DNA of 64,000 nucleotides, taken from NCBI RefSeq assembly GCF_902833045.1, contig NZ_CADFDU010000002.1, positions 1 through 64,000 of the forward strand. The letters are read 5' to 3'. Position numbers and translations under genes: made by a program. Below are positions 1 through 64,000 of this stretch, one piece after another. The notes under the pieces are model-generated. The model was not told the origin of the DNA and ran no database searches. It saw nothing but the letters and a program-made list of their open reading frames with translations. Position 1 is the first letter of the stretch, and each line of letters begins with the position of its first letter. This stretch comes from Burkholderia sp. BCC0322. Lineage in GTDB: Bacteria > Pseudomonadota > Gammaproteobacteria > Burkholderiales > Burkholderiaceae.

Positions 1-247
1 GACCGAATCGATAATCCGCTCACCAGGCAGCGAGAGATTTCCTCGCGTTCCGCGAGCGTCAATGTCTGCGGTGCGCGATGTCTTTGCGGTGGCTCGATGC
101 CGCGGCCTCTGACAGGATCCGCTGTATCGAAGAGTGGCCCCGATCGAACAGTTTGGCAATTTGATGAATCGTTTCATCTTTGCGCCAGCGGTCCCACATG
201 AGTGCTTTCTGACTCTCAGAATAGTAGATCCTCGGCCTCTGCTTCAT
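1..247 (-). pseudogene. IS30-family transposase, 5' part, frameshifted and cut by the window edge
   Basis: Reading on the minus strand from ATG at 247, behind a good GGAGG site, the first ~48 residues look like the N-terminal helix-turn-helix of IS30-type transposases (MKQRPRIYYSESQKALMWDR, then a GHSSIQRIL stretch). Near position 100 the frame ends in an artificial tail that stops at 59. Shifting by one base restores the expected continuation GGIEPPQRHR, then LTLAEREEISR, which stays open to the window start. The simplest reading is a one-base deletion in a GGCGGC-like stretch, making this copy non-functional unless programmed frameshifting occurs. The rest of the element lies outside the window. 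The right terminal repeat should lie just beyond 250-300, but I could not define it. Confidence 0.75.
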
Positions 248-348
248 TTGCAACACCTCCACTGCTTGCGCAGATTCTAGTGTGTTGCATCGACCGGTTG
301 AATCCGCAGCCGACAGCAGTCTTCGGAAGCTCGATATCGGCACGCACG

Positions 349-615
349 TCAAAATACTTCGAACGAACACCAGTCGGGCACAAACCCCTCGAAGACAAAA
401 AAGTCGTCGATGTATGTCAGCCCAAGCCGCTCCAATGACCTCGTACACTCGTCGGCCGCATCGCCCCCAAAGAACGGGCCAAGTGATATAAGGCTGTCGG
501 ATTCGTCAAAATATTTCCGAAAATTGAACTCGACCATAAGCGCGGATAGGTCGACATTCTTGGCCGCTAGCGCAGCCCGTCGGACAACGATCCCGAAATC
601 TCTCGAAACTTTCAT
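349..615 (-). CDS. hypothetical small acidic protein (88 aa)
   Basis: No family recognised. The product is soluble-looking, with an acidic, aromatic second half (YFDESDSLISLGPFFGGDAA, then YIDDFFVFEGFVPDWC) that reads like a real folded protein rather than a shadow frame. The composition recalls small orphan immunity-type proteins found near contact-dependent or Rhs toxins, but no toxin is visible here. It ends about 100 bases before the IS30 fragment and lies in a lower-GC pocket with the next hypothetical gene. The C-terminus could have been altered by the nearby IS insertion. Confidence 0.5.
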   Translation of the reverse strand: MKVSRDFGIVVRRAALAAKNVDLSALMVEFNFRKYFDESDSLISLGPFFGGDAADECTRSLERLGLTYIDDFFVFEGFVPDWCSFEVF

Positions 616-750
616 CGTTATTGACCAAAGGCAAGCGTGTGCTCAAGATTGTCTTCGATTCAGCCCTTATGGTCGAGTGTCCGAAACTGGCCGAACCCGG
701 TCCGTGGCTGCACCGACAAAGCGCAACTGACTCAACCCGACCCCGAACCG

Positions 751-1149
751 TCAATCACTTCCCGCAAAACGGCCGTTCGAGGCCGCGTCGTCGCCCCACT
801 TGGCCCAAGCTGAAAGGTAGCTTCTTGATTGCATCCCGAGAAACGGCACAACTTGCTCCCAGTGAGATAGCGCTCTAGAGGCTGTGAATAGTGCCTCAAG
901 GAGCCCTGTGGCGACTAATGCCACGCGGTTCGTATCGTCGCTATTCATAGCTTCTTCGATAGCATCGCAAACTTGGGTCTTGTCCGCGGATGACAGTGAA
1001 CTGAAGTCGCGTGCGAGAGTTCGGCCGAGACCGCCATGCAGCACTGTTGGCGAAACGTCATCGCCGTAATCTGCGATCACGCTCGCCGCGGCGGCCCTGA
1101 GCAGCTCTGACCGGGCCAACACACCGAGGCGAGATTTCCATTCTTCCAT
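751..1149 (-). CDS. hypothetical protein, possibly DUF7674-like (about 132 aa)
   Basis: An open frame extends up to 1341, but the natural-looking protein begins at ATG 1149 (MEEWKSRLGVLARSELLRAA). It is largely helical with a repeated-helix feel and ends in a conserved-looking WAKWG motif. Such small helical proteins are often annotated as immunity-like or DUF7674; this is a weak recollection, not a demonstrated match. The neighbouring small gene on the same strand and the IS30 fragment suggest an accessory islet. If the longer start at 1341 were used, the product would be 196 aa. Confidence 0.5.
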   Translation of the reverse strand: MEEWKSRLGVLARSELLRAAAASVIADYGDDVSPTVLHGGLGRTLARDFSSLSSADKTQVCDAIEEAMNSDDTNRVALVATGLLEALFTASRALSHWEQVVPFLGMQSRSYLSAWAKWGDDAASNGRFAGSD

Positions 1150-1493
1150 AGCAAGCGCTTCGTACCATCTTCCCTTGAATGGCCGATTGTCGCCAATCTC
1201 CGACTGTTGGTCCAACGTCAGTTCCTGGCCGAACCGAGTCAATTCCAGCGCACCTCGGATCGAAACAATCTCGATGACGGTTCCAAAGCTGATTCCGAAC
1301 ATTCGCCGGGCGCCGCCACAAGCATCCCCTTCGACCAACACCAGACATCCCGCGACGGCACGGCGTCACCTTCCCGCTCTCGGGAGGATTATGATGACGC
1401 GTTCGGCAGCCACGGGGTCGCCTGCCGGCGCTTCCCCGATGCCCATCCCGTAACGCGACGCGGCAATCCTCTACGCCGCGACTGGGGCGAACC

Positions 1494-2339
1494 ATGGATC
1501 AACGCGAAGACTTCATCGTGCGCACCATGTCGGCCGACGAGGTCGCCATGGCGGTCGAATGGGCGGCGGCAGAAGGCTGGAACCCCGGCCTACACGATCC
1601 ATCGTGTTTCAGGGAAGCGGATCCGGCCGGTTTTTTCGTCGGCCTCTGGCGCGGCGAGCCGGTCGCGTGCCTTTCCGCCGTCGCCTACGACGAACGCTTC
1701 GGCTTCATCGGTCTCTACATCGTCAAACCCGGGTTTCGGGGCAAAGGCTTCGGCATGCGAATCTGGCAGCACGGCATGCACTACCTTGGAGACCGTAACA
1801 TCGGGCTCGACGGGGTCGTTGCCCAGCAGACGAACTACCGGAAGTCCGGGTTCCGGCTCGCGTACCGCAACATCCGCTACCAGGGGCGCGTGGACGGCAT
1901 CGGGTGCGCGCATGTGGCGGCAGCGGCCGACGTGCCGTTCGAGCCATTGCTCGCCTACGATCGCCAGTGTTTTCCCGCGGCGCGCGAGCGTTTCGTTTCC
2001 GCGTGGATCGCGCAGCCGGATGCGATTGCGCTCGCGACAGTCGACGCTGGCCGTATTGCCGGTTACGGTGTCGTGCGGCGTTGCAAGACCGGCTGCAAGA
2101 TCGGCCCGCTCTTCGCCGATGACGCCGGCGTCGCCACCGGGATATTTCGTGCGCTGGCGGCGCGCATGCCTGGCGAGGTCATGGTGCTCGACGTACCGGA
2201 AACGAACCCCGCGGCCGTCGCGCTGGCGGAACGGCACGGCATGACGAGCGTCTTCGAAACCGCCCGGATGTACACGAAAGACGCGCCGGCGATCGCAATC
2301 GATCGCGTCTTCGGGGTGACGTCGTTCGAGCTGGGGTGA
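1494..2339 (+). CDS. GNAT family N-acetyltransferase with C-terminal Acetyltransf_18-type domain
   Basis: 281 aa, presumed cytoplasmic. The acetyl-CoA binding motif A is clear at about residues 79-90 (PGFRGKGFGMRIW, matching the R/Q-x-x-G-x-G/A pattern). After the GNAT core, the second half (about 140-281) resembles the extra domain (DUF1248-type) often fused to this subfamily. The substrate cannot be read from the sequence. The gene stands alone: the nearest upstream gene is divergent and a LysE exporter follows 96 bases downstream on the same strand. Confidence 0.85.
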   Translation: MDQREDFIVRTMSADEVAMAVEWAAAEGWNPGLHDPSCFREADPAGFFVGLWRGEPVACLSAVAYDERFGFIGLYIVKPGFRGKGFGMRIWQHGMHYLGDRNIGLDGVVAQQTNYRKSGFRLAYRNIRYQGRVDGIGCAHVAAAADVPFEPLLAYDRQCFPAARERFVSAWIAQPDAIALATVDAGRIAGYGVVRRCKTGCKIGPLFADDAGVATGIFRALAARMPGEVMVLDVPETNPAAVALAERHGMTSVFETARMYTKDAPAIAIDRVFGVTSFELG

Positions 2340-2435
2340 TCGTCACGAGCAAGGCGACTGAACGCGCATCGAGCGGGATCGCGGTGCCGTTTTCGCCGTT
2401 GTAAACTGCGGCAAACAACCACGAAAATTCACGAC

Positions 2436-3083
2436 ATGTCATTGCATACCTACCTGCTGTTTCTGCCGGCCTGCTTTGCGCTCAATATGGCCTTCGGACC
2501 GAACAACGTCCTTTCGCTGTCCAACGGCGCACGCAACGGTGTGCTGCATTCGGTGACCGCATCGTTCGGGCGTCTCGCGGCGTTTGCCATCATGATCGCG
2601 ATTACCGGGTTCGGCCTCGGCGCATTGTTGCTCGCTTCCGAAACCTTGTTTTCGGTATTGAAGTTCGGCGGTGCAGCCTACCTCGTCTGGCTAGGTATCA
2701 AGTTGCTGCGTTCGAAGCCTGCCGAACAGCCTGTCGTGGAGACGGAGCCGGCGGTGGCCCGGAAGGACCGGGCGGACTTGCTGGTGAAGCACTGCAAACA
2801 GGAATTCTATGTGGCGGCCGGCAATCCGAAGGCCATTCTGATTTTTACGGCATTCTTTCCCCAGTTCGTCGACCGAACGCACTACGCCCTCAGCTTCACT
2901 GCCCTCGGCGCGACGTTCCTGATGCTGGAACTCGTGGCCATCGTGACCTACGCCGTGATCGGCGCACGGCTGCGCTCGCTGGCGACGAACCCCAAGGGCT
3001 TCACGTGGCTGAACCGGGCCAGTGGTTCGCTGATGATCGGGTTCGGCGTGTTGCTGGCAATGCTGCGTCGGCCTGCCGCGTAA
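2436..3083 (+). CDS. LysE/RhtB family amino-acid exporter
   Basis: 215 aa integral membrane protein with five to six hydrophobic segments. The N-terminal glycine/proline-rich first helix (PACFALNMAFGPNNVLSLSN) and the central NPKAILIFTAFFPQFVD motif are hallmarks of LysE-type exporters in the inner membrane, which expel amino acids or related metabolites. The loop between helices 3 and 4 is charged and rather long. A second, unrelated-orientation LysE gene lies just beyond (3190-3822), so two exporters of the same fold are tail to tail. The substrate is not predictable. Confidence 0.88.
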   Translation: MSLHTYLLFLPACFALNMAFGPNNVLSLSNGARNGVLHSVTASFGRLAAFAIMIAITGFGLGALLLASETLFSVLKFGGAAYLVWLGIKLLRSKPAEQPVVETEPAVARKDRADLLVKHCKQEFYVAAGNPKAILIFTAFFPQFVDRTHYALSFTALGATFLMLELVAIVTYAVIGARLRSLATNPKGFTWLNRASGSLMIGFGVLLAMLRRPAA

Positions 3084-3189
3084 TCTCTCCCTCCGGGGAT
3101 GGCCGCGTGCTGTCCTCGATGTCGGGACGCTCGATGACTTGATTCGACGCCATCCGGTCACGACGCGACACGCGCGACGACGTATCGAC

Positions 3190-3822
3190 CTAAACGACAG
3201 CACGCACGCCCGCGACGACCTGAATCACGCCGAATACCGCGATGACCGCGGCCGACATGCGCGACAGCCCGTGCATGAACGCGAGCGACATCTTCGTGCG
3301 CAGCGCGGCGGTCGTACCGCTCAGGCACAGCCACCACGTCGCGGAACCGATGAACACGCCGGCGACCATCAACGCCACGGCCGGCCACATCGCCCCCTGC
3401 CGCGCCCCGGACAGCGGGCCGAGCGCCGCGAAGATCCCGACGAACGACAGGATCGTCATCGGGTTCGACAGCGTCAGGCCGAACGTCGTCACGAAATCGC
3501 GCAGCACGGTCGTGCGCGGCAGGTCGCGTTGCGCGGTCGACGCGGCCGGCGCCTGGCGCGCGATAGTCCACGCGAGCCACACGAGAAACGCGCCGCCGCC
3601 GATTTTCAGGCCGACGGTCAGCATCGGGAATGCCGTGACGATGCCCGCGATGCCGAGCGCACCGAGCAGGCCGTAGATCGCATCGGCGCACGCGGCGCCG
3701 ACGCCCGTCGCGAATCCCGCCTGAAAACCGCGGCTCAGGCTGCGCTGGATGCACAGCATGCCGATCGGCCCGACCGGCACCGCGATCGACAGCCCCATCA
3801 CGACGGATTTGATGAACAGCAT
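3190..3822 (-). CDS. LysE family translocator under a divergent Lrp regulator
   Basis: The start chosen is ATG 3822, behind an AGGAG site, giving 210 aa; the open frame runs further upstream without a ribosome site. It has six predicted membrane helices, beginning with MGLSIAVPVGPIGMLCIQRS, and a later LSNPMTILSFVGIFAAL motif equivalent to the NPK/AI-FF motif of LysE exporters. It is transcribed away from an Lrp/AsnC-type regulator at 3939, the usual arrangement in which the regulator senses an amino acid and induces the exporter. Substrate unknown. Confidence 0.88.
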   Translation of the reverse strand: MLFIKSVVMGLSIAVPVGPIGMLCIQRSLSRGFQAGFATGVGAACADAIYGLLGALGIAGIVTAFPMLTVGLKIGGGAFLVWLAWTIARQAPAASTAQRDLPRTTVLRDFVTTFGLTLSNPMTILSFVGIFAALGPLSGARQGAMWPAVALMVAGVFIGSATWWLCLSGTTAALRTKMSLAFMHGLSRMSAAVIAVFGVIQVVAGVRAVV

Positions 3823-3893
3823 CGCCTGCTCCTTGCGAGATGCAACGGGTGGAACAGGCATCGTAGGGAAAATCCCGTCGTCGCTGAATACGG

Positions 3894-3927
3894 TTTTTAA
3901 GGAAAAATGGTCACTCCGCCTTAAAAA
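3894..3927. promoter_or_regulatory. inverted repeat between lysE and lrp, candidate operator
   Basis: A perfect 9-base inverted repeat, TTTTTAAGG at 3894-3902 and CCTTAAAAA at 3919-3927, separated by 16 bases. It is AT-rich in a GC-rich genome and lies in the 116-base gap between the divergent exporter (start 3822) and the Lrp-type regulator (start 3939). Position and symmetry suit an operator for the Lrp protein; the binding itself is inferred. Confidence 0.5.
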
Positions 3928-3938
3928 ATCCCGCCGCG

Positions 3939-4400
3939 ATGGACGATCTGGACTGGAAGGTACTGACGCTGTTGCAGGCCAACGGCCGCATCAGCTACAC
4001 GGTGCTGGCGCGCCAGGTGCACCTGTCGGTGCCGGCGGTGACGGAGCGCGTGAAGCGGCTTGAAGCGGCCGGGGTCGTCGAAGGCTATACGGCCCGGATC
4101 AATCCGGCCGCGGCCGGCTATCCGGTCAGCGCGCTGATCGGCATCACGGTGCCGCAACCGGCGAAAGCGAAATTCCTCCGGTTGCTGGAGAGCATTCCCG
4201 AAGTGGTCGAATGCCATCACGTGACGGGCGCGGACTCGTACATGATGCGGCTCGCCGCGATCAGCATGACGCATCTCGAACAACTGATCGAACGCATCAA
4301 CCTGTACGGCGAAACACGCACGTCGATCGTGATGTCGACGCCGCTGCCCGCACGCGGGCTGGCGCGGCCGCCGTCGCAGCGCGACGTCGTTCGCGATTGA
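3939..4400 (+). CDS. Lrp/AsnC family transcriptional regulator
   Basis: 153 aa. Residues 1-50 form the AsnC-type winged HTH (LDWKVLTLLQANGRISY, then LSVPAVTERVKRLEAAGVV). Residues ~65-145 form the RAM effector-binding domain, with the typical GxHDY-region equivalent VTGADSYMMRLA. It is divergent from the LysE-type exporter and probably controls it in response to an amino acid. No strong Shine-Dalgarno precedes the ATG, so initiation may be weak. A long palindrome lies immediately upstream. Confidence 0.9.
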   Translation: MDDLDWKVLTLLQANGRISYTVLARQVHLSVPAVTERVKRLEAAGVVEGYTARINPAAAGYPVSALIGITVPQPAKAKFLRLLESIPEVVECHHVTGADSYMMRLAAISMTHLEQLIERINLYGETRTSIVMSTPLPARGLARPPSQRDVVRD

Positions 4401-4521
4401 CGCATCGAGCGGCCCGTCCGATCCGGTTCCCGCAGGGGATCATCCCGCCATTCTGGCCGGCGGTAACCGGAGGCCGAGGTTCGCTTGGCCGGATACCGCC
4501 GTGACGATCGGAATCGATCGC

Positions 4522-5808
4522 CTACTTGCCGGCCAAGCCGCCAAGCAGGCCGCCCACCAGCCCGGTAACGGGCGCGAGCGGATTGGAGAGACCACCCAAC
4601 CCCGAGCCGCCGCCCGTGCCGGTCGCGGAACCGTCGTGGACGGTCGCCGGAATGCCGCCAACCACGCTCGTCACCAGGCCGGCGACCGGCACCGCGCCGT
4701 TCGCACCGCTCGGGTTCACGAGGCCGCCCACATTGGTCACGGTGTTGCCGACCGCGCGAACGAGTCCGCCGACGCCACCGACCAGCGGCTGGGGCGACGT
4801 GGACGTCACCTTCCATCCCGCCGACGTGATCGCGCCGCCGATCTGCCCGAGCAGGCCGGCGACCGGCTGCCCGAGGCCGGTTGCCGTGCCGACCTGCTGC
4901 GTGACCTGGCCGACGGTCGTGACGAGCGGCGTGATCGCCGTGCTGATCGCCTGCGTCGTCTGCTGGACCGGGCCCGACGAAAGCGCCGAGCCGAGCATGG
5001 TGCCGCCCGTCTTGATGCCGCCCGCCACCGTATCGAGCAGGCCGCCGACCGGGGTCGTGAGCGGCGCCAACGGCGACAGCGGGCCGGTGCCGAGCGCCTT
5101 CACCGTTTCGCCGAGGCCGGTGACCGGGTTGCTGACCGAGCCGACGATGGAGCCCAGCCCGGCGACCGTCGTGCCGACGGGGTTCGTCGTGAAGCCGATC
5201 TGGCCGATGCCGTTGCTCACGGCGTTCGACGTGTCGCGGATGATCGTGCCCGCGCCCGTGACCGTGTTGCCGAGGCCGGTGGTCACGCCCTTGCCCACGG
5301 GCGGGCTCACGCCGCTGATCGTGACGCCCGCGTCAATGACGGCCGCGCCGACGGAACTGATGATGCCGTTGGTGCCGGGGGTGCCGCTCGTACCGCTGGT
5401 TCCACTCGTGCCGCTGGTTCCACTCGTGCCGCTGGTTCCACTCGTGCCGCTGGTTCCGCTCGTGCCGCTGGTTCCACTCGTGCCGCTGGTTCCACTCGTA
5501 CCGCTGGTTCCACTCGTACCGCTGGTTCCGCTCGTACCGCTGGTTCCACTCGTACCGCTGGTTCCACTCGTACCGCTGGTTCCGCTCGTACCGCTGGTTC
5601 CGCTCGTACCGCTGGTTCCGCTCGTACCACTGGTCCCGCTTGTGCCGCTTGTGCCGCTTGTGCCGCTGGTCCCGCTCGTACTTGTCGTTCCAACGTTGTT
5701 ACCGCCCGGCGTCGGAGATGTGACATCGCTGCCGCCGCACGCAGCCAATGCACACGCCGCAGCAATGGCGGCGACTGCAGCATTCGCCTTGATGAAATGA
5801 TTTTGCAT
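4522..5808 (-). CDS. collagen-like (Gly-Thr-Ser)n lipoprotein
   Basis: The start is ATG 5808, giving 428 aa; it encodes a lipoprotein signal with lipobox LAAC (Cys24), so the upstream extension of the frame is discarded. Residues ~46-141 are 32 uninterrupted Gly-Thr-Ser triplets, a G-X-Y collagen-like stalk. The C-terminal ~285 residues are a low-complexity Gly/Val/Thr domain with recurring GLGxxVxxxxxPVxGLxxxV heptad-like phrases, as in Burkholderia collagen-like proteins. Proposed role: a surface-exposed, trimeric stalk anchored to the outer membrane through lipid, perhaps in adhesion. Repeat number is likely to vary between isolates. No partner gene is adjacent. Confidence 0.85.
5386..5673. 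repeat. VNTR: 16 x 18 bp (32 GTS codon triplets)
   Basis: A 288-base tandem array inside the collagen-like gene. The basic unit is 9 bases and mostly alternates in two flavours (plus strand GCTGGTTCC and ACTCGTGCC or GCTCGTACC), giving an 18-base higher-order period. All units are multiples of three, so length change alters stalk length without breaking the frame. Confidence 0.95.
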
Positions 5809-6204
5809 GGAAGCCCCCGTTCGCTTTTCAGCTCGATCATCCCGACAAGCATCTATCGTGCCATTGCGATCGGCATCATCGACGGCTTCACACATATGCC
5901 GGACTACCGTATTCCAACGAACATCCGGGCGGCGACGCATGACATCCGAACTCGCCTCCACTCCTGCGATCAAGCCCTGCGTCCAGGGTAACAAGTGCGT
6001 AACGCGGGCCCTGCGTTACGTAGCATCGTGTGACGAAAGACGCAGTCCCGCCCCTATCGCCATCGTTTCGTGCGATGCACGGGGAAATCGAAACCGCCAC
6101 GACGGCCCGAGTTGACGCTTGAAATCCGTGTGTCAAGAACGCACGCAAGGCGTTTCGACACGCCCGCACGGGGCCGCGCCGGCTCACTCGCTCCCACACG
6201 ACTC
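5809..6204. other. gene-free stretch upstream of the collagen-like gene
   Basis: About 400 bases with no convincing gene on either strand. It should carry the promoter of the collagen-like lipoprotein gene (transcribed leftwards) but I see no clear sigma-70 boxes or operator-like symmetry. Short frames here have no ribosome sites or recognisable products. Confidence 0.5.
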
Positions 6205-6504
6205 TCAAACGAACAGCGATGCGACGATCGCACACCACACCGCACTCGCGCCGCACAGAAACACGCGCCGCGCGACGAACATCCGCGCCTCGTCGTCAGG
6301 CGCTTTCATCGGCGATGTCGCGAGAAACGGCACGCTGGCAAGGCACGCGAAGCCGGCCAGCGCGGGCAGGATCACGACGTAGTCGCCGAACCGCCACGGC
6401 AGCGGCTCGTGCAAACCCCAGTAGCCGAGAAACAGCATGCCCATCGAAAACATCGTCGCGGCGGCCGAACTGAGCGCGACCACCGATCCCGTCGGAAATT
6501 GCAT
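6205..6504 (-). CDS. hypothetical three-helix membrane protein (99 aa)
   Basis: No family recognised. Three hydrophobic segments are visible: about residues 8-30 (VVALSSAAATMFSMGMLFLG), 42-62 (YVVILPALAGFACLASVPFL) and 78-98 (VFLCGASAVWCAIVASLFV). The ATG at 6504 follows a GGGAGGC-type site, which supports it as a gene. It is followed by no co-directional partner within 200 bases. Presumably located in the inner membrane. Confidence 0.6.
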   Translation of the reverse strand: MQFPTGSVVALSSAAATMFSMGMLFLGYWGLHEPLPWRFGDYVVILPALAGFACLASVPFLATSPMKAPDDEARMFVARRVFLCGASAVWCAIVASLFV

Positions 6505-6782
6505 GGGAGCCTCCCCTCGCGCGGCGTGCGCGACGCCGGATCATTATCCGGGCATGGAAGGAATCAGCACAACGACCGCCGATGGCGGCGGATGGAAACG
6601 AGGCCCGTAGCGGCGTCTGCGCCGACGATGCATCGACGATCGAAAGAATCCCGAGCCTGTTGGCCGGTTGCTCCCGCGGCACGGGGATCCGGGTGCAACA
6701 CGGACGATTGCGGCGGCGCCGCACGGCCGATCGTTGTCACGGATCGACAGCGATCGCTTTCGTGCGAAAGAAGCGCCCGCCT

Positions 6783-7031
6783 TCAACCCGGCTTCTTCGC
6801 GGCCTGCAAGACGGAAATCCAGCCCACCACCGCCGCCGCGACCCAGCAGCAGGCGATCATCAGGTCGAGATCCATCCAGCCTTCGAAGTTCGCGCTGTTT
6901 TCAAAACTGCAGCGCTGATGGCCCCTGACCCACACACAGCCACCGATGAACTGCTGGATGTGCATGTAGACGCTGTAGACGGCAAAAGCCGACGCAATGA
7001 CTGTGAGCCGCAAACGGATGTTCTTTTTCAT
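6783..7031 (-). CDS. hypothetical small membrane protein (82 aa)
   Basis: Unrecognised family. The N-terminus is basic followed by a hydrophobic helix (MKKNIRLRLTVIASAFAVYS), and a second helix lies at about 57-75 (LMIACCWVAAAVVGWISVLQ). Between them are two cysteines (GGCVWVRGHQRCSF) that could form a disulphide outside the membrane. The similar size and orientation to the gene at 6205 may be coincidence. Confidence 0.6.
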   Translation of the reverse strand: MKKNIRLRLTVIASAFAVYSVYMHIQQFIGGCVWVRGHQRCSFENSANFEGWMDLDLMIACCWVAAAVVGWISVLQAAKKPG

Positions 7032-7129
7032 GTCATGCGGATGCCGGTGGGAAAGCCTGTGACGATCTTACGGCAACGGCAACCTGCCCGGCAATCCGTC
7101 GCATCCTGGGGCACCCGGATGCCCGCCGC

Positions 7130-7657
7130 TCACCCGTCGATCCGCCGGATCGTCCTCAGGCAGTCCGCCGCCAGTTGCTGATAGATCCGCGTGCCGTTCG
7201 CCTTCGCGTCGATCTCCGCATCACTCAGCCGCCGCACGACGCGCCCCGGCATGCCCGCGAGCAACACGCCGCCTGGCACGTCGTAACCGGCCTTGACGAA
7301 CGCGCACGCGGCGACGATCGTCGTGGCACCGATCGTCGCGCCGTCCATCACGACCGCATTCATCCCGATCATCGTGTCGGGCGCGAGCGTCGCACCATGC
7401 ACGATCGCACCGTGGCCGATGTGACTGTTGACGCCGAGCCGGCAGGTCTCGCCGATCCCGACGTGCAGCACGCAGCCGTCCTGCACGTTGCTGCCGTCTT
7501 CGACGACGATCGCGCCGAAGTCGCCGCGCAGGCTCGCATGCGGGCCGATGTAGCAGCGCGCGCCGATCGTCACGTCGCCGATCACGACCGCGCTCGGATC
7601 GACATACGCGGTCGGATCGACGCGCGGGCGCATCCCGTTGAACTCGAACAGCGGCAT
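7130..7657 (-). CDS. gamma-carbonic anhydrase family hexapeptide-repeat protein (PaaY/CaiE-like)
   Basis: 175 aa with a left-handed beta-helix of hexapeptide repeats (VVIGDVTIGARCYIGPHASL and following). Three metal-ligand histidines are visible in the expected places: VLHVGIG, SHIGHGAIVHGA. The closest functional types are PaaY and CaiE/YrdA, thioesterase-like or carbonic anhydrase-like proteins often placed with CoA-dependent degradation genes. It lies 3 bases downstream of etfA in the same transcription unit, suggesting a helper role in CoA-ester catabolism such as release of trapped CoA. That role is inferred. Confidence 0.8.
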   Translation of the reverse strand: MPLFEFNGMRPRVDPTAYVDPSAVVIGDVTIGARCYIGPHASLRGDFGAIVVEDGSNVQDGCVLHVGIGETCRLGVNSHIGHGAIVHGATLAPDTMIGMNAVVMDGATIGATTIVAACAFVKAGYDVPGGVLLAGMPGRVVRRLSDAEIDAKANGTRIYQQLAADCLRTIRRIDG

Positions 7658-7660
7658 CGG

Positions 7661-8593
7661 TCAGAGCGCCGCGGCCGCTTCCGGCACGAGCGTGAACAGG
7701 TCGCCGACCACACCGTAGTCGGCCACGTTGAAGATCGGCGCTTCCGGGTCCTTGTTGATGGCGACGATCACCTTCGAATCCTTCATGCCGGCCAGGTGCT
7801 GGATCGCACCCGAGATGCCGACCGCGATGTACAGCTGCGGTGCGACGATCTTGCCGGTCTGGCCGACCTGGTAGTCGTTCGGCACGTAGCCGGCGTCGAC
7901 CGCCGCGCGCGAGGCGCCCAGTGCCGCGTTCAGCTTGTCGGCCAGCGGCTCCAGCACCTTCGTGTAGTTCTCGCCGCTGCCGAGACCACGGCCGCCCGAC
8001 ACGACGATGCTTGCGCTCGTCAGTTCCGGACGATCCAGCTTCGTCACCTCACGGCTCACGAACTGCGACTTGCCTGCGTCGGCTGCCGCCTCGATCTTCT
8101 CGACCGTTGCGCTGCCGCCTTCCGCTGCCACCGGATCAAACCCCGTCGCGCGCACCGTGATCACCTTGACCGGATCGCCCGACTGCACCGTCGCGATCGC
8201 GTTGCCGGCGTAGATCGGGCGCTCGAACGTGTCGGCCGACAACACCGCCGTGATCTCGGAGATCTGTGCAACATCCAGCTTCGCGGCAATGCGCGGCGCA
8301 ATGTTCTTGCCGTAGGCCGTGGCGGGCGCAACGATGTGCGAATAGCCGTTCGCCACGGTCATCACCGTCGCTTCGACGTTCTCGGCCAGCCCGCCAGCCA
8401 GTTGCGGCGCGTCGGCCAGGAGTACCTTCGACACACCGGCGACCTTCGCTGCCGCGTCGGCTGCGCCCTGCGCATTGTGGCCCGCGACCAGCACGTGAAT
8501 GTCGCCGCCAATCTTCGCTGCCGCCGCCACCGTGTTCAGCGTCACGGCCTTGATCGACGCGTTGCCGTGTTCCGCAATCACCAGAATCGTCAT
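7661..8593 (-). CDS. etfA: electron transfer flavoprotein subunit alpha
   Basis: 310 aa. The C-terminal FAD-binding half is diagnostic: [20 protein letters not shown], then [20 protein letters not shown] and [20 protein letters not shown]. With EtfB it carries electrons from acyl-CoA dehydrogenases to ETF:quinone oxidoreductase. It lies 16 bases downstream of etfB. Burkholderia usually have a housekeeping ETF elsewhere, so this pair is probably dedicated to the four acyl-CoA dehydrogenases of the steroid locus; this is inferred from location. Confidence 0.93.
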
Positions 8594-8609
8594 TTCTTTC
8601 CGCTCCCTC

Positions 8610-9359
8610 TTACAGCACCTTGGCTTCGGTCTTCAGCTTCTCGACCAGCGTCTGCACGTCCGGCACCTTCACGCCTGCTGCGCGCTTCGGCGGCTCGTTC
8701 ACCTCGAGCACCTTCAGGCGCGGCGTCACATCCACGCCCAGGTCTTCCGGCTTCACGGTTTCCAGCGGCTTCTTCTTCGCCTTCATGATGTTCGGCAGCG
8801 TCACGTAACGCGGCTCGTTCAGGCGCAGGTCGGTGGTGACGACAGCAGGCAGTAGAAGCGACAGCGTTTCCGCGCCGCCGTCGACTTCGCGTGCGACCGT
8901 CGCACGGCCGTCGGCCACCGCCACCTTCGATGCGAACGTCGCCTGCGGCAACTCCGCCAGCGCCGCCAGCATCTGGCCCGTCTGGTTCGAATCGTCGTCG
9001 ATCGCCTGCTTGCCGAGGATCACCAGTTGCGGCTGCTCCTTGTCGACCAGCGCCTTCAGCACCTTCGCGACGCCGAGCGGCTCCGCACGGTCATTCGATT
9101 CGACGAGGATCGCGCGATCCGCGCCGATCGCGAGCGCCGCGCGCAGCGTCTCCTGCGCCTGCGCGACGCCGACCGACACGGCGATCACTTCGGTCACGAC
9201 GCCGGCCTCCTTCAACCGCACGGCCTCTTCCACCGCGATCTCGTCGAACGGGTTCATCGACATCTTCGCGTTCGCGATGTCGACGCCCGTCCGGTCGGAT
9301 TTCACGCCGACCTTCACGTTCGCGTCGACCACGCGTTTTACTGCCACGAGCGCTTTCAA
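8610..9359 (-). CDS. etfB: electron transfer flavoprotein subunit beta
   Basis: The usual beginning M-K-x-L-V-x-V-K-R-V-V-D is present but with a TTG start at 9359, preceded by AGGAGA eight bases upstream, giving 249 aa, the standard family length. The frame upstream of it is a shadow of the SDR gene. AMP-binding ETF-beta signatures are clear: [29 protein letters not shown] and [20 protein letters not shown]. It forms an operon with etfA (16-base gap) and lies 38 bases after the SDR gene. The TTG start may lower expression relative to housekeeping ETF. Confidence 0.92.
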
Positions 9360-9397
9360 CTGCCTGTCTCCTGTTCCGTTGCGTGCGCCGCGCCGCG

Positions 9398-10186
9398 TCA
9401 GCGCGCGGTAAACCCGCCGTCGATCACGAGCTCCGCGCCCGTCACGTAACGGCCCGCCGGCGACACGAGATACAGGATGCCGGCCGCGATGTCGCGCGGG
9501 CTGCCGATCTTCGCCATCGGCACGTTGGTCTGCATGTACTCGAAGGCACGATCGGGGTCCTGCCCCATCTGGCGAAACGCTTCCTCGAGCATCGGCGTGC
9601 GGATATAGCCGGGATGCACGGAGTTCGCACGGATGTTCTTCGCCGCGTACAGCATCGCGTCGACCTTCGCCATCATCCGCACCGCAGCCTTCGACGCGTG
9701 ATACGCGGGCACGTCGGGGCCGCCGACGATCCCGTACATCGACGACAGGTTCACGATCGAGCCGCCGCCGGCCGCATCGATATGCGGAATCGCGGCACGT
9801 GTGCACAGGAACACGCCGTTGACGTTCACGTCCAGCACGCGCTGCCATTGCGCGAGCGTGAGCTCGTGCGTCGGCACGTTGTGGCCTTCGATGCCCGCGT
9901 TGTTCACGAGCACGTCGAGGCGCCCGAAGCGCGCGACGATCTCGCCGAACACGCGCGCCACCTCGGCCTCGTGCGTCACGTCGAGCGACCAGAATGCGGC
10001 CTGGCCGCCCTGCGCGCGGATGTCCTCGACCAGCGCTTGCGCCGGTTCCGACAGCACGTCGAGAATCGCGACGCTCGCGCCCGCGGCAGCCAGCGTGCGC
10101 GCGGTCTCCGCGCCGATGCCGCGCGCGCCGCCGGTGATCGCGGCCACCTTGCCGCGCAGGTCGAACAGGTCTTCAATGAGCTTCAT
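9398..10186 (-). CDS. SDR-family NAD(P)-dependent oxidoreductase, probable hydroxysteroid or hydroxyacyl dehydrogenase
   Basis: The ATG 10186 is chosen because a GGAGA site precedes it; product 262 aa. Classical SDR motifs are complete: GGARGIG (coenzyme loop), NNAG, Ser in NLSSMYG, and YHASK with the catalytic Tyr and Lys. The C-terminal [18 protein letters not shown] is typical. It sits between hsaD and etfB in one minus-strand unit, so a 3-, 7-, 12- or 17-hydroxysteroid dehydrogenase or a later hydroxyacyl step is possible. The substrate cannot be decided from sequence alone. Confidence 0.88.
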
Positions 10187-10252
10187 GTCGTCTCCATGCA
10201 GGTGTTCAGACGGGCCGCCGTTAAAGCGGCCGGCCGTCAGGGGCATCCGGTG

Positions 10253-11089
10253 TTATCGCGTATTGCGCGTCGCAAGAAAATCGAGGCATTCCCGATTGAA
10301 ATAGCCGGCGTGCTCCACCATCACCCAGTGGCCGCACCGATTCATCAGCACGAAGCGCGCATCGCGGCAGCGTTCGAGGAACTTCAGCGCGCCGCCGACC
10401 GGATTGAAGCGATCGTCCGTGCCCCAGAAACCGAGCACCGGCGCACGCAGGTCGCCGAGCGCGTCGGTCAGGTTCGGCACGCTCATCGTCGACAGCACTT
10501 CGGTCGGCTGCTCGACGCACACCGTCATTCGCTCCGCGACGAGCGCGTCGGTGACGATCGCCGGGTCGTGCACGAGCAGTGTCAGCAGTTCGCGCATCGT
10601 GTCGTCATTCATCTGGCGATGGGTGAACCGCTGCACCATCCGCTGGATGCCTTCCATCCGGAAGTAAGTGTCGCGATCCTCGACGCCGCCCGGCGCCATC
10701 ATGATCAGCCCGTCGACTTCGTCCGGGTAGTCGAGCGCATACTTCACCGCGATCGCGCCGCCGAGCGAATTGCCGAGCAGCACGGCCGGACCGATCCCGA
10801 GCGCGTTCAGCTGCGCATGCAGCGCGCCGACGAAGAAATCGAGCGTATAGGCAACGTCCGACGGCTTCGACGACTGCCCGTAACCAGGCAGGTCGACGAC
10901 GATCGCGCGATAGCCGGCCGCCGCGAAGGCGGGCACGTTGTGCTTGAAGTTGCTGAAACCGCTGGCGCCCGGGCCGCTGCCGTGGATGAACACCACCGGC
11001 CGGCCTTCGCCCGCCTCGTAGTGGTGCAGGCGCAGGCCGCCCGGCACGTCGGTGAAGATGCCGGCCGGCGGCGTCGTGGGGATCGTCAT
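10253..11089 (-). CDS. hsaD: meta-cleavage product hydrolase (4,9-DSHA hydrolase)
   Basis: 278 aa from ATG 11089, preceded by GGAGA. An alpha/beta hydrolase of the BphD/HsaD family: oxyanion loop HGSGPGASGFSN, nucleophile elbow GNSLGGAIA (Ser108), acid in WGTDDRFNP (Asp224/225) and His253 in CGHWVMVEH. HsaD (TesD in Comamonas) cleaves the C-C bond of the ring-opened product made by HsaC, giving HIP and 2-hydroxyhexa-2,4-dienoate. The assignment to the steroid pathway rather than biphenyl rests on the surrounding genes. It is first in a unit followed by an SDR and etfBA. Confidence 0.87.
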   Translation of the reverse strand: MTIPTTPPAGIFTDVPGGLRLHHYEAGEGRPVVFIHGSGPGASGFSNFKHNVPAFAAAGYRAIVVDLPGYGQSSKPSDVAYTLDFFVGALHAQLNALGIGPAVLLGNSLGGAIAVKYALDYPDEVDGLIMMAPGGVEDRDTYFRMEGIQRMVQRFTHRQMNDDTMRELLTLLVHDPAIVTDALVAERMTVCVEQPTEVLSTMSVPNLTDALGDLRAPVLGFWGTDDRFNPVGGALKFLERCRDARFVLMNRCGHWVMVEHAGYFNRECLDFLATRNTR

Positions 11090-11226
11090 CGCGGGTTGTC
11101 TCCTTCGTCGTTCGATGGATGTCTGCCACGATGATTGCGCCACCGGCGCCGGCTGGCATCATCCTTTCAGACTACGAAGGCGCGCGCGCTTGTTCCTATC
11201 ATCGGCCCACCGAAACGGAGGCGACG

Positions 11227-12006
11227 ATGAACGGATTCGACTACAGCGGCAAGACGGTGCTCGTGACGGGCGGCACCAAAGGCATCGGGCGGCGCATCGC
11301 CGAGCGGTTCCTCGCGGCGGGGGCGCGCGTGTTCGTCTGCGGACGCAGCGCGCCCGACACACCGCCGTCGGCCGGCGGCCGCACGGCGGCATTCGTCGCG
11401 GCCGACCTGCGCGACCTCGAACAGGTCGACGCGATGCTCGCGACGATCCGCGATGCGGCGGGCGGCCTCGACGTGCTCGTCAACAATGCGGGCGGTTCGC
11501 CGTTCGCGCTCGCGGCCGATGCGTCGCCGCGCTTCACCGAATCGATCGTGCGGCTGAACCTGATCGCGCCGCTGCAGCTCGCGCAGCGCGTGAACGCGAT
11601 CATGCAGCCGCAGCCCGACGGCGGCGTGATGCTGTTCATCGCGAGCGTCAGCGCGTCGCGGCCATCGCCCGGCACGGCCGCATACGGCGCCGCGAAAGCG
11701 GGCCTCGTCAACGCGGTCACGTCGCTCGCGGTCGAGTGGGCGCCGCGCGTGCGCGTGGGCGCGATCAGCCCGAGCCTCGTGCAGACGGAATCGGCCACCG
11801 AAGGCCACTACGGCGACGACGATGCGCTCGACGCCATCCGCGCGACGATTCCCGCCGGACGGCTCGCGACACCGGACGACGTCGCGTCCGCATGCCTGTT
11901 CCTCGCGTCGCCCGAAGCGTCGTACACGTCGGGCGCGAACCTGCGGCTCGACGGCGGCGGCGAGCGGCCCGCGTTCCTGTCGGCCGCGCAGGCGGCGGCG
12001 CGCTGA
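11227..12006 (+). CDS. SDR-family oxidoreductase
   Basis: The ATG at 11227 with GGAGG seven bases upstream gives 259 aa. Motifs: GGTKGIG near the N-terminus, NNAG, Ser in IASVSASRPS and YGAAK. It lacks the long insertions of MFE-type enzymes. Divergent from hsaD, with a 137-base gap, and immediately followed by the DUF1302/DUF1329 pair, so it is probably co-regulated with steroid uptake or early oxidation. It could oxidise a ring hydroxyl; not assigned. Confidence 0.85.
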   Translation: MNGFDYSGKTVLVTGGTKGIGRRIAERFLAAGARVFVCGRSAPDTPPSAGGRTAAFVAADLRDLEQVDAMLATIRDAAGGLDVLVNNAGGSPFALAADASPRFTESIVRLNLIAPLQLAQRVNAIMQPQPDGGVMLFIASVSASRPSPGTAAYGAAKAGLVNAVTSLAVEWAPRVRVGAISPSLVQTESATEGHYGDDDALDAIRATIPAGRLATPDDVASACLFLASPEASYTSGANLRLDGGGERPAFLSAAQAAAR

Positions 12007-12048
12007 TGCACGCATGACAAACGGTGCGGCGCTTTTCAGCAGCCTGCT

Positions 12049-12082
12049 AGGGAAGTCATCTAGTTCATTTTGACGATTCCCT
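12049..12082. promoter_or_regulatory. imperfect palindrome upstream of the DUF1302 gene
   Basis: AGGGAAGTCA at 12049-12058 faces TGACGATTCCCT at 12071-12082, matching as AGGGAA/TTCCCT and GTCA/TGAC with a two-base bulge. It is AT-richer than its surroundings and sits in the 153-base gap between the SDR and the DUF1302 gene, about 80 bases before the start codon. Possible regulator site; no regulator is assigned. Confidence 0.4.
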
Positions 12083-12159
12083 GCTACCGCGATCTCCCTA
12101 CTCTGCCTCTCACGACAACACATAGTCGACCGTCGTCGATACCCCCAAGAGGAGACACC

Positions 12160-13725
12160 ATGCATCAACGGATTTCGCGCCGTACCGACAAGCGGGCAAC
12201 CGCCACGCTGTCGACGCTGGCCGCCGCTTTGCTGGCGTGCACCACTCCCGGCGCACATGCAGGCAGCACGATCGAGCTGGGCGCCGGCACGACGCTGGAC
12301 TACACGTTCACGCTCAGTTACGGCCTCGGCATGCGTACGCGTGCACCGAGCGGCAATCTCCTTACGCCGGCGAACATCAACGGCGACGACGGCGACCGCA
12401 ACTTCGCGAAGAACAAGCTGATCGAGAACCAGGTCAGCCTGCTCGGCGAAGTGAACCTGAAGCACGACGACTGGGGCGTGTTCGTGCGCGCCGACACGTT
12501 CTACGACCAGGCGTATCGCCGCCCGAACTACAACGACGCGCCGGGCACCGTGAACCAGTCGGGCCAGTACAACAACTTCACGAGCGACGCGCGCTACTGG
12601 TCGGGCGGCCACACCACGCTGCTTGCCGCATATGCGTACAACACGTTCAGGATCGGCTCGACGAGCCTGAACGTGAAAGTCGGCGACCAGGTCGTCGCGT
12701 GGGGCGAAAGCCTGTTCTTCCCGAACATCGCGGGCGCACAGGGGCCGTCCGACGCGACCAAGTCGTACATGGCCGGCGCCGAAGTGAAGGACATCCTGTT
12801 GCCGGTGCCGCAGATCTCGACGCAGTGGCAGATCACGCCGAACTTCAGCCTGCTCGGCTACTACCAGTTCTCGTACCAGCAGAACCGCCTGACCGCACCC
12901 GGCACGTACTGGAGCTATTCCGACGTCACGGGCCCCGGTGCGCAGTTCATCATCGGCCCGGGCGGGATGATCATTCCGCGCGGCCCCGACGACAAGCCGA
13001 GCGCGCGCAACCAGTGGGGGATCGGCGCGCGCCTCCGCGTACTCGGCGACACCGAGCTCGGCCTGTACCACCTGCACTACAACGACATGAACCCGAGCGT
13101 CGTCACGACGTACTTCCCGACGCTCCAGTACCAGCAGACCTACTTCAGCAACATCAAGCTGACCGGCGCGAGCTTCTCGACACAGGTCGGCCCGGTGAAC
13201 GTCGCGGGCGAAGTGTCGTACCGCCAGGGCGCGGCGGTGCTCGTCAACACGCCGATGGGCCCGCAGTCGACCCGCGCGAACGTGCTGCAGACCAACCTGT
13301 CCGGCATCTACTCGATCGGGCCGAGCTTCCTCGCGAATTCGCAGTCGCTGATCGGCGAACTCACGTACGTGCACGCCGGCGGCATCTCGGAACTCGACGG
13401 CTCGACCACGCTCGCGAATTCGCGCAATGCGCTCGCGATGGAGATCGCGTGGACGCTCAGCTACAAGAACGTGTTCAACGGCTGGGATCTCGACGTGCCG
13501 CTGACCTACACGCACGACCTGACGGGCACGTCGCCGCTCGCCGGTGCGCTCGGCTCGCTGACGGGCCAGGGCGACCACCGCGTGACGGCGGGCGTCACCT
13601 TCACGCGCCTGAGCAACCTGCAGCTGTCGCTCGTCTACGCGAAGTTCCTGGGATCGCCGAACCCGGTCACGCGCCCGCTCGCGGATCGCGACTACGTGCT
13701 GGCCACGGCGACCTACCACTTCTGA
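12160..13725 (+). CDS. DUF1302 family outer-membrane protein
   Basis: 521 aa with a Sec signal peptide (about residues 1-35, ending at ACTTPGAHA). The mature protein is rich in alternating aromatic/polar strands (TLDYTFTLSYGLGMRTRAPS and so on) and ends in aromatic Phe, as do outer-membrane beta-barrels. DUF1302 proteins are repeatedly found paired with DUF1329 proteins in hydrophobic-compound and steroid loci. Start ATG 12160 follows GAGGAG. Suggested role: passage or binding of a hydrophobic substrate at the outer membrane; inference from family context. Confidence 0.85.
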   Translation: MHQRISRRTDKRATATLSTLAAALLACTTPGAHAGSTIELGAGTTLDYTFTLSYGLGMRTRAPSGNLLTPANINGDDGDRNFAKNKLIENQVSLLGEVNLKHDDWGVFVRADTFYDQAYRRPNYNDAPGTVNQSGQYNNFTSDARYWSGGHTTLLAAYAYNTFRIGSTSLNVKVGDQVVAWGESLFFPNIAGAQGPSDATKSYMAGAEVKDILLPVPQISTQWQITPNFSLLGYYQFSYQQNRLTAPGTYWSYSDVTGPGAQFIIGPGGMIIPRGPDDKPSARNQWGIGARLRVLGDTELGLYHLHYNDMNPSVVTTYFPTLQYQQTYFSNIKLTGASFSTQVGPVNVAGEVSYRQGAAVLVNTPMGPQSTRANVLQTNLSGIYSIGPSFLANSQSLIGELTYVHAGGISELDGSTTLANSRNALAMEIAWTLSYKNVFNGWDLDVPLTYTHDLTGTSPLAGALGSLTGQGDHRVTAGVTFTRLSNLQLSLVYAKFLGSPNPVTRPLADRDYVLATATYHF

Positions 13726-13765
13726 GCGGCCCGGCCGCTCGTCATTCAGCCATATGAGGATCGAT

Positions 13766-15148
13766 ATGAAACGCATTCATCTCCCCCTCCTGCGCGCGTC
13801 GGTGATGGCCGCGTGCGCGGTCGTCGCGACGGCGTCGTTCCCGAAGGTCACGCCGGACGACCTGAAGGCGCTCGACGGCCCGCTGACGCCGATGGGCGCG
13901 GTGCGCGCCGCGAGCAAGGACAGCGGCGTGCCGGAGTGGTCGGGCAAGTGGCTCGGCACGCCGCCGGACGTGCAGTACAAGCGCGGCAGCCGCTACCCCG
14001 ATCCGTTCGCGAGCGACAAGCCGATCGCGACGATCACCGCGGAAAACATGGCGCAGTACGCCGAGCACCTGACCGACGGCCAGAAGGCGATGTTCAAGCG
14101 CTACCCGGCCACGTTCAAGATCAACGTCTACCCAAGCCATCGCGACTTCCGTTACGCGGATTCCGTGTACAAGGACATCCGCACGTACGCGCCGGATTCG
14201 ACGATGACGTCCGACGCGAACGGCCTCACGAACGCGCCGCCCACGGTGCCGTACCCGATCCCGAAGACCGCTGCCGAGCTGCTGTGGAACCAGCGCTTCT
14301 CGTCGGCGATCGGCGCCGAGCAGGCGACCTACGACCAGGCGGTCGTGTACTCGGACGGCAACATCGCGTGGGGCAAGGTGCGCTACGACATCTACTCGCC
14401 GCGCAATTCCGGCAAGTTCGACGTGAAGAACGACCTGAACAACCGCACGTACTACCGCAACGCGACGGAGCTGCCGTTGTCCGATCGCGGCTCGCTGATC
14501 GTCGGCTTCACGAACTGGGACAAGGCCGGCGCGGACAACTCGTCGCGCACGTGGATGTACAACCCCGGCACACGCCGCGTGCGCCAGGCGCCCGAGTACG
14601 GCTACGACCAGCCGCAAGGCCCGGGCGGCTTCCGCACCGTCGACGACGACCGCCTGTACAACGGCCCCGGCGACCGCTATGACTGGAAGATCGTCGGCAA
14701 GCGCGAGATCTACGTGCCGTACGACAACTACAAGGCGATGGACAGCTCGGTGAAGTACGCCGACCTGCTGACCAAGGGCCACGAGAACCCGTCGGCCATC
14801 CGCTACGAACTGCATCGCGTGTGGGTGCTGCAGGCGACGCTGAAGAGCAACTACCGTCACCAGTATGCGAAGCGCGTGCTCTACATCGACGAGGATTCGT
14901 GGATGACGCTGCTCGCCGACAACTACGACGCACGCGGCCAGCTGTGGCGCACCAACGTCGCGACGACGCTGTACGCGTATGACGCGAAGGTGTTCTACCC
15001 GGGCGTCGTGTTCTACCACGACCTGATCTCCGGCGCGTACATGGCCGACCGCCTGACGAACGAAGGCCCGATGCCGAAGCTCGACAACAGCCCGCAGTTC
15101 AACGAGGCGTACTTCTCGCCGGACGCGATCCGCAGTTCGGGAAACTAA
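13766..15148 (+). CDS. DUF1329 family periplasmic/outer-membrane lipoprotein-like protein
   Basis: 460 aa from ATG 13766, which has GAGGA upstream; an in-frame ATG at 13754 is less well placed. A signal peptide spans about residues 1-24. DUF1329 proteins belong to the LolA/LolB-like fold superfamily and are thought to move lipids or hydrophobic ligands across the periplasm. Typical aromatic-rich features are visible (GSRYPDPFASDKPIATIT, YKRGSRYPD). It forms a pair with the DUF1302 gene 40 bases upstream, and the HsaE gene follows 109 bases downstream. Confidence 0.85.
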   Translation: MKRIHLPLLRASVMAACAVVATASFPKVTPDDLKALDGPLTPMGAVRAASKDSGVPEWSGKWLGTPPDVQYKRGSRYPDPFASDKPIATITAENMAQYAEHLTDGQKAMFKRYPATFKINVYPSHRDFRYADSVYKDIRTYAPDSTMTSDANGLTNAPPTVPYPIPKTAAELLWNQRFSSAIGAEQATYDQAVVYSDGNIAWGKVRYDIYSPRNSGKFDVKNDLNNRTYYRNATELPLSDRGSLIVGFTNWDKAGADNSSRTWMYNPGTRRVRQAPEYGYDQPQGPGGFRTVDDDRLYNGPGDRYDWKIVGKREIYVPYDNYKAMDSSVKYADLLTKGHENPSAIRYELHRVWVLQATLKSNYRHQYAKRVLYIDEDSWMTLLADNYDARGQLWRTNVATTLYAYDAKVFYPGVVFYHDLISGAYMADRLTNEGPMPKLDNSPQFNEAYFSPDAIRSSGN

Positions 15149-15257
15149 TCAACCTGCTGGCGCGGCATGTACGCACCCCACGCGCCGGCGCCACGCTCCG
15201 GCGCCCGGCGCCGCCCGTGGCGGCTGCCTGTTCCATTCGAGATTCGAGGGCCCTTTC

Positions 15258-16040
15258 ATGTCTTCCCGCCTGCATACGACGCTCGGCGACGAGCTGTACG
15301 CCGCGTGGCACGCGCGTGCGCCGGTCGCACCGCTGTCGAGCCGCCCGCGCCGCCTGTCGCTCGACGATGCCTACCGCATCCAGCAGCGCTTCATCGAACG
15401 CCGCGTCGAACACGGCGAGACCGTGGTCGGCAAGAAGATCGGCGTGACGAGCCAGGCCGTGCAGGACATGCTGAACGTGCGCCAGCCCGATTTCGGCATC
15501 CTGCTGTCCGGCATGCACTACGCGGCCGGTGAAGCGATCGTCGCCGATTCGCTGATCGCGCCGCGTGCCGAGGGCGAGATCGCGTTCATCCTCGCGCGCG
15601 ACCTGCGCGGCCCCGGCATCGACCGCACCGACGTGATCGCCGCGACGGCCGCCGTCGCGCCCTGCTTCGAGATCGTCGATTCGCGCATCCGCGACTGGGC
15701 GATCCGCATCGAGGACACCGTCGCCGACAACGCGTCGTGCGGCGTGTACGTGCTCGGCGACGCGCACGTCGATCCGCGCACGCTCGATCTCGCGGCGTGC
15801 GAAATGACGATCGACAAAAACGGCGAGCGCGTCGCGCAAGGGCGCGGAGACGCCGCACTCGGCAACCCTGCCGACGCGGTCGCGTGGCTTGCGAACACGC
15901 TCGCCGCCTACGACGTGCCGCTGCTTGCCGGCGAGATCGTGCTGTCCGGCTCGCTCGCGAAACTGATTCCGGTCACGGCCGGCGACGCACTGTCGATGCA
16001 GATCTCGGGCATCGGCGGCTGCGACGTCCGCTTTATCTAA
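15258..16040 (+). CDS. hsaE: 2-hydroxyhexa-2,4-dienoate hydratase
   Basis: 260 aa, member of the FAH-like hydratase family (MhpD, DmpE, TesE, HsaE). Conserved metal and substrate signatures: [43 protein letters not shown]-type segment [12 protein letters not shown], and DNASCG. It hydrates the dienoate released by HsaD to a 4-hydroxy-2-oxo acid. It is the first of a three-gene set with the acylating aldehyde dehydrogenase (11 bases) and aldolase (17 bases) in pathway order. Confidence 0.92.
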
Positions 16041-16050
16041 AGGAACCCTG

Positions 16051-16950
16051 ATGAAGAAAATCCAATGCGCACTGATCGGGCCCGGCAACATCGGCACCGA
16101 CCTGCTCTACAAGCTGCGCCGCTCGCCGGTGCTCGAACCCGTGTGGATGGTCGGCGTCGATCCTGCATCCGATGGTCTCGCACGGGCGCGCGAATTCGGC
16201 CTGAAGACCACCGACCAAGGCGTCGACGGGCTGATGCCGCACGTGGCCGCCGACGACATCCGCATCGCGTTCGACGCGACGTCGGCCTACGTGCACCGCG
16301 ACAACTCCGACAAGCTCACCGCGCTCGGCGTGAAAATGATCGACCTGACGCCCGCCGCGATCGGCCCGTACTGCGTGCCGCCGGTCAACCTCGACGCGCA
16401 TCTCGACAGCGCGCAGATGAACGTGAACATGGTGACCTGCGGCGGCCAGGCGACGATCCCGATGGTGTATGCGGTGTCGCGCGTGCAGCCGGTGGCATAC
16501 GGCGAGATCGTCGCGACCGTGTCGTCGCGCTCGGTCGGCCCCGGCACGCGCAAGAACATCGACGAATTCACGCGCACGACGTCCGGCGCGATCGAACAGG
16601 TCGGCGGCGCGCGCCAGGGCAAGGCGATCATCGTGATCAACCCGGCCGAGCCGCCGCTGATCATGCGCGACACGATCCACTGCCTGACCGACGGGCCGCC
16701 CGACGTCGAGGCGATCACGGCATCCGTGCATGCGATGGTCAAGGAAGTACAGCGCTACGTGCCCGGCTACACGCTGAAGAACGGCCCCGTGTTCGACGGA
16801 AATCGCGTGTCGGTGTTCATGGAAGTCGAGGGGCTCGGCGATTACCTGCCGAAGTACGCGGGCAACCTCGACATCATGACCGCCGCCGCGGCCGCCACGG
16901 CCGAGCGTTTCGCCGAACAGATGCTGGCCGCGACGGCCGCCACCGCTTGA
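16051..16950 (+). CDS. hsaG: acetaldehyde/propanal dehydrogenase (CoA-acylating)
   Basis: 299 aa, standard length of MhpF/DmpF/BphJ/HsaG. It has the Rossmann motif GPGNIGTDL near the N-terminus, the catalytic cysteine in [12 protein letters not shown], and the C-terminal [14 protein letters not shown]. It partners with the aldolase to channel aldehyde to acyl-CoA: propanal to propionyl-CoA in steroid catabolism. The adjacent aldolase gene and the steroid context favour HsaG over a phenol-pathway isozyme, though both act on acetaldehyde and propanal. Confidence 0.93.
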
Positions 16951-16966
16951 GTTGAGGAGCCACGCG

Positions 16967-17998
16967 ATGTCACTTGCAGGCAAGAAGATCACCGTCCACG
17001 ACATGTCGCTGCGCGACGGGATGCACCCGAAGCGCCACCAGATCACGCTCGACCAGATGCGCGACATCGCGCGCGGGCTCGACGCGGCCGGCGTGCCGCT
17101 GATCGAGGTCACGCACGGCGACGGGCTCGGCGGCGCATCGGTCAACTACGGGTTTCCCGCGCATACCGACGAGGCGTACCTGAGCGCCGTGATTCCGGAG
17201 CTGAAGCAGGCGAAGGTGTCGGCGCTGCTGCTGCCCGGCATCGGCACCGTCGAGCACCTGCGCATGGCGCACGCGCTCGGCGTCGGCACGATCCGCGTCG
17301 CGACGCACTGCACCGAGGCCGACGTGTCGGAGCAGCACATCGGCCTCGCGCGCACGCTCGGGCTCGATACGGTCGGATTCCTGATGATGGCGCACATGTC
17401 GTCGCCCGGGCAGCTCGTCGTGCAGGCGAAGCGGATGGAATCGTACGGCGCGAACTGCATCTACATCACCGACTCGGCCGGCCACATGCTGCCCGACGAT
17501 GTGACCGCACGGATCGCCCAGGTGCGCGACGCGCTGAAGCCGGAGACGGAACTCGGTTTCCACGGCCACCACAACCTCGCGATGGGCGTCGCGAACTCGG
17601 TCGCGGCCGTCGCTGCCGGCGCGAACCGGATCGACGCGGCCGCGGCCGGCCTCGGCGCCGGCGCGGGCAACACGCCGATGGAAGTGTTCGTCGCGGTATG
17701 CGACCGGATGGGGATCGAGACGGGCGTCGACGTGTTCGCGATCTCGGATGTCGCCGAGGATCTCGTCGTGCCGATCATGGATGCGCCGATCCGCCTCGAC
17801 CGCGACGCGCTGACGCTCGGTTATGCGGGCGTCTACTCGTCGTTCCTGCTGTTCGCGAAGCGCGCGGAAGCGAAGTACGGGATTCCCGCGCGCGACATCC
17901 TCGTCGAGCTGGGCCGGCAACGGCTCGTCGGCGGGCAGGAGGACATGATCGAGGACGCGGCGCTGACGATGGTGCGGGCGCGGTCGGTGGCGGCGTAA
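16967..17998 (+). CDS. hsaF: 4-hydroxy-2-oxohexanoate/valerate aldolase
   Basis: The start is ATG 16967 behind GAGGAG, giving 343 aa; an earlier ATG at 16952 has no ribosome site. HMGL-like TIM-barrel signature: [14 protein letters not shown] (Arg and Asp of the metal/substrate site) and [16 protein letters not shown] with the metal histidines. It cleaves 4-hydroxy-2-oxohexanoate to pyruvate and propanal, and forms the heterotetramer with the preceding dehydrogenase. A terminator-like hairpin follows at 18038. Confidence 0.94.
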
Positions 17999-18036
17999 TC
18001 GCATCCGGCCGTCTTCCATCCGGAAGCTGTGTGAAC

Positions 18037-18060
18037 AGGGCGCTCGCCCCGTTTTCTTTT
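18037..18060 (+). terminator. probable Rho-independent terminator after hsaF
   Basis: A short GC stem, GGGC (18038-18041) with GCCC (18046-18049), is followed by GTTTTCTTTT (18051-18060). It lies between the hsaF stop and the convergent small gene, so it would end the hsaE-G-F transcript. The stem is short, so efficiency is uncertain. Confidence 0.5.
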
Positions 18061-18165
18061 GACAGGGGTAGGCGCGCTGCGCGCCCGGCAGGCCGCGTGA
18101 CGCGTCGCGGCCTCTTTCACCAGGACACCGCCCTCAAACGCCCCGACCTCGCGCAGCCATATCCG

Positions 18166-18414
18166 TCAACGATGCTTCCCGCCATGCCGGCGCCGCCGAT
18201 GTTCCGCACGCGCCTGCAGCAGCGACGGCATCAGCTCCTCGATGTATTGCCGCGCCTGCCCGCGCGTCACGATCTCGCTGAAGCGCTGATGGGCCTTGTC
18301 ATGGCCGACCAGCGCCGCATGCGCTTTCTTCAGGATGTGCAGGAACGCGATCAGGCTCGTGCCGTCGCGCACGGGCAGCGCATCGCGCGGGTCGGGGGCC
18401 GGTGTGGTACTCAT
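18166..18414 (-). CDS. hypothetical protein translationally coupled to the phosphoesterase gene (82 aa)
   Basis: Unrecognised family. The ATG at 18414 overlaps the TGA of the upstream phosphoesterase gene (ATGA), indicating translational coupling. The protein is helical and basic at the C-terminus (a run of HRRRRHGGKHR at the end), with a central segment LIAFLHILKKAHAALVGHDK. There is no signal peptide. The coupling suggests a function with the phosphoesterase, perhaps as a cytoplasmic accessory or regulator. Confidence 0.65.
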   Translation of the reverse strand: MSTTPAPDPRDALPVRDGTSLIAFLHILKKAHAALVGHDKAHQRFSEIVTRGQARQYIEELMPSLLQARAEHRRRRHGGKHR

Positions 18415-19658
18415 GATCCGATCCTTTGCGGGCAGTCGGTGCGGCAGGTCGTGGTGACGAGCGCCAGCAGGTCGTTCGCGAGACGGTCGCGGTCCGTCAG
18501 CGGCGCGAGGCCGAACAGCCGCTCGAGCGTCGCGGCGACCGACGCATGGTCGTACGGCGTATGGTCGACCTGCCCGGCCGCGACCCACGGCGAAATCACG
18601 ATCGCCGGCACCCGCACGCCGTATACGTCGAACCCGAAGCCGCTCGCGTTCAACGTCGCCGCCGCGCCATCGTTCGGCGGCGGCGCGGCGCCCGGCCTGA
18701 CCGAATCGTAGAAGCCGCCATGCTCGTCGTAGCAGATCACGAGCAGGCTGCTGTTCCACACCGGCGAATTGCGGATCGCGTCGTACACGCGCGCGGCGAG
18801 CTGGTCGCCACCGGCCAGGCCATCCATCGGGTGCTGCGAACTGCCGTTCTGGTAGGTACCGTGCACGATGTCGCCGTAGCCGGGCTCGATGAACGTATAG
18901 CGCGCCGTATAGCCGGCCGCGAGATCGGCCTCGAAATGCGCGAGGTCGTCGATGTCGAAGAAGCTGATGCCCTTCAGCGACGCGACCTGCGGCACGTGGC
19001 CGAGCGGGTCGCCCGTCTGGTCCTGGTAGATGCGCCAGTTGTCGTCGCCGAGCGCGGCGAAGATCGAACCCTTCGGATAGGGAAAGCCGCCGAACACGTC
19101 CCACCCGGCCATTTCTTCCTTGGTCGGCGAATGGTCGAGCCCGGCCGACGACGCCCCGTGCAGGAAGAACCGGTTCGGCCAGGTCGGCCCCGGCATCGAC
19201 GCGTGCCACGCGTCGCACAGCACGAATGCGTTCGCCAGCGCGTACAGCAACGGCGCCTGCGTCGCGATATTGACGCCCTGCATGATCTTGCCCGCATCGG
19301 CCGGCTGCGGCGGCGTGCCTTCGGAATGCGACGTCGCGTAGTTCGACACGAACCCGGTATTGCCGACCGGCGGATACGGCTGCCCTTTCACGAACGGCAC
19401 GCCCGCGCCGCAAAGCTGCTCGAGCACGTCGGTGAATTCGTGGCACGGATCGGTCGGCATCCGGTCGGGCGCGCCGCCGCCGAACGGGTAGACCGCGTCG
19501 CCATACGCATTGCTGTTACCCGGTGACGCGGCAACGATGTCGGGATAGCCCGACAGCGCGAACAGGTGATCGAAGGAGCGGTTCTCGAGCATCAGCACGA
19601 ACACGTGCCGGATGCGGTCCTGAACCGACGGGGATGCGGGGGCTGCGTCTGCACTCAT
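18411..19658 (-). CDS. phosphoesterase / phospholipase C-like acid phosphatase (PF04185 family)
   Basis: 415 aa; ATG 19658 follows GGAGG. Family signatures: VFVLMLENRSFDHLFALSGY (residue Asn contacting metal), MPGPTWPNRFFLHG, and DEHGGFYDSV with TPYDHASVAATLERLFGL. These are the metal and phosphate residues of the AcpA/PLC superfamily. No signal peptide is obvious at the chosen start, unlike Tat-exported homologues, so export is uncertain. It is the first gene of a two-gene unit with the 82-aa protein. It is not part of the steroid pathway as far as can be told. Confidence 0.85.
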   Translation of the reverse strand: MSADAAPASPSVQDRIRHVFVLMLENRSFDHLFALSGYPDIVAASPGNSNAYGDAVYPFGGGAPDRMPTDPCHEFTDVLEQLCGAGVPFVKGQPYPPVGNTGFVSNYATSHSEGTPPQPADAGKIMQGVNIATQAPLLYALANAFVLCDAWHASMPGPTWPNRFFLHGASSAGLDHSPTKEEMAGWDVFGGFPYPKGSIFAALGDDNWRIYQDQTGDPLGHVPQVASLKGISFFDIDDLAHFEADLAAGYTARYTFIEPGYGDIVHGTYQNGSSQHPMDGLAGGDQLAARVYDAIRNSPVWNSSLLVICYDEHGGFYDSVRPGAAPPPNDGAAATLNASGFGFDVYGVRVPAIVISPWVAAGQVDHTPYDHASVAATLERLFGLAPLTDRDRLANDLLALVTTTCRTDCPQRIGS

Positions 19659-20078
19659 GGCGCCTCCTGGCGTCGCGCGACGAAAGTCCTGCTGGCACGG
19701 TCGTTGGCCCGCTGAAAGCCGCTGAAGGTATTGAAAGCCAAGGCGCGGGCCACGAATTGCCGACGAGTGTACGACCGCGCCGCCCCACACGTAAAGCCGT
19801 ACGCGAACCGCGCTGCGGCGCGCGCGTTCCGCTGTCGGACGACGCGGTTTTTCCGCGTAACGCACATCGGGTCGACGATCGCGGCGCGGGTGTCGCACGA
19901 CAACCGCCGGGTCCGCCGGATCAATTTCGCAGCGCATCGACGTTTCGGGCGGGATGGTGCGCCGAACGTTGACTTTCGCCGGTCGGCCCGATACGATCGA
20001 CGCACTTTCAAGACGCCCTCCCGGTCCGCCCGGAGGGCGTTTCGTTTTGGTTCACCCACCAAACGGAAATCACTTGAA
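19659..20078. other. 420-base divergent intergenic region with a terminator
   Basis: It separates the leftward phosphoesterase gene from the rightward hydrolase gene. The only structure I recognise is the strong hairpin plus T-tract at 20013-20050. No protein-coding gene is supported here. Confidence 0.6.
20013..20050 (+). terminator. strong terminator-like hairpin just upstream of a start codon
   Basis: The arms ACGCCCTCC (20013-20021) and GGAGGGCGT (20032-20040) form a perfect 9-bp stem with a 10-base loop, followed by TTCGTTTTGG. It resembles a Rho-independent terminator on the plus strand. It lies only 29 bases before the hydrolase ATG at 20079. It may be an attenuator for that gene or the end of a short RNA made from the preceding gap. 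Confidence 0.6.
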
Positions 20079-20885
20079 ATGAACCCTGTCGCCCCCCTCG
20101 CCTCCCGCCCGAACGCCGACCACGACGGCCTCGGCTACCAGCAGCACGGCACCGGCCCCGAACGTGTGTTGGTCATGCACGACTGGCTCGGCGACCGGAC
20201 CAACTACGCGGCGCTATTGCCGTATCTCGACGAAACCGCCTTCACCTACGTCTTCGTCGACCTGCGCGGCTACGGCGCATCCATCCACCTGAACGGCGCC
20301 TGCACCGTCGACGAGATCGCGGCCGATTGTCTCGCGCTCGCGGACCGGCTCGGTTGGCCGCGCTTTCACATCATCGGCCATTCGATGACCGGCATGGCAA
20401 CGCAACGGATCGCCGCCGACGCGCCGTCGCGCATCAAGAGCGCGATCGCCGTGTGCCCGGTGTCGGCGGCCGGCAATCGCCTGAACGACGACGCGCGCGC
20501 CTTCTTCGCGAGCACGACTGTCAACGACGATGCGTTTTGCCGGCTCATGCGTTTCGTGACGGGGGGATTGTCGGCGCGCTGGGCCGACTTGAAGCTGCGG
20601 CAGAACCGCGAGCGCGTGGCGCCGGCTTGCCGGCTCGCGTATCTCGACATGCTGACGGGAACGGATTTCGTCGACGACATCCGCGGGCTGGACACGCGCT
20701 TTCTGGTGATCGTCGGCGACAAGGATCCGGGGCTCGACGAAGCGGCGATGCGCGCGACGTTCCTGGCCTGGCACCCGAACGCGCGGCTCGTGACGATGCC
20801 GAATTGCGGGCATTACCCGATGCAGGAATGCCCGCCCTACTTCGCGACGGTCATCGAGGATTTCCTGCGGGACGCGGCCGCTTGA
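20079..20885 (+). CDS. alpha/beta hydrolase
   Basis: 268 aa with start ATG 20079. Family motifs: oxyanion region VMHDWLGDRTNY, catalytic elbow IIGHSMTGMATQ (Ser nucleophile), acid IVGDKDPGLDEA, and His in NCGHYPMQECP. The G-H-S-M-T-G elbow is unusual but compatible. It resembles non-haem haloperoxidase/esterase-type hydrolases. Substrate unknown and no pathway partner is adjacent. Its leader is preceded by a terminator-like hairpin that may regulate transcription. Confidence 0.8.
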   Translation: MNPVAPLASRPNADHDGLGYQQHGTGPERVLVMHDWLGDRTNYAALLPYLDETAFTYVFVDLRGYGASIHLNGACTVDEIAADCLALADRLGWPRFHIIGHSMTGMATQRIAADAPSRIKSAIAVCPVSAAGNRLNDDARAFFASTTVNDDAFCRLMRFVTGGLSARWADLKLRQNRERVAPACRLAYLDMLTGTDFVDDIRGLDTRFLVIVGDKDPGLDEAAMRATFLAWHPNARLVTMPNCGHYPMQECPPYFATVIEDFLRDAAA

Positions 20886-20925
20886 GCGTTGCGCACGCGC
20901 GGCGGCCGGTAACGGCGGTAGGCTG

Positions 20926-20947
20926 CCCCGGCATGACGATGCCGGGG
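20926..20947. terminator. perfect hairpin between convergent genes
   Basis: CCCCGGCAT (20926-20934) and ATGCCGGGG (20939-20947) form a perfect 9-bp stem closed by a GACG tetraloop. It lies between the hydrolase stop (20885) and the infA stop (21059), which face each other. No T-run follows on either strand, so it may stabilise 3' ends or help Rho-dependent stops rather than terminate alone. Confidence 0.4.
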
Positions 20948-21058
20948 TGGCCGGTGAACGGCACGCGATGTGTCGCCCACCTGGTTCGTCAAGCCTCGTC
21001 GGCCGGACGGGATTCGATCGACGAAGCGGTGCTGCGGGCCCGCGCCGATCGTTGCCGC

Positions 21059-21322
21059 TTAACGGCGCGGCTGGCCGGCGCGCTGCGGACGCGTCGAATT
21101 CGCGTCCTTGTGCCGGAAGTTGATGCGGCCCTTGGTCAGGTCGTACATCGACAGTTCCAGCGTCACGCGATCGCCCGCGAGAATGCGGATGTGGTTCTTG
21201 CGCATGCGGCCCGACGCGTACGCGCCGACCACGACGCCGTTTTCCAGCGTGACACGGTATTTGCTGTCGGGCAGCACTTCGTCGACGATTCCGTCCAGTT
21301 CCAGCAGTTCTTCTTTTGCCAA
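21059..21322 (-). CDS. infA: translation initiation factor IF-1
   Basis: 87 aa with an S1/OB-fold: [28 protein letters not shown]-type segment [40 protein letters not shown]. The start is TTG at 21322, well supported by GGAGG eight bases before it. Burkholderia genomes usually have one infA in the ribosomal-protein operon and a second, longer one elsewhere; this looks like the second. The C-terminal tail ([16 protein letters not shown]) is longer than in the E. coli protein. Binds the A site of the 30S subunit during initiation. Confidence 0.92.
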
Positions 21323-21793
21323 ACCAATTCCTCCAGACAAGGTGATTGACCGCAGCCGCGGCGATCTGCCCGGCGCCGTACCCGCAATGGGACAGCGGCC
21401 GGCAGGCTGCCGGGGATCGGTTCGTTCAGACGGGCCCAGGGCCTGTCTTGCGATCGGAGCCCGGCGCGTTGCGGCGTTCGGGCGGTCAGTGGCGGCGGCG
21501 CATGGAGCGCCGCGCAAGTCGGGACCGCGCCGGCTACTACGGCATGGCGGCGGTCTGCTCGGGTTGATGCGTTGAAGCGGTGATGCGCTCGCGAAGCGGC
21601 GGGCGCTTCACGAAGGCGTTGCGTCGCACGCGGATCACGCATGCGTTGAGGGAGGCGTCACGACCGATGCATCGTGGATGTCGCGATGCATCGGTCGTGC
21701 GCATCGGAAGCGCGCCGGCTGCCGCCGAAGCGGCGCCCTGCGCGCGAATCCGTCCGGCGGCGGCCACCGCTTGGCGGCCGCTGCCGATGCGGC
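21323..21793. other. 471-base gene-free region between infA and the cold shock gene
   Basis: No supported protein gene. It contains the perfect 16-bp palindrome at 21659-21699. It includes the infA promoter region (transcribed leftwards) and the 3' end of the cold shock transcript. Short frames found here lack ribosome sites and have shadow-like composition. Confidence 0.5.
21659..21699. repeat. perfect 16-bp inverted repeat
   Basis: CACGACCGATGCATCG (21659-21674) and its reverse complement (21684-21699) with a 9-base loop. No T-tract follows on either strand. It lies 95 bases downstream of the cold shock gene stop, so it could stabilise or end that transcript, or be a protein binding site. 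Confidence 0.75.
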
Positions 21794-21997
21794 TTACTGC
21801 GGCGTGATGTTCGACGCTTGCAGACCCTTCGGGCCGCGCTTCACTTCGAAGCTGACCTTCTGGCCTTCGGCCAGGGTCTTGAAGCCCGTGCCGCGAATTT
21901 CAGAGAAATGGGCGAACAGATCGTCGCCGCCGTTGTCCGGGGAAATGAAACCAAAGCCCTTGGTTTCGTTGAACCACTTGACGGTACCGGTATCCAC
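21794..21997 (-). CDS. cold shock protein (CspA family)
   Basis: 67 aa single cold-shock domain with RNA-binding motifs RNP1 (KGFGFI) and a variant RNP2 (DLFAHF rather than VFVHF). The start is GTG at 21997 behind AAGGAAG, which gives the standard length; the frame upstream is untranslated leader. A long 5' leader of this kind is typical of cold-inducible csp mRNAs, consistent with the ~290-base gap upstream. Acts as an RNA chaperone in the cytoplasm. Confidence 0.93.
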
Positions 21998-22287
21998 AAA
22001 TACTTCCTTAATACAAATGACGAATAATTGAACATGCGCCCGCAACGGGCACAGAAAGAATCTAAAGAGGGAGAGACCAACGACCGCCGCACGGAGTGCG
22101 GCCAATGATGAGCAATCGAACTTCTTGGACACTTCGGTCATGGACACTACGCGGTAGTGGCCGCTTCGTCAAGTCATTTTGATGCGACGCACCAGCGCGC
22201 CCGCCCCGTTCGCCTTGCGCGACGGGCATTGCCGGCCGATGGCACATATTTCGATGTCCCCCTTTTTTTCGGCCGGCGCGCCGGTTT

Positions 22288-23367
22288 TTACCGCGGCTCG
22301 AACACGTGATGCAGCGCCGGCGGCGCGGCGCCTTCGCGAATCCGCATCTCGAACGCCTTGCGCGCGACGCTCGTCGGCCGCACGTCCGCCACGTCCAGGT
22401 AGAACTGCGAATACCAGTCGCGCATCTGGTACAGCGGCCCGTCGCCTTCGCACAGCAGCGGGTTGTCGATCCGCGTCTTGCTGTGCCAGATGTCGACGTC
22501 CTCGTAGAACGCGCGCTGCGCTTCCTTCACGTACGCGTTCGCGATCTCCATGTTCTGCGCGTCGGTCAGCCCGGCCACCTTCTTCACGATCACGCCGTAA
22601 CGCAGCTCGAAGCTGTTCATGTCGATCGGCACATGGCAGTTCAGCAGCACCGAGTGGATCGGCTGCCCGTTGCTCTGCCCCGTCATCTGCGTGATGTGCA
22701 CGGCCGGCCCGAAATACGTCGACAGCGCGGTCAGGGCGTCGCCGCCGAGCTTCTCGCTGCGGCCGACCATCAGTTGCGTCGCCTTGTGATCCTCGAACAG
22801 GTTCGCGAAATAGTCGATCGGCGCGCGGTGCACGGTCGCGAAGTGCGCGACGTCCGAGATGTTGTCGACCAGCTCGCGGCAATTGGCCTGGATCACCATC
22901 TTGTCGACGACCCAGTCCGACCATTCGTCGGAGAAACACACGTCGAGACGCGGAATCGCGACTGCCTCCGGCGGCGCGTTGCCTTCCGGGTCGTTCCACA
23001 CGAACAGCAGGTTGTTTTCCTCGCAGGTCGGCCACGCGCCGATGCGCGCCTTCGGCGGGATCCGCTTGCAGTACGGGATCGATGCGCACTGCCCTTCGCC
23101 GTTCCAGGCCCAGCCGTGGAACGGGCACACGAGCGTGTCGCCGTCGACCGTGCCGAGGCTCAGGTCCGCGCCCATGTGCGGGCAGTACGCGTCGACGATG
23201 TTGACCTTGCCGGTCGAATCGGCGAACGCGGCGAGCTTGCGGCCGAAGATGTTCAGCGTATGCGGCTTGCCGTCCTTGTAGTCGCGGGCGAGCCCGAGGC
23301 AGTGCCAGCCGCGCGCATAGCGCTGCACGAGCGGCTGGGCTTCGATCTTGTAGGGGCGTGCGGACAT
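22288..23367 (-). CDS. kshA: 3-ketosteroid 9-alpha-hydroxylase, oxygenase component
   Basis: 359 aa Rieske non-haem iron oxygenase. The Rieske ligands are CPH (Cys62, His64) and CPFH (Cys81, His84). The mononuclear iron site fits N169-x2-D172-x2-H175-x4-H180 in DNISDVAHFATVH, the KshA-type spacing. With KshB it hydroxylates C9 of 1,4-androstadienedione, giving the unstable product that opens ring B. It is the last steroid gene of the long minus-strand run, 66 bases after the MMPL gene. Close alternatives are other Rieske steroid hydroxylases, but KstD and HsaABCD in the same window make KshA by far the likeliest. Confidence 0.92.
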   Translation of the reverse strand: MSARPYKIEAQPLVQRYARGWHCLGLARDYKDGKPHTLNIFGRKLAAFADSTGKVNIVDAYCPHMGADLSLGTVDGDTLVCPFHGWAWNGEGQCASIPYCKRIPPKARIGAWPTCEENNLLFVWNDPEGNAPPEAVAIPRLDVCFSDEWSDWVVDKMVIQANCRELVDNISDVAHFATVHRAPIDYFANLFEDHKATQLMVGRSEKLGGDALTALSTYFGPAVHITQMTGQSNGQPIHSVLLNCHVPIDMNSFELRYGVIVKKVAGLTDAQNMEIANAYVKEAQRAFYEDVDIWHSKTRIDNPLLCEGDGPLYQMRDWYSQFYLDVADVRPTSVARKAFEMRIREGAAPPALHHVFEPR

Positions 23368-23433
23368 GGTGTGTCGTCTCCTGGTGGACGCGCGCGGCGG
23401 CCCGCCGCGCGCTCGGGGTGATGAGGGGCGCGC

Positions 23434-25899
23434 TCAGCGCACCGGATTGCCGGATTCGAGTGCGTGCGCCGGCTTAGGCGGCGGCGCGGCAGCCGGCGCC
23501 TGCCGGGGCTGCGCCGCCGGCGCGCGGCGCTCGGCACGCTCCACGCCGAGCCACGCGGCCAGCGCGGGCAGCAGGAACACCGCGCCGAACAGGTTCACGA
23601 GGAACATGAACGCGAGCAGCACGCCCATGTCGACCTGGAACTTCAGCGCGGAGAACGCCCAGGTGCCGACGCCGATGAACATCGTGACGGCCGTGAACAA
23701 CGCCGCCGTGCCGCGCTGGCGCATCGCGTCGGCGAATGCGTCGGGCAGCGTCGCGCCGTGGCGGAGGTCGTGCTGCAGGCGTTCGTACAGATAGATCCCG
23801 TAGTCGACGCCGACCCCGACGCCGAGCGTGATCACCGGCAGCGTCGCGACCTTCAGCCCGATGCCGAGCCGCGCCATCACCGCGTTGCACAGGATCGATA
23901 CCAGCGTGAGCGGCACGACGATGCACAACACCGCGCGCCACGAGCGGAACGTGACCGCGCAGAGCAGCGCGATCGCGCCGAAGATCGACAGCAGCATCGC
24001 GATCTCCGCGTCGCCGACGGCCTCGTTGGTCGCGGCCATCACGCCGACATTGCCGCCCGCGAGCCGGAACGCGACGTTCGGTGTCGGGTTCCCGGCCGCG
24101 AAGCGCTTGATCTCGTCGACGATGTGCGCGAGGGTCGTGCCTTCGTGGTTCTTCGTGTAGATCAGCACCTGGATCGCCTTGCAGTTCGCGGTGTTCATCC
24201 CGTTGTCGGGGTCGAACGCGCTGGAACCCTGCGTGAGCCCGTCGCTGGAGCGCGGCAACGCGGCCCAGCGCGGGTTGCCTTCGTTGAACGCGGCGATGAA
24301 CACCTTGCCCTGCGACGACACGCTCGTCACCGACTGCACGCCGGCCACGCCGCGCATGGTCATCTCGAACTTCTCGATCGCGCTCATCACCGGGTAATGC
24401 AGGCACGCGTCGTCGAAACCGGTCGTCTCGACGATCACCGACAGCACGTCCACGCCGATGTTGTACTGGTGCGTGATCGCCGCGTTGTCGATGTTGTAGC
24501 GCGAGTTCGCGCGCAGTTCCGGCGCGCCGGTGCCGATGTCGCCGATCTCCAGCTTGCGCGATTCGAGCGTGCCGTACGCGAGCAGCGCGAGCGCCACCGC
24601 GAACACGCCGAGCGCCGGCGCCGGCCGCGCGAACACCGCGAAGCGCGACCACATCCGGCTGCCGCCGGCCGCCGCCATCCGCTGTGCACGCGCCAGCGTG
24701 CCGCGCTCGAGGCGCGTGTACGACAGCAGGATCGGCAGGAACACCTTGTTCGTGACGATCATCAGCAGCACGCCGAGGCACGCGGTGATGCCCAGCTCGC
24801 GCACGATGTCGATCCTGATCCGCATGATCACCATGAAGCCGAGCGCGTTGGTCAGCAGCGCGACCGTGCCCGGCACGAACAGCTTGCGAAACGCGTCGCG
24901 CGCGGCCTCCGCCGACGATGCGCCGCGCACCAGCGCCTGCTTCCACGCGTTGGTCATCTGCACCGCATGCGACACGCCGATCGAGAAGATCAGGAACGGC
25001 ACGAGGATCGACATCGGGTCGATGCCGAGCCCGAGCAGCGGCAGCGCGCCGAGCAGCCAGACGACCGGCAGCAGCGCGACGGCGAGCGCCAGCACGGTGG
25101 TCTTCAGCGAGCGCGTATAGGCGAACAGCAGCGCGGCCGTGACGAGAAAGGCCAGCGCGAAGAACGCCACGACGCCCGCGATGCCGTTCTCGACGTCGCC
25201 CACCAGCTTCGCGAAGCCGATGATGTTCACGTCGATGCCCTGCTTCGCGTACTTCGCGCGGATCTCCTCGAGCTGGCGCGCGACCGCGCTGTAGTCGAGC
25301 CGCTTGCCGGTGGCCGGGTCGGTCTCGCGCAGCTCCGCGCGGATCAGCGCCGACTTCAGGTCGTTGCCGACGAGGCGGCCGATCTGCCCGGAACGCGCGA
25401 CATTGCGGCGCACTTTCGCGAGATCGTCCGGGTTCGCGCTCGAAAACTGGCCCGGCACGACCACGTCGCCGCGAAAGCCGGCCTCGGTCACCTCGGTGTA
25501 GTGGACGTTCGGCGTGAACAGCGAGAACACGCGCGAGCGGTTCACGCCGGGAATGAAGAACACGTCGTCGGTCGCGTGGCGCAGCGCGTCCATGAACGCC
25601 TGGTTGTAGATGTCGCCGTCGCCCCTCCAGCGCAGGCTCACGAGGATCGTGTTCGCGCCGGGGAACGCGCCCGCATAGCGCTCGAACACCTGCATGTACG
25701 GGTGCTGCATCGGGATCATCTTGTTGAAGCCGGGATCGAGCTTCAGGCGCGTCGCGGACAGCCCGAGCGCGAGCGTTACCGCAACGCACAGCAGCATCAG
25801 CAACCGGCGCCGGCGGATGATCGTGTTGGCGCAGCGCTCGACGAACGCGGCGAGGCGCGACGCGGGAACGGCTTCAGGAGAGCGTGACAGGTCGTTCAT
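23434..25899 (-). CDS. MMPL/RND-family transporter (HpnN-like)
   Basis: 821 aa with about 12 membrane helices and two periplasmic porter-type loops, as in hydrophobe RND proteins. Helix signatures include MSILVPFLIFSIGVSHAVQM and LGVGVGVDYGIYLYERL, the latter conserved in RND helix 10. MMPL proteins move lipids and hopanoids across the inner membrane; a steroid or steroid-acid substrate is inferred from location between kshA and the YCF48-like gene (55 bases apart). No separate membrane-fusion protein or TolC gene is nearby, so it may act alone or with the DUF1302/DUF1329 proteins. Confidence 0.85.
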   Translation of the reverse strand: MNDLSRSPEAVPASRLAAFVERCANTIIRRRRLLMLLCVAVTLALGLSATRLKLDPGFNKMIPMQHPYMQVFERYAGAFPGANTILVSLRWRGDGDIYNQAFMDALRHATDDVFFIPGVNRSRVFSLFTPNVHYTEVTEAGFRGDVVVPGQFSSANPDDLAKVRRNVARSGQIGRLVGNDLKSALIRAELRETDPATGKRLDYSAVARQLEEIRAKYAKQGIDVNIIGFAKLVGDVENGIAGVVAFFALAFLVTAALLFAYTRSLKTTVLALAVALLPVVWLLGALPLLGLGIDPMSILVPFLIFSIGVSHAVQMTNAWKQALVRGASSAEAARDAFRKLFVPGTVALLTNALGFMVIMRIRIDIVRELGITACLGVLLMIVTNKVFLPILLSYTRLERGTLARAQRMAAAGGSRMWSRFAVFARPAPALGVFAVALALLAYGTLESRKLEIGDIGTGAPELRANSRYNIDNAAITHQYNIGVDVLSVIVETTGFDDACLHYPVMSAIEKFEMTMRGVAGVQSVTSVSSQGKVFIAAFNEGNPRWAALPRSSDGLTQGSSAFDPDNGMNTANCKAIQVLIYTKNHEGTTLAHIVDEIKRFAAGNPTPNVAFRLAGGNVGVMAATNEAVGDAEIAMLLSIFGAIALLCAVTFRSWRAVLCIVVPLTLVSILCNAVMARLGIGLKVATLPVITLGVGVGVDYGIYLYERLQHDLRHGATLPDAFADAMRQRGTAALFTAVTMFIGVGTWAFSALKFQVDMGVLLAFMFLVNLFGAVFLLPALAAWLGVERAERRAPAAQPRQAPAAAPPPKPAHALESGNPVR

Positions 25900-25954
25900 G
25901 GAATTCTCTTGTCGATGCGATACGAACGGGAGCAGGCAGCAGGACGGCCGGGCG

Positions 25955-26914
25955 TCAGGACGGCGAGCCGGCGAGCGGCGCGACGCCGGCTTCGCCGCCG
26001 AGCAGCAGCGCGCCGTGGCCCATGTCGAGCACGGCCGCGAGGCTCTGCACGCCGCCGAGCTTGCGCACGTCGAAGGTCAGCCCGCCGTCGCGCGACGCGA
26101 CGATCGCGCCGCCCTGGCCCACCAGCACGAGTTCACCGTCGGCGAGCTGGGTCGCGCCGAAGTACGACACCGGCACGTGGCTGTCGACATGCGTCCAGGT
26201 CGCGCCGCGATCGGTGCTGCGCACCACGTTGCCGCGCATCCCGTACGCGACCCAGTCGCCGTTCGCGAGCATCAGCGCACCGAACAGCGAGCCGGCGTAC
26301 GGTGACGGCAGCTTGTCCCACGTGGCGCCGTTGCCGATCGAGCGCAGCAGCGTGCCGCTCTCGCCCGCGACCAGCAGGTTGCCGTGGCCGTCGCCGACGA
26401 TCGCGTTCAGGTGGCGGTCGCCGGCCGGGGTCTTCACGGTCTGCCAGTTGATGCCGGCATCGTCCGAACGCAGCAGCTGGCCGAAGCTGCCGGCCGCGAA
26501 CAGCGGGCCGTCGGCCGTGCCCCACACGGACAGCAACGGATCGGAATGCTCGTGGTCGATGTGCACTTCGCGCCAGTGCATGCCGGCGTCGTCGCTGCGG
26601 AGGATCCGGCCGTCGTGGCCGACCGCGATGCCGAGCGCCGGCGTGACGAAGCGCACCTGCGTGAGTGTCGATGCCTGGTCGGGCGTGACCGATGCCGGTC
26701 GCCAGCGGGCGCCCGCGTCATCGCTCAGCAGGATCACGCCGCGTTCGCCGACCGCGACGATGCGTGCGCCGGCCCGGGCGAGCCCGTTGATCTGCAGCCG
26801 GTCCGCGTGGATCGCCGTGACCGGGAACGCCGGCAGCGGGCGCGGCGAAAACGCGAACAGCGCGGCGCCGAGCACCAGCGCCGATATCGCGAGTCCGGGC
26901 AAAGTTCGTTTCAT
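25955..26914 (-). CDS. YCF48/BNR-type beta-propeller protein
   Basis: 319 aa from ATG 26914 (GGAGA upstream). An N-terminal signal-like helix (MKRTLPGLAISALVLGAALF) is followed by a propeller of repeats with SDDAGxxWR/N motifs (about residues 60-300), the Asp-box pattern seen in YCF48-like assembly factors. Proteins of this type occur with DUF1302/DUF1329 and MMPL genes in steroid and hydrophobic-compound loci, where they are thought to sit in the periplasm. A direct catalytic role is unlikely. The 150-base gap upstream to the thiolase may hold a separate promoter. Confidence 0.8.
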   Translation of the reverse strand: MKRTLPGLAISALVLGAALFAFSPRPLPAFPVTAIHADRLQINGLARAGARIVAVGERGVILLSDDAGARWRPASVTPDQASTLTQVRFVTPALGIAVGHDGRILRSDDAGMHWREVHIDHEHSDPLLSVWGTADGPLFAAGSFGQLLRSDDAGINWQTVKTPAGDRHLNAIVGDGHGNLLVAGESGTLLRSIGNGATWDKLPSPYAGSLFGALMLANGDWVAYGMRGNVVRSTDRGATWTHVDSHVPVSYFGATQLADGELVLVGQGGAIVASRDGGLTFDVRKLGGVQSLAAVLDMGHGALLLGGEAGVAPLAGSPS

Positions 26915-27064
26915 CGCTTGTCTCCTGTGTCTGCGTTCGACGACGGTTCGCGCCACGGCGCCCACCACCTTCGCCCGCCAGTCTCCGGGCCGTCGGTCGT
27001 TGCCGCGGCCTCGAAGGGTCCTGAATGGAGGGCCGCTTGAGCGGCGCGGCCCGCCCGCGTGCCG

Positions 27065-28270
27065 CTACGCGCCGACTTCGAACAGCGCGGCGGCGCCCAT
27101 CCCGCCGCCGATGCACATCGTCACGACCGCGTGCCGCACGCCGCGCCGCGCGCCTTCGAGCAGCGCGTGCATCGTCATCCGCGTGCCCGACATGCCGAAC
27201 GGATGGCCGAGCGCGATCGCCCCGCCATCCACGTTCAGCCGATCGTCGGGAATGCCGAGCGTGTCGCGGCAGTACAGCGCCTGGCACGCAAAGGCCTCGT
27301 TCAACTCCCACAGCCCGATGTCGCCGACGGTCATCCCGACGCGCGCCAGCAGCTTCGGAATCGCGAACACCGGGCCGATGCCCATCTCGTCCGGCTCGCA
27401 GCCGGCCACCGCGAGGCCGCGGAACGCGCCGAGCGGCGTCAGGCCGCGGCGCGCCGCTTCGCTGCGCGACATCACGACGACGGCCGCCGCGCCGTCCGAC
27501 AGCTGCGACGCATTGCCGGCCGTCACGAACTCGCCCTGCTCGACGACCTTGCCGCCGCTCCACGACGGCTTCAGCCCCGCGAGCCGCTCGGCCGTCGTGT
27601 CGGCGCGCACGCCTTCGTCGCGCGCCGCGTGCACGTCCTCGTAACCGGCCGGGTTGCCTTCCTTGTCGAACAGCGCGCGCCGCACGTCGAGCGGCGCGAT
27701 TTCCGCGTCGAAGCGGCCGGCCGCCTGGGCGTCGGCCGTGCGCTGGTGGCTCTGCAGCGCGAATGCATCCTGGGCGGCGCGCGAGATCCCGTAGCGGCGC
27801 GACACGATCTCGGCCGTTTCCATCATCGCCATGTACGCAGCCGGCTGATGGTCGAGCACGGCCTGAGAACGCGCGCGATATGCGTTCTTGTGCTGGTTCT
27901 GGGTGAGCGAGATCGACTCGACGCCGCCCGCGACGACGATTCGCGCGTCGCCCGCGCCGATGCTGCGCGCAGCGCTCGCGATCGACATCAGACCCGACGA
28001 GCACATGCGGTCGATGGCCATGCCCGGCACCGACGCCGGCAGCCCGGCCGCAGCAGCCGACAGGCGGCCGATGTTGTAGCCCTGCGTGCCCTGCTGCGCG
28101 GCGCAGCCGATCAGCACGTCGTCGACGTCGGCCGGCGCGACGCCGGCGCGTTCGAGTGCCGCGCGCACGACGTGGCCGCCCAGCGCCGGCGCCTCGGTGT
28201 CGTTGAACATGCCGCGAAACGCCTTGCCGATCGGCGTGCGTGCGACGGAAACGATGACTGCGTCTTCCAT
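27065..28270 (-). CDS. acetyl-CoA acetyltransferase (thiolase)
   Basis: 401 aa thiolase. Catalytic Cys90 lies in DRMCSSG; other signatures are [27 protein letters not shown] and the C-terminal Cys in TMCIGGG. It removes a C2 or C3 unit from a beta-ketoacyl-CoA. Two thiolases occur in this operon; the one at 32924 matches FadA6 of HIP degradation better, so this could serve the side chain (FadA5-like) or a later ring step. It is 18 bases downstream of the MaoC gene. Confidence 0.9.
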
Positions 28271-28288
28271 GTGTGTGGCGCTCCGAAT

Positions 28289-28777
28289 CTAGAAGGTGTA
28301 ACGGCTGATCGTGTCGGCCACGCAACCGGGCTTCGCTTCGCCTTCGATCTCGACGGTCACGCGAATCCATGCCTGCACGCCGCCTTCGAGCGGCTCGACG
28401 CGCAGCAGCTCGCCGACGCCGCGCACGCGCGCGCCGACCTTCACCGGCGACGGGAAACGGATCCTGTCGCAGCCGTAGTTGACGCCGAGCCGCGCGCCGT
28501 CGATCCGCACGATCTGAGGCAGGAAGGCATTGACGAGCGACAAGGTCAGGTACCCGTGCGCGATGCACGCGCCGAACGGGCCGTCCTTCGCGCGCACCGG
28601 GTCGACGTGCACCCACTGGTGGTCGCCCGTCGCATCGGCGAAGCCGTCGATGCGGCGCTGGTCGATCGCGAGCCACGCGCTCGCGCCGAGCGTCTCGCCG
28701 ACGGCCGCCGCGAGTTCGCCGGGATGCGCGAACACGCGGGGCGTCGTGCGCACGGGGTCGAGGGGCGTGCTCATCAT
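28289..28777 (-). CDS. MaoC-like (R)-specific enoyl-CoA hydratase/dehydratase
   Basis: 162 aa single hotdog domain. The hydratase-2 signature is clear: DGFADATGDHQWVHVDPVRA (catalytic Asp and His), then YLTLSLVN. The start overlaps the SDR stop (ATGATGA), so either of two adjacent ATGs is used. MaoC-like hydratases in steroid clusters hydrate enoyl-CoA in the side chain or C/D-ring steps. It is tightly coupled to the SDR upstream, consistent with consecutive hydration and oxidation. Confidence 0.87.
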   Translation of the reverse strand: MMSTPLDPVRTTPRVFAHPGELAAAVGETLGASAWLAIDQRRIDGFADATGDHQWVHVDPVRAKDGPFGACIAHGYLTLSLVNAFLPQIVRIDGARLGVNYGCDRIRFPSPVKVGARVRGVGELLRVEPLEGGVQAWIRVTVEIEGEAKPGCVADTISRYTF

Positions 28778-29574
28778 GCGTGCTGGCTGCTGACCGACAG
28801 CACTTCGCCGGTCATGTACGACGCGTAATCGCTTGCAAGGAACACCATCACGTTCGCGACCTCCCAGACTTCGGCGGCGCGCCCGAAGGCTTCGCGCGAC
28901 GCCAGTTGATTCAGCAGGTCGGCCGGGGCCGACTTCTTCAGAAAATCGTGCATCGCGATGCTCGGTGCGACCGCGTTGATGCGCACGCCGTACGGCGACG
29001 CCTCGAGCGCCGCGCAGCGCGTGAGCGCCATCACGCCCGCCTTCGCGGCCGCGTAATGCGCCTGTTCCGCCTGCGCGCGCCAGCCGAGCACCGATGCGTT
29101 GTTGACGATCGCGCCGCGGCCTCGGGCCTGCATGTGCGGCAGCACCGCGCGCGTCATCCGGAACGTCCCGGTCAGGCTAATGTCGATCACGCGCGACCAT
29201 TCGGCATCGTCCATATCGACGATGCGGGTCGAACCGCCGAGCCCGGCGTTGTTGATCAGCACGTCGACGCCGTCGAGCGCGTCCTGCGCTTGCGCGACGA
29301 GCGCCTGCACGTCGGCCTCCACCGCGACGTTGCACAGGCGGCCGTGGACCTGTTGCAGCCCCGTTTCGGCGCGCAGCGTCTCGACCGCCTGCTCGAGCCG
29401 CTTTTCGTGGATGTCGGAGATGAACAACGCGCGGCAGCCTTCTTCCGCGCAGCGGCGCGCGGCCGCGAAGCCGATGCCGGCGCCGGCGGCGGCCGTGATC
29501 AGCACCGATTTGCCGGCGAGCAGCTGGTGGCCCGGCACGTAGGCGGGCGCTTTCTGGATCTGGGGTTCGGTCAT
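28774..29574 (-). CDS. ipdF: SDR family oxidoreductase, IpdF-like
   Basis: The ATG at 29574 follows GAGGAA; 266 aa. It has an atypical but recognisable nucleotide loop, TAAAGAGIGFAAARR, plus NNAG, Ser in VNNASVLGWR and YAAAKAG. Length, loop and operon position fit IpdF, which oxidises the 5-hydroxyl of 5-OH-HIP-CoA in steroid C/D-ring degradation. It overlaps both neighbouring genes by four bases. The assignment rests on recollection of the family and on the context. Confidence 0.75.
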   Translation of the reverse strand: MTEPQIQKAPAYVPGHQLLAGKSVLITAAAGAGIGFAAARRCAEEGCRALFISDIHEKRLEQAVETLRAETGLQQVHGRLCNVAVEADVQALVAQAQDALDGVDVLINNAGLGGSTRIVDMDDAEWSRVIDISLTGTFRMTRAVLPHMQARGRGAIVNNASVLGWRAQAEQAHYAAAKAGVMALTRCAALEASPYGVRINAVAPSIAMHDFLKKSAPADLLNQLASREAFGRAAEVWEVANVMVFLASDYASYMTGEVLSVSSQHA

Positions 29575-30773
29575 GCGGTTCCTCTTGCCTCCCTGGGCAT
29601 GCCGAGCCCGCGCTCGGCCATGATGTTGAGCTGGATTTCGTTGGTGCCGGCGTAGATCGTGTCCGCACGGGAGAACAGGAATACGCGCTGCAGATGGGTG
29701 AGCTTTTCGTCGGCCGGATCGATCACGTTCGCGCGGGATCCAAGCGCATCCATCGCGAGCTGGCCGAGGTCGCGGTGCCAGTTCGACCAGAAATACTTGT
29801 AGATCAGCGCCTCGCGGCGCAGCGGCGCGGCGGCCCCGCCAGCGGCGTCGTCCGCCCCGGACAGCATCCGCAGCGCGTTGTAGCGCATCACGCGCAGCCC
29901 GGCCCACGCGCGGCCGATCCGCTGGCGCAGCACCGGGTCGCGGTCCGCGCCCGATTCGCGCGCGGCGTCGATCACCCATTCGAGTTCGCGGACGAACTGC
30001 ATCTGCTGGCCGAGCGTCGACATCCCGCGCTCGAAGCCGAGCAGCGTCATCGCGATCCGCCAGCCGTCGCCGGGCGCGCCGACGAGGTCGCGGGCTTCCG
30101 CACGCGCGCCGTCGAAAAACACTTCGTTGAATTCCGCGCCGCCGTTGAGCTGCTTGATCGGCCGGATCTCGATGCCCGGCTGGTCGAGCGGCATCAGCAG
30201 GAACGACAGCCCCTTGTTGCCCTTCGACGCGGGATCCGTGCGCGCCAGCACGAAGATCCAGTCGGAATCGTGCGCGAGCGACGTCCAGACCTTCTGGCCG
30301 TATACGCGCCACGCGCCGTCCGCATCCTGTTCGGCGCGCGTGCGCACGTTGGCCAGGTCGGAGCCCGCGCCGGGCTCCGAATAACCTTGGCACCAGAACT
30401 GCGTGCCGGCCAGGATGCCGGGCAGGAAGCGCGCGCGCTGATCGTCGGTGCCGCACGCGACGAGCGTCGGCCCGAGCAACCCTTCGCCGATGTGCCCCAT
30501 CCGCCCGGGGCCGCCCGCACGGGCGTATTCCTCGTGGAAGATCACCTGCTCGGCGACCGGGAAGCCGCGCCCGCCGGCGTCCGTCGGCCAGCCAAGGCCG
30601 GTCCAGCCGCCCTTCGCCAGTTCCTTCTCCCACGCCTTGCGCAGCTCGGGCCAGGCTTCCTCGTCGCCGGGGCCGCCGCGGTATTTCAGGCACGCGAAGT
30701 CGCCGGTCAGGTGCGATCGCACCCAGTCGGCCACTTCATGCCGCAATTGCTGTTCGCGCGTGTCGCTGTTCAT
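29571..30773 (-). CDS. fadE30: acyl-CoA dehydrogenase, FadE30-like
   Basis: 400 aa from ATG 30773. ACAD signatures: CQGYSEPGAGSDLANVRTRA and YAGTNEIQLNIMAERGLGMP at the C-terminus. Length and order (followed by IpdF) resemble FadE30, which acts on HIP-CoA. It overlaps by four bases both the second ACAD upstream and the SDR downstream. Steroid ACADs commonly work as heteromers, so it may pair with the product of the adjacent gene. Electrons would go to EtfAB. Confidence 0.78.
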   Translation of the reverse strand: MNSDTREQQLRHEVADWVRSHLTGDFACLKYRGGPGDEEAWPELRKAWEKELAKGGWTGLGWPTDAGGRGFPVAEQVIFHEEYARAGGPGRMGHIGEGLLGPTLVACGTDDQRARFLPGILAGTQFWCQGYSEPGAGSDLANVRTRAEQDADGAWRVYGQKVWTSLAHDSDWIFVLARTDPASKGNKGLSFLLMPLDQPGIEIRPIKQLNGGAEFNEVFFDGARAEARDLVGAPGDGWRIAMTLLGFERGMSTLGQQMQFVRELEWVIDAARESGADRDPVLRQRIGRAWAGLRVMRYNALRMLSGADDAAGGAAAPLRREALIYKYFWSNWHRDLGQLAMDALGSRANVIDPADEKLTHLQRVFLFSRADTIYAGTNEIQLNIMAERGLGMPREARGTA

Positions 30774-32008
30774 TGGAGGGCTCCTGCGCGTGCTGCCGAT
30801 GGACGAGATGCCGCGGCGGCGGGAGGTGCGAACGCTTCGTCGCGACGCGAGGCGCCGCCGTCGATCGCATGGGACGCGATCCATTCGAGCAGTTGCGGCG
30901 TGCTGCCGAACTGGGCACCCGACGCCTGTGCGCGCTTGAAATAGAGATGCGGGTCGTATTCCCACGTAAAGCCGACGCCGCCGTGCAACTGGATCGCTTC
31001 CTGTGCGCAGAACGCATACGCATCGTTCGCGGCGGATTTCGCGGCGGCGATATCTGCGCGCAATGCGTCGCCCGGCAGCACGCTGGCGGCTTCCGCATCC
31101 CATGCATGCGCGGCGCCGAGCACCGCCGAACGCGCCGCTTCGATCAGCACCATCATCTGGGCACAGCGGTGCTTGACGGCCTGGAACGACGCGATCGCGC
31201 GGCCGAACTGCACGCGCTGGCTCGTGTAGTCGAGCGTCAGGTCGAGGCATTGCTGTGCGCCGCCGAGTTGTTCGGCGGCCAGCGCGAGCGCCGCGAACCA
31301 CGCGGTGCGTTCCAGCAACTGGGCCGCCGCGGTGCCACACGCGAGTAGCGCGTCGCGGCTCACGCGGGCTTCGTCGAGCACGATCCGCGCGATCGGCCGC
31401 GTGGCGTCGAGCGTGTCGAGCGGCGTGACGTCGAGCCCAGACGCCGTTGCGACGTCGATCGCGAACAACCCGATCGACTGCCCTTCGTTCGCGATCCGCG
31501 CGGGCACCAGCAGCAGGTCGGCGCGCGCGCCGTCGATCGCCTGTTCGATCGTGCCGGACAGCGCATAACCGCCCGCCGCTTCTTCCGCGACGATCGGCAG
31601 TTGCCACGCACCGGCCGGCAGGTCGAACGGCAGCGCCAGCGTCGCGCTGCACGCGCCTTCGGCAATCTTCCCGAGCCAGCCGTTTGCCAGCGGCGTGCCC
31701 GCGCAGACTGCGAGCGCCGTCGCCGCGAGGCAGGCGGTCGAAAAATACGGCACGCACGCGACGCGCCGGCCGAGCTGCTCCATCAGCACCGTCTGCTCGA
31801 GCGCACCGAGCCCCAGCCCGCCGGCCGCCTCGGGCAACGCAAGCGCGTTCCAGCCGAGTTCCCCCGCGAGCGCGGCCCACAGCGCATCGTCGCGGCCGGC
31901 CGACTGCGCGAGCGCGCGGCGCACGTCGGCGGACGCGCTGCGTTGCGCAAGCACGTCGGCTGCCGCATCGCGGATCATCGCCTGTTCGTCGGTGAGCGCC
32001 AGATCCAT
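30770..32008 (-). CDS. acyl-CoA dehydrogenase family protein, possible heteromeric partner
   Basis: 412 aa. The N-terminal helices and middle domain are diverged; the C-terminal domain keeps RVQFGRAIASFQAVKHRCAQ and LHGGVGFTWEYDPHLYFKRA, in which the Glu of the FTWEY motif corresponds to the catalytic base of short-chain ACADs. A long alanine-rich C-terminal tail is unusual. It overlaps the fadE30-like gene by four bases, the classic coupling of two-subunit steroid ACADs (compare FadE33). Sequence alone does not settle which subunit holds the active site. Confidence 0.82.
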   Translation of the reverse strand: MDLALTDEQAMIRDAAADVLAQRSASADVRRALAQSAGRDDALWAALAGELGWNALALPEAAGGLGLGALEQTVLMEQLGRRVACVPYFSTACLAATALAVCAGTPLANGWLGKIAEGACSATLALPFDLPAGAWQLPIVAEEAAGGYALSGTIEQAIDGARADLLLVPARIANEGQSIGLFAIDVATASGLDVTPLDTLDATRPIARIVLDEARVSRDALLACGTAAAQLLERTAWFAALALAAEQLGGAQQCLDLTLDYTSQRVQFGRAIASFQAVKHRCAQMMVLIEAARSAVLGAAHAWDAEAASVLPGDALRADIAAAKSAANDAYAFCAQEAIQLHGGVGFTWEYDPHLYFKRAQASGAQFGSTPQLLEWIASHAIDGGASRRDEAFAPPAAAASRPSAARAGALQ

Positions 32009-32011
32009 GGC

Positions 32012-32890
32012 TCAGCTCCCGTACACGCGCTGCGCGGGACGCGCATCGGCAAGCAACTTCGCCACCGCCGGGCCAACCTCGGCCGCTGCCCAGCGTGCGC
32101 CGCGATCGGCGCGCGGGCCGGTGCGCCAGCCTTCCGCGACCGCGATCATCCCGCCCGCGACCTCGAACACCTGGCCCGTCACATCGGCCGACAGCGCGCT
32201 GCCGAGCCACACGACCAGCGGCGCAACGTTGGCCGGATCGAAATAGTCGAAGCCGCCGTCCTCGGGCTTTTTCATCATGTCGGCGAACACGCCTTCGGTC
32301 ATCGACGTGCGCGCGGCCGGCGCCAGCGCATTCACGCGCACCCCGTAGGGCTGCAACTCGGCCGCCTGCATCAGCGTGAGCGCGGCGATCCCGGCCTTCG
32401 CCGCGCCGTAGTTCGACTGGCCGATCGAGCCTTGCAGCCCGGCGCCCGAACTCGTGTTGACGATCCGCGCATCGACCGCGCGGCCGGCCTTCGCCGCATC
32501 GCGCCACACCCGCGCCAGCACGCTCGACAGGCAGAAGTGGCCGCGCAGGTGCACGCGCATCACGTCGTCCCAGTCGGTTTCGGTCATGCTCGTGAACATC
32601 TTGTCCCGGCAAATGCCCGCGTTGTTGACGAGCACGTGCACGTCGCCGAACGCTTCGCGCGCCGCGTCGACGATCCGCTGCGCGGTGTCGACGCGCGTGA
32701 TGTCGTCCGCATTCGCAAGCGCGCGGCCGCCGCGTTGCGCGATTTCGTCGACGACTGCTTGCGCGGCATCGTGCCGGATGTCGTTGACGACGACCGCCGC
32801 GCCTTCGGCCGCGAACGCAAGGGCGTACTCGCGCCCGAGCCCGCCGCCCGCGCCGGTGATGATGACGGTGCGTCCGTTACAGATTCCCAT
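32012..32890 (-). CDS. SDR family oxidoreductase (multifunctional-enzyme-type, Rv3548c-like)
   Basis: 292 aa, long for a classical SDR. Nucleotide loop GAGGGLGREYALAFAAEGAA, NDIR, NNAG, SSGAGLQGSIGQSNYGAAKAG, all like the dehydrogenase domain of peroxisomal MFE-2 and mycobacterial Hsd4-type enzymes. These oxidise (3R)-hydroxyacyl-CoA. It sits between the ACAD (3-base gap) and the FadA6-like thiolase (33-base gap), so a hydroxyacyl step of C/D-ring degradation is likely. Exact substrate not assigned. Confidence 0.85.
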   Translation of the reverse strand: MGICNGRTVIITGAGGGLGREYALAFAAEGAAVVVNDIRHDAAQAVVDEIAQRGGRALANADDITRVDTAQRIVDAAREAFGDVHVLVNNAGICRDKMFTSMTETDWDDVMRVHLRGHFCLSSVLARVWRDAAKAGRAVDARIVNTSSGAGLQGSIGQSNYGAAKAGIAALTLMQAAELQPYGVRVNALAPAARTSMTEGVFADMMKKPEDGGFDYFDPANVAPLVVWLGSALSADVTGQVFEVAGGMIAVAEGWRTGPRADRGARWAAAEVGPAVAKLLADARPAQRVYGS

Positions 32891-32923
32891 GCTTGTGCCT
32901 CGTGGATCGTGAAGGTGACGCGC

Positions 32924-34075
32924 TCACAGGCGCTCGATGATCGTGACGTTCGCGAGGCCGCCGCCTTCGCACATCGTCTGCAGCCCGTAGCGGCCGCCCG
33001 TGCGTTCCAGTTCGTGCAGCAGCGTCGTCATCAGGCGCGCACCGGTCGCGCCGAGCGGATGGCCCAGCGCGATGCCGCCGCCGTTCGGGTTGGTCTTTTC
33101 GTGCGGGAAGCGCGTGTCGGCGAGCCAGGCCTGCGCGACCGACGCGAACGCCTCGTTCATCTCGACGACGTCGATCTGCGCCCAGTCGAGCCCGCTCTTC
33201 TTCAATGCGGCCTTCGTCGCCGGGATCGGCGCGGTCAGCATCCACAGCGGATCGTCACCGAGCACGCTCAGGTGGTGAATGCGCGCGCGCGGCGTGAGCC
33301 CGTAGCGCTTCAACGCCTGCTCCGACACGATCAGCAGCGCGGCGGCCGCATCGCAGGTCTGGCTCGCGACGGCCGCCGTCAGCGAGCCGCCCGGCGTCAG
33401 CGGTTCGAGCGTCGCCATCTTTTCAAGCGACGTGTCGGGGCGCGGCGTCTCGTCGTGCACCACGCCTTCGAGCGGCACGATTTCCCGCTTGAAATGCCCG
33501 GCCTCGATCGCCGCAACCGCGCGGCGGTGGCTTTCGAGCGCATAACGCTCCATCGCGTCGCGCGACAGGTTCCAGTGATCGGCGATCCGCTGCGCGGCGA
33601 CGAATTGCGACACCGGCGCGTCGCCGAAGCGCGCACGCCAGCCGTTGCTGCCCGAGAACGGGTCGTTGAAGCCGAGCGGCGCCGCGCAGGTCATCGCGGA
33701 CGAAATCGGGATCTGCGTCATCGTCTGCACGCCGCCGGCCACCACCACGTCCTGCACGCCGCTCATCACGGCCTGCGCGGCGAAGTGCACGGCCTGCTGC
33801 GACGACCCGCACTGACGGTCGACCGTCACACCGGGCACCTGCAGCGGCAGCCCGGCCGCGAGCCAGCAGGTGCGCGCGATGTTGCCCGCGAGCGGGCCGA
33901 TCGTGTCGACGCAGCCGAACACCACGTCGTCGTATTCGTCCGCGGGAATCGCGTTGCGCGCGACCAGCGTCTTCAGCACGAAGCCGCCGAGGTCCGCCGC
34001 ATGCACGTGCGCGAGCCCGCCCTTGCGGCGGCCGGTCGGCGTGCGCAGCGCGTCGACGATATAAGCTTGTTTCAT
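32924..34075 (-). CDS. fadA6: thiolase, FadA6-like
   Basis: 383 aa from ATG 34075. Catalytic Cys89 in VTVDRQCGSSQQAVHFAAQA, then PISSAMTCAAPLGFNDPFSG, NEAFASVAQAW and GGGIALGHPLGATGARL. The CGSSQQA context and the QIPISSAM segment match the FadA6 type of HIP-CoA degradation better than biosynthetic thiolases. Stop and start overlap with the downstream and upstream genes by a few bases or a short gap. It would release a C2 or C3 unit after ring opening. Confidence 0.85.
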   Translation of the reverse strand: MKQAYIVDALRTPTGRRKGGLAHVHAADLGGFVLKTLVARNAIPADEYDDVVFGCVDTIGPLAGNIARTCWLAAGLPLQVPGVTVDRQCGSSQQAVHFAAQAVMSGVQDVVVAGGVQTMTQIPISSAMTCAAPLGFNDPFSGSNGWRARFGDAPVSQFVAAQRIADHWNLSRDAMERYALESHRRAVAAIEAGHFKREIVPLEGVVHDETPRPDTSLEKMATLEPLTPGGSLTAAVASQTCDAAAALLIVSEQALKRYGLTPRARIHHLSVLGDDPLWMLTAPIPATKAALKKSGLDWAQIDVVEMNEAFASVAQAWLADTRFPHEKTNPNGGGIALGHPLGATGARLMTTLLHELERTGGRYGLQTMCEGGGLANVTIIERL

Positions 34076-35142
34076 CCGTTCAACTCCTCGAGGTCGAAGG
34101 TCTGCGCGGGGCCGATCGGCAACGCATCGCCGAGGATCGCGTCGGCCACGCGCGCCTTGTGGAACGCGCTGTCGCCCCAGGTGCCCGAGAGCGCCCAGAT
34201 GCGCTTCATGAAGATCTGCAGGTCGAGCTCCCACGTGTAGCCGATCGCGCCGTGCACCTGCATCGAATGACGCGCGGCAAGCTGCGCGGCCGACGTCGCC
34301 GCGAGCTTCGCGTGCGAAACGAACACCGCGCGCTGCGGGTGATCGTCGGCGATCGCCTGCGCGGCGCGTGCGACCACCGGCCGCGCGAACTCGTAGCGGA
34401 TCGCGACATCGGCGAGCAGGTGCTTGAGCGCCTGGTACGAACCGATCGCCTTGCCGAACTGCTTGCGCTGCGCGCTGTAGTCGATCGCGACGTCGAGCAC
34501 GCGCTGCGTGAGGCCGAGCAGCTGCGCGGCGGCCGCGAACGCGCCGTGGTCGAGCGCGCGCGCCAGCAGCGGCGCGGCTTCGTCGGCGCTCGCGATGCGC
34601 GTGGCGGCCGACGGCTCCCAGTCGAGCGTGAACAGCCGCCGCGACGGGTCGACGCTGTCGACCGCGCGCCACGCGCACTGCGCGGGATCGACACGGTGCA
34701 GCTCGCCACGGTGTTCGCAAAGGAGCGTCTGCGCGACGTGCACGTCGGCCGCGTACGGATTCACCGGATGCACGAGCGCCACGCGCGCGCGCCCTTCGGC
34801 GATGTCGCGCAGCAGCGCGTCACGCCAGCCGCTCGGCGGCAGCCGCGCGAGCACGCCGGCCGACACGAGCGCCGTGTCGAGCAGCGGCTCGGGGCTGCCG
34901 AAATAGCCGTAGGTCTGCGCGAGCAGCGCCCATTCCGCTTCGCTCAGGCCGAGGCCGCGGTGCGCCTCGGGCACCGACACGGCGGTCAGCCCCTGCGACG
35001 CAAACAGCGCCCACAGGTCGTCCGACCGACCGGTCGGCGTGGCCCAGAGCTCGCGGATCAGCTCGGGCGTCATCTCGGTCATCAGCAGGCGCTTCACGCT
35101 GTCCGCGAGCGCTTCCTGGTCTTCATCGAATACGAAATCCAT
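34072..35142 (-). CDS. acyl-CoA dehydrogenase family protein, FadE32-like subunit
   Basis: 356 aa, shorter than typical ACADs. It keeps the FAD-contacting RKQFGKAIGSYQALKHLLAD and a C-terminal MQVHGAIGYTWELDLQIFMK segment, but the middle domain is reduced. Size and pairing with the next gene match FadE32 of the FadE31/32/33 heteromeric set. It overlaps the thiolase start by four bases and lies 35 bases after the FadE31-like gene. Confidence 0.8.
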   Translation of the reverse strand: MDFVFDEDQEALADSVKRLLMTEMTPELIRELWATPTGRSDDLWALFASQGLTAVSVPEAHRGLGLSEAEWALLAQTYGYFGSPEPLLDTALVSAGVLARLPPSGWRDALLRDIAEGRARVALVHPVNPYAADVHVAQTLLCEHRGELHRVDPAQCAWRAVDSVDPSRRLFTLDWEPSAATRIASADEAAPLLARALDHGAFAAAAQLLGLTQRVLDVAIDYSAQRKQFGKAIGSYQALKHLLADVAIRYEFARPVVARAAQAIADDHPQRAVFVSHAKLAATSAAQLAARHSMQVHGAIGYTWELDLQIFMKRIWALSGTWGDSAFHKARVADAILGDALPIGPAQTFDLEELNG

Positions 35143-35177
35143 ACGATGTCCGTTCTGTAAGGGTGGCGCCGGCGCGC

Positions 35178-36347
35178 TCAGGCGCGCGGCATGCCGAGCA
35201 TCCGTTCGGCGACGATGTTGCGCTGGATCTCGTTGGTGCCCGCGTAGATCGTGCCGGCCTGCGCGAACAGGAAACCGTCGAGCCAGTGGCCGAGCGCCGC
35301 GTGCTGCGCGGCCGTCTGCGGGACGACCTCGCCGTGCGCGCCGAGGATGTCGAGCGCGGTCTGGTGCATGCGCAGGTCGAGCTCCGACCAGAACACCTTG
35401 TTGGTGCTCGACTCCGCGCCGATATGGCCGCCCTTCAGCAGCCGGCTTGCGGTCGCGTAGGTCGACAGCGCATAGGCCTGCGCATCCATCCACGCCTGCA
35501 CCACCCGCTCGCGCAGCGTCGGATCGCGCTCGGCGCTGTCGCGGTGGGCGAGATACAGGTCGCGCAGCAGCTGGGCGGTGCGCTGGAACCGCGCCGGCGA
35601 ACGCAGCATCAGCCCGCGCTCGAACCCGGCCGTCGCCATCGCGACCTGCCAGCCCGCGCCTTCGGCCGCGAGCCGGTTCTCGACCGGCACGCGCACGTCG
35701 TCGAAGAAGATTTCCGCGAAACCCGTCTGCCCGTTGAGCTGGCGGATCGGCCGCACCGTGATGCCCGGCGCGGACAGCGGCACCATCAGGAACGTGAGCC
35801 CGTGATGACGCGACGATTCCGGGTCGCTGCGGAACAGGCCGAACAGCCAGTCGGCCCACACCGCGCGGGTCGACCAGATCTTCTGTCCGTTCAGCACGTA
35901 TTCGTCGCCGATGCGGGCGGCCGTCGTGCGGATCGCGGCCATGTCCGAGCCCGCGTTCGGCTCCGACCAGCCCTGCGCCCACACGTGCTCGCCGGCCGCC
36001 ATCGCGGGCAGGAAGCGCGCCTTCTGCTCCGCCGTGCCGAAATCCATCAGCGTCGGGCCGAGCAGGAAGATGCCGTTCTGGTTCACGCGCATCGGTGCGT
36101 CGGCACGCCAGTACTCTTCCTCGAAGATCAGCCACTCGATCAGGTCGCAGCCGCGCCCGCCGAGTTCGCGCGGCCACGTGACCATGCTCCAGCGGCCCGA
36201 GTGCAGCGTGCGCTCCCACTCGCGGTGCGCGGCGAAGCCTGCCTCGGTGTCGAAGCTCGGCAGCCGCTCGCGCGGCACGTGCGCGGCGAGCCATTCGCGG
36301 ATCTCCGCGCGGAACGCCTGTTGCCGCGGCGTATAGGTCAGGTTCAT
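35178..36347 (-). CDS. fadE31: acyl-CoA dehydrogenase, FadE31-like
   Basis: 389 aa. Strongly like FadE31: WAQGWSEPNAGSDMAAIRTT, NGQKIWSTRAVWADWLFGLF, RHHGLTFLMVPLSAPGITVR, GAESSTNKVFWSELDLRMHQ and the end YAGTNEIQRNIVAERMLGMP. It probably forms a heteromer with the FadE32-like product from the next gene. The stop overlaps nothing, but its start overlaps the echA20 stop by four bases, so translation is coupled. Confidence 0.85.
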   Translation of the reverse strand: MNLTYTPRQQAFRAEIREWLAAHVPRERLPSFDTEAGFAAHREWERTLHSGRWSMVTWPRELGGRGCDLIEWLIFEEEYWRADAPMRVNQNGIFLLGPTLMDFGTAEQKARFLPAMAAGEHVWAQGWSEPNAGSDMAAIRTTAARIGDEYVLNGQKIWSTRAVWADWLFGLFRSDPESSRHHGLTFLMVPLSAPGITVRPIRQLNGQTGFAEIFFDDVRVPVENRLAAEGAGWQVAMATAGFERGLMLRSPARFQRTAQLLRDLYLAHRDSAERDPTLRERVVQAWMDAQAYALSTYATASRLLKGGHIGAESSTNKVFWSELDLRMHQTALDILGAHGEVVPQTAAQHAALGHWLDGFLFAQAGTIYAGTNEIQRNIVAERMLGMPRA

Positions 36348-37153
36348 GCGCGTGCCTCCCCGGCGGTTGCCTGCACGTCGAAACGCGCATCGCGCTTCTC
36401 GACGAACGCGGCGCGCGCCTCCGTCGAATCGTTCGTCAGGTACGCCTGCAGCGTGAAGCCCTGCTCCCAGCGGTACTTGTCCTCGAGATCGCCGTCCTCG
36501 ACGCCGTTCAGCGCCTCCTTCGCGAGCCGTACCATCGCCGGACTCTTCTCCGCGATCTTGCGGGCGATCGCGAGCGCCGCGTCGCGCAGCATGTCGCGCG
36601 TCACGACCTGCTCGACCGCGCCGAGCAGGTACGCTTCGGCCGCGTCGATCAGGTCGCCGGTGAAGTACATCGCGCGCACCTTCTGCACGCCGAACAGCCG
36701 CTGCAGATGCGCGCCGCCGCCCATCGCGCCACGGTCGATCTCAGGCACGCCGAAGCGTGCGCAGTCGGCCGCGACGACGATATCCGCCGCGCCGCAGATG
36801 CCGATCCCGCCACCGAGCACGAAGCCGTGCACGGCCGCGATCACCGGCTTCGGGTTGCGGTGCACCGCGCGAAACGTCTCGTAGTTGCCTGCGTTGACCG
36901 CCACGATCCGCTCCGGGTGCGCGGCCAGTTCCTTGATGTCGACGCCCGCGCAGAAGCCGCGGCCCTCGCCGCGCACGACGATCACGCGCACGTCGTCGTC
37001 CTCGCCGAGTGCGTCGAGCGCCCGCGAGAGCGCGTGCCAGCCCTGCGCGTCGAGCGCGTTCACGGGCGGATGGGCGATTACCAGTTCGGCGATGCCGTCG
37101 GCACGATCGATCCGGAACGGCGTCGCGCCGGCCGGGGGGTTGGATGCTGTCAT
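36344..37153 (-). CDS. echA20: crotonase family ring-opening hydrolase, EchA20-like
   Basis: 269 aa crotonase. The segment GRGFCAGVDIKELAAHPERI and the end KEALNGVEDGDLEDKYRWEQ followed by GFT are the pattern I associate with EchA20, which opens ring D of the HIP-derived CoA ester. The oxyanion glycines are in FVLGGGIGICGAADI. It overlaps the FadE31-like gene by four bases and follows ipdC by 25 bases; in mycobacteria echA20, ipdA and ipdB are adjacent too. Confidence 0.86.
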   Translation of the reverse strand: MTASNPPAGATPFRIDRADGIAELVIAHPPVNALDAQGWHALSRALDALGEDDDVRVIVVRGEGRGFCAGVDIKELAAHPERIVAVNAGNYETFRAVHRNPKPVIAAVHGFVLGGGIGICGAADIVVAADCARFGVPEIDRGAMGGGAHLQRLFGVQKVRAMYFTGDLIDAAEAYLLGAVEQVVTRDMLRDAALAIARKIAEKSPAMVRLAKEALNGVEDGDLEDKYRWEQGFTLQAYLTNDSTEARAAFVEKRDARFDVQATAGEARA

Positions 37154-37178
37154 CTCCTCTGCCTCCCTGTGATGGTGT

Positions 37179-38267
37179 TCACGCGGCCTGTGCCGCCGGC
37201 GCGGCGCGCAGCGCGGCCAGTGCGTCGAGCCGCTCGCCGGCTTCCGCGACGATCCGCGCGATCAATGCGTCGCACGATTCGATCGCGCCGATCATCGCGG
37301 CCGCCTGGCCGCTCGGCAGCACGCCCTCATCCGGATGGCCGTCGACGATCGCGCGCTGGATCAGGAACGGCGCATTCGCGGCCATCAGCGTCTGGCTCGC
37401 GGTGTAGTCGTGCGAGCGCAGCGCCTTGATTGCCAGGCCGAGCATGTCGCCCGTGCTCAGGCCGTTCCGGCGCCGCCATGCTTCGGCGGTCTTCAGCGCA
37501 AACAGCGTGCGGCGCAGCGGGCCGAAACGTTCGAGCTTCAGCAGATACGGGTTGTCGATCATCCGTTGCGGCAGCCCGTCGAGTGCGTCCGACACGCGAA
37601 TGCGCGCCGGGTCGCCGACCGCGACGTAGCGCTCGAGCGTCTCGCGCGGCACCGGCGATTCGGTGCTCATCAGGAAGCGCGTGCCCATCGCGATGCCGGC
37701 CGCGCCATACGCGAGCGCGGCGGCCAGCCCGCGCCCGTCGAAGAACCCGCCGGCCGCGACCACCGGCACGCGCACCGCGTCGAGCACCTTCGGCAGCAGC
37801 AGCGTGGTCGGCACCGAGCCCGTGTGGCCGCCGCCTTCCGCGCCCTGCACGGTGACGATGTCCGCGCCGAGTTCGACAGCCTTCGCCGCATGCTTCGGCG
37901 CGCCGACGGTCGGCATGCAGACGATGCCCGCATCCTTGAAGCGGCGGATCGTCTTCGCATCGGGCCCGCGGCCGTAGCTGACCGCGCGCAGCCGGTGCTT
38001 GATCGCCAGTTCGACGACCTGTTGCGCATTCTTCTGGAACATGTGGAAGTTGATGCCGAACGGCTGGCCGGTCAGCGACTTCACTTTCAGGATCTCGGCC
38101 TCGACCTGCCCGGGTTCGAGCGTCGCGCCGGCCAGGAAGCCGAAGCCACCGGCGTTGCTGGTGGCCGCGACGAGCCGCGCATCGGCCACCCAGCCCATCG
38201 CGGTCTGCACGATCGGATAGCGGCAGCCGAGCAGGTCGCACAAGGGCGTATGCAGCGTCGTGCTCAT
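37179..38267 (-). CDS. ipdC: nitronate-monooxygenase-type flavoprotein, IpdC
   Basis: 362 aa TIM-barrel FMN protein of the 2-nitropropane dioxygenase superfamily. Motifs: QTAMGWVADARLVAATSNAG at the N-terminus, QGAEGGGHTGSVPTTLLLPK, AAGGFFDGRGLAAALAYGAA and GTRFLMSTES. IpdC reduces an intermediate before C-ring hydrolysis in HIP degradation. Placement between the crotonase genes and IpdAB supports this assignment over a true nitronate monooxygenase. It overlaps the previous gene by four bases. Confidence 0.87.
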   Translation of the reverse strand: MSTTLHTPLCDLLGCRYPIVQTAMGWVADARLVAATSNAGGFGFLAGATLEPGQVEAEILKVKSLTGQPFGINFHMFQKNAQQVVELAIKHRLRAVSYGRGPDAKTIRRFKDAGIVCMPTVGAPKHAAKAVELGADIVTVQGAEGGGHTGSVPTTLLLPKVLDAVRVPVVAAGGFFDGRGLAAALAYGAAGIAMGTRFLMSTESPVPRETLERYVAVGDPARIRVSDALDGLPQRMIDNPYLLKLERFGPLRRTLFALKTAEAWRRRNGLSTGDMLGLAIKALRSHDYTASQTLMAANAPFLIQRAIVDGHPDEGVLPSGQAAAMIGAIESCDALIARIVAEAGERLDALAALRAAPAAQAA

Positions 38268-39190
38268 GCGGCGGCTCCGTTGACGGCGACCGGCGCGGGC
38301 GCGTGCGCGTCGCTACGGTCCGCGCCGTTCGGCTGGCGCTGCGAGCTGGCCATGCTGCGCGCGTCGTAGCCGCCGAGGCGGTCGCCGCTCACCAGCTCGT
38401 TGTGCGCATGCGCGAAGTGATGCCACGCGAACGCCGCGTCCATTGCCGCACGCTTGCCCTGCAGTTCCTCGACGTGGTTCAGCGCCTGCTTGGTCAGCGC
38501 GAGCCCGAGGCGCGGCATCGTCGCGATCCTCGCGGCGATCGCATAGGTCGCGTCGCACAGCCGCTCGCGCGGCACCACGCGGTTGACCATCCCCATCTGG
38601 TACGCGCGCTCGGCCGGCATCCGCTCGCCGAGGAACAGGAATTCCTTCGCGATGCGCGGGTTCAGCTCGTACGCATGCGCGAAATACTCGACGCCCGGAA
38701 TCCCCATTCGCACGACCGGATCGGCGAAGAACGCATCCTCCGACGCGACGATCAGGTCGCACACCCACGCGAGCATCAGCCCGCCCGCTATGCACGCGCC
38801 CTGCACCATCGCGATCGTCGGCTTCGGCAGGTCGCGCCAGCGCCGGCACATCCCGAGGTACACCTCCTGCTCGCGGGCATAGAGGAATTCGCCGCCGTCC
38901 TTGTCGACGTGGTCGTACCACAGCGATGCGCGGTCGAACGACTCGTGAATGTCGCGGCCCGGCGTGCCGATGTCGTGGCCCGCCGAGAAATGCTTGCCTG
39001 CGCCAGCGAGCACGATCGCCTTCACCGCATCGTCGTGCGCCGCGCGCCGGAACGCCGCATCGAGCGCGTACGTCATCTTCGAGTTCTGCGCGTTGTGATA
39101 CTCGGGACGGTTCATCGTGATCGTCGCGATGCCGCCGTCGACCGCGTAGTCGACGACACCGTCGCCGAAGCTCACCTGGGTCGCTTCCAT
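38264..39190 (-). CDS. enoyl-CoA hydratase/isomerase family protein
   Basis: 308 aa from ATG 39190, preceded by GAGG; an in-frame ATG at 39202 is possible. Crotonase motifs: MNRPEYHNAQNSKM, AGAGKHFSAGHDIGTPG, QGACIAGGLMLAWVCDLIVA, MGIPGVEYFAHAYEL. The C-terminal ~35 residues are a low-complexity proline/alanine tail. It lies between ipdB (8 bases) and ipdC (overlap), so it acts in C/D-ring or propionyl-side-chain oxidation. Which hydration step it catalyses is not resolved. Confidence 0.85.
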   Translation of the reverse strand: MEATQVSFGDGVVDYAVDGGIATITMNRPEYHNAQNSKMTYALDAAFRRAAHDDAVKAIVLAGAGKHFSAGHDIGTPGRDIHESFDRASLWYDHVDKDGGEFLYAREQEVYLGMCRRWRDLPKPTIAMVQGACIAGGLMLAWVCDLIVASEDAFFADPVVRMGIPGVEYFAHAYELNPRIAKEFLFLGERMPAERAYQMGMVNRVVPRERLCDATYAIAARIATMPRLGLALTKQALNHVEELQGKRAAMDAAFAWHHFAHAHNELVSGDRLGGYDARSMASSQRQPNGADRSDAHAPAPVAVNGAAA

Positions 39191-39198
39191 GTCGGACC

Positions 39199-39996
39199 TC
39201 ATCCCCGGCGCGGCGCCGGATTGTTGCGCACGATCGTCGCGCGCAGGTTGTGCGGATCGAGCGCGCGCACGATGCGCAGGTCTTCCGCGTTCGGCGGGGC
39301 CGTCGTGTCGATGTCGGGTGCGGCGATCAGCGGGAAGCCCGTCGCGTCCTGCACCTCGTCGAAGCTCACGCCCGGATGCAGCGAGCGCACGCGGATCGCG
39401 TGGTTGGGCCCGCCGAAATCCATCACGCACAGGTCGGTGACGATGCTGCGCAGGTCGACGAAGGTCTTCATCCCGGGCAGCCGGCGCGCCGGGTTGTAGC
39501 CGACCGTGCACACCATGTCGACTTCGTGTTCGACGAACGTGCGCTTGCCGTGGCCGCTCACGAAGAACGAGTTCGCATGATTCGTCGTGTTGCCGGGAAA
39601 GCCGCGTGCGCCGAGCAGCTGGGTTTTCGGGCGCGCGTAGTCGTCGCCGAGCCACGAGATGTTGGCCTGGCCGAAACGGTCGATCTGCGTCGGCATCACG
39701 AGCGCGTGGCGGCGGCCGTGCCACAGGCAGTCGAACACGCGCTCGTAGGTCATCCAGCCGCTCGCCTTCACGCGATAGCCGACGGGGCGCGGGCCGAGCG
39801 GCACCGGCTCCTCGACGAGGTACGCTTCGCCGTCGGTCAGCATCAGCCCGTTGTTGTACGCGAGCCGCGCGAGGCCGGCCGCGAGCCGCGGGCCCGTACC
39901 GATGCCGGTCGCCAGCACTTCGCCGTCGTCGCGCCAGAGTCGCGCGGACGCGACGATCATCAGTTCCGCGAGGGAATGGTCGAGAGATTCGCTCAC
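39199..39996 (-). CDS. ipdB: CoA-transferase-like ring hydrolase beta subunit
   Basis: 265 aa class I CoA-transferase-fold beta subunit: WHGRRHALVMPTQIDRFGQA, SWLGDDYARPKTQLLGARGF, GNTTNHANSFFVSGHGKRTF, MDFGGPNHAIRVRSLHPGVS. IpdAB does not transfer CoA; it hydrolyses the last carbocyclic ring (COCHEA-CoA) in steroid degradation. It pairs with ipdA 10 bases upstream. The classical catalytic Glu of CoA transferases is not evident, in line with the hydrolase role. Confidence 0.9.
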   Translation of the reverse strand: MSESLDHSLAELMIVASARLWRDDGEVLATGIGTGPRLAAGLARLAYNNGLMLTDGEAYLVEEPVPLGPRPVGYRVKASGWMTYERVFDCLWHGRRHALVMPTQIDRFGQANISWLGDDYARPKTQLLGARGFPGNTTNHANSFFVSGHGKRTFVEHEVDMVCTVGYNPARRLPGMKTFVDLRSIVTDLCVMDFGGPNHAIRVRSLHPGVSFDEVQDATGFPLIAAPDIDTTAPPNAEDLRIVRALDPHNLRATIVRNNPAPRRG

Positions 39997-40006
39997 AGGC
40001 GCTCCT

Positions 40007-40900
40007 TTACAGAATCGGCAACGGCAGCGTCGTCACGTGCGACAGGCCGCCGACGCCGTCGAGGTACTGGCGTTCGTCCCGGCCGACCACGTCGCGCAGG
40101 TACGCCGTCGTTTTCGCGTCGTCTTCCGCGCTGGCGCAGTACGCGCGCAGGTGCGGCAGGTCCCAGCCGTAGGCCGGCCCGCACGACGTGGGATGCGCGC
40201 CGCCCGGCGCGTGCACCACGCCCGTGACGAGCGCGCGCTCGAACGGGTTGCGCTTCGCGGCGTCGAGGTCTTCTGTCGCAATCGACGAGTCGACCCGTTC
40301 CGCCGACACGTAGCAGCGCTGCGCGGCCCGCGCCATCCACGCGTCGAAAAACGGATCGGGGCCGTCGATGCGCGTGTTGCCCATCCGGTCGGCCGCGTTC
40401 ACGTGCAGCAGCGCGACGTCGAGTTCGATCGCGGGCATCGCGAGCAGCGTCTCGCCATCGCCGTACGGCGACTGCACCGTGCGCAGTTGCGGTGCGTGAT
40501 CGAGCAGCGCGGTGCCGAGCCCGGCGCGGGTCGGCAGGAACGGCAGGCGCGCGGCGGCCGCGCGCAGGCCGAGCTGCAGCATCCCTTCATCGAGTTCGAG
40601 CACGTCGACGCGGCCCTGCTCGCGGGCGCGGCGGAAATGCGGCTCGAGCGGAATCACGTCGAGCGACACGAAGCCGAACACCACCTTGCGCACCTTGTCC
40701 GCCGCGCACAGCAGCCCGACATCGGCGCCGCCGTACGCGACGATCGTCAGGTCCTTCAGGTTCGAGCGCGCGATTTCGCGCACCAGCGCCATCGGCTTGC
40801 GCCGCGGCCCCCATCCGCCGATGCCGATCGTCATGCCGTCGGCGAGTTGCGCGACCACGTCGCGCGCGGACATCGTCTTGTCGAGAGATTTCATCGTCAT
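40007..40900 (-). CDS. ipdA: CoA-transferase-like ring hydrolase alpha subunit
   Basis: 297 aa. N-terminal GMTIGIGGWGPRRKPMALVR is the CoA-binding loop typical of alpha subunits. AYGGADVGLLCAADKVRKVV and HVNAADRMGNTRIDGPDPFF follow. With IpdB it opens the final ring. It starts 9 bases after hsaC and is the second gene of the minus-strand operon. A ~60-base piece of this gene (40663-40722) recurs in the remnant at 43890. Confidence 0.9.
   Translation of the reverse strand: MTMKSLDKTMSARDVVAQLADGMTIGIGGWGPRRKPMALVREIARSNLKDLTIVAYGGADVGLLCAADKVRKVVFGFVSLDVIPLEPHFRRAREQGRVDVLELDEGMLQLGLRAAAARLPFLPTRAGLGTALLDHAPQLRTVQSPYGDGETLLAMPAIELDVALLHVNAADRMGNTRIDGPDPFFDAWMARAAQRCYVSAERVDSSIATEDLDAAKRNPFERALVTGVVHAPGGAHPTSCGPAYGWDLPHLRAYCASAEDDAKTTAYLRDVVGRDERQYLDGVGGLSHVTTLPLPIL
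40663..40722 (-). repeat. parental segment of the duplicated ipdA fragment
   Basis: This 60-base part of ipdA matches 43890-43950 with scattered mismatches and one indel. The first 28 bases, starting GCGACACGAAGCC, are identical. It is in the same orientation as the remnant copy. Confidence 0.8.
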
Positions 40901-40909
40901 CGTGCTGGC

Positions 40910-41806
40910 TTACCGGTATCCGATGCTGAAATCGTGGCCCCACTGGCTCACCTTGGTGGCCTCGAATACCGCGTGCTTCGACCAGTCGACCGTGAGGCCG
41001 CCGAAGCCGTATTCGAGATCGAAGCCGCCGGGGGTCTTCATGTAGAAAGAGATCATCTGGTCGTTGCAATGACGGCCGAGCGTCGCGGACATCTGCACGT
41101 CGTGCATGGCCACGCGATCGAGCGCGCGCCCCACTTCGTCCATCGAGTCGACTTCGGCCATCACGTGCACGCAGCCCGACGGCACGGCCATCTCGAACAG
41201 CGCGAGGCTGTGATGGCGCGCGTTGCGGCAATGCATGAAGTGGATGCGTTTCTCGGGTTCGGCCGGATCGGGCGTGAACTTCACGCGATAGATGTCGGAC
41301 AGCTCGAAGCCGAGCACGCCGCGCACGAATGCGTCGGTCGCATCGAACTGCGGCGCGGGCAACACCGCGTGGCCGAGCCCCATGTCGCCGGTGACGAAAC
41401 GCGCGACGCCCAGCGGCGACACGAAGCGGCGGAAGTCGCAGCGCGCGCCCCAGTACAGTTCGTGGCGGTTGCCGGACGGGTCGATGCACCACGCCATCGC
41501 CTGCACGCGGCGCAGCGCGGCTTCGGCGGGCGTCGCGCGCACCGGCTCGACGCCCGCACGCTGCAGCGCCGCAAGCGCGGCGTCGAACGCGACGCCGTCG
41601 GGCAGTTCCCAGCCCGACGCGAAATAGCGGTCGGTCGAGCCGGGAACGATCACGTAGCGGAAATCGCGCTCGTCCATCTTCAGGTACAGCGCGCCGTCGG
41701 GCGCGTCGAGCGCCTGCATGCCCAGCACGTCTTCCGCGTAGCGGCGCCACGCATCGACGCGCGTCGCCTCGACGACGACGTAGCCAAGCGCACGGACATC
41801 GATCAT
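40910..41806 (-). CDS. hsaC: 3,4-DHSA extradiol dioxygenase
   Basis: 298 aa from ATG 41806, preceded by GGAGGAGG. Two-domain VOC-fold type I extradiol enzyme; the iron ligands fit His146 (MGLGHAVL), His198/199 (RNARHHSLALFEM) and Glu265 (GGFDLEYGFGG). It opens the catecholic ring A of 3,4-dihydroxy-9,10-secoandrostatrienedione. First gene of the ~19.5-kb minus-strand run ending with kshA. The 5' end and promoter are copied at 43955-44148. Biphenyl-diol dioxygenase is an alternative reading discounted by context. Confidence 0.9.
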   Translation of the reverse strand: MIDVRALGYVVVEATRVDAWRRYAEDVLGMQALDAPDGALYLKMDERDFRYVIVPGSTDRYFASGWELPDGVAFDAALAALQRAGVEPVRATPAEAALRRVQAMAWCIDPSGNRHELYWGARCDFRRFVSPLGVARFVTGDMGLGHAVLPAPQFDATDAFVRGVLGFELSDIYRVKFTPDPAEPEKRIHFMHCRNARHHSLALFEMAVPSGCVHVMAEVDSMDEVGRALDRVAMHDVQMSATLGRHCNDQMISFYMKTPGGFDLEYGFGGLTVDWSKHAVFEATKVSQWGHDFSIGYR

Positions 41807-41898
41807 GTCGGCCTCCTCCAGGTTCAGAATCCGTTGTTCGTGAAAGGATTCTGGCCGGTCGGGGGTGGCGTTACATCGTCTGTTGGGACGAGAGGCGG
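41705..41898 (-). repeat. direct repeat copy A: hsaC 5' end plus promoter
   Basis: These 194 bases match 43955-44148 over their full length without gaps; I count about seven mismatches. They span the first ~34 codons of hsaC and ~92 bases upstream. Both copies lie in the same orientation, 2250 bases apart, flanking the GSCFA gene. Confidence 0.93.
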
Positions 41899-42351
41899 CG
41901 GGGAACGGGACGTTCGCGAAAGCCCGGCGGGACGGCGCGGGCATGTGGGAGGACTGGGAAAACGCGGATCGGTTGCGGTCGGGTTGTTGCCAGGTTGTTG
42001 CCGGACGCTTGCGAACCGGAAACGGGATCAGCTCATCGACTGCCTGCCCCGGGCATTCGCAGCGGCAGGAAGGTCATCACGCGCACGCCGGTGACGGCAT
42101 TCGATACGCATCCGGCGGTCGAAATGGGGAGCCTGCGGCGCAATGCCCGGATCCCCGCACCGCGCTTTCAATCCATCACCTGCACGAGCCACTCTAAAGT
42201 TTGGCACGAACGATGCCGATATGATGCCCACGACTGAACGTCCAACACGCGTGTCACATACTTGTCATGGCTGCGCTCGATCGGGCGGAACGCTCAAGCA
42301 AAATTGCGCGTAGCTGATTGGAAAGCTCGAAGCTCACTACGGAAACGTCAG
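41807..42351. other. divergent intergenic region hsaC / GSCFA gene
   Basis: 545 bases. The first ~90 hold the hsaC promoter and the shared motif. The remainder, up to about 42230, has no supported gene; GC falls towards the GSCFA gene, marking the edge of foreign DNA near 42180. Confidence 0.6.
41873..41888 (-). promoter_or_regulatory. shared motif upstream of hsaC
   Basis: Plus strand ACATCGTCTGTTGGGA. The same 16 bases with one change (ACATCGTCTGTTTGGA) occur at 54795-54810 upstream of the LLM-monooxygenase gene, and again in the remnant at 44123. The site is 67 bases before the hsaC start. A shared steroid-pathway regulator site is proposed; the regulator is not identified. Confidence 0.5.
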
Positions 42352-43797
42352 ATGGATATCAGTAGCTGGAAGGATCAAGCGAAACAGGCGCTTGCCAGAA
42401 ACACCGGTGCACAAGATGCAATCGCCCTGCTAGGCGACAGTCGCGTCGAAAATCTTGACTGGGAAGTCAACCTTTATCTTGGCATTCTCTATGGCCAAAC
42501 CGGGCAGCTGAACCTTGCCGTCGAATGTCTTCAACGATCACTTGGCCAAAACCAGCGGAATCCTGACGCGATATTCTTCCTGGGGTGCTTTCACGCCTTG
42601 CAGTTTCCCGGGTTCCACAAGAGCTGGGCCATTCGGCGGGACCACGCAAAGAGCGCACTCCGCCTTGTCGAAAATACCGCTGAAGCCGCGACGTGGCCCC
42701 AACTGAAACTCTGTCTCGAGATGCTGGCGACGGCGGCAACCTATGTCGGTCCTTCTGAGGATGCGGAGTTCGCCTATCGTTGGCTGATCAAGATCGATCC
42801 GGCGAATGCCGATCACTACGCCAATCTCTCCCAACTCCGCGCAAACGACGACCTCGAAGAAGCCGTTGCACTTATCGATACGGCACAAGCAATCAACCCT
42901 GCCGTTGGCAACAGGACCGACATTGAATTTTCCCGCAAAGTGCTTTCGGATGGTGCGCGGCGAAAAACGATTGCACGGGCAAAGTATCCAACCACGCAAG
43001 AAATGAGACAGGACTTGAAGGCCGTGATCCGGTCCACCTTGTTAAACGGCTTGCAGAAGGAACGTTTCATCGACAAGGGGACGCGGCTCTTTACGCTCGG
43101 CTCGTGTTTTGCAAGAGAAATTGCCGTACGTTTGATAGAACGGGGCTATCAGGCTGACTTCTTTGAAGTCGTCGAACACATCAATTCAAGCTTCGCAAAC
43201 CGCAGCATGGTTGATTGGGCGTTAGGTCAATGCATGGGCCAAAGCCGGGAGCGGCTCGACGAACTGTTTGCCTCACTCAATATTACCCCGGAGAATCTCA
43301 GAGCCCGGTTGGCTGCTGCAAATGTGTTCGTCTATACACTTGGTGTAGCTCCTGCCTTCTTCGACAGACAATCCGGCGAATTCGTGATGCCTTCGAATTC
43401 GACGCTCGGCTCGCGTGCGTTTGCAGAGATGTACGATTTTCGTACTACTACGGTCCAGCAAAATCTGGACAACCTTGAATACATTGTTTCTCACGTCAAG
43501 GCGTTGAATCCCGACATCAAGATCGTGCTTACTGTCAGCCCCGTGCCGCTAAAGACCACGTTCGAGTTCAAGTCCGCGATACAGGCGGATTGCATTTCCA
43601 AATCGACGCTCCGTGTTGTCGCTCACGAATTCGTTACTAAAAACCCCGAAGTCATCTATTGGCCCAGCTTCGAGATCGTACGCTGGCTGGGCGGACATGT
43701 AGGACCGTATTATGGCAACGATGACGACGCGGCGCTTCATGTGGGCGACGATGTCGTCAAGGCGATCACGGATTCATTTATCGAGCACTTTTCGTGA
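42352..43797 (+). CDS. TPR-containing GSCFA-domain (SGNH hydrolase-like) protein
   Basis: 481 aa from ATG 42352; an alternative TTG start at 42262 would add a basic 30-residue N-terminus. Residues ~1-200 are tetratricopeptide-like helices (LGILYGQTGQLNLAVECLQR, NPDAIFFLGC). The C-terminal ~270 residues are a GSCFA domain: GSCFAREIAVRLIERG (block I nucleophile Ser), SPVPL (block III region), and a late DDDAALHVGDD with the Asp-His pair. GSCFA proteins are SGNH-like, often with surface polysaccharide genes; here there are none. Lower GC and non-Burkholderia codon use than the neighbours point to recent transfer. Followed by its own terminator. Confidence 0.85.
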   Translation: MDISSWKDQAKQALARNTGAQDAIALLGDSRVENLDWEVNLYLGILYGQTGQLNLAVECLQRSLGQNQRNPDAIFFLGCFHALQFPGFHKSWAIRRDHAKSALRLVENTAEAATWPQLKLCLEMLATAATYVGPSEDAEFAYRWLIKIDPANADHYANLSQLRANDDLEEAVALIDTAQAINPAVGNRTDIEFSRKVLSDGARRKTIARAKYPTTQEMRQDLKAVIRSTLLNGLQKERFIDKGTRLFTLGSCFAREIAVRLIERGYQADFFEVVEHINSSFANRSMVDWALGQCMGQSRERLDELFASLNITPENLRARLAAANVFVYTLGVAPAFFDRQSGEFVMPSNSTLGSRAFAEMYDFRTTTVQQNLDNLEYIVSHVKALNPDIKIVLTVSPVPLKTTFEFKSAIQADCISKSTLRVVAHEFVTKNPEVIYWPSFEIVRWLGGHVGPYYGNDDDAALHVGDDVVKAITDSFIEHFS

Positions 43798-43820
43798 AAG
43801 CTGCCCCACGTCAGCTTTTT
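43797..43820 (+). terminator. Rho-independent terminator of the GSCFA gene
   Basis: AAAGCTG (43797-43803) pairs with CAGCTTT (43812-43818) around an 8-base loop, with a T-run to 43820. It begins at the last base of the stop codon. This makes the gene a self-contained transcription unit. Confidence 0.75.
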
Positions 43821-43889
43821 GCAGTCAGGTGACAGCCGAGGTTTGCCTTACGAATTGCCGCGCCAACAGCATCGGTAGCAACCGCTGAT

Positions 43890-43950
43890 GCGACACGAAG
43901 CCGAACACCACCTTGCGAACCTTTCCGGCCGCGCACGGCAGTGCCGACAT
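43890..43950 (-). pseudogene. ipdA fragment in the second copy
   Basis: About 61 bases matching ipdA positions 40663-40722; the reading frame encodes a KVRKVVFGFVS segment as in IpdA. It is fused almost directly to the hsaC fragment at 43955, so about 980 bases of intervening ipdA-hsaC sequence are missing. Confidence 0.85.
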
Positions 43951-43954
43951 ACGT

Positions 43955-44148
43955 GTCGAGCGCCTGCATGCCCGGCACGTCTTCCGCGTAGCGGCGCCAC
44001 GCATCGACGTGCGTCGCCTCGACGACGGCATAGCCAAGCGCACGGACATCGATCATGTCGGCCTCCTCCTGGTTCAGAATCCGTTGTTCGTGAAAGGATT
44101 CTGGCCGGTCGGGGGTGGTGTCACATCGTCTGTTGGGACGAGAGGCGG
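43955..44148 (-). pseudogene. hsaC 5' fragment and promoter, second copy
   Basis: It repeats copy A at 41705-41898, including the hsaC ATG (equivalent at 44056), ribosome site and upstream motif (44123). The encoded peptide (IDVRALGYAVVEATHVDAWR and on) runs out of hsaC sequence after ~34 codons. It therefore cannot make a dioxygenase, but its promoter may still fire leftwards. Confidence 0.92.
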
Positions 44149-44204
44149 AGAGGAAACGGACGGGGGCGGGACGGCCTCGACGGGAGTGCGGCGGGGGTTC
44201 GGTC

Positions 44205-44430
44205 AGCCGGGGAGGCGCGCGGCGGCCCGTGGCTCGTCAATCTTGCCATGCCGCCGACACTTAACGGCACGGCCTTCGGCAACGCCACCTCGCACCATGC
44301 TGTGGTCGGCGTAAAGAGCTGGGGTGATACGGATTCCGCGGTGAAACGGCAACGCGCGTAGCCGTTCACGAGCAGCAACCTCGTGACGCTCGTGAATACC
44401 GTATGCGGCAGCACGCCGGCAGCGTGTTGA
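44205..44430 (+). pseudogene. trypsin-like serine protease, C-terminal remnant
   Basis: In one plus-strand frame, sequence resembling the end of secreted trypsin-like proteases reads GEARGGPWLVNL, then HHAVVGVKSWGDTDSAVKRQ. The catalytic motif GDSGGPW is replaced by EARGGPW, so the serine is lost. A TAG at 44359-44361 breaks the frame, but the same frame continues PFTSSNLVTLVNTVCGSTPA and then stops near 44430. Everything upstream of the GDSGG region is missing. It is a dead fragment, probably brought in or left by the same rearrangements as the hsaC copy. Confidence 0.7.
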
Positions 44431-44563
44431 CGGCAGCCTGACGTAACACGTCGCGCGTGGCATTGCGTTCGTCGTGCCGAGTCGGCGCCGCCGGCCGACG
44501 CTTCACGCGACGCACGCTCTGCGTTGCCCTGGGCCAACCCGCGCTTCGGTCGAACGCGCGACG
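44431..44563. other. short unassigned stretch
   Basis: No gene recognised. A GC-rich dyad, GTCGGCG with CGGCCGAC near 44481-44500, could act as a transcription stop for the protease remnant side or the toxin gene side. Confidence 0.3.
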
Positions 44564-44980
44564 CTAGTCGAACGGATTCACCAGCCGGACTCCCGTCTTC
44601 TCGAAATCGCCGACGTTGCGGGTGACGACCGTCAGGTCGTTGATGAGCGCCGTTGCGGCAATCAGCTTGTCCAGCGCGTGCTCCGGATGCGGAGCACGCA
44701 GGTGGCCCCACAACTGGCCGACATCGATGTCGATCGGCAGGATGTTGGGCGCATAGTCGGACATGAGCGCGGCCAGCCAGGCATCGAGTGTCGACGCCTG
44801 CTGCGTATCGCCGCGGCGGCGGATCATCTCGACGCCGCGGCGTAGTTCGGAAACCGTCACGACGGACAGGTAGAGACTGCTGCCGTCGTTTCCGGCTTCA
44901 CGGAAGAACGCGCGCACCCCGCTGTTCGCGCGCTTGCCCTTCCTGATTTCGCTGATGACGTTCGTATCAATCAAAAACAC
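44564..44980 (-). CDS. PIN-domain toxin, VapC/FitB type
   Basis: 138 aa from a GTG at 44980 with GAGG upstream. PIN ribonuclease acidic residues are visible: Asp5 (LIDTNVISEIRKG), Glu45 (SELRRG), Asp104 (DKLIAATA) and Asp125 (NVGDF). Length and motifs match FitB. The start overlaps the antitoxin stop by 14 bases, so the two are co-translated. Expected to cleave RNA when free of antitoxin. Confidence 0.92.
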   Translation of the reverse strand: MFLIDTNVISEIRKGKRANSGVRAFFREAGNDGSSLYLSVVTVSELRRGVEMIRRRGDTQQASTLDAWLAALMSDYAPNILPIDIDVGQLWGHLRAPHPEHALDKLIAATALINDLTVVTRNVGDFEKTGVRLVNPFD

Positions 44981-45203
44981 GCCTGACCTCGCCGGAATCC
45001 TGAACACGTTGGAAATCCGCGTCTTCGCCAACATCGGGCATGCTCATCAGCACTTGCGCAAATGTCCTTCGCTTCGGCCGGCCGAGTGCATCGGCCAGAA
45101 TGGCTCGATGTTCGGCCTCGGCACTCCTGCCATTTGCCGCAGCCTGCTCTCGCAGGCTCTGAACGATACTGTCATCCACGTTACGCACCAGAAGATTTGC
45201 CAT
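44967..45203 (-). CDS. FitA/VapB-type antitoxin
   Basis: 78 aa from ATG 45203 behind GGAGGG. The N-terminal ribbon-helix-helix is typical of FitA: NLLVRNVDDSIVQSLREQAA, then NGRSAEAEHRAILADAL. The C-terminal tail would wrap the toxin. It should also repress its own promoter, just upstream. Part of the insertion hotspot between hsaC and fadD3. Confidence 0.92.
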   Translation of the reverse strand: MANLLVRNVDDSIVQSLREQAAANGRSAEAEHRAILADALGRPKRRTFAQVLMSMPDVGEDADFQRVQDSGEVRRVFD

Positions 45204-45609
45204 AGGTCCCTCCATCCAGGTTGCTATCAATGATAGCGCCATGACGGTGAATTGCAAGCATTGCTATCATCGTCACGAATGGATGGAAGACGAGGGTTGG
45301 CGTCGGCCAACGGCAGCAGCCAGCATGAATCCACCCGGCTTCCGCCGCTCGCCCGACACGTCGAACTGCTGTCCGCAAGGTAAGGCAGATCGGAACGACG
45401 TAAAAGACGGCCGAACGGCTATTCGCAGACAGGCGGCACGCGTGGACCCGCGCAGGGCGGCGTCATTCATCGCTTCCGCGTCGATCACGCAACGCAGCCC
45501 CCATCCGTCGACGCATTCGGGATCGCAGGCAACCGTTGTCAAACCCCTAACCCTTGTCGGCAAATATCGACACTAGCCCGGCCCGCACGCACAACGGCAA
45601 CCCGACCAC
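45204..45609. other. 406-base gene-free stretch upstream of the toxin-antitoxin pair
   Basis: It contains the antitoxin promoter and the 3' side of the outer-membrane protein gene. No further gene or obvious repeat was seen; frames here are short and lack ribosome sites. Confidence 0.45.
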
Positions 45610-46269
45610 TCAGAACCGATACGAAATCCCGATCTGCAACACCGGGTACCACCGATAGCGCGACATCACCTGCCGCAGCGAATCCAGCCCGCTCGTGGCA
45701 AGGATCTGGCTCTTCGCCGGTCCGGCCGCGGCCGCGAGTTCCGGCGACAGCGTGTACGAACATTTCGGTATCCCGTACGCCACGCCGAGGTCGGCGACGA
45801 ATCCCAGCCCCTTCGACGCCGGCCGATGCCCGTAGCCGATCCCGACATACGGCATCACGGCCGGATAGCGCGCTTCCGCCACCGCGTACATCCCCGGCAT
45901 CGCCGGATAGCGCTTGCCGCCGAACACGTAAGTCCCATTGGTCGGCACCGATACGCCGCGCAGTTCGTCGTCGCTGAAACGCAGGCCGAGCGTCGCGCGG
46001 AAGCCGCTGCCGCGCCACGGAAAGATGTCCGCGTACAGGCCACCCTGGCGCAGTTTCAGGTCGTCCTGATAGCGATTGCCGGCCACCGTGAAGTCATGCG
46101 AAAGATCGATCGCATTGAAGTCCGCATGCGCACCCAGCATCGAATTGAAGCTCACGGCCGCGCCGATGCCGACGCCCTGCGTGCCACCCTGCAGGTAGAT
46201 CTCCTGCGCGTGCGCGCTCGCGGCGCACATCACCGCCACCGCTGCCCATTGGTTCGCCGTCATTTTCAC
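45610..46269 (-). CDS. hypothetical outer-membrane beta-barrel protein (219 aa)
   Basis: The start is GTG at 46269, with GGAGG six bases upstream; this adds two residues to the ATG at 46263. A short signal peptide ends at SAHAQ. The mature protein has alternating hydrophobic strands and a terminal Phe (QIGISYRF), as in OmpW-like or surface-antigen barrels. A Cys in the GIPKCSYTL loop is notable. Function unknown; adjacent genes give no clue. Confidence 0.7.
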   Translation of the reverse strand: MKMTANQWAAVAVMCAASAHAQEIYLQGGTQGVGIGAAVSFNSMLGAHADFNAIDLSHDFTVAGNRYQDDLKLRQGGLYADIFPWRGSGFRATLGLRFSDDELRGVSVPTNGTYVFGGKRYPAMPGMYAVAEARYPAVMPYVGIGYGHRPASKGLGFVADLGVAYGIPKCSYTLSPELAAAAGPAKSQILATSGLDSLRQVMSRYRWYPVLQIGISYRF

Positions 46270-46997
46270 GGGCGCCTCCCCCGACTTGTGCCGGGCGCGC
46301 CTCGCCAACGCATGCGGCCTGCGCCGCGCTGCGTGATGCGAGCCCCGACACGACACCTTGCAAGCACGCTTGCTGTTCGACGGATCGGGAACACGTTGCC
46401 CGGTGCGCATCGCCGATACGACATGCGCAGCGCAAGCGCCGCAACATACGGCACCCGCGGCCCGATCCGATTCCCCGTTTCTATCGATGTCGTTGCATGC
46501 CGCGGATGCGCTCATCGTTGTTGCGACATTCGTTTGCGCCAGCGGCACCGGGTCAACCGCAAAGCGCGTGCCATGCGGCGCAAACCGAAGCGGGACAAGC
46601 GTCACCGTCACACACAGGCGGTCACGACGGTCGCAATCCGGGGGAAATGTTTCAGGAACGTATCCGCATTCGGCGGGACACGCGGGAACACGCGATTTGA
46701 TCTATCGCGCATCGAGATCGGAACGCATGCCGAACTAGGCTGGAAAGCCGTCAGCGCGTGCAAGTCGTCGTTGCAGTCAATCGAGTCGGGCGAGGCACAT
46801 TGACGAAACGTTGCAAAACTTCGACCTCGCGCCGGGTGCACGCGATGCGGATGCGCAATCGTGCGTGACGAGACAGGGTGAACACCGATGCGTGCGCATG
46901 CATCTTGCCGGTGTCGCGCACGGAAGCGATACGCGAGCCGATCGGCAAACCGGCCAGCGTCGTCGACGCGCTGGAGAAGGGGGATAGGCAGGCTCTG
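46270..46997. other. 728-base region without a supported gene
   Basis: Frames on both strands are short, lack ribosome sites and are low in complexity. Part of it may be decayed coding sequence left by the event that truncated the SDR gene at 46998, but I cannot identify any family. Confidence 0.4.
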
Positions 46998-47174
46998 TCA
47001 GCGACCGGGGCAACCGACGTCTCGCGCGACACGCTCGGCCACGTCGGCCTTGCTGCGGTACCCCACCGCGACCGGCACGCCGGCGCGCGTAAATTCGAGC
47101 GCGACACCCTGCCCGATCCCGCCGCTGCCGCCGAACACCAGCACCGCGCCCTGCGGAAACCCGTTGTCGTTCAT
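46998..47174 (-). pseudogene. SDR family oxidoreductase, 5' stub
   Basis: From ATG 47174 the frame encodes an N-terminal SDR nucleotide-binding segment (GAVLVFGGSGGIGQGVALEF, then VPVAVGYRSKADVAERVAR) and stops after 58 residues at 46998. No continuation of the SDR fold is found in any frame downstream, so the gene was truncated by deletion or replacement. It lies 32 bases after fadD3 in the same direction. A working copy would have been a ~250-aa dehydrogenase of the steroid operon. Confidence 0.75.
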
Positions 47175-47206
47175 GCGTTCATCCCGTCCGTGTGTCGCGG
47201 CGCCGC

Positions 47207-48793
47207 TCAGGCCGCCGCCTCGCTCCCCGCCCGCAGGCGGTACTTCAGCACCTTCCCCGCGGCACTCGTCGGCAGTTGCGCGACGAACGTGAAATGCCGC
47301 GGCACCTTGTAGTTCGCCATGTTGCGGCGCGCCCAGTCGTTCAGTTCGTCGGCGTCCGCATGCGCGCCCGGCCGCAGGACGACATACGCGTGCCCGACTT
47401 CACCGAGTCGCGTATCGGGCACGCCGACCAGCGCAACCTGCGCAATCGCCGGATGTGCGGCGAGCAGCCGCTCGATCTCGGCCGGATAGCAGTTGAAGCC
47501 GCCGACGATGAACATGTCCTTGATACGGTCGGTGATCTTCAGGTTGCCGTTCGCATCGACGCAGCCGAGATCGCCCGTATGCAGCCAGCCATCGGCATCG
47601 ACGGTCTCGCGCGTCGCGTCCGGCTGGTTGAAGTAGCCGCGCATCACGTTGTAGCCGCGCACCCAGATCTCGCCGGTCTCGCCCGGCCCGAGCGGCGCGC
47701 CGTCCGGCCCCGCGATGCGCAGCTCGACATCCGGCATCGGCCGGCCGGACGTATAGGCAACCGTCTGGGCATCGTCGCCCTGACGGCACAGCGTCGCGAA
47801 ACCGCACGATTCGGTCAGCCCGTAGCCGGTCAGCACCGTCTCGAAGCCGAGCTCCGCGCGCATCCGCTCGATCAGGCTCGGCGCGATCGCCGCCGCGCCC
47901 GTCACCGCGATCCGCAGCGACGACAGGTCGCGCGTCGCGCGATCGGGGGCGTCGAGCAGCGCGTAGTACAGCGTCGGCGGGCCGGGCAGCACCGACACGC
48001 GATCGTCGGCGACGCGCCGCAGCACGTCGTCCGGCTGGAACACGAGATGCGGCAGCACGGTCGCGCCGCTCGACAGCGCGGCGAGCCAGCCGGCCTTGTA
48101 GCCGAACGTGTGGAAGAACGGATTGACGATCAGGTAGCGGTCGTCGTGGCGCACGCCCGCGATCGCCGCCCACGCCTGCGCGGCGCGCAGGTTCTGGCCG
48201 TGCGCGGTCATCACGCCCTTCGGGCGGCCGGTCGTGCCGGACGTGAACATCAGGTCCATCACTGTGTCGGGCGTCACCTGCGCCTCGCGTTCGCGCACCG
48301 CGGCCAGCGGCACCTCGGCGCCGCGCGCGAGGAACGCGTTCCAGGTCTCGTCGCGCGCACCGGGCGGCGGCTCGCCGTCGAACACGATGACGCGCTCGAG
48401 CGTCGCGGGCCGGTGCGGCGCGAGCATGGCCGGATAGGATTCGCCGAGGAAGGTGCCGCAGCAGAACAGCAGCCGTGCGCCGCCGTCGTGCAGGATGCCG
48501 CCCACCTCCATCCCCTTCATTCGCGTATTGACCGGCACGAGGATCGCGCCGACGGTGTGGATCGCCAGCGCCGCGACGATCCATTGCGGCAGGTTCGGCG
48601 CCCACACCGCGACGCGGTCGCCGGCCGCGATGCCGCTCGCGAGCAGCGCGCGGGCCGCGTCGAGGCGCGCCGCGTCGAGCCCCGCGTAGGTCAGCCGGCC
48701 ATGCTCCGACTCGATCGCCGGATGCGCGCCGTGTTGCATGGCTGCCCGTGCGATCAGCGCGGGCGTGGTCAGGATTTCGTTGTCCATCGTCAT
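47207..48793 (-). CDS. fadD3: HIP-CoA ligase
   Basis: 528 aa AMP-forming acyl-CoA synthetase. AMP-binding P-loop-like motif TSGTTGRPKG at about 184-193; further signatures TGYGLTESCG, TGDLG and the C-terminal lysine in SAAGKVLKYRLR. FadD3 activates HIP, the C/D-ring acid released by HsaD. It is downstream of kshB, hsaB, kstD and hsaA in one direction, 39 bases from kshB. Generic fatty-acid ligase is the alternative, but context favours FadD3. Confidence 0.86.
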   Translation of the reverse strand: MTMDNEILTTPALIARAAMQHGAHPAIESEHGRLTYAGLDAARLDAARALLASGIAAGDRVAVWAPNLPQWIVAALAIHTVGAILVPVNTRMKGMEVGGILHDGGARLLFCCGTFLGESYPAMLAPHRPATLERVIVFDGEPPPGARDETWNAFLARGAEVPLAAVREREAQVTPDTVMDLMFTSGTTGRPKGVMTAHGQNLRAAQAWAAIAGVRHDDRYLIVNPFFHTFGYKAGWLAALSSGATVLPHLVFQPDDVLRRVADDRVSVLPGPPTLYYALLDAPDRATRDLSSLRIAVTGAAAIAPSLIERMRAELGFETVLTGYGLTESCGFATLCRQGDDAQTVAYTSGRPMPDVELRIAGPDGAPLGPGETGEIWVRGYNVMRGYFNQPDATRETVDADGWLHTGDLGCVDANGNLKITDRIKDMFIVGGFNCYPAEIERLLAAHPAIAQVALVGVPDTRLGEVGHAYVVLRPGAHADADELNDWARRNMANYKVPRHFTFVAQLPTSAAGKVLKYRLRAGSEAAA

Positions 48794-48832
48794 CGATCAG
48801 GGTGGCCGCGCGCGCCACCGGCGCGCCACGGC

Positions 48833-49882
48833 TCAGTCGGGAAACACCACGCGCAGCGCGTCGCTCGCGGGGCGGGCGCAGCAGGCGAGCGTCCAGCCGG
48901 CCGCGATCTCGTCGTCGTCGAGCACGTGGTTGCTGTCGAGCGCGACCTCGCCGCGCTCGATCCGGCACATGCACGCGCCGCATTGCCCCATCCGGCAGGA
49001 ATTCGGCGCCGGCACGCCCGCGCGCAGCATCGCGTCGAGCAGCGTTTCGCCGGGCGCGCTGTCGAACGCGAACGCTTCGCCGTCGAGCACCATCTCGATC
49101 GCCGCGACGTCGCCCGACGCCGCGGCCGCCGCTGTGCCCGACGCAGCCGTCTCGGCAGCCTGCGCCGGCGCATCGGGCAGCGACGCGAAACGCTCGACGT
49201 GCACGCGGGCCCGTGGCAACCCGAGGCCGAGCATCGCGGCCAGCGCGTTCTCCATGAACAGCGCGGGCCCGCAGATGAACGTCTCCTGCTGACTGAACGG
49301 CCGTGCGAGTTCCTCGAGATGGCGCTGCTGCGGGATGCCCTGCACGCTGTCGAGCCAGTGGATCACGCGCACGCGGCCCGGATGGCGCTGCGCGAGCTGC
49401 CGCAGTTCGTCGCGGAAAATCACCGAGCGTTCGTCGCGGTTCGCATAGATCAGCGTCAGCATCCCGCGTCCGTGCACGAGCGCCGATTTCAGGATCGACA
49501 GCACGGGCGTGATGCCGCTGCCGCCCGCGAACAGCAGCAGGTCGCCGTCGAGCGTGCGCGGCGTAAACACGCCGGCCGGCGGCAGCACGTCGAGCGCGTC
49601 GCCCGCCTTCACGCGCTCGCACAGCCAGTTCGACGCGCGGCCGTCGCGCACCCGCTTGACGGTGATCTTCGGCGCGGCGTCGATGCCCGGCGCGCTCGAC
49701 AGCGAATAGCAGCGCGCGACGGTCGCGTCCGTGCACGGCACGTTCAGCGTCAGGAACTGACCGGGCCGGTACGCGAATGCGTCGCGCAACGCGGCCGGCA
49801 CGTCGAACACGAACGAGCACGCGTCGTCGCTTTCGGCAATCACTTCGGCAACGGTCAGCCGATGGAAGCGCGAATCGCTCAT
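48833..49882 (-). CDS. kshB: 3-ketosteroid 9-alpha-hydroxylase reductase component
   Basis: 349 aa. FAD motif RCYS (57-60), NAD motif GGSGITP (120-126) and a C-terminal plant-type [2Fe-2S] domain with Cys296, Cys301, Cys304 and Cys334/335. It transfers NADH electrons to KshA. A 60-residue alanine-rich linker (about 235-260) separates the domains, slightly longer than usual. It is 15 bases downstream of hsaB. The oxygenase gene kshA is 25 kb away. Confidence 0.9.
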   Translation of the reverse strand: MSDSRFHRLTVAEVIAESDDACSFVFDVPAALRDAFAYRPGQFLTLNVPCTDATVARCYSLSSAPGIDAAPKITVKRVRDGRASNWLCERVKAGDALDVLPPAGVFTPRTLDGDLLLFAGGSGITPVLSILKSALVHGRGMLTLIYANRDERSVIFRDELRQLAQRHPGRVRVIHWLDSVQGIPQQRHLEELARPFSQQETFICGPALFMENALAAMLGLGLPRARVHVERFASLPDAPAQAAETAASGTAAAAASGDVAAIEMVLDGEAFAFDSAPGETLLDAMLRAGVPAPNSCRMGQCGACMCRIERGEVALDSNHVLDDDEIAAGWTLACCARPASDALRVVFPD

Positions 49883-49897
49883 GGCCGGCTCCTCACG

Positions 49898-50416
49898 TCA
49901 CGCGGCCGCACGGGCCACCGGCGCGCCGGGCGTCGTGTAGGCGCCGTCGAGATAGACGAGCGGATCGACGTCGCCGCTCATCAGCACCTCGCGAATGCGC
50001 CCGATGAACACCGTGTGCGTGCCGTATTCGAAGCGGCCGTCCTGTTCGCACACGAGGCTCGCCTGTGCGTCGCGCAGATACGGCACGCCGTGCGGCGACG
50101 TGTGCCAGTCGCCGGTCGTGAAGCGCGCCTCGCCCTTCAGGCGGCCGCTGCAGTCGATCGCGATCCCTTCGTGGGCCGCCGACAACACGTTCACGCAGAA
50201 CCCCGCGCCCGCGTCGAGCGGCGGGTACAGCGACGCGCTGCGGTTGATGCAGATCAACAGCGAAGGCGGATCGGTCGACAGCGAATCGACCGCCGTCGCG
50301 GACATCGAGTAGCGCCGGCCGTCGTGCGCACTGCTGATGACCGTGACGGAGCGCGCGAGGCGGCGCATCGCGAGCAGCATGTCGGTGCGCAGCGGATGGG
50401 GGGTGAGGTCGCTCAT
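49898..50416 (-). CDS. hsaB: flavin reductase of 3-HSA hydroxylase
   Basis: 172 aa flavin reductase-like FMN-binding split barrel: ARSVTVISSAHDGRRYSMSA, then SLSTDPPSLLICINRSASLY and GEARFTTGDWHTSPHGVPYL. It supplies reduced FMN to HsaA, which hydroxylates the phenolic ring of 3-HSA. Its start overlaps the kstD stop by four bases. Context and size make HsaB much more likely than a generic flavin reductase. Confidence 0.86.
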   Translation of the reverse strand: MSDLTPHPLRTDMLLAMRRLARSVTVISSAHDGRRYSMSATAVDSLSTDPPSLLICINRSASLYPPLDAGAGFCVNVLSAAHEGIAIDCSGRLKGEARFTTGDWHTSPHGVPYLRDAQASLVCEQDGRFEYGTHTVFIGRIREVLMSGDVDPLVYLDGAYTTPGAPVARAAA

Positions 50417-52173
50417 GGTCGGACTCCGTCAAGTTCTGTCGTGGATGGCCGGGCGGGCGGGCCGCCGGCGTCAGCTGCGCGAGCAGCCAGGTGGTCGGCG
50501 GCGAGATACCCGAAGGTCATCGCCGGGCCGAGCGTCGAGCCCGCGCCGGGGTAGCTCGCGCCCATCATCGATGCGCTGGTGTTGCCGATCGCATAGAGGC
50601 CGTCGATCGGCTCGCCGTCGGCGCGCAGCACGCGGGCGTGCACGTCGGTGACGAGCCCGCCCTTCGTGCCGATGTCGCCCGCGTCGATCCGCACCGCGTA
50701 GAACGGCGCCTGGTCGACCGGCCCGAGGCACGGGTTCGGCTTGTTCCGCGGATCGCCGTAGTACGTGTCGAACAGGTTGTCGCCCTTGCCGAATGCCTCG
50801 TCGATCCCGGTGGCCGCGTAGCGCGCCATGTCGCGCAGCGTGTCATGCAGGCCGGCCGCATCGACGCCGATGCGAGCGGCCAGCGCGTCGACCGTGTCGG
50901 CCTTCACGATCACGTCGCGGAACGCGGCCGGAATCCGCGAATCGGGCATCATCGACGCCGGCATGATCGGCCCGCACGGGTATTGGCGGCGAAACCGCGC
51001 GTCGAACACCATCCATGCCGGCACGCTCGCGCCGGTGCGCGCATGGTCGCGATACATCGCCGGCACGAATTCGGAATACGGCGCGGCTTCGTTGACGAAA
51101 CGCTTGCCGAGGCCGTTCACGATCACGCAGCCCGGCAGGTTGCGTTCGACGAACAGCGCGCGCTGCTTCTCCTCCCCCGCGACACCGACCGTCGGCGCGC
51201 CCCACACGTGCTCCATCAGCGCCAGCGCGCCGCCGAGCCGGTGGCCTTCGGCGATCGCGTCGCCGGTGTTGGCGGGCGGCGTCGCGCTCCACTGCGCCTG
51301 CGTCGGCTGCGGCAGGTAGCGCTCGCGCATCGGCTGGTTGCGCTCGAAGCCGCCCGCGCCGAGGATCACGCCGCGCCGCGCGGCGATCGTCACGGGCTGC
51401 CCGAAGCGCTGCGCGCGCACGCCCGTCACGCGGCCGTCCGCATCGAGCAGGTCGCGCATCGGCGTATCGAGCCACACGGGTACGTTGCGATCGAGCAGCG
51501 CACGGCGCAGCCCGCCGATCAGCGCGTTGCCGAGCGTCAGGCGCCGGTCGCGCCGCGTGCGGCGGCGCATCCCGACATCGAGCCAGTAGCGGCCGAACTG
51601 CGCGATCGCGAGCTTCATGAAGCCGGGGCCGCGCGAGAACAGCGTGTGCGCCTCCTTCGACGTCACTGCCACGCGCCCGCCGATCAGCGTGCCGGGCGAC
51701 GCCGGCCGCAGCCGGTCGAATTCGTCGCCGAGCAGCCCGCCGTCGAACGGCAGCGGATCGAGCGCGCGGTAGCCCGGCATCGCGCCCGGCACCTTCTGGA
51801 AATAGTCCGCGTACTTCGGCAGCGACTGGTAACGCACCGGCGTCTTCGATTCCAGGTAGCGCAGCATCTCCGGCGCGCGGTCGAGATACGTGTCGATTTT
51901 CTCGCGCGTCGATTCGCCGGCCACGCAGGCTGCGATATAACCGCGCGCGGCCTCGCGCGAATCGGTCGCGCCGAGCTCGGCGATATGGTGATTGCACGGC
52001 ACCCAGATGCCGCCGCCCGAGACGGCCGACGTGCCGCCGTACAGCGCCGTCTTCTCGATCACGACGACGGACAGGCCGCGGTCGGCCGCGCGGCACGCGG
52101 CGAGCAGCGCGCCCGCGCCCGAACCGACGACCACCACGTCGAACACGTATTGCGGTGCTTGCGGGTCGTTCAT
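50413..52173 (-). CDS. kstD: 3-ketosteroid delta1-dehydrogenase
   Basis: 586 aa from ATG 52173 behind GAGG. FAD-binding GSGAG at 17-21, the KstD-type EKTALYGGTSAVSGGGIWVP, and C-terminal YPGAGSTLGPAMTFGYLAAD are diagnostic. It introduces the 1,2-double bond in ring A, without which KshA's product does not fragment. It is 10 bases after hsaA and overlaps hsaB. Length is slightly longer than the ~560-aa norm. Confidence 0.92.
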   Translation of the reverse strand: MNDPQAPQYVFDVVVVGSGAGALLAACRAADRGLSVVVIEKTALYGGTSAVSGGGIWVPCNHHIAELGATDSREAARGYIAACVAGESTREKIDTYLDRAPEMLRYLESKTPVRYQSLPKYADYFQKVPGAMPGYRALDPLPFDGGLLGDEFDRLRPASPGTLIGGRVAVTSKEAHTLFSRGPGFMKLAIAQFGRYWLDVGMRRRTRRDRRLTLGNALIGGLRRALLDRNVPVWLDTPMRDLLDADGRVTGVRAQRFGQPVTIAARRGVILGAGGFERNQPMRERYLPQPTQAQWSATPPANTGDAIAEGHRLGGALALMEHVWGAPTVGVAGEEKQRALFVERNLPGCVIVNGLGKRFVNEAAPYSEFVPAMYRDHARTGASVPAWMVFDARFRRQYPCGPIMPASMMPDSRIPAAFRDVIVKADTVDALAARIGVDAAGLHDTLRDMARYAATGIDEAFGKGDNLFDTYYGDPRNKPNPCLGPVDQAPFYAVRIDAGDIGTKGGLVTDVHARVLRADGEPIDGLYAIGNTSASMMGASYPGAGSTLGPAMTFGYLAADHLAARAADAGGPPARPSTTELDGVRP

Positions 52174-52183
52174 CGCGGCCTCG

Positions 52184-53377
52184 TCAGATGAAGAAGTCGG
52201 TGTTCTCGCGGCCGAGCAACACGGCGCCGAGGTTCTGGCCGAAGCGGTCCACGTTGTTCGCGTAGTGCGCGCGGGCCGCGTGCAGGTCGAGGAAGCGGCG
52301 CACCAGCGGATTGCGGTGATAGATGCCATTGCCGCCCGCGTAGCGCAGCAGCGCGTTCGCGGCCTGCGCGCAGCGCTCCGCGACCTGCGCGGACTGGTAC
52401 CGGAAATGCACGCGGCGCCCGATCGACACGGCGGGACCGCCGGTGACCGACGCCATCAGTTCCGCGAAATTGCGCTTGAGCAGCACCGTCATCTCGTCGA
52501 TCGCGACCGCCGCGTTCGCGCACGCGTTCTGCGCGCCCGGATCGTCGGACGTCTTCGCGCCGCTGTTGGCCGACACGCGCGTCGCCGCATAGCCGGTGAA
52601 ATCGTCGAGTGCGCCCTGCAGCGCGCCGATGCACGACGTGCACACCGCACGCACGAAGATCTGCGCGAACGGCAGCTTGAACAGCGGCGCGTCGTTGACG
52701 GCGAGGCCCGGGCTCGTGCCCATCATCCCGTCGATCGCCTTGTGCGTGCGGTACGCGGGCACGAACACGTCGTCGACGACGATGTCGTGGCTGCCCGTCG
52801 CGCGCAGGCCGAGCACGTCCCAGTCCTGCCGGATCCGGTAGTCGGATTTCGGCAGCAGGAAGGTGCGGTATTCGGGCGGCTGGCCGGCTTCGGCAGGCGG
52901 CACCAGCGCGCCAAGGAACACCCATTCGCACAGTTCGCTGCCGCTCGAGAATTTCCAGTGGCCCGACAGACGGAAGCCGCCGTCGACCGGCGTCACGCGG
53001 CCGACCGGCATGTAGGTCGACGCGATCAGCGTCGCCGGTTCGTTGCCCCACACATCCTGCTGCGCGCGCTCGTCGAACAGCGCGAGCTGCCAGTTGTGCA
53101 CGCCGACGACGCCGTACACCCAGGCGGTCGACATGCAGCCGCGCGCGAGCGCCATCTGGATGTCGAAGAAGACTTGCGGATCGAGCTCGTAGCCGCCGTA
53201 GCGCTTCGGCTGCAGCACCTTGAAGAAGCCGGCGGCCTGCATGTCGGCGATCGTCTCGGCCGGGATGCGGCCCTGCGCTTCCGCCTGCGCGGCGCGGCCG
53301 GCCAGCGTCGGCGCCAGTGCCTCGGCCCGGGCGATCAGCGTGGCGGCCAGTGCGTTCGAATCGTTGTCGCGATGCAC
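52184..53377 (-). CDS. hsaA: 3-HSA hydroxylase, oxygenase component
   Basis: 397 aa from a GTG at 53377 with AGGAGA upstream, the standard HsaA length. ACAD-fold flavin monooxygenase: GFFKVLQPKRYGGYELDPQV, ALARGCMSTAWVYGVVGVHN, GHWKFSSGSELCEWVFLGAL and the end GAVLLGRENTDFFI. It uses FMNH2 from HsaB to hydroxylate 3-HSA at C4. First gene of the second minus-strand steroid operon ending with fadD3. Confidence 0.9.
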   Translation of the reverse strand: MHRDNDSNALAATLIARAEALAPTLAGRAAQAEAQGRIPAETIADMQAAGFFKVLQPKRYGGYELDPQVFFDIQMALARGCMSTAWVYGVVGVHNWQLALFDERAQQDVWGNEPATLIASTYMPVGRVTPVDGGFRLSGHWKFSSGSELCEWVFLGALVPPAEAGQPPEYRTFLLPKSDYRIRQDWDVLGLRATGSHDIVVDDVFVPAYRTHKAIDGMMGTSPGLAVNDAPLFKLPFAQIFVRAVCTSCIGALQGALDDFTGYAATRVSANSGAKTSDDPGAQNACANAAVAIDEMTVLLKRNFAELMASVTGGPAVSIGRRVHFRYQSAQVAERCAQAANALLRYAGGNGIYHRNPLVRRFLDLHAARAHYANNVDRFGQNLGAVLLGRENTDFFI

Positions 53378-53542
53378 GAATGTCTCCTGTGAAACGGGGC
53401 GTGCGCCGCGGCGCCTGCCCTGCTCTCGTTCATGGTTGTTCTGCGCGGCCTGGCCGCGGGCAATGCTCGCCACCGTCGATGGTCGGCGTCGCGCGGCCGC
53501 GCCGCATCGTCCGAAGGGACGACGGGCGTGGCCCGACCCGCC

Positions 53543-54682
53543 TTACGCGCAGGCGCGTTCCTGCTCCTTGTTGAAGAACGGGATCACGTGCTCGCCGATG
53601 TTGCGGATCGTCTCCATCTGCGCGTCGTGCGGCACCGTGCCCATCTGGCACAGGAACAGCACTTCGTCGACGCCGGCTTCCTGCAGGCGGCCGACATAGC
53701 CGATGCAGTCGTCCACCGTGCCGTACGCATGGTTCGGGTTCATCATCGCGAGCGCCGGGTCGGCGAAGTTCACGACGACTTCCTCCGATGCGAAGCGCGA
53801 GCGGATCACCATCTCGCCGGTGTCGGCCTGCACGAGGTCGTCGCCCCACTTCGCCGGGTCCGGACGCTCGCCGCCCGTGTACCAGTACGCGAGCGATTCC
53901 ATGAAGTAGCGCTGGCCGCGGATGCCGATCTTGCGGGCGGCCTGGCCGTCGGCCATCACGACCGTCGGGCACAGCGCCGCGAGGTGCTGGGTCGGGCGGA
54001 AGCCGACCTGGTCTTCCGGCTTGCGGTTCGCCCACGCTTCGCGATACACGGCGTTCTTCTTCGCGACTTCGTCGGGGCCGCCGAAACCGAGCACCAGCGC
54101 GCCCATCCCGCGCTGGCCGGCGCGCAGCAGCGCGTCGGTGTTGGTACACGCGAGGTACATCGGCGGGTGCGGATCCTGGAACGGCTTCGGGTGGATCGGG
54201 CGCTTCGGAATCTTGATGTACTTGCCGTCGTGCTCGATCTCGTCCTGCACGAACATCTTCGGCACGAGGTACATCGATTCGTCGATCATCGGCTGCAGCT
54301 CGTTGAGGTCGTAGCCGAACGCGCCGGCTTCCTGCTGGCTGCCGCCCTTGCCGACGCCGAAGTGCACACGGCCGCCCGACAGGATGTCGAGCAGTGCCAC
54401 ACGCTCCGCGACCTTGATCGGGTGGTTCATCGCCGGCGGCAGGCACACGACGCCGTGGCCGAGCCCGATGCGCGTCGTGCGGCCGGCCAGGTACGCAAGG
54501 AAGGTTTCCGGCGCGCTCATGTGCGCATAGTTTGTGAGCGACGTGTGCTCCACGCACCAGATCGTGTCGAAGCCGACCTGCTCGGCGAGCAGCGCCTGTT
54601 CGACCGTTTCCTTGAACACCCGGTGGTCGCCCTCGCGCGATGCGTCGGTGGTCTGGGCTTCGTAGATGAGGGAAAACTTCAT
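53543..54682 (-). CDS. LLM-class (luciferase-like) flavin monooxygenase
   Basis: 379 aa. The F420/FMN TIM barrel motifs are clear: GFDTIWCVEHTSLTNYAHMS, LAGRTTRIGLGHGVVCLPPA, HPIKVAERVALLDILSGGRV and FGVGKGGSQQEAGAFGYDLN. It lies 165 bases upstream of hsaA on the same strand, with its own upstream site resembling that of hsaC. The pathway role is unassigned: candidates are Baeyer-Villiger-type oxidation or another steroid ring hydroxylation. A function in the locus is inferred from position only. Confidence 0.85.
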   Translation of the reverse strand: MKFSLIYEAQTTDASREGDHRVFKETVEQALLAEQVGFDTIWCVEHTSLTNYAHMSAPETFLAYLAGRTTRIGLGHGVVCLPPAMNHPIKVAERVALLDILSGGRVHFGVGKGGSQQEAGAFGYDLNELQPMIDESMYLVPKMFVQDEIEHDGKYIKIPKRPIHPKPFQDPHPPMYLACTNTDALLRAGQRGMGALVLGFGGPDEVAKKNAVYREAWANRKPEDQVGFRPTQHLAALCPTVVMADGQAARKIGIRGQRYFMESLAYWYTGGERPDPAKWGDDLVQADTGEMVIRSRFASEEVVVNFADPALAMMNPNHAYGTVDDCIGYVGRLQEAGVDEVLFLCQMGTVPHDAQMETIRNIGEHVIPFFNKEQERACA

Positions 54683-54794
54683 TGCGTGCGTCTCCATGTA
54701 TGTTGGACGAGTCGGGGTCGTGCAACCCGCCCGCACGATACGGACGAAGCGCGACGGTCCACGAATGGGAGTGTCGGCGCGCGGGCCGGTGCGG

Positions 54795-54810
54795 ACATCG
54801 TCTGTTTGGA
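54795..54810 (-). promoter_or_regulatory. shared motif upstream of the LLM gene
   Basis: Plus strand ACATCGTCTGTTTGGA, 15 of 16 bases the same as upstream of hsaC (41873-41888). It lies 113 bases before the LLM start, in the 260-base divergent gap towards the VOC gene at 54943, and could serve either side. Confidence 0.5.
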
Positions 54811-54942
54811 GTAACGGCATGCGTGCGGGGACAGAGGGGTTTCACCGTCATCCGATCGGACTGCGTGAGCGCGCAGGCGGCGCGCTAGCATCGAAAGGCG
54901 GCACGTTGCACGCCGCCCACATCAAGACAAGGGAGAACCGGG

Positions 54943-55293
54943 ATGAAGGTATCGATGCTGCTGTATCCGGTCGACGACATCGACACGGCGTTGCCGCTGT
55001 TCGTCGACGGGCTCGGCCTGAACGTGAAGTTCCGCGACGGCGACCGCTATTGCGCGCTCGACGGCGGCCCGCTGACGATCGCGCTGGTCGCGGGCGACGA
55101 GCAGATCGTCGAGCGCGCGGCGCTCACGCTGCGCGTCGACGAGGACGACGACCTGTATGCGGCGATGGCGCGGGTCGTGAAGGCCGGTGCGTCGGTACGC
55201 GTGCCCGTGCAGGCCGGGCCGCACGAATACCGCGCGGTGCTGGAGGACAAGAACGGCGCGCTGCTCGTGATTTCGCAGAAACGGGCCGCATGA
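54943..55293 (+). CDS. VOC family (glyoxalase/bleomycin-resistance fold) protein
   Basis: 116 aa single VOC module: VSMLLYPVDDIDTALPLFVD at the start, ending AVLEDKNGALLVISQKRAA. The ATG at 54943 follows GGGAGAA. Metal ligands are not all evident, so it may bind rather than convert a small molecule. It is divergent from the LLM gene across the shared-motif region and followed closely by the convergent LysR gene. Confidence 0.83.
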   Translation: MKVSMLLYPVDDIDTALPLFVDGLGLNVKFRDGDRYCALDGGPLTIALVAGDEQIVERAALTLRVDEDDDLYAAMARVVKAGASVRVPVQAGPHEYRAVLEDKNGALLVISQKRAA

Positions 55294-55344
55294 CGGCACG
55301 CGGCGCGGGCGCCGGATGCGGGCGCCGTGCGCGTGGCAGGGCCG

Positions 55345-56205
55345 TTACGCGTGCGCGCCCGGCGTGCTCAGGTCGCTCGCTTCGAGCAACTCGAGCAGCG
55401 TGCGCGCCGGCTGGCTGAGCCGCTTCGCGGCCAGCGCGATGAATTCGATGTCGGGCAGCACCGGCAGCGCGTCGCCGTTGACCAGCGGCGCGAGCCCACG
55501 CGTCGACAAGTAATGCGACGTCGCGGTCAGGCCGAGCCCCGCACGGGCGGCCGCGATGCAGCCCGGCTGGCTGCTGCTGGAGCACACGACTTCCCAGCCG
55601 ATTCCCTTCTCCGCCAGCGCGTTCAGGACGATCGCGCGCGTCACGCTCGGCTCGGCGACCAGCACGAGCGGCAGCGGCCGCTCCGGATCGACGACGGTGC
55701 CGGGCCGCGCGACCCATTCGAGCCGCGTGCGCAGCAGCGGCGTGCCGCGCCGCTCGCCGAGCCGCCGCTTGCCGATCATCAGGTCGAGCGCGCCCGCGTC
55801 CAGCCCTTCATAGAGCCGGCTCGTCATGCCGGTGGTGATCTCCAGCGCGACGTCCGGGTGCGCGGCGCGAAACCCGGCGAGCACATCCGGCAACGCGACG
55901 AGCGCGAGGTCGTCCGGCGCACCGAGCCGCACCAGCCCCTGCAGCCTCGGCTTGCGAAACTGCGATTCCGCGCGGTTCAGCGCCTGCAGGATCACGTTCG
56001 CATGCACGAGCAGCGCCTCGCCGTCGGCCGTCATCGCGATCGAATGCGTGTCGCGCACGAACAGCCGCCGGCCGACGCTCTCTTCGAGACGGCGGATGTG
56101 TTCGCTGACGCTCGACTGGTTGAGCCCGAGCTGCCGGCTCGCTTCGGTGAAGCTGCGGCAATTCGTGACGGTCGCGAACGTGTTGAGCCAGACGGGATTG
56201 AGCAT
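55345..56205 (-). CDS. LysR family transcriptional regulator
   Basis: 286 aa. The winged HTH is at about residues 1-60 (NRSFTEASRQLGLNQSSVSE within the first 40; HIRRLEESVGRRLFVRDTHS after), followed by a two-lobe effector domain. It is divergent from the MFS exporter at 56364, so it most likely controls that gene. It is also the only regulator close to the right end of the steroid locus, so a wider role is conceivable. Confidence 0.9.
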   Translation of the reverse strand: MLNPVWLNTFATVTNCRSFTEASRQLGLNQSSVSEHIRRLEESVGRRLFVRDTHSIAMTADGEALLVHANVILQALNRAESQFRKPRLQGLVRLGAPDDLALVALPDVLAGFRAAHPDVALEITTGMTSRLYEGLDAGALDLMIGKRRLGERRGTPLLRTRLEWVARPGTVVDPERPLPLVLVAEPSVTRAIVLNALAEKGIGWEVVCSSSSQPGCIAAARAGLGLTATSHYLSTRGLAPLVNGDALPVLPDIEFIALAAKRLSQPARTLLELLEASDLSTPGAHA

Positions 56206-56363
56206 CGCGCATTGTCATCGGCATTACCGATGACAGTCAACGCCTTCAGGCGGCTTCCCGATGACCGTCGGAATCGGTACCATCGTGCGCTTGAAGACCG
56301 GCAGGCGCCGCGCAACCGCGTCAAGGCGCCACCCGCGCCGGCCTTTGCACCACCGATTTCGCC

Positions 56364-57752
56364 ATGTCCCGGGAACCCACACACTCCGCGCTGCTCTGGA
56401 TCGTCGCCGCTGCGTTCTTCATGCAGTCGCTCGACACGACGATCGTCAACACCGCCCTGCCCTCGATCGCACAAAGCCTGCACGCGTCGCCGCTTGCGAT
56501 GCAGCCCGTCGTGGTCGTCTATACGCTGACGATGGCGATGCTCACGCCGGCGTCCGGCTGGCTGGCCGACCGGTTCGGCACGCGCCGCGTGTTCTCGCTC
56601 GCGATTCTCGTGTTCGTGCTGGCGTCGATCGGCTGCGCGGCGTCGCATACGCTCGGCCAGCTCGTCGCCGCGCGCGCGCTGCAGGGCATCGGCGGCTCGA
56701 TGCTGCTGCCGATCGGGCGGCTCGCCGTGCTGCGCCGCGTGCCGGGCGAACAGTACGTCGCGGCGATCGCATTCGTGTCGATCGCCGGCCAGCTCGGGCC
56801 GATCGTCGGGCCGACGCTCGGCGGCTGGCTGACGCAGGCGATTTCGTGGCACTGGGTGTTCATCGTCAACGTGCCGGTCGGCGTGGTCGGCTTCCTCGCC
56901 GTGCAGCGCTACCTGCCGCACGACCAGGCGCAACAGCCGCCGCCGTTCGACTTCGTCGGCTGTGCGCTGCTGTCGGCCGCGATGATCGCGCTGTCGCTCG
57001 CGATCGACCCGCCGATGTCCGCGCATCGCGCCGCGTGGGCGGCCGGGCTCGCCGTGCTCGGCCTGGCAAGCGCGCTCGCCTACCTGCCGCACGCTCGGCG
57101 GCGCACGCAGCCGCTGTTCCGGCTCGGGCTGTTCCGCGAGCCGAACTTCGGTTCGGGGCTGCTCGGGAATCTGCTGTGCCGGATCGGCACGAGCTCGGTG
57201 CCGTTCATGCTGCCGCTGCTGATGCAGGTGCAGCTCGGCTACACGCCGCTGCAGTCGGGGCTGATGATGCTGCCGGCCGCGATCGCGGGCGTCATCGCGA
57301 AACGCTGGATCGCGCCGCTCGTGAAGCGTTTCGGCTACGCGGCGTTCCTGGTCGTGAATACGGGGATCGTCGGGTGCGCGATCGCGGGGTTCGCGCTGGT
57401 GTCGGCGCGGCCCGCGCCGCTACTGGAAGGCGCGCTGCTGATCGTGTTCGGCACGGCGAACTCGATGCAGTTCGCGGCGATGAACGGCGTGACGTTGAAG
57501 GGGCTGTCGCATGCCGACGCCGGCAGCGGCAACAGCCTGTTCACGATGATGCAGATGCTGGCGATGGGGCTCGGCGTATCGATCGGCGGCGGCCTCGTCA
57601 ACCTGTTCGCCGCCCATTGGGGCTCGATGGCGCACGGGTTCATGCTGTCGTTCACATGCATGGGCGTGGTGACGCTGCTGTCGTCCGTCGTGTTCCGGCG
57701 GATCGATGCGGCCGCCCCGCCGGCCAGTGCCGCAGCGCGCCCGTCCGCGTGA
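56364..57752 (+). CDS. DHA2-type MFS exporter (EmrB/QacA family)
   Basis: 462 aa with 14 predicted helices. Signatures: MQSLDTTIVNTALPSIAQSL (motif D1 for 14-TM drug exporters), GWLADRFGTRRVFSLAILVF (motif A), LVAARALQGIGGSMLLPIGR (motif B) and GPIVGPTLGGWLTQAISWHW (motif C). The last identifies proton-driven drug or metabolite antiporters. Probably regulated by the divergent LysR protein. Substrate unknown. It ends 9 bases before the convergent DUF4377 gene. Confidence 0.92.
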   Translation: MSREPTHSALLWIVAAAFFMQSLDTTIVNTALPSIAQSLHASPLAMQPVVVVYTLTMAMLTPASGWLADRFGTRRVFSLAILVFVLASIGCAASHTLGQLVAARALQGIGGSMLLPIGRLAVLRRVPGEQYVAAIAFVSIAGQLGPIVGPTLGGWLTQAISWHWVFIVNVPVGVVGFLAVQRYLPHDQAQQPPPFDFVGCALLSAAMIALSLAIDPPMSAHRAAWAAGLAVLGLASALAYLPHARRRTQPLFRLGLFREPNFGSGLLGNLLCRIGTSSVPFMLPLLMQVQLGYTPLQSGLMMLPAAIAGVIAKRWIAPLVKRFGYAAFLVVNTGIVGCAIAGFALVSARPAPLLEGALLIVFGTANSMQFAAMNGVTLKGLSHADAGSGNSLFTMMQMLAMGLGVSIGGGLVNLFAAHWGSMAHGFMLSFTCMGVVTLLSSVVFRRIDAAAPPASAAARPSA

Positions 57753-57761
57753 GCGCGGCCG

Positions 57762-58142
57762 TCAGTTCACCTGGCGGCGCTCGACGACGCGCTTGAGCAC
57801 CCAGCGGATCGACGATCCGTCGGCCGGCGGCTGCGCGACGTGGTATTCGTCGATTTCGAGCGTGTACAGGTAGCCGGGCTGGTACGCGAAGCCTTCGATA
57901 CCGGCGTACCACAGGCTCCACGGCTCGTTCGGGCCGTTGCGCACCTGCAGGCACTCCATCGGCGCGACGCCCGTGCAGCGCGCGGATTGCGGCGCGACAT
58001 AGACGATCTTGGTCACCGGCTGGCTGCCGGCCGGGCGCACCGCGTTCGGCGACGTGGCGACCGCGTCGGTCTGGCATCCGGCGAGGAGCGTGCTGCCGGC
58101 AATGACGGCCGCGCCGAGCAGCGTTCTGGACTGGCGAATCAT
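57762..58142 (-). CDS. DUF4377 domain lipoprotein
   Basis: 126 aa from ATG 58142 behind GAGGAA. A lipobox LLAGC at about residues 18-22 follows a signal helix. The rest matches the DUF4377 pattern (IVYVAPQSARCTGVAPMECL, WSLWYAGIEGFAYQPGYLYT, then RVVERR), with two cysteines likely forming a disulphide. Function unknown; often secreted or outer-membrane-anchored. Confidence 0.82.
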   Translation of the reverse strand: MIRQSRTLLGAAVIAGSTLLAGCQTDAVATSPNAVRPAGSQPVTKIVYVAPQSARCTGVAPMECLQVRNGPNEPWSLWYAGIEGFAYQPGYLYTLEIDEYHVAQPPADGSSIRWVLKRVVERRQVN

Positions 58143-58275
58143 CGGATGTTCCTCACGAAGCGTTGAAGGGCCGATTAGAGGCCCCCACGGCAAGAAAGTT
58201 CACAAATAGCTTACAGAACGCACTCCGCCGCGTTCATTCGTGGGATGTCGCGCGCGAGCCGATACGTTACGGTGA

Positions 58276-58671
58276 TCCCGTTCCGCCGTGCGCGTCGCCG
58301 CCGGCGGCTCGCCCGTGCCGCGCCCGTCCGGCAAGCCGCCGCTCGGCGTGCCGATCTGCGCGGTGCCGCTCAGCGAATGGCCGGAAGACAATCCGCGCCG
58401 GCCGGCGTGCGCGAGCTTCATCCGCGATGCCGAACGCAAGTCGCAGCCGTCGCACGACATCGTGCGCAAGCGGTTCGAACTCACGCCGGCCGAAACCGCG
58501 CTGGCGCTCGCGCTCGTCGACGGGCAGACGCTCGAGGAAGCGGCCGACGCGCTCGCGATCGGCAAGCACGCCGCGCGCTCGCACCTGCGCGCGATTTTTT
58601 CGAAGACGGATGTCACGCGGCAGGCGACGCTCGTCAGGACGTTGCCGAACAGCGTGCCGTCGCTGGGGTGA
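58276..58671 (+). pseudogene. LuxR-type regulator, C-terminal HTH fragment
   Basis: The frame opens right after a TGA at 58273 and has no proper start or N-terminal domain. It retains a LuxR-family output domain: FELTPAETALALALVDGQTL then ALAIGKHAARSHLRAIFSKT, ending at 58671. Intact relatives have ~250 extra residues before this, so the gene seems truncated. A GTG at 58288 could make a 127-aa free HTH, so residual activity cannot be excluded. Confidence 0.65.
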
Positions 58672-58808
58672 GGCGCGTGGCCATCGTCACGACGGCGGAT
58701 TCACCGCGTGGCGATCGTGTACCATCGACGCTTCCCGATATGCCTGATCGCACTGCGTTCGTCCGCCCTTCTCCACGCGAACGATCCGCGCCGCGCACTC
58801 CACTTCGC

Positions 58809-60002
58809 ATGACCTCGCCCGTTCCGTCCGACACCGCGCTGCGCCCGCTGCCGATCGATGCGCTGACCGTGCCGGCCGCGCTCGACGGACGCACGGGCAC
58901 CAACCGCTCGACCAGCGCGCATCCGCAGATTGCCGCGACCAACGACCTCGACGCGGTGCACGCCTGGCTCGCCCGCTTCGTCGATACGCCGACCACGTTC
59001 CAGAACTACCGCAAGGAAGCGGAACGCCTGCTGCTGTGGGCCGTGATCGCGTGCGGCAAGCCGCTGTCGTCGCTCACGCACGAAGATCTGGTCGTCTACC
59101 GGCAGTTCCTGCTCGCCCCCGAGCCGGCCGAACTGTGGTGCGCGAACGGCGGGCGCAAGCATCCGCGCGACGATCCGCGCTGGCGGCCGTTCTACGGGCC
59201 GCTGTCGGCGGCCAGCCAGCGGCAGGCATTAGTGATCCTGAACGTGATGTTCTCGTGGCTCGTGCAGGCCGGCTATCTGGCCGGCAATCCGCTCGCGTTG
59301 TCGCGGCAGCGGCAACGCCGGCCCGCGCCGCGCGTCACGCGCCATCTCGGGCAGCCGCTGTGGCAGTCGGTCAAGGACGCCATCGCCGCGATGCCGCGCG
59401 ACGACGCGCGGGCGAGCTTCCATGCGGATCGCGCGCGCTGGCTGTTCACCCTGCTGTATCTCGGCGGGCTGCGCATCACCGAAGCGGCCAATACGACGAT
59501 GGGCCAGTTCTTCTGCCGGCGCGATGCGGACGGGCGCGACCGCTGGTGGCTCGATGTCGCGGGCAAAGGCGGCCGGCAGCGGCTCGTGCCGGCCACCGAC
59601 GAAATGATGGCCGAGCTGGCGCGTTACCGGCGCACGCATGGCCTGCCCGCCTTGCCGTCCGACGGCGAGCCCACGCCGCTCGTGCTGCCGGCCGGCCACG
59701 CGCGCAAGCCGCTCACGCGCGCAGCGCTGCACCGGATCGTGAAGCAGGTGTTCCGGCTCGCGGCCGACCGGCTGCGCGCGAACGGCGAAGCCGGCGAACA
59801 ACAGGCGCGCGTGCTCGAACAGGCGTCCGCGCACTGGCTGCGACACAGCGCGGGCTCGCATATGGCCGACGGCCGCGTCGACCTGCGGCTCGTGCGCGAC
59901 AACCTCGGCCACGTATCGCTCACGACGACGAGCCAGTACCTGCACGCGGACGACGACTGGCGGCATCGCGAGACGGAGGAGAAGCACCGGATCGGGTGGT
60001 AG
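58809..60002 (+). CDS. tyrosine recombinase / site-specific integrase
   Basis: 397 aa from ATG 58809 (an upstream ATG at 58740 is an alternative). All catalytic residues are present: Arg222 (GGLRITEA), Lys253, His342-x2-Arg345 (HWLRHSAGSH), His368 (GHVSL) and Tyr377. The N-terminal SAM-like core-binding domain is at about 45-165, with a proline/arginine-rich start. The protein is XerC/D-like rather than phage-like in composition and GC, and no att site or cargo is adjacent. It probably is a resident chromosomal recombinase. Confidence 0.88.
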   Translation: MTSPVPSDTALRPLPIDALTVPAALDGRTGTNRSTSAHPQIAATNDLDAVHAWLARFVDTPTTFQNYRKEAERLLLWAVIACGKPLSSLTHEDLVVYRQFLLAPEPAELWCANGGRKHPRDDPRWRPFYGPLSAASQRQALVILNVMFSWLVQAGYLAGNPLALSRQRQRRPAPRVTRHLGQPLWQSVKDAIAAMPRDDARASFHADRARWLFTLLYLGGLRITEAANTTMGQFFCRRDADGRDRWWLDVAGKGGRQRLVPATDEMMAELARYRRTHGLPALPSDGEPTPLVLPAGHARKPLTRAALHRIVKQVFRLAADRLRANGEAGEQQARVLEQASAHWLRHSAGSHMADGRVDLRLVRDNLGHVSLTTTSQYLHADDDWRHRETEEKHRIGW

Positions 60003-60048
60003 GTGCGCACCGATCCGATGAGTCGCGGGTCGCGCAGCGCGTCCGCGC

Positions 60049-60456
60049 TCAGTGGTCGAGGTCGAGCCCGCCGAGGCCACCGTTGCCGCGGCATTTCGCG
60101 CGGTCGCTTTTCACCTGCCAGTCGATCTGCCCGCACATCACGTCGACGCGCTTGCGGTAACTGTCGACCAGGCACTGCGTCGTCGTGCAGCGGTTACGCG
60201 CCTTCAGCCACGCCCTCTGCGTCGCCATGAACTGCTCGTACTCGGGCGGATCCTCGACCGGATAGTTGCTGAAATCGTAGAGCATGCGCTGATAATCCGC
60301 GTTGAGCGCATCGTCGAGATGCGACAACGTCGGATTGGCGCAGATTTCGCGCTCCACGAACGTGGACGCCTTCGCGCAGTTGAACGACGCGGCGTGCGCG
60401 CCGGTCATGCCGGTCATGCCGGCCGCGACGGCCAGCGCAACGAGCCATGCTTTCAT
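60049..60456 (-). CDS. LprI-like (DUF1311) periplasmic protein
   Basis: 135 aa with a Sec signal peptide ending at AHAAS. Mature part has four or more cysteines and the family motif FNCAKASTFVEREICANPTL then LDDALNADYQRML, WLKARNRCTT and a final CRGN. Similar proteins bind or inhibit lysozymes. It converges with the integrase gene. Secretion is predicted from the signal peptide. Confidence 0.85.
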   Translation of the reverse strand: MKAWLVALAVAAGMTGMTGAHAASFNCAKASTFVEREICANPTLSHLDDALNADYQRMLYDFSNYPVEDPPEYEQFMATQRAWLKARNRCTTTQCLVDSYRKRVDVMCGQIDWQVKSDRAKCRGNGGLGGLDLDH

Positions 60457-60619
60457 GTGGGTGCCGTAACGAAGAAGGCGGCGGCCGCGGATCGGCTCGC
60501 CCTGGCGCGCGAACGGGCCTGCCCGTCGCAGCGACCCGGGAGCTTAGGTCAGCGCGCGTCGCATTTCAATACGCGGCTCGCCATCCCGGCACCTGCGCCG
60601 CACGGCGCGTCACACTCGA

Positions 60620-60841
60620 TCAGTACACGCCCACCCAATGCCCGGGCACCCACGCCCAGTGGTTGCCGGCCCACCGGTAATGCCCCTTCGCCCAGCGATA
60701 GCCCGGCGCAGGCATCGGCGGCGGCACCTCGACGACGGGCGCCGGCTGTGGCGGCCGCACGGGTTCGACCACGCATGCGGACATCAGCGCCGCACCGGCC
60801 GTCAGCAGCACGGCGAGCGACACGGATCGGATCTTGATCAT
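60620..60841 (-). CDS. YXWGXW-repeat small lipoprotein
   Basis: 73 aa from ATG 60841 behind GGGAG. Signal with lipobox LMSAC at about 19-23, a proline-rich linker and an aromatic C-terminus (YRWAKGHYRWAGNHWAWVPGHWVG) with the YXWGXW-like repeat. Function unknown; such proteins are predicted to be envelope-associated. Located 59 bases beyond the end of the DUF1501 gene on the same strand. Confidence 0.8.
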   Translation of the reverse strand: MIKIRSVSLAVLLTAGAALMSACVVEPVRPPQPAPVVEVPPPMPAPGYRWAKGHYRWAGNHWAWVPGHWVGVY

Positions 60842-60900
60842 CCAGGATTCTCCCTTTTTGTGTAGTGGTTGGTTCAGTGCCGAAGCGGCAACACCGCGCG

Positions 60901-62058
60901 TCAGGCGGATCCCCGAATCAGCCCGCTCATCGGCCGCGTCGCACCGCTTTCCGCGAACAGCGCGGACGCGGTGCGGCGCGGATCGAGCCGCAGGCTTTCG
61001 GCGGCGGCGCCCGAGATCAGCGCGTCGAGCGACGCGGTCGGTTTCAGGTCGCGCCCTTCGTACAGGTCGCCCGGCCGCAACCCCGGCCAGTCGGCAATCA
61101 CGCGGCCGCCGGCCACCGCGCCGCCGGCGAGCATCGCGACCGACGCCTGCCCGTGATCGGTGCCGCCCGTGCCGTTCGCGGCCGCCGTGCGGCCGAACTC
61201 CGTTGCGATCAGCACCGTGGTCTGCTGCCACGCGGGCCCGAGGCCGTCGCGCAGCGCGGCGAGCATCGTATCGAGCGCCTTCAGCTGATTCGCGAGCCGT
61301 GCGTTCTGCGCGCTGTGCGTGTCCCAGCCCCCCGTCTCGATCATCGCGATGCGCGGGCCGTCGTCGCGAGCGAGAAACGTCGCGGCGAGCTTGCCGACCC
61401 CGGCCGGATCCTGCCGCGCATGCGCATCGCCGGCGAGGCCGCGCGCGTCCATCGCCGACTGCCACAGCGGGCCGAGTTGCGCGTCGGCCTCGTAGAGCGC
61501 CGACACGCGTGCGAGCAGGTCGTCCGGCGCGGCCGGCAAGCCGGACGGCGCGTAAGACGCGGCCTGCACGGCGCCGCGCAACGCGAGCGGCACGGTCGGC
61601 GCGAAAGCGATCGCGTTTTCGCGCGTGGCCGGCAGCAGTGCGGCGAGCCGGTTCAGCCACCCGTCCTTCACCTGGTACGGCGCGCGGCCGCCCGTCTCGA
61701 GCACGTTCTGGCCGTCGAAATGCGAGCGGTCGCGATACGGCGATGCAATCGCATGAACGAACAACGCCTGCCCGTCGCGGTACAACTGCGCGGTCTGTGC
61801 GAGCGACGGATGCAGCGCGAACGTGCCGTCGAGCCGCGTCGCGGACGACGCGTCGATCGCCAGCGGGCCGCGCAGCGACGCATACGCGGGCTCGACATAC
61901 GGGACGACGATGTTCAGGCCGTCGGCCGCGCCGCGCTGGATCACGAACACGAAGCGCCGATCGGTCTCGACGTTCGCGAACACGATCCGCGGTGCGACGA
62001 GGATCGCGCCGGCGCCGGCGGCGGCCACGCTCAGGAATTGTCGGCGGGACAGTGCCAT
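60901..62058 (-). CDS. DUF1501 family Tat-exported protein
   Basis: 385 aa from ATG 62058 (GGAGA upstream), just overlapping the DUF1800 stop region. N-terminal SRRQFLSVAAAGAGAILVAP is a Tat signal. The DUF1501 core, an alkaline phosphatase-like fold, is visible: VQRGAADGLNIVVPYVEPAY (metal Asp region), MIETGGWDTHSAQNARLANQ and EFGRTAAANGTGGTDHGQAS with conserved His. It acts outside the cytoplasm with the DUF1800 partner encoded upstream. Substrate unknown. Confidence 0.87.
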   Translation of the reverse strand: MALSRRQFLSVAAAGAGAILVAPRIVFANVETDRRFVFVIQRGAADGLNIVVPYVEPAYASLRGPLAIDASSATRLDGTFALHPSLAQTAQLYRDGQALFVHAIASPYRDRSHFDGQNVLETGGRAPYQVKDGWLNRLAALLPATRENAIAFAPTVPLALRGAVQAASYAPSGLPAAPDDLLARVSALYEADAQLGPLWQSAMDARGLAGDAHARQDPAGVGKLAATFLARDDGPRIAMIETGGWDTHSAQNARLANQLKALDTMLAALRDGLGPAWQQTTVLIATEFGRTAAANGTGGTDHGQASVAMLAGGAVAGGRVIADWPGLRPGDLYEGRDLKPTASLDALISGAAAESLRLDPRRTASALFAESGATRPMSGLIRGSA

Positions 62059-62060
62059 GG

Positions 62061-63455
62061 TCATCTCCGTTGGAAATCGGGCGATACGAGCAGCAGTGCG
62101 AGCGACGTGGTCGCGCTTTCGGCGCGCGACAACGCAGTCGCCGTCGGCGCGCTCAACGAACCGGCGAGCAGCGTGTTGCCGAGCGCACGCGGGTCGAGCC
62201 GGTCGCCCGTGCGCGCGGCCAGCCGCTGCGCGAGCTCGACACGGCGTACGAGCGCGTCGGGCGCGGCCCAGCTCGCGGCAACATCGTCGTAACCGGCCGG
62301 CGAGCCGGGCCGCCACACCGGCTGGCCAAGCTGCGTGAGCAGCGGCGCGACCTTCAGGTCGCCCGTGTCGTGCCAGCCGAGCCCTCGCAGCGACGACACG
62401 GCCCACTCCCACGGCGTCTTGAACTTGCGGTTGACCGGCGCCCACGCCTCGGGCGCATCGACGAGCACGCGATAGACGGTCGGCAAATCGCCGCCGCTCG
62501 CATCGAACGCGCGGGCGAGCCGATCGGTCAGCGCGGGCGGCGGATTGTCGGCGACGAAATGACGGGCAAGCTGGAACGCGATATGCCGGCCGGTCGCCTC
62601 CGAATGCGCGAGGTCGTGCAGGATCGCGCGCGCCTGCGCTTCGCCGGGCTGGTCGTAGCTGCGCCCCATTACGTTACGCACGCCGGGCTCGTGCAGTTTC
62701 GGGCGAAACACGAACGCGCCGGGCGCCGCATCGCCGGGCTGCGGGCCGCGCCCGCCGGCGATGCTCCAGCCGGTCAGCGCGCGTGCGAATTCCGTCACGT
62801 CGGCTTGCGTGTAACCCGTGCGTACGCCGAGCGTGTGCAACTCCATGATTTCGCGCGCGAGATTCTCGTTGAGCCCCCGTCTGGCCGCCGGATTGCGTGC
62901 CTCGGCACGCAGCGCGGCCGGGCTGTCGGGGCCGACCGAGCGCGCCTGGTCGAGGAAGAGCTGCATCGCGGGATGCTGTTCGACGGCAACCAGCATGTCC
63001 TCGAAACGGCCGAGCACGTGCGGGCGGATCGCGTCGCGTTCGAACGCGCCCGCGTAGGCCGCCACCGGCCCCTTGTCGACCGACACCGCGAAATGGTTCG
63101 CCCAGAAATGCACGAGACGCTCGACGAACGGCGCGGGCGTATTCAGCGCACTGTTCATCCGCGCGACGACGGCGCTGCGGTACGTGTCGTTGCCGTCGCG
63201 CCGGATCGACTGCTCGGTCGCGCGCTTCGTCGCCGGATCGTTGCCGGTCATCGCATTGCGCGCGTTAGCAAAGCGCGTCGCGAGCGCGACCGCGTCGGGT
63301 TCGCCGGCCCACGCGGCCGGCCGCGCGTCGTAACGGTCGAATTGCGCGACGAGCGCCGCCTTCGGGTCGGCAGGCGGCGCTTCGTCGGCGCGCGCGCCGA
63401 GACCGAAGCGGTTCAGCGCGATGGCGGCCGGTGTGATGTCGTTCGGGTGGTCCAT
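62061..63455 (-). CDS. DUF1800 family protein
   Basis: 464 aa from ATG 63455. Motifs: ALNRFGLGARADEAP at the start, LVHFWANHFAVSVDKGPVAA, NENLAREIMELHTLGVRTGY and ARHFVADNPPPALTDRLARA. No signal peptide is obvious at this start; homologues vary. DUF1800 and DUF1501 genes almost always occur as a pair, as here, with a four-base or shorter junction. Role unknown, possibly linked to extracellular phosphonate or lipid handling. Confidence 0.87.
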   Translation of the reverse strand: MDHPNDITPAAIALNRFGLGARADEAPPADPKAALVAQFDRYDARPAAWAGEPDAVALATRFANARNAMTGNDPATKRATEQSIRRDGNDTYRSAVVARMNSALNTPAPFVERLVHFWANHFAVSVDKGPVAAYAGAFERDAIRPHVLGRFEDMLVAVEQHPAMQLFLDQARSVGPDSPAALRAEARNPAARRGLNENLAREIMELHTLGVRTGYTQADVTEFARALTGWSIAGGRGPQPGDAAPGAFVFRPKLHEPGVRNVMGRSYDQPGEAQARAILHDLAHSEATGRHIAFQLARHFVADNPPPALTDRLARAFDASGGDLPTVYRVLVDAPEAWAPVNRKFKTPWEWAVSSLRGLGWHDTGDLKVAPLLTQLGQPVWRPGSPAGYDDVAASWAAPDALVRRVELAQRLAARTGDRLDPRALGNTLLAGSLSAPTATALSRAESATTSLALLLVSPDFQRR

Positions 63456-63865
63456 GAAAGGGCTCTCGCGATGCGTACCCGTGTTTAACGTCGGTCGGCG
63501 GGAAATCCGTCGCGCGGAAGGCAAATATTTCGGGTTTGTCTCGCGGGTTTGTCTCGCGGCTTTGAATGCGTGCGTGTTGCAGCTCGAATTTCAATCACGG
63601 ATTCGACTGACGGTTACTGACGGTTGCGGCGAATCGGGGGCGCTCGGCCGCCGTACCGCCGTATCGCCGCTCCGTGCGTTGCCGGAGGCTGGGCATGCTT
63701 CGAAATACGGATGAAAGGTGTTTCACCTTTCGCAAACCTGACCGGCTCGGATCGGCGCGCTCGCTCGCGGATGCCCGGCACCTGCGAATCACCGCTTGCC
63801 GCGTCGAAGCCGCCAGGCGCTTGCCCTTCGCGAAAAGCGATCTAGACTCGTGTAACGACGTTCGC
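63456..63865. other. gene-free stretch upstream of the DUF1800 gene
   Basis: About 400 bases, GC-rich with a palindromic patch near 63640-63665 (CGGCCGCCGTACCGCCG). It should hold the promoter of the DUF1800/DUF1501 unit. No gene recognised. Confidence 0.4.
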
Positions 63866-64000
63866 ATGAAAAACGACGCGTGTGCCCTCAAGCGCAATCA
63901 CGGCGAAATCGTTCGGTTCGTCGAATCGCATCGGGCGTCGCGCGTCGGCAGCAAGGCGACCGTTCTTGCAGCCACCGCTCGCCACGTCTCGCGTCGACGT
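63866..64000 (+). CDS. possible start of a gene cut by the window end
   Basis: An ATG at 63866 opens a frame (MKNDACALKRNHGEIVRFVE, then more basic residues) that stays open to the last base. No ribosome site is strong and no family is recognised in the ~45 residues visible. It is reported only as a possibility. Confidence 0.25.
   Translation, partial: MKNDACALKRNHGEIVRFVESHRASRVGSKATVLAATARHVSRRR

Follow-up and report, generated by a model that had tools for sequence, protein, structure and literature searches.

Homology-facilitated illegitimate recombination is described in PMC3240628 as one-sided homologous integration, and passages of PMC5361080 name Pseudomonas, Streptococcus and Acinetobacter in connection with it. 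That paper proposes this process for the displacement of T6SS effectors, and describes how T6SS effector genes of Vibrio cholerae are displaced one after another, which leaves orphan immunity genes behind. We analyzed a junction between a catabolic operon and a vapBC gene pair in a 64,000-nucleotide stretch of DNA from Burkholderia sp. BCC0322 (the window). Set beside the examples in these passages of the two papers, the junction would on our reading share with homology-facilitated illegitimate recombination an end in the vapB region that appears homologous, another end that appears to have been joined without homology, and two alleles lying side by side; it differs in that our reading is drawn from one mosaic, in that the right border is not unique, and in that the event would be old and decayed. 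With the V. cholerae loci as that passage presents them it shares the apparent entry of a new allele into a locus where part of another remains, whereas the window holds the start of a catabolic gene, a peptidase remnant and vapBC, with no selected orphan gene known. Proteins of the GSCFA family (PF08885) provide the third comparison, as the protein encoded between the two alleles has the full-length domain with a strong score and differs in a TPR-like N-terminal part that scores below cut-off and in the location of its gene at hsaC.

Layout of the junction in the window and in relatives

Searches covered 61 relatives and 65 Burkholderia genomes (49 of the 65 matched), and the window's own species is not among them; the nearest compared genome is G001, with 21% of sampled 31-letter words in common. 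Forty loci around hsaC or its remnant were fetched, leaving out G015 with its short match at a contig end, and the hsaC start was located in 39 of them, the exception being G021. The features of the junction are as follows.

40007-40900, minus strand: CoA-transferase subunit gene (ipdA of the earlier note), intact; Pfam CoA_trans
40910-41806, minus strand: hsaC-type extradiol dioxygenase gene, intact, part of which lies in repeat copy 1; Pfam Glyoxalase and BphC_D1
41693-41912: repeat copy 1, the hsaC 5' end and its upstream (promoter) region
41827-41851: palindrome GAATCC-N13-GGATTC upstream of hsaC, a possible operator by inferred function
41913-42167: spacer of the kind present in G037 and G033 (88-90% identity, counted from the start codon onward)
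42195-43797, plus strand: GSCFA cargo unit, comprising part of the relatives' upstream region and the gene
42352-43797, plus strand: gene for a GSCFA-domain protein of 481 aa; PF08885, E 1.6e-36
43798-43889: short stretch that matches none of the fetched loci at E up to 1e-3, presumed illegitimate joint at the right end
43890-43941, minus strand: ipdA fragment of copy 2
43943-44162, minus strand: repeat copy 2, the hsaC 5' end (about 35 codons) and promoter region, pseudogene
44077-44101: second, identical copy of the palindrome
44147-44212: copy-2 spacer of G079 type, which no other genome matches beyond 44171
44207-44514, plus strand: 3' remnant of a trypsin-like peptidase gene that is whole in G079 and G011
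44564-45034, minus strand: vapC-type PIN toxin gene, its allele most similar to that of G079; Pfam PIN
44967-45257, minus strand: FitA/VapB-type antitoxin gene; Pfam FitA-like_RHH

The name hsaC follows the earlier note and annotated Sphingobium matches. No second copy was found in the 39 hsaC loci, where the pieces of copy 2 match a single ipdA and hsaC, and none of these loci in other Burkholderia genomes has a GSCFA gene at hsaC; the arrangement of the window occurs in 0 of the 39. A vapC match follows hsaC in 36 of the 39, and there is none within the stretch examined in G028, G003 and G018. The distance from the hsaC start to vapC is 101-283 bp in 30 of these 36 loci and exceeds 800 bp in the other six, where it is occupied by an FkbM methyltransferase gene (G037 and G033), a trypsin-like peptidase gene (G079 and G011), a 130-aa ORF without assigned identity (G009) or a displaced fragment of the window's ORF at 45610-46611 (G010); these spacer genes were identified by Pfam in G037 and G079 only. 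The vapC match is just 138-157 bp long in G037, G033 and G011 (138-139 bp in the first two). No PLSDB record covered 80% of the query at one place, and of two Burkholderia records that were mapped, one carries a single-copy hsaC and the other a piece of hsaC with the peptidase gene region. In G012, G073 and G011 only the 5' part of hsaC (335, 534 and 864 bp aligned, respectively) remains beside vapC, with no match to ipdA in the DNA fetched, which means that the edge of the operon has also decayed independently in other genomes.

The repeat pair and its different flanks

The earlier note had described a 194-base direct repeat with about seven mismatches, and this is what we found: between 41705-41898 and 43955-44148 we count seven mismatches over 194 positions, and the longest exact run is 48 bp. 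The full ungapped repeat spans 220 nt (41693-41912 and 43943-44162, 93% identical), and no other repeat listed for 36000-50000 at a minimum of 25 nt is longer; a chance origin is excluded because of its length and identity. An ipdA match does accompany it as had been claimed, at 52 nt ungapped (40663-40714 found again at 43890-43941, 90% identical) and not the 60 bases first given; aligned to relatives with a gap, this piece of copy 2 reaches 43950 and measures 61 nt. The pieces of copy 2 retain the order and orientation of the original without the 978 bases (40715-41692) that lie between them there, so that the remnant consists of about 35 hsaC codons followed by the shifted ipdA piece. The promoter region of copy 2 has three changes, all outside the palindrome, which is unchanged. 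This GAATCC-N13-GGATTC palindrome may be the operator of a steroid-responsive regulator and is mostly conserved upstream of hsaC in the 39 relatives. Occurrences of the palindrome were counted with a pattern derived from the repeat itself, and this count is not an independent test. The promoter of copy 2, if still working, would read leftward, antisense to the GSCFA gene.

Beyond the shared core the two copies diverge into different flanks. The flank of copy 1 matches G037 to 42167 and G033 to 42157, whereas the G001 group follows it to about 41960 and G001 and some others match only the first 40 bp or so of the 41913-42167 spacer. In G037 the matching sequence extends exactly to the final base of the methyltransferase stop codon, and at this point the window turns to GSCFA DNA. 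The flank of copy 2 matches G079 to 44212 and continues into the peptidase remnant and then the vapC allele. The identity of this allele is 96.4% with G079, 72-83% with the remaining matches of at least 460 bp, and 90% with the 157-bp match in G011. Different flanks that match different genomes make the copies look like two alleles that were brought together. The 195-bp core of copy 2 shows five differences from G079 and the same number from seven other genomes, and since eight genomes are thus tied the core alone names no donor. At four positions where copy 2 differs from copy 1, the copy-2 states are present in 5 to 15 of 24 relatives, with G024 carrying all four.

The similarity profile on both sides is a mosaic. 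To the left, across 41001-41900, G001 is closer than G079 in six of nine 100-bp segments, with one tie and two lower. In 44101-45000 the best match is G079 in nine of nine segments, with G011 second best up to 44800; between 44201 and 44600 these two genomes alone have matches, so that "best" there is a choice of two. G079 is still closer than G001 in five of six segments of 45001-45600, where G078 is nearly equal up to 45400, and G001 is closer again in all eight segments of 45601-46400. Across the 53 1-kb bins in which both were measured, G001 is closer in 44 and G079 in 7, with 2 ties. The repeat, the different flanks, the mosaic and the peptidase remnant are all present in the DNA itself. 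The vapBC alleles are mosaic across the genus, as seen in G078, whose vapB is 98.7% identical to that of the window and whose vapC is only 82% identical. The segment 46601-47000 is closest to G078, which indicates further recombination.

The GSCFA gene between the copies

A low-GC GSCFA gene does lie between the copies as the earlier note had stated, at 42352-43797 with GC 0.533 and GC3 0.606, compared with 0.676 and 0.886 for hsaC; an alternative TTG start at 42262 is also open. The domain is matched over its full length at 126.6 bits against a curated cut-off of 25, and the TPR scores of the N-terminal part are below the curated cut-offs. Among solved structures this N-terminal part weakly matches O-GlcNAc transferase, which is uninformative on the GSCFA domain. 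A literature search for GSCFA together with Burkholderia found nothing, and the one paper returned for ipdA and hsaC with Burkholderia deals with mycobacteria.

Homologues with 75-85% amino-acid identity are present in 9 of the 65 genus genomes, always away from the hsaC site on another contig or stretch, and at E 1e-20 the gene has no match in the close relatives G001, G014 and G024. The gene lies downstream of tRNA-Pro(cgg) in four genomes (G029, G005, G023 and G032) and elsewhere in the other five; in B. stagnalis it adjoins sugar-transporter and chemotaxis genes. The ORFs flanking it in G005 and G029 resemble those for a polyprenyl synthetase and for a membrane protein of the CorC type. 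We take the gene for an accessory gene circulating in the genus because the GC of four measured homologues is 0.575-0.65 as against 0.533 in the window. A viral origin was rejected, as no relative was found in viral contigs.

The long DNA alignment of the GSCFA region begins at 42316, 36 bp before the start codon, and blastn with 42168-42352 alone gave no match at E 1e-3. Local alignment of 42168-42315 to the region downstream of tRNA-Pro scored above 1000 of 1000 resampled sequences at all four loci; the similarity covers 42195-42250 at most, and two of the four loci are nearly identical. On this short similarity, the gene was probably acquired together with some of the sequence upstream of it. 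A near match to a sigma-54-type promoter at 42202 was discarded, since the window holds six such matches against 2.7 expected. In 41700-44600 a sigma-70-type scan found none (1.1 expected), and the five terminator-like sites there (3.2 expected) were not used.

Origin of the arrangement

We favor, with moderate confidence, the view that two alleles of the hsaC-vapBC junction were fused by one-sided replacement, and we infer the direction, the order of events and the one-sided mechanism. The recipient would have been G001-like, with an intact operon followed by hsaC (copy 1), a spacer of G037/G033 type and the GSCFA unit, and the incoming segment, from a G079-like relative, would have carried ipdA, hsaC, promoter, peptidase and vapC. 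On the right side it would have entered by homologous recombination at about 45.0-45.6 kb, where the mosaic places the border, while its left end, inside ipdA, would have been joined illegitimately behind the GSCFA gene at 43889/43890, where there is no evident homology. The redundant incoming part would then have decayed by point changes and by loss of the 978 bp between ipdA and hsaC and of the DNA that separated the hsaC upstream region from the 3' end of the peptidase gene. Several points count against this fusion. The core of copy 2 singles out no donor, and in 44201-44600 G079 is the better of just two matching genomes. The distance to G079 (88-95% identity in 44.1-44.6 kb) would also suit an old allele inherited vertically, and the mosaic tracts continue, with G078 nearly equal to 45400 and closest again in 46601-47000, which leaves the right border without a unique position.

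The earlier note had read the second copy as a segment of the same operon that was duplicated and then deleted. The second, internally deleted copy stands; its origin from the same operon is not supported, since the flanks differ. A tandem duplication of ipdA-hsaC-promoter, with GSCFA at the joint, an internal deletion and one flank later changed by recombination, accounts for two copies in the same order and orientation with 7 mismatches in 194, and a duplication whose copy-1 side was later overwritten is an event that would yield the same final map. Such a duplication would place the same flank beside both copies, whereas the flanks here match different genomes and four differing positions are polymorphic in relatives. 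We regard it as unlikely, a plain duplication being less likely than the fusion of two alleles. On the favored view the junction is a case of ordinary mosaic evolution with a cargo spot. In a further reading, which we regard as unlikely, the hsaC-vapBC spacer of Burkholderia would be an integrase-free spot at which different species acquire different single genes (FkbM methyltransferase, trypsin-like peptidase, GSCFA) by recombination in conserved flanks.

Direct repeats flanking a cargo could also come from a Campbell-type single crossover of a circle, carrying a piece of hsaC and GSCFA, into hsaC, the reversal of which would excise the cargo; PMC3240628 includes a report of circularised DNA integrating by single crossing-over in E. 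coli. Against this, a Pfam scan of five ORFs in the interval and its edges (41865-44711, smaller overlapping ORFs left out) gave GSCFA and a weak TPR match in one and nothing in the other four, without integrase or transposase, and the model has no need of a mosaic that extends past vapC. We consider it improbable.

Recombination between the repeats is possible in principle and would remove 2250 bp, leaving hsaC with the promoter of copy 2. That an integrase-free island is excised now by RecA at a useful rate is very improbable, even with 194-bp repeats that contain an exact run of 48 bp and with a product that keeps an hsaC promoter, as the copies have drifted apart, the scanned ORFs include no mobility family, and a search of 65 genomes of the genus (E up to 1e-10), the window's own species not among them, returned the excised joint (copy-2 promoter into truncated peptidase gene) in none. 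The short spacers of relatives were rejected as excision scars: the spacers of 10 relatives differ from the excision product, and in 0 of the 10 is the spacer followed by the truncated peptidase gene, as it is in copy 2. The window contains no tRNA or tmRNA and so offers no tRNA attachment site for an island. A special excision system or excisable island is unsupported, and a low-GC gene enclosed by direct repeats is not necessarily a sign of one.

For annotation, 43890-44162 is better described as a pseudogene remnant than as a second hsaC. If the spacer is indeed an acquisition spot, the spare hsaC promoter would run antisense into the GSCFA gene and tie it to steroid metabolism. The junction illustrates how, where no mobile element is seen, the edge of a catabolic operon can gather individual accessory genes as well as alleles that stack up and decay.
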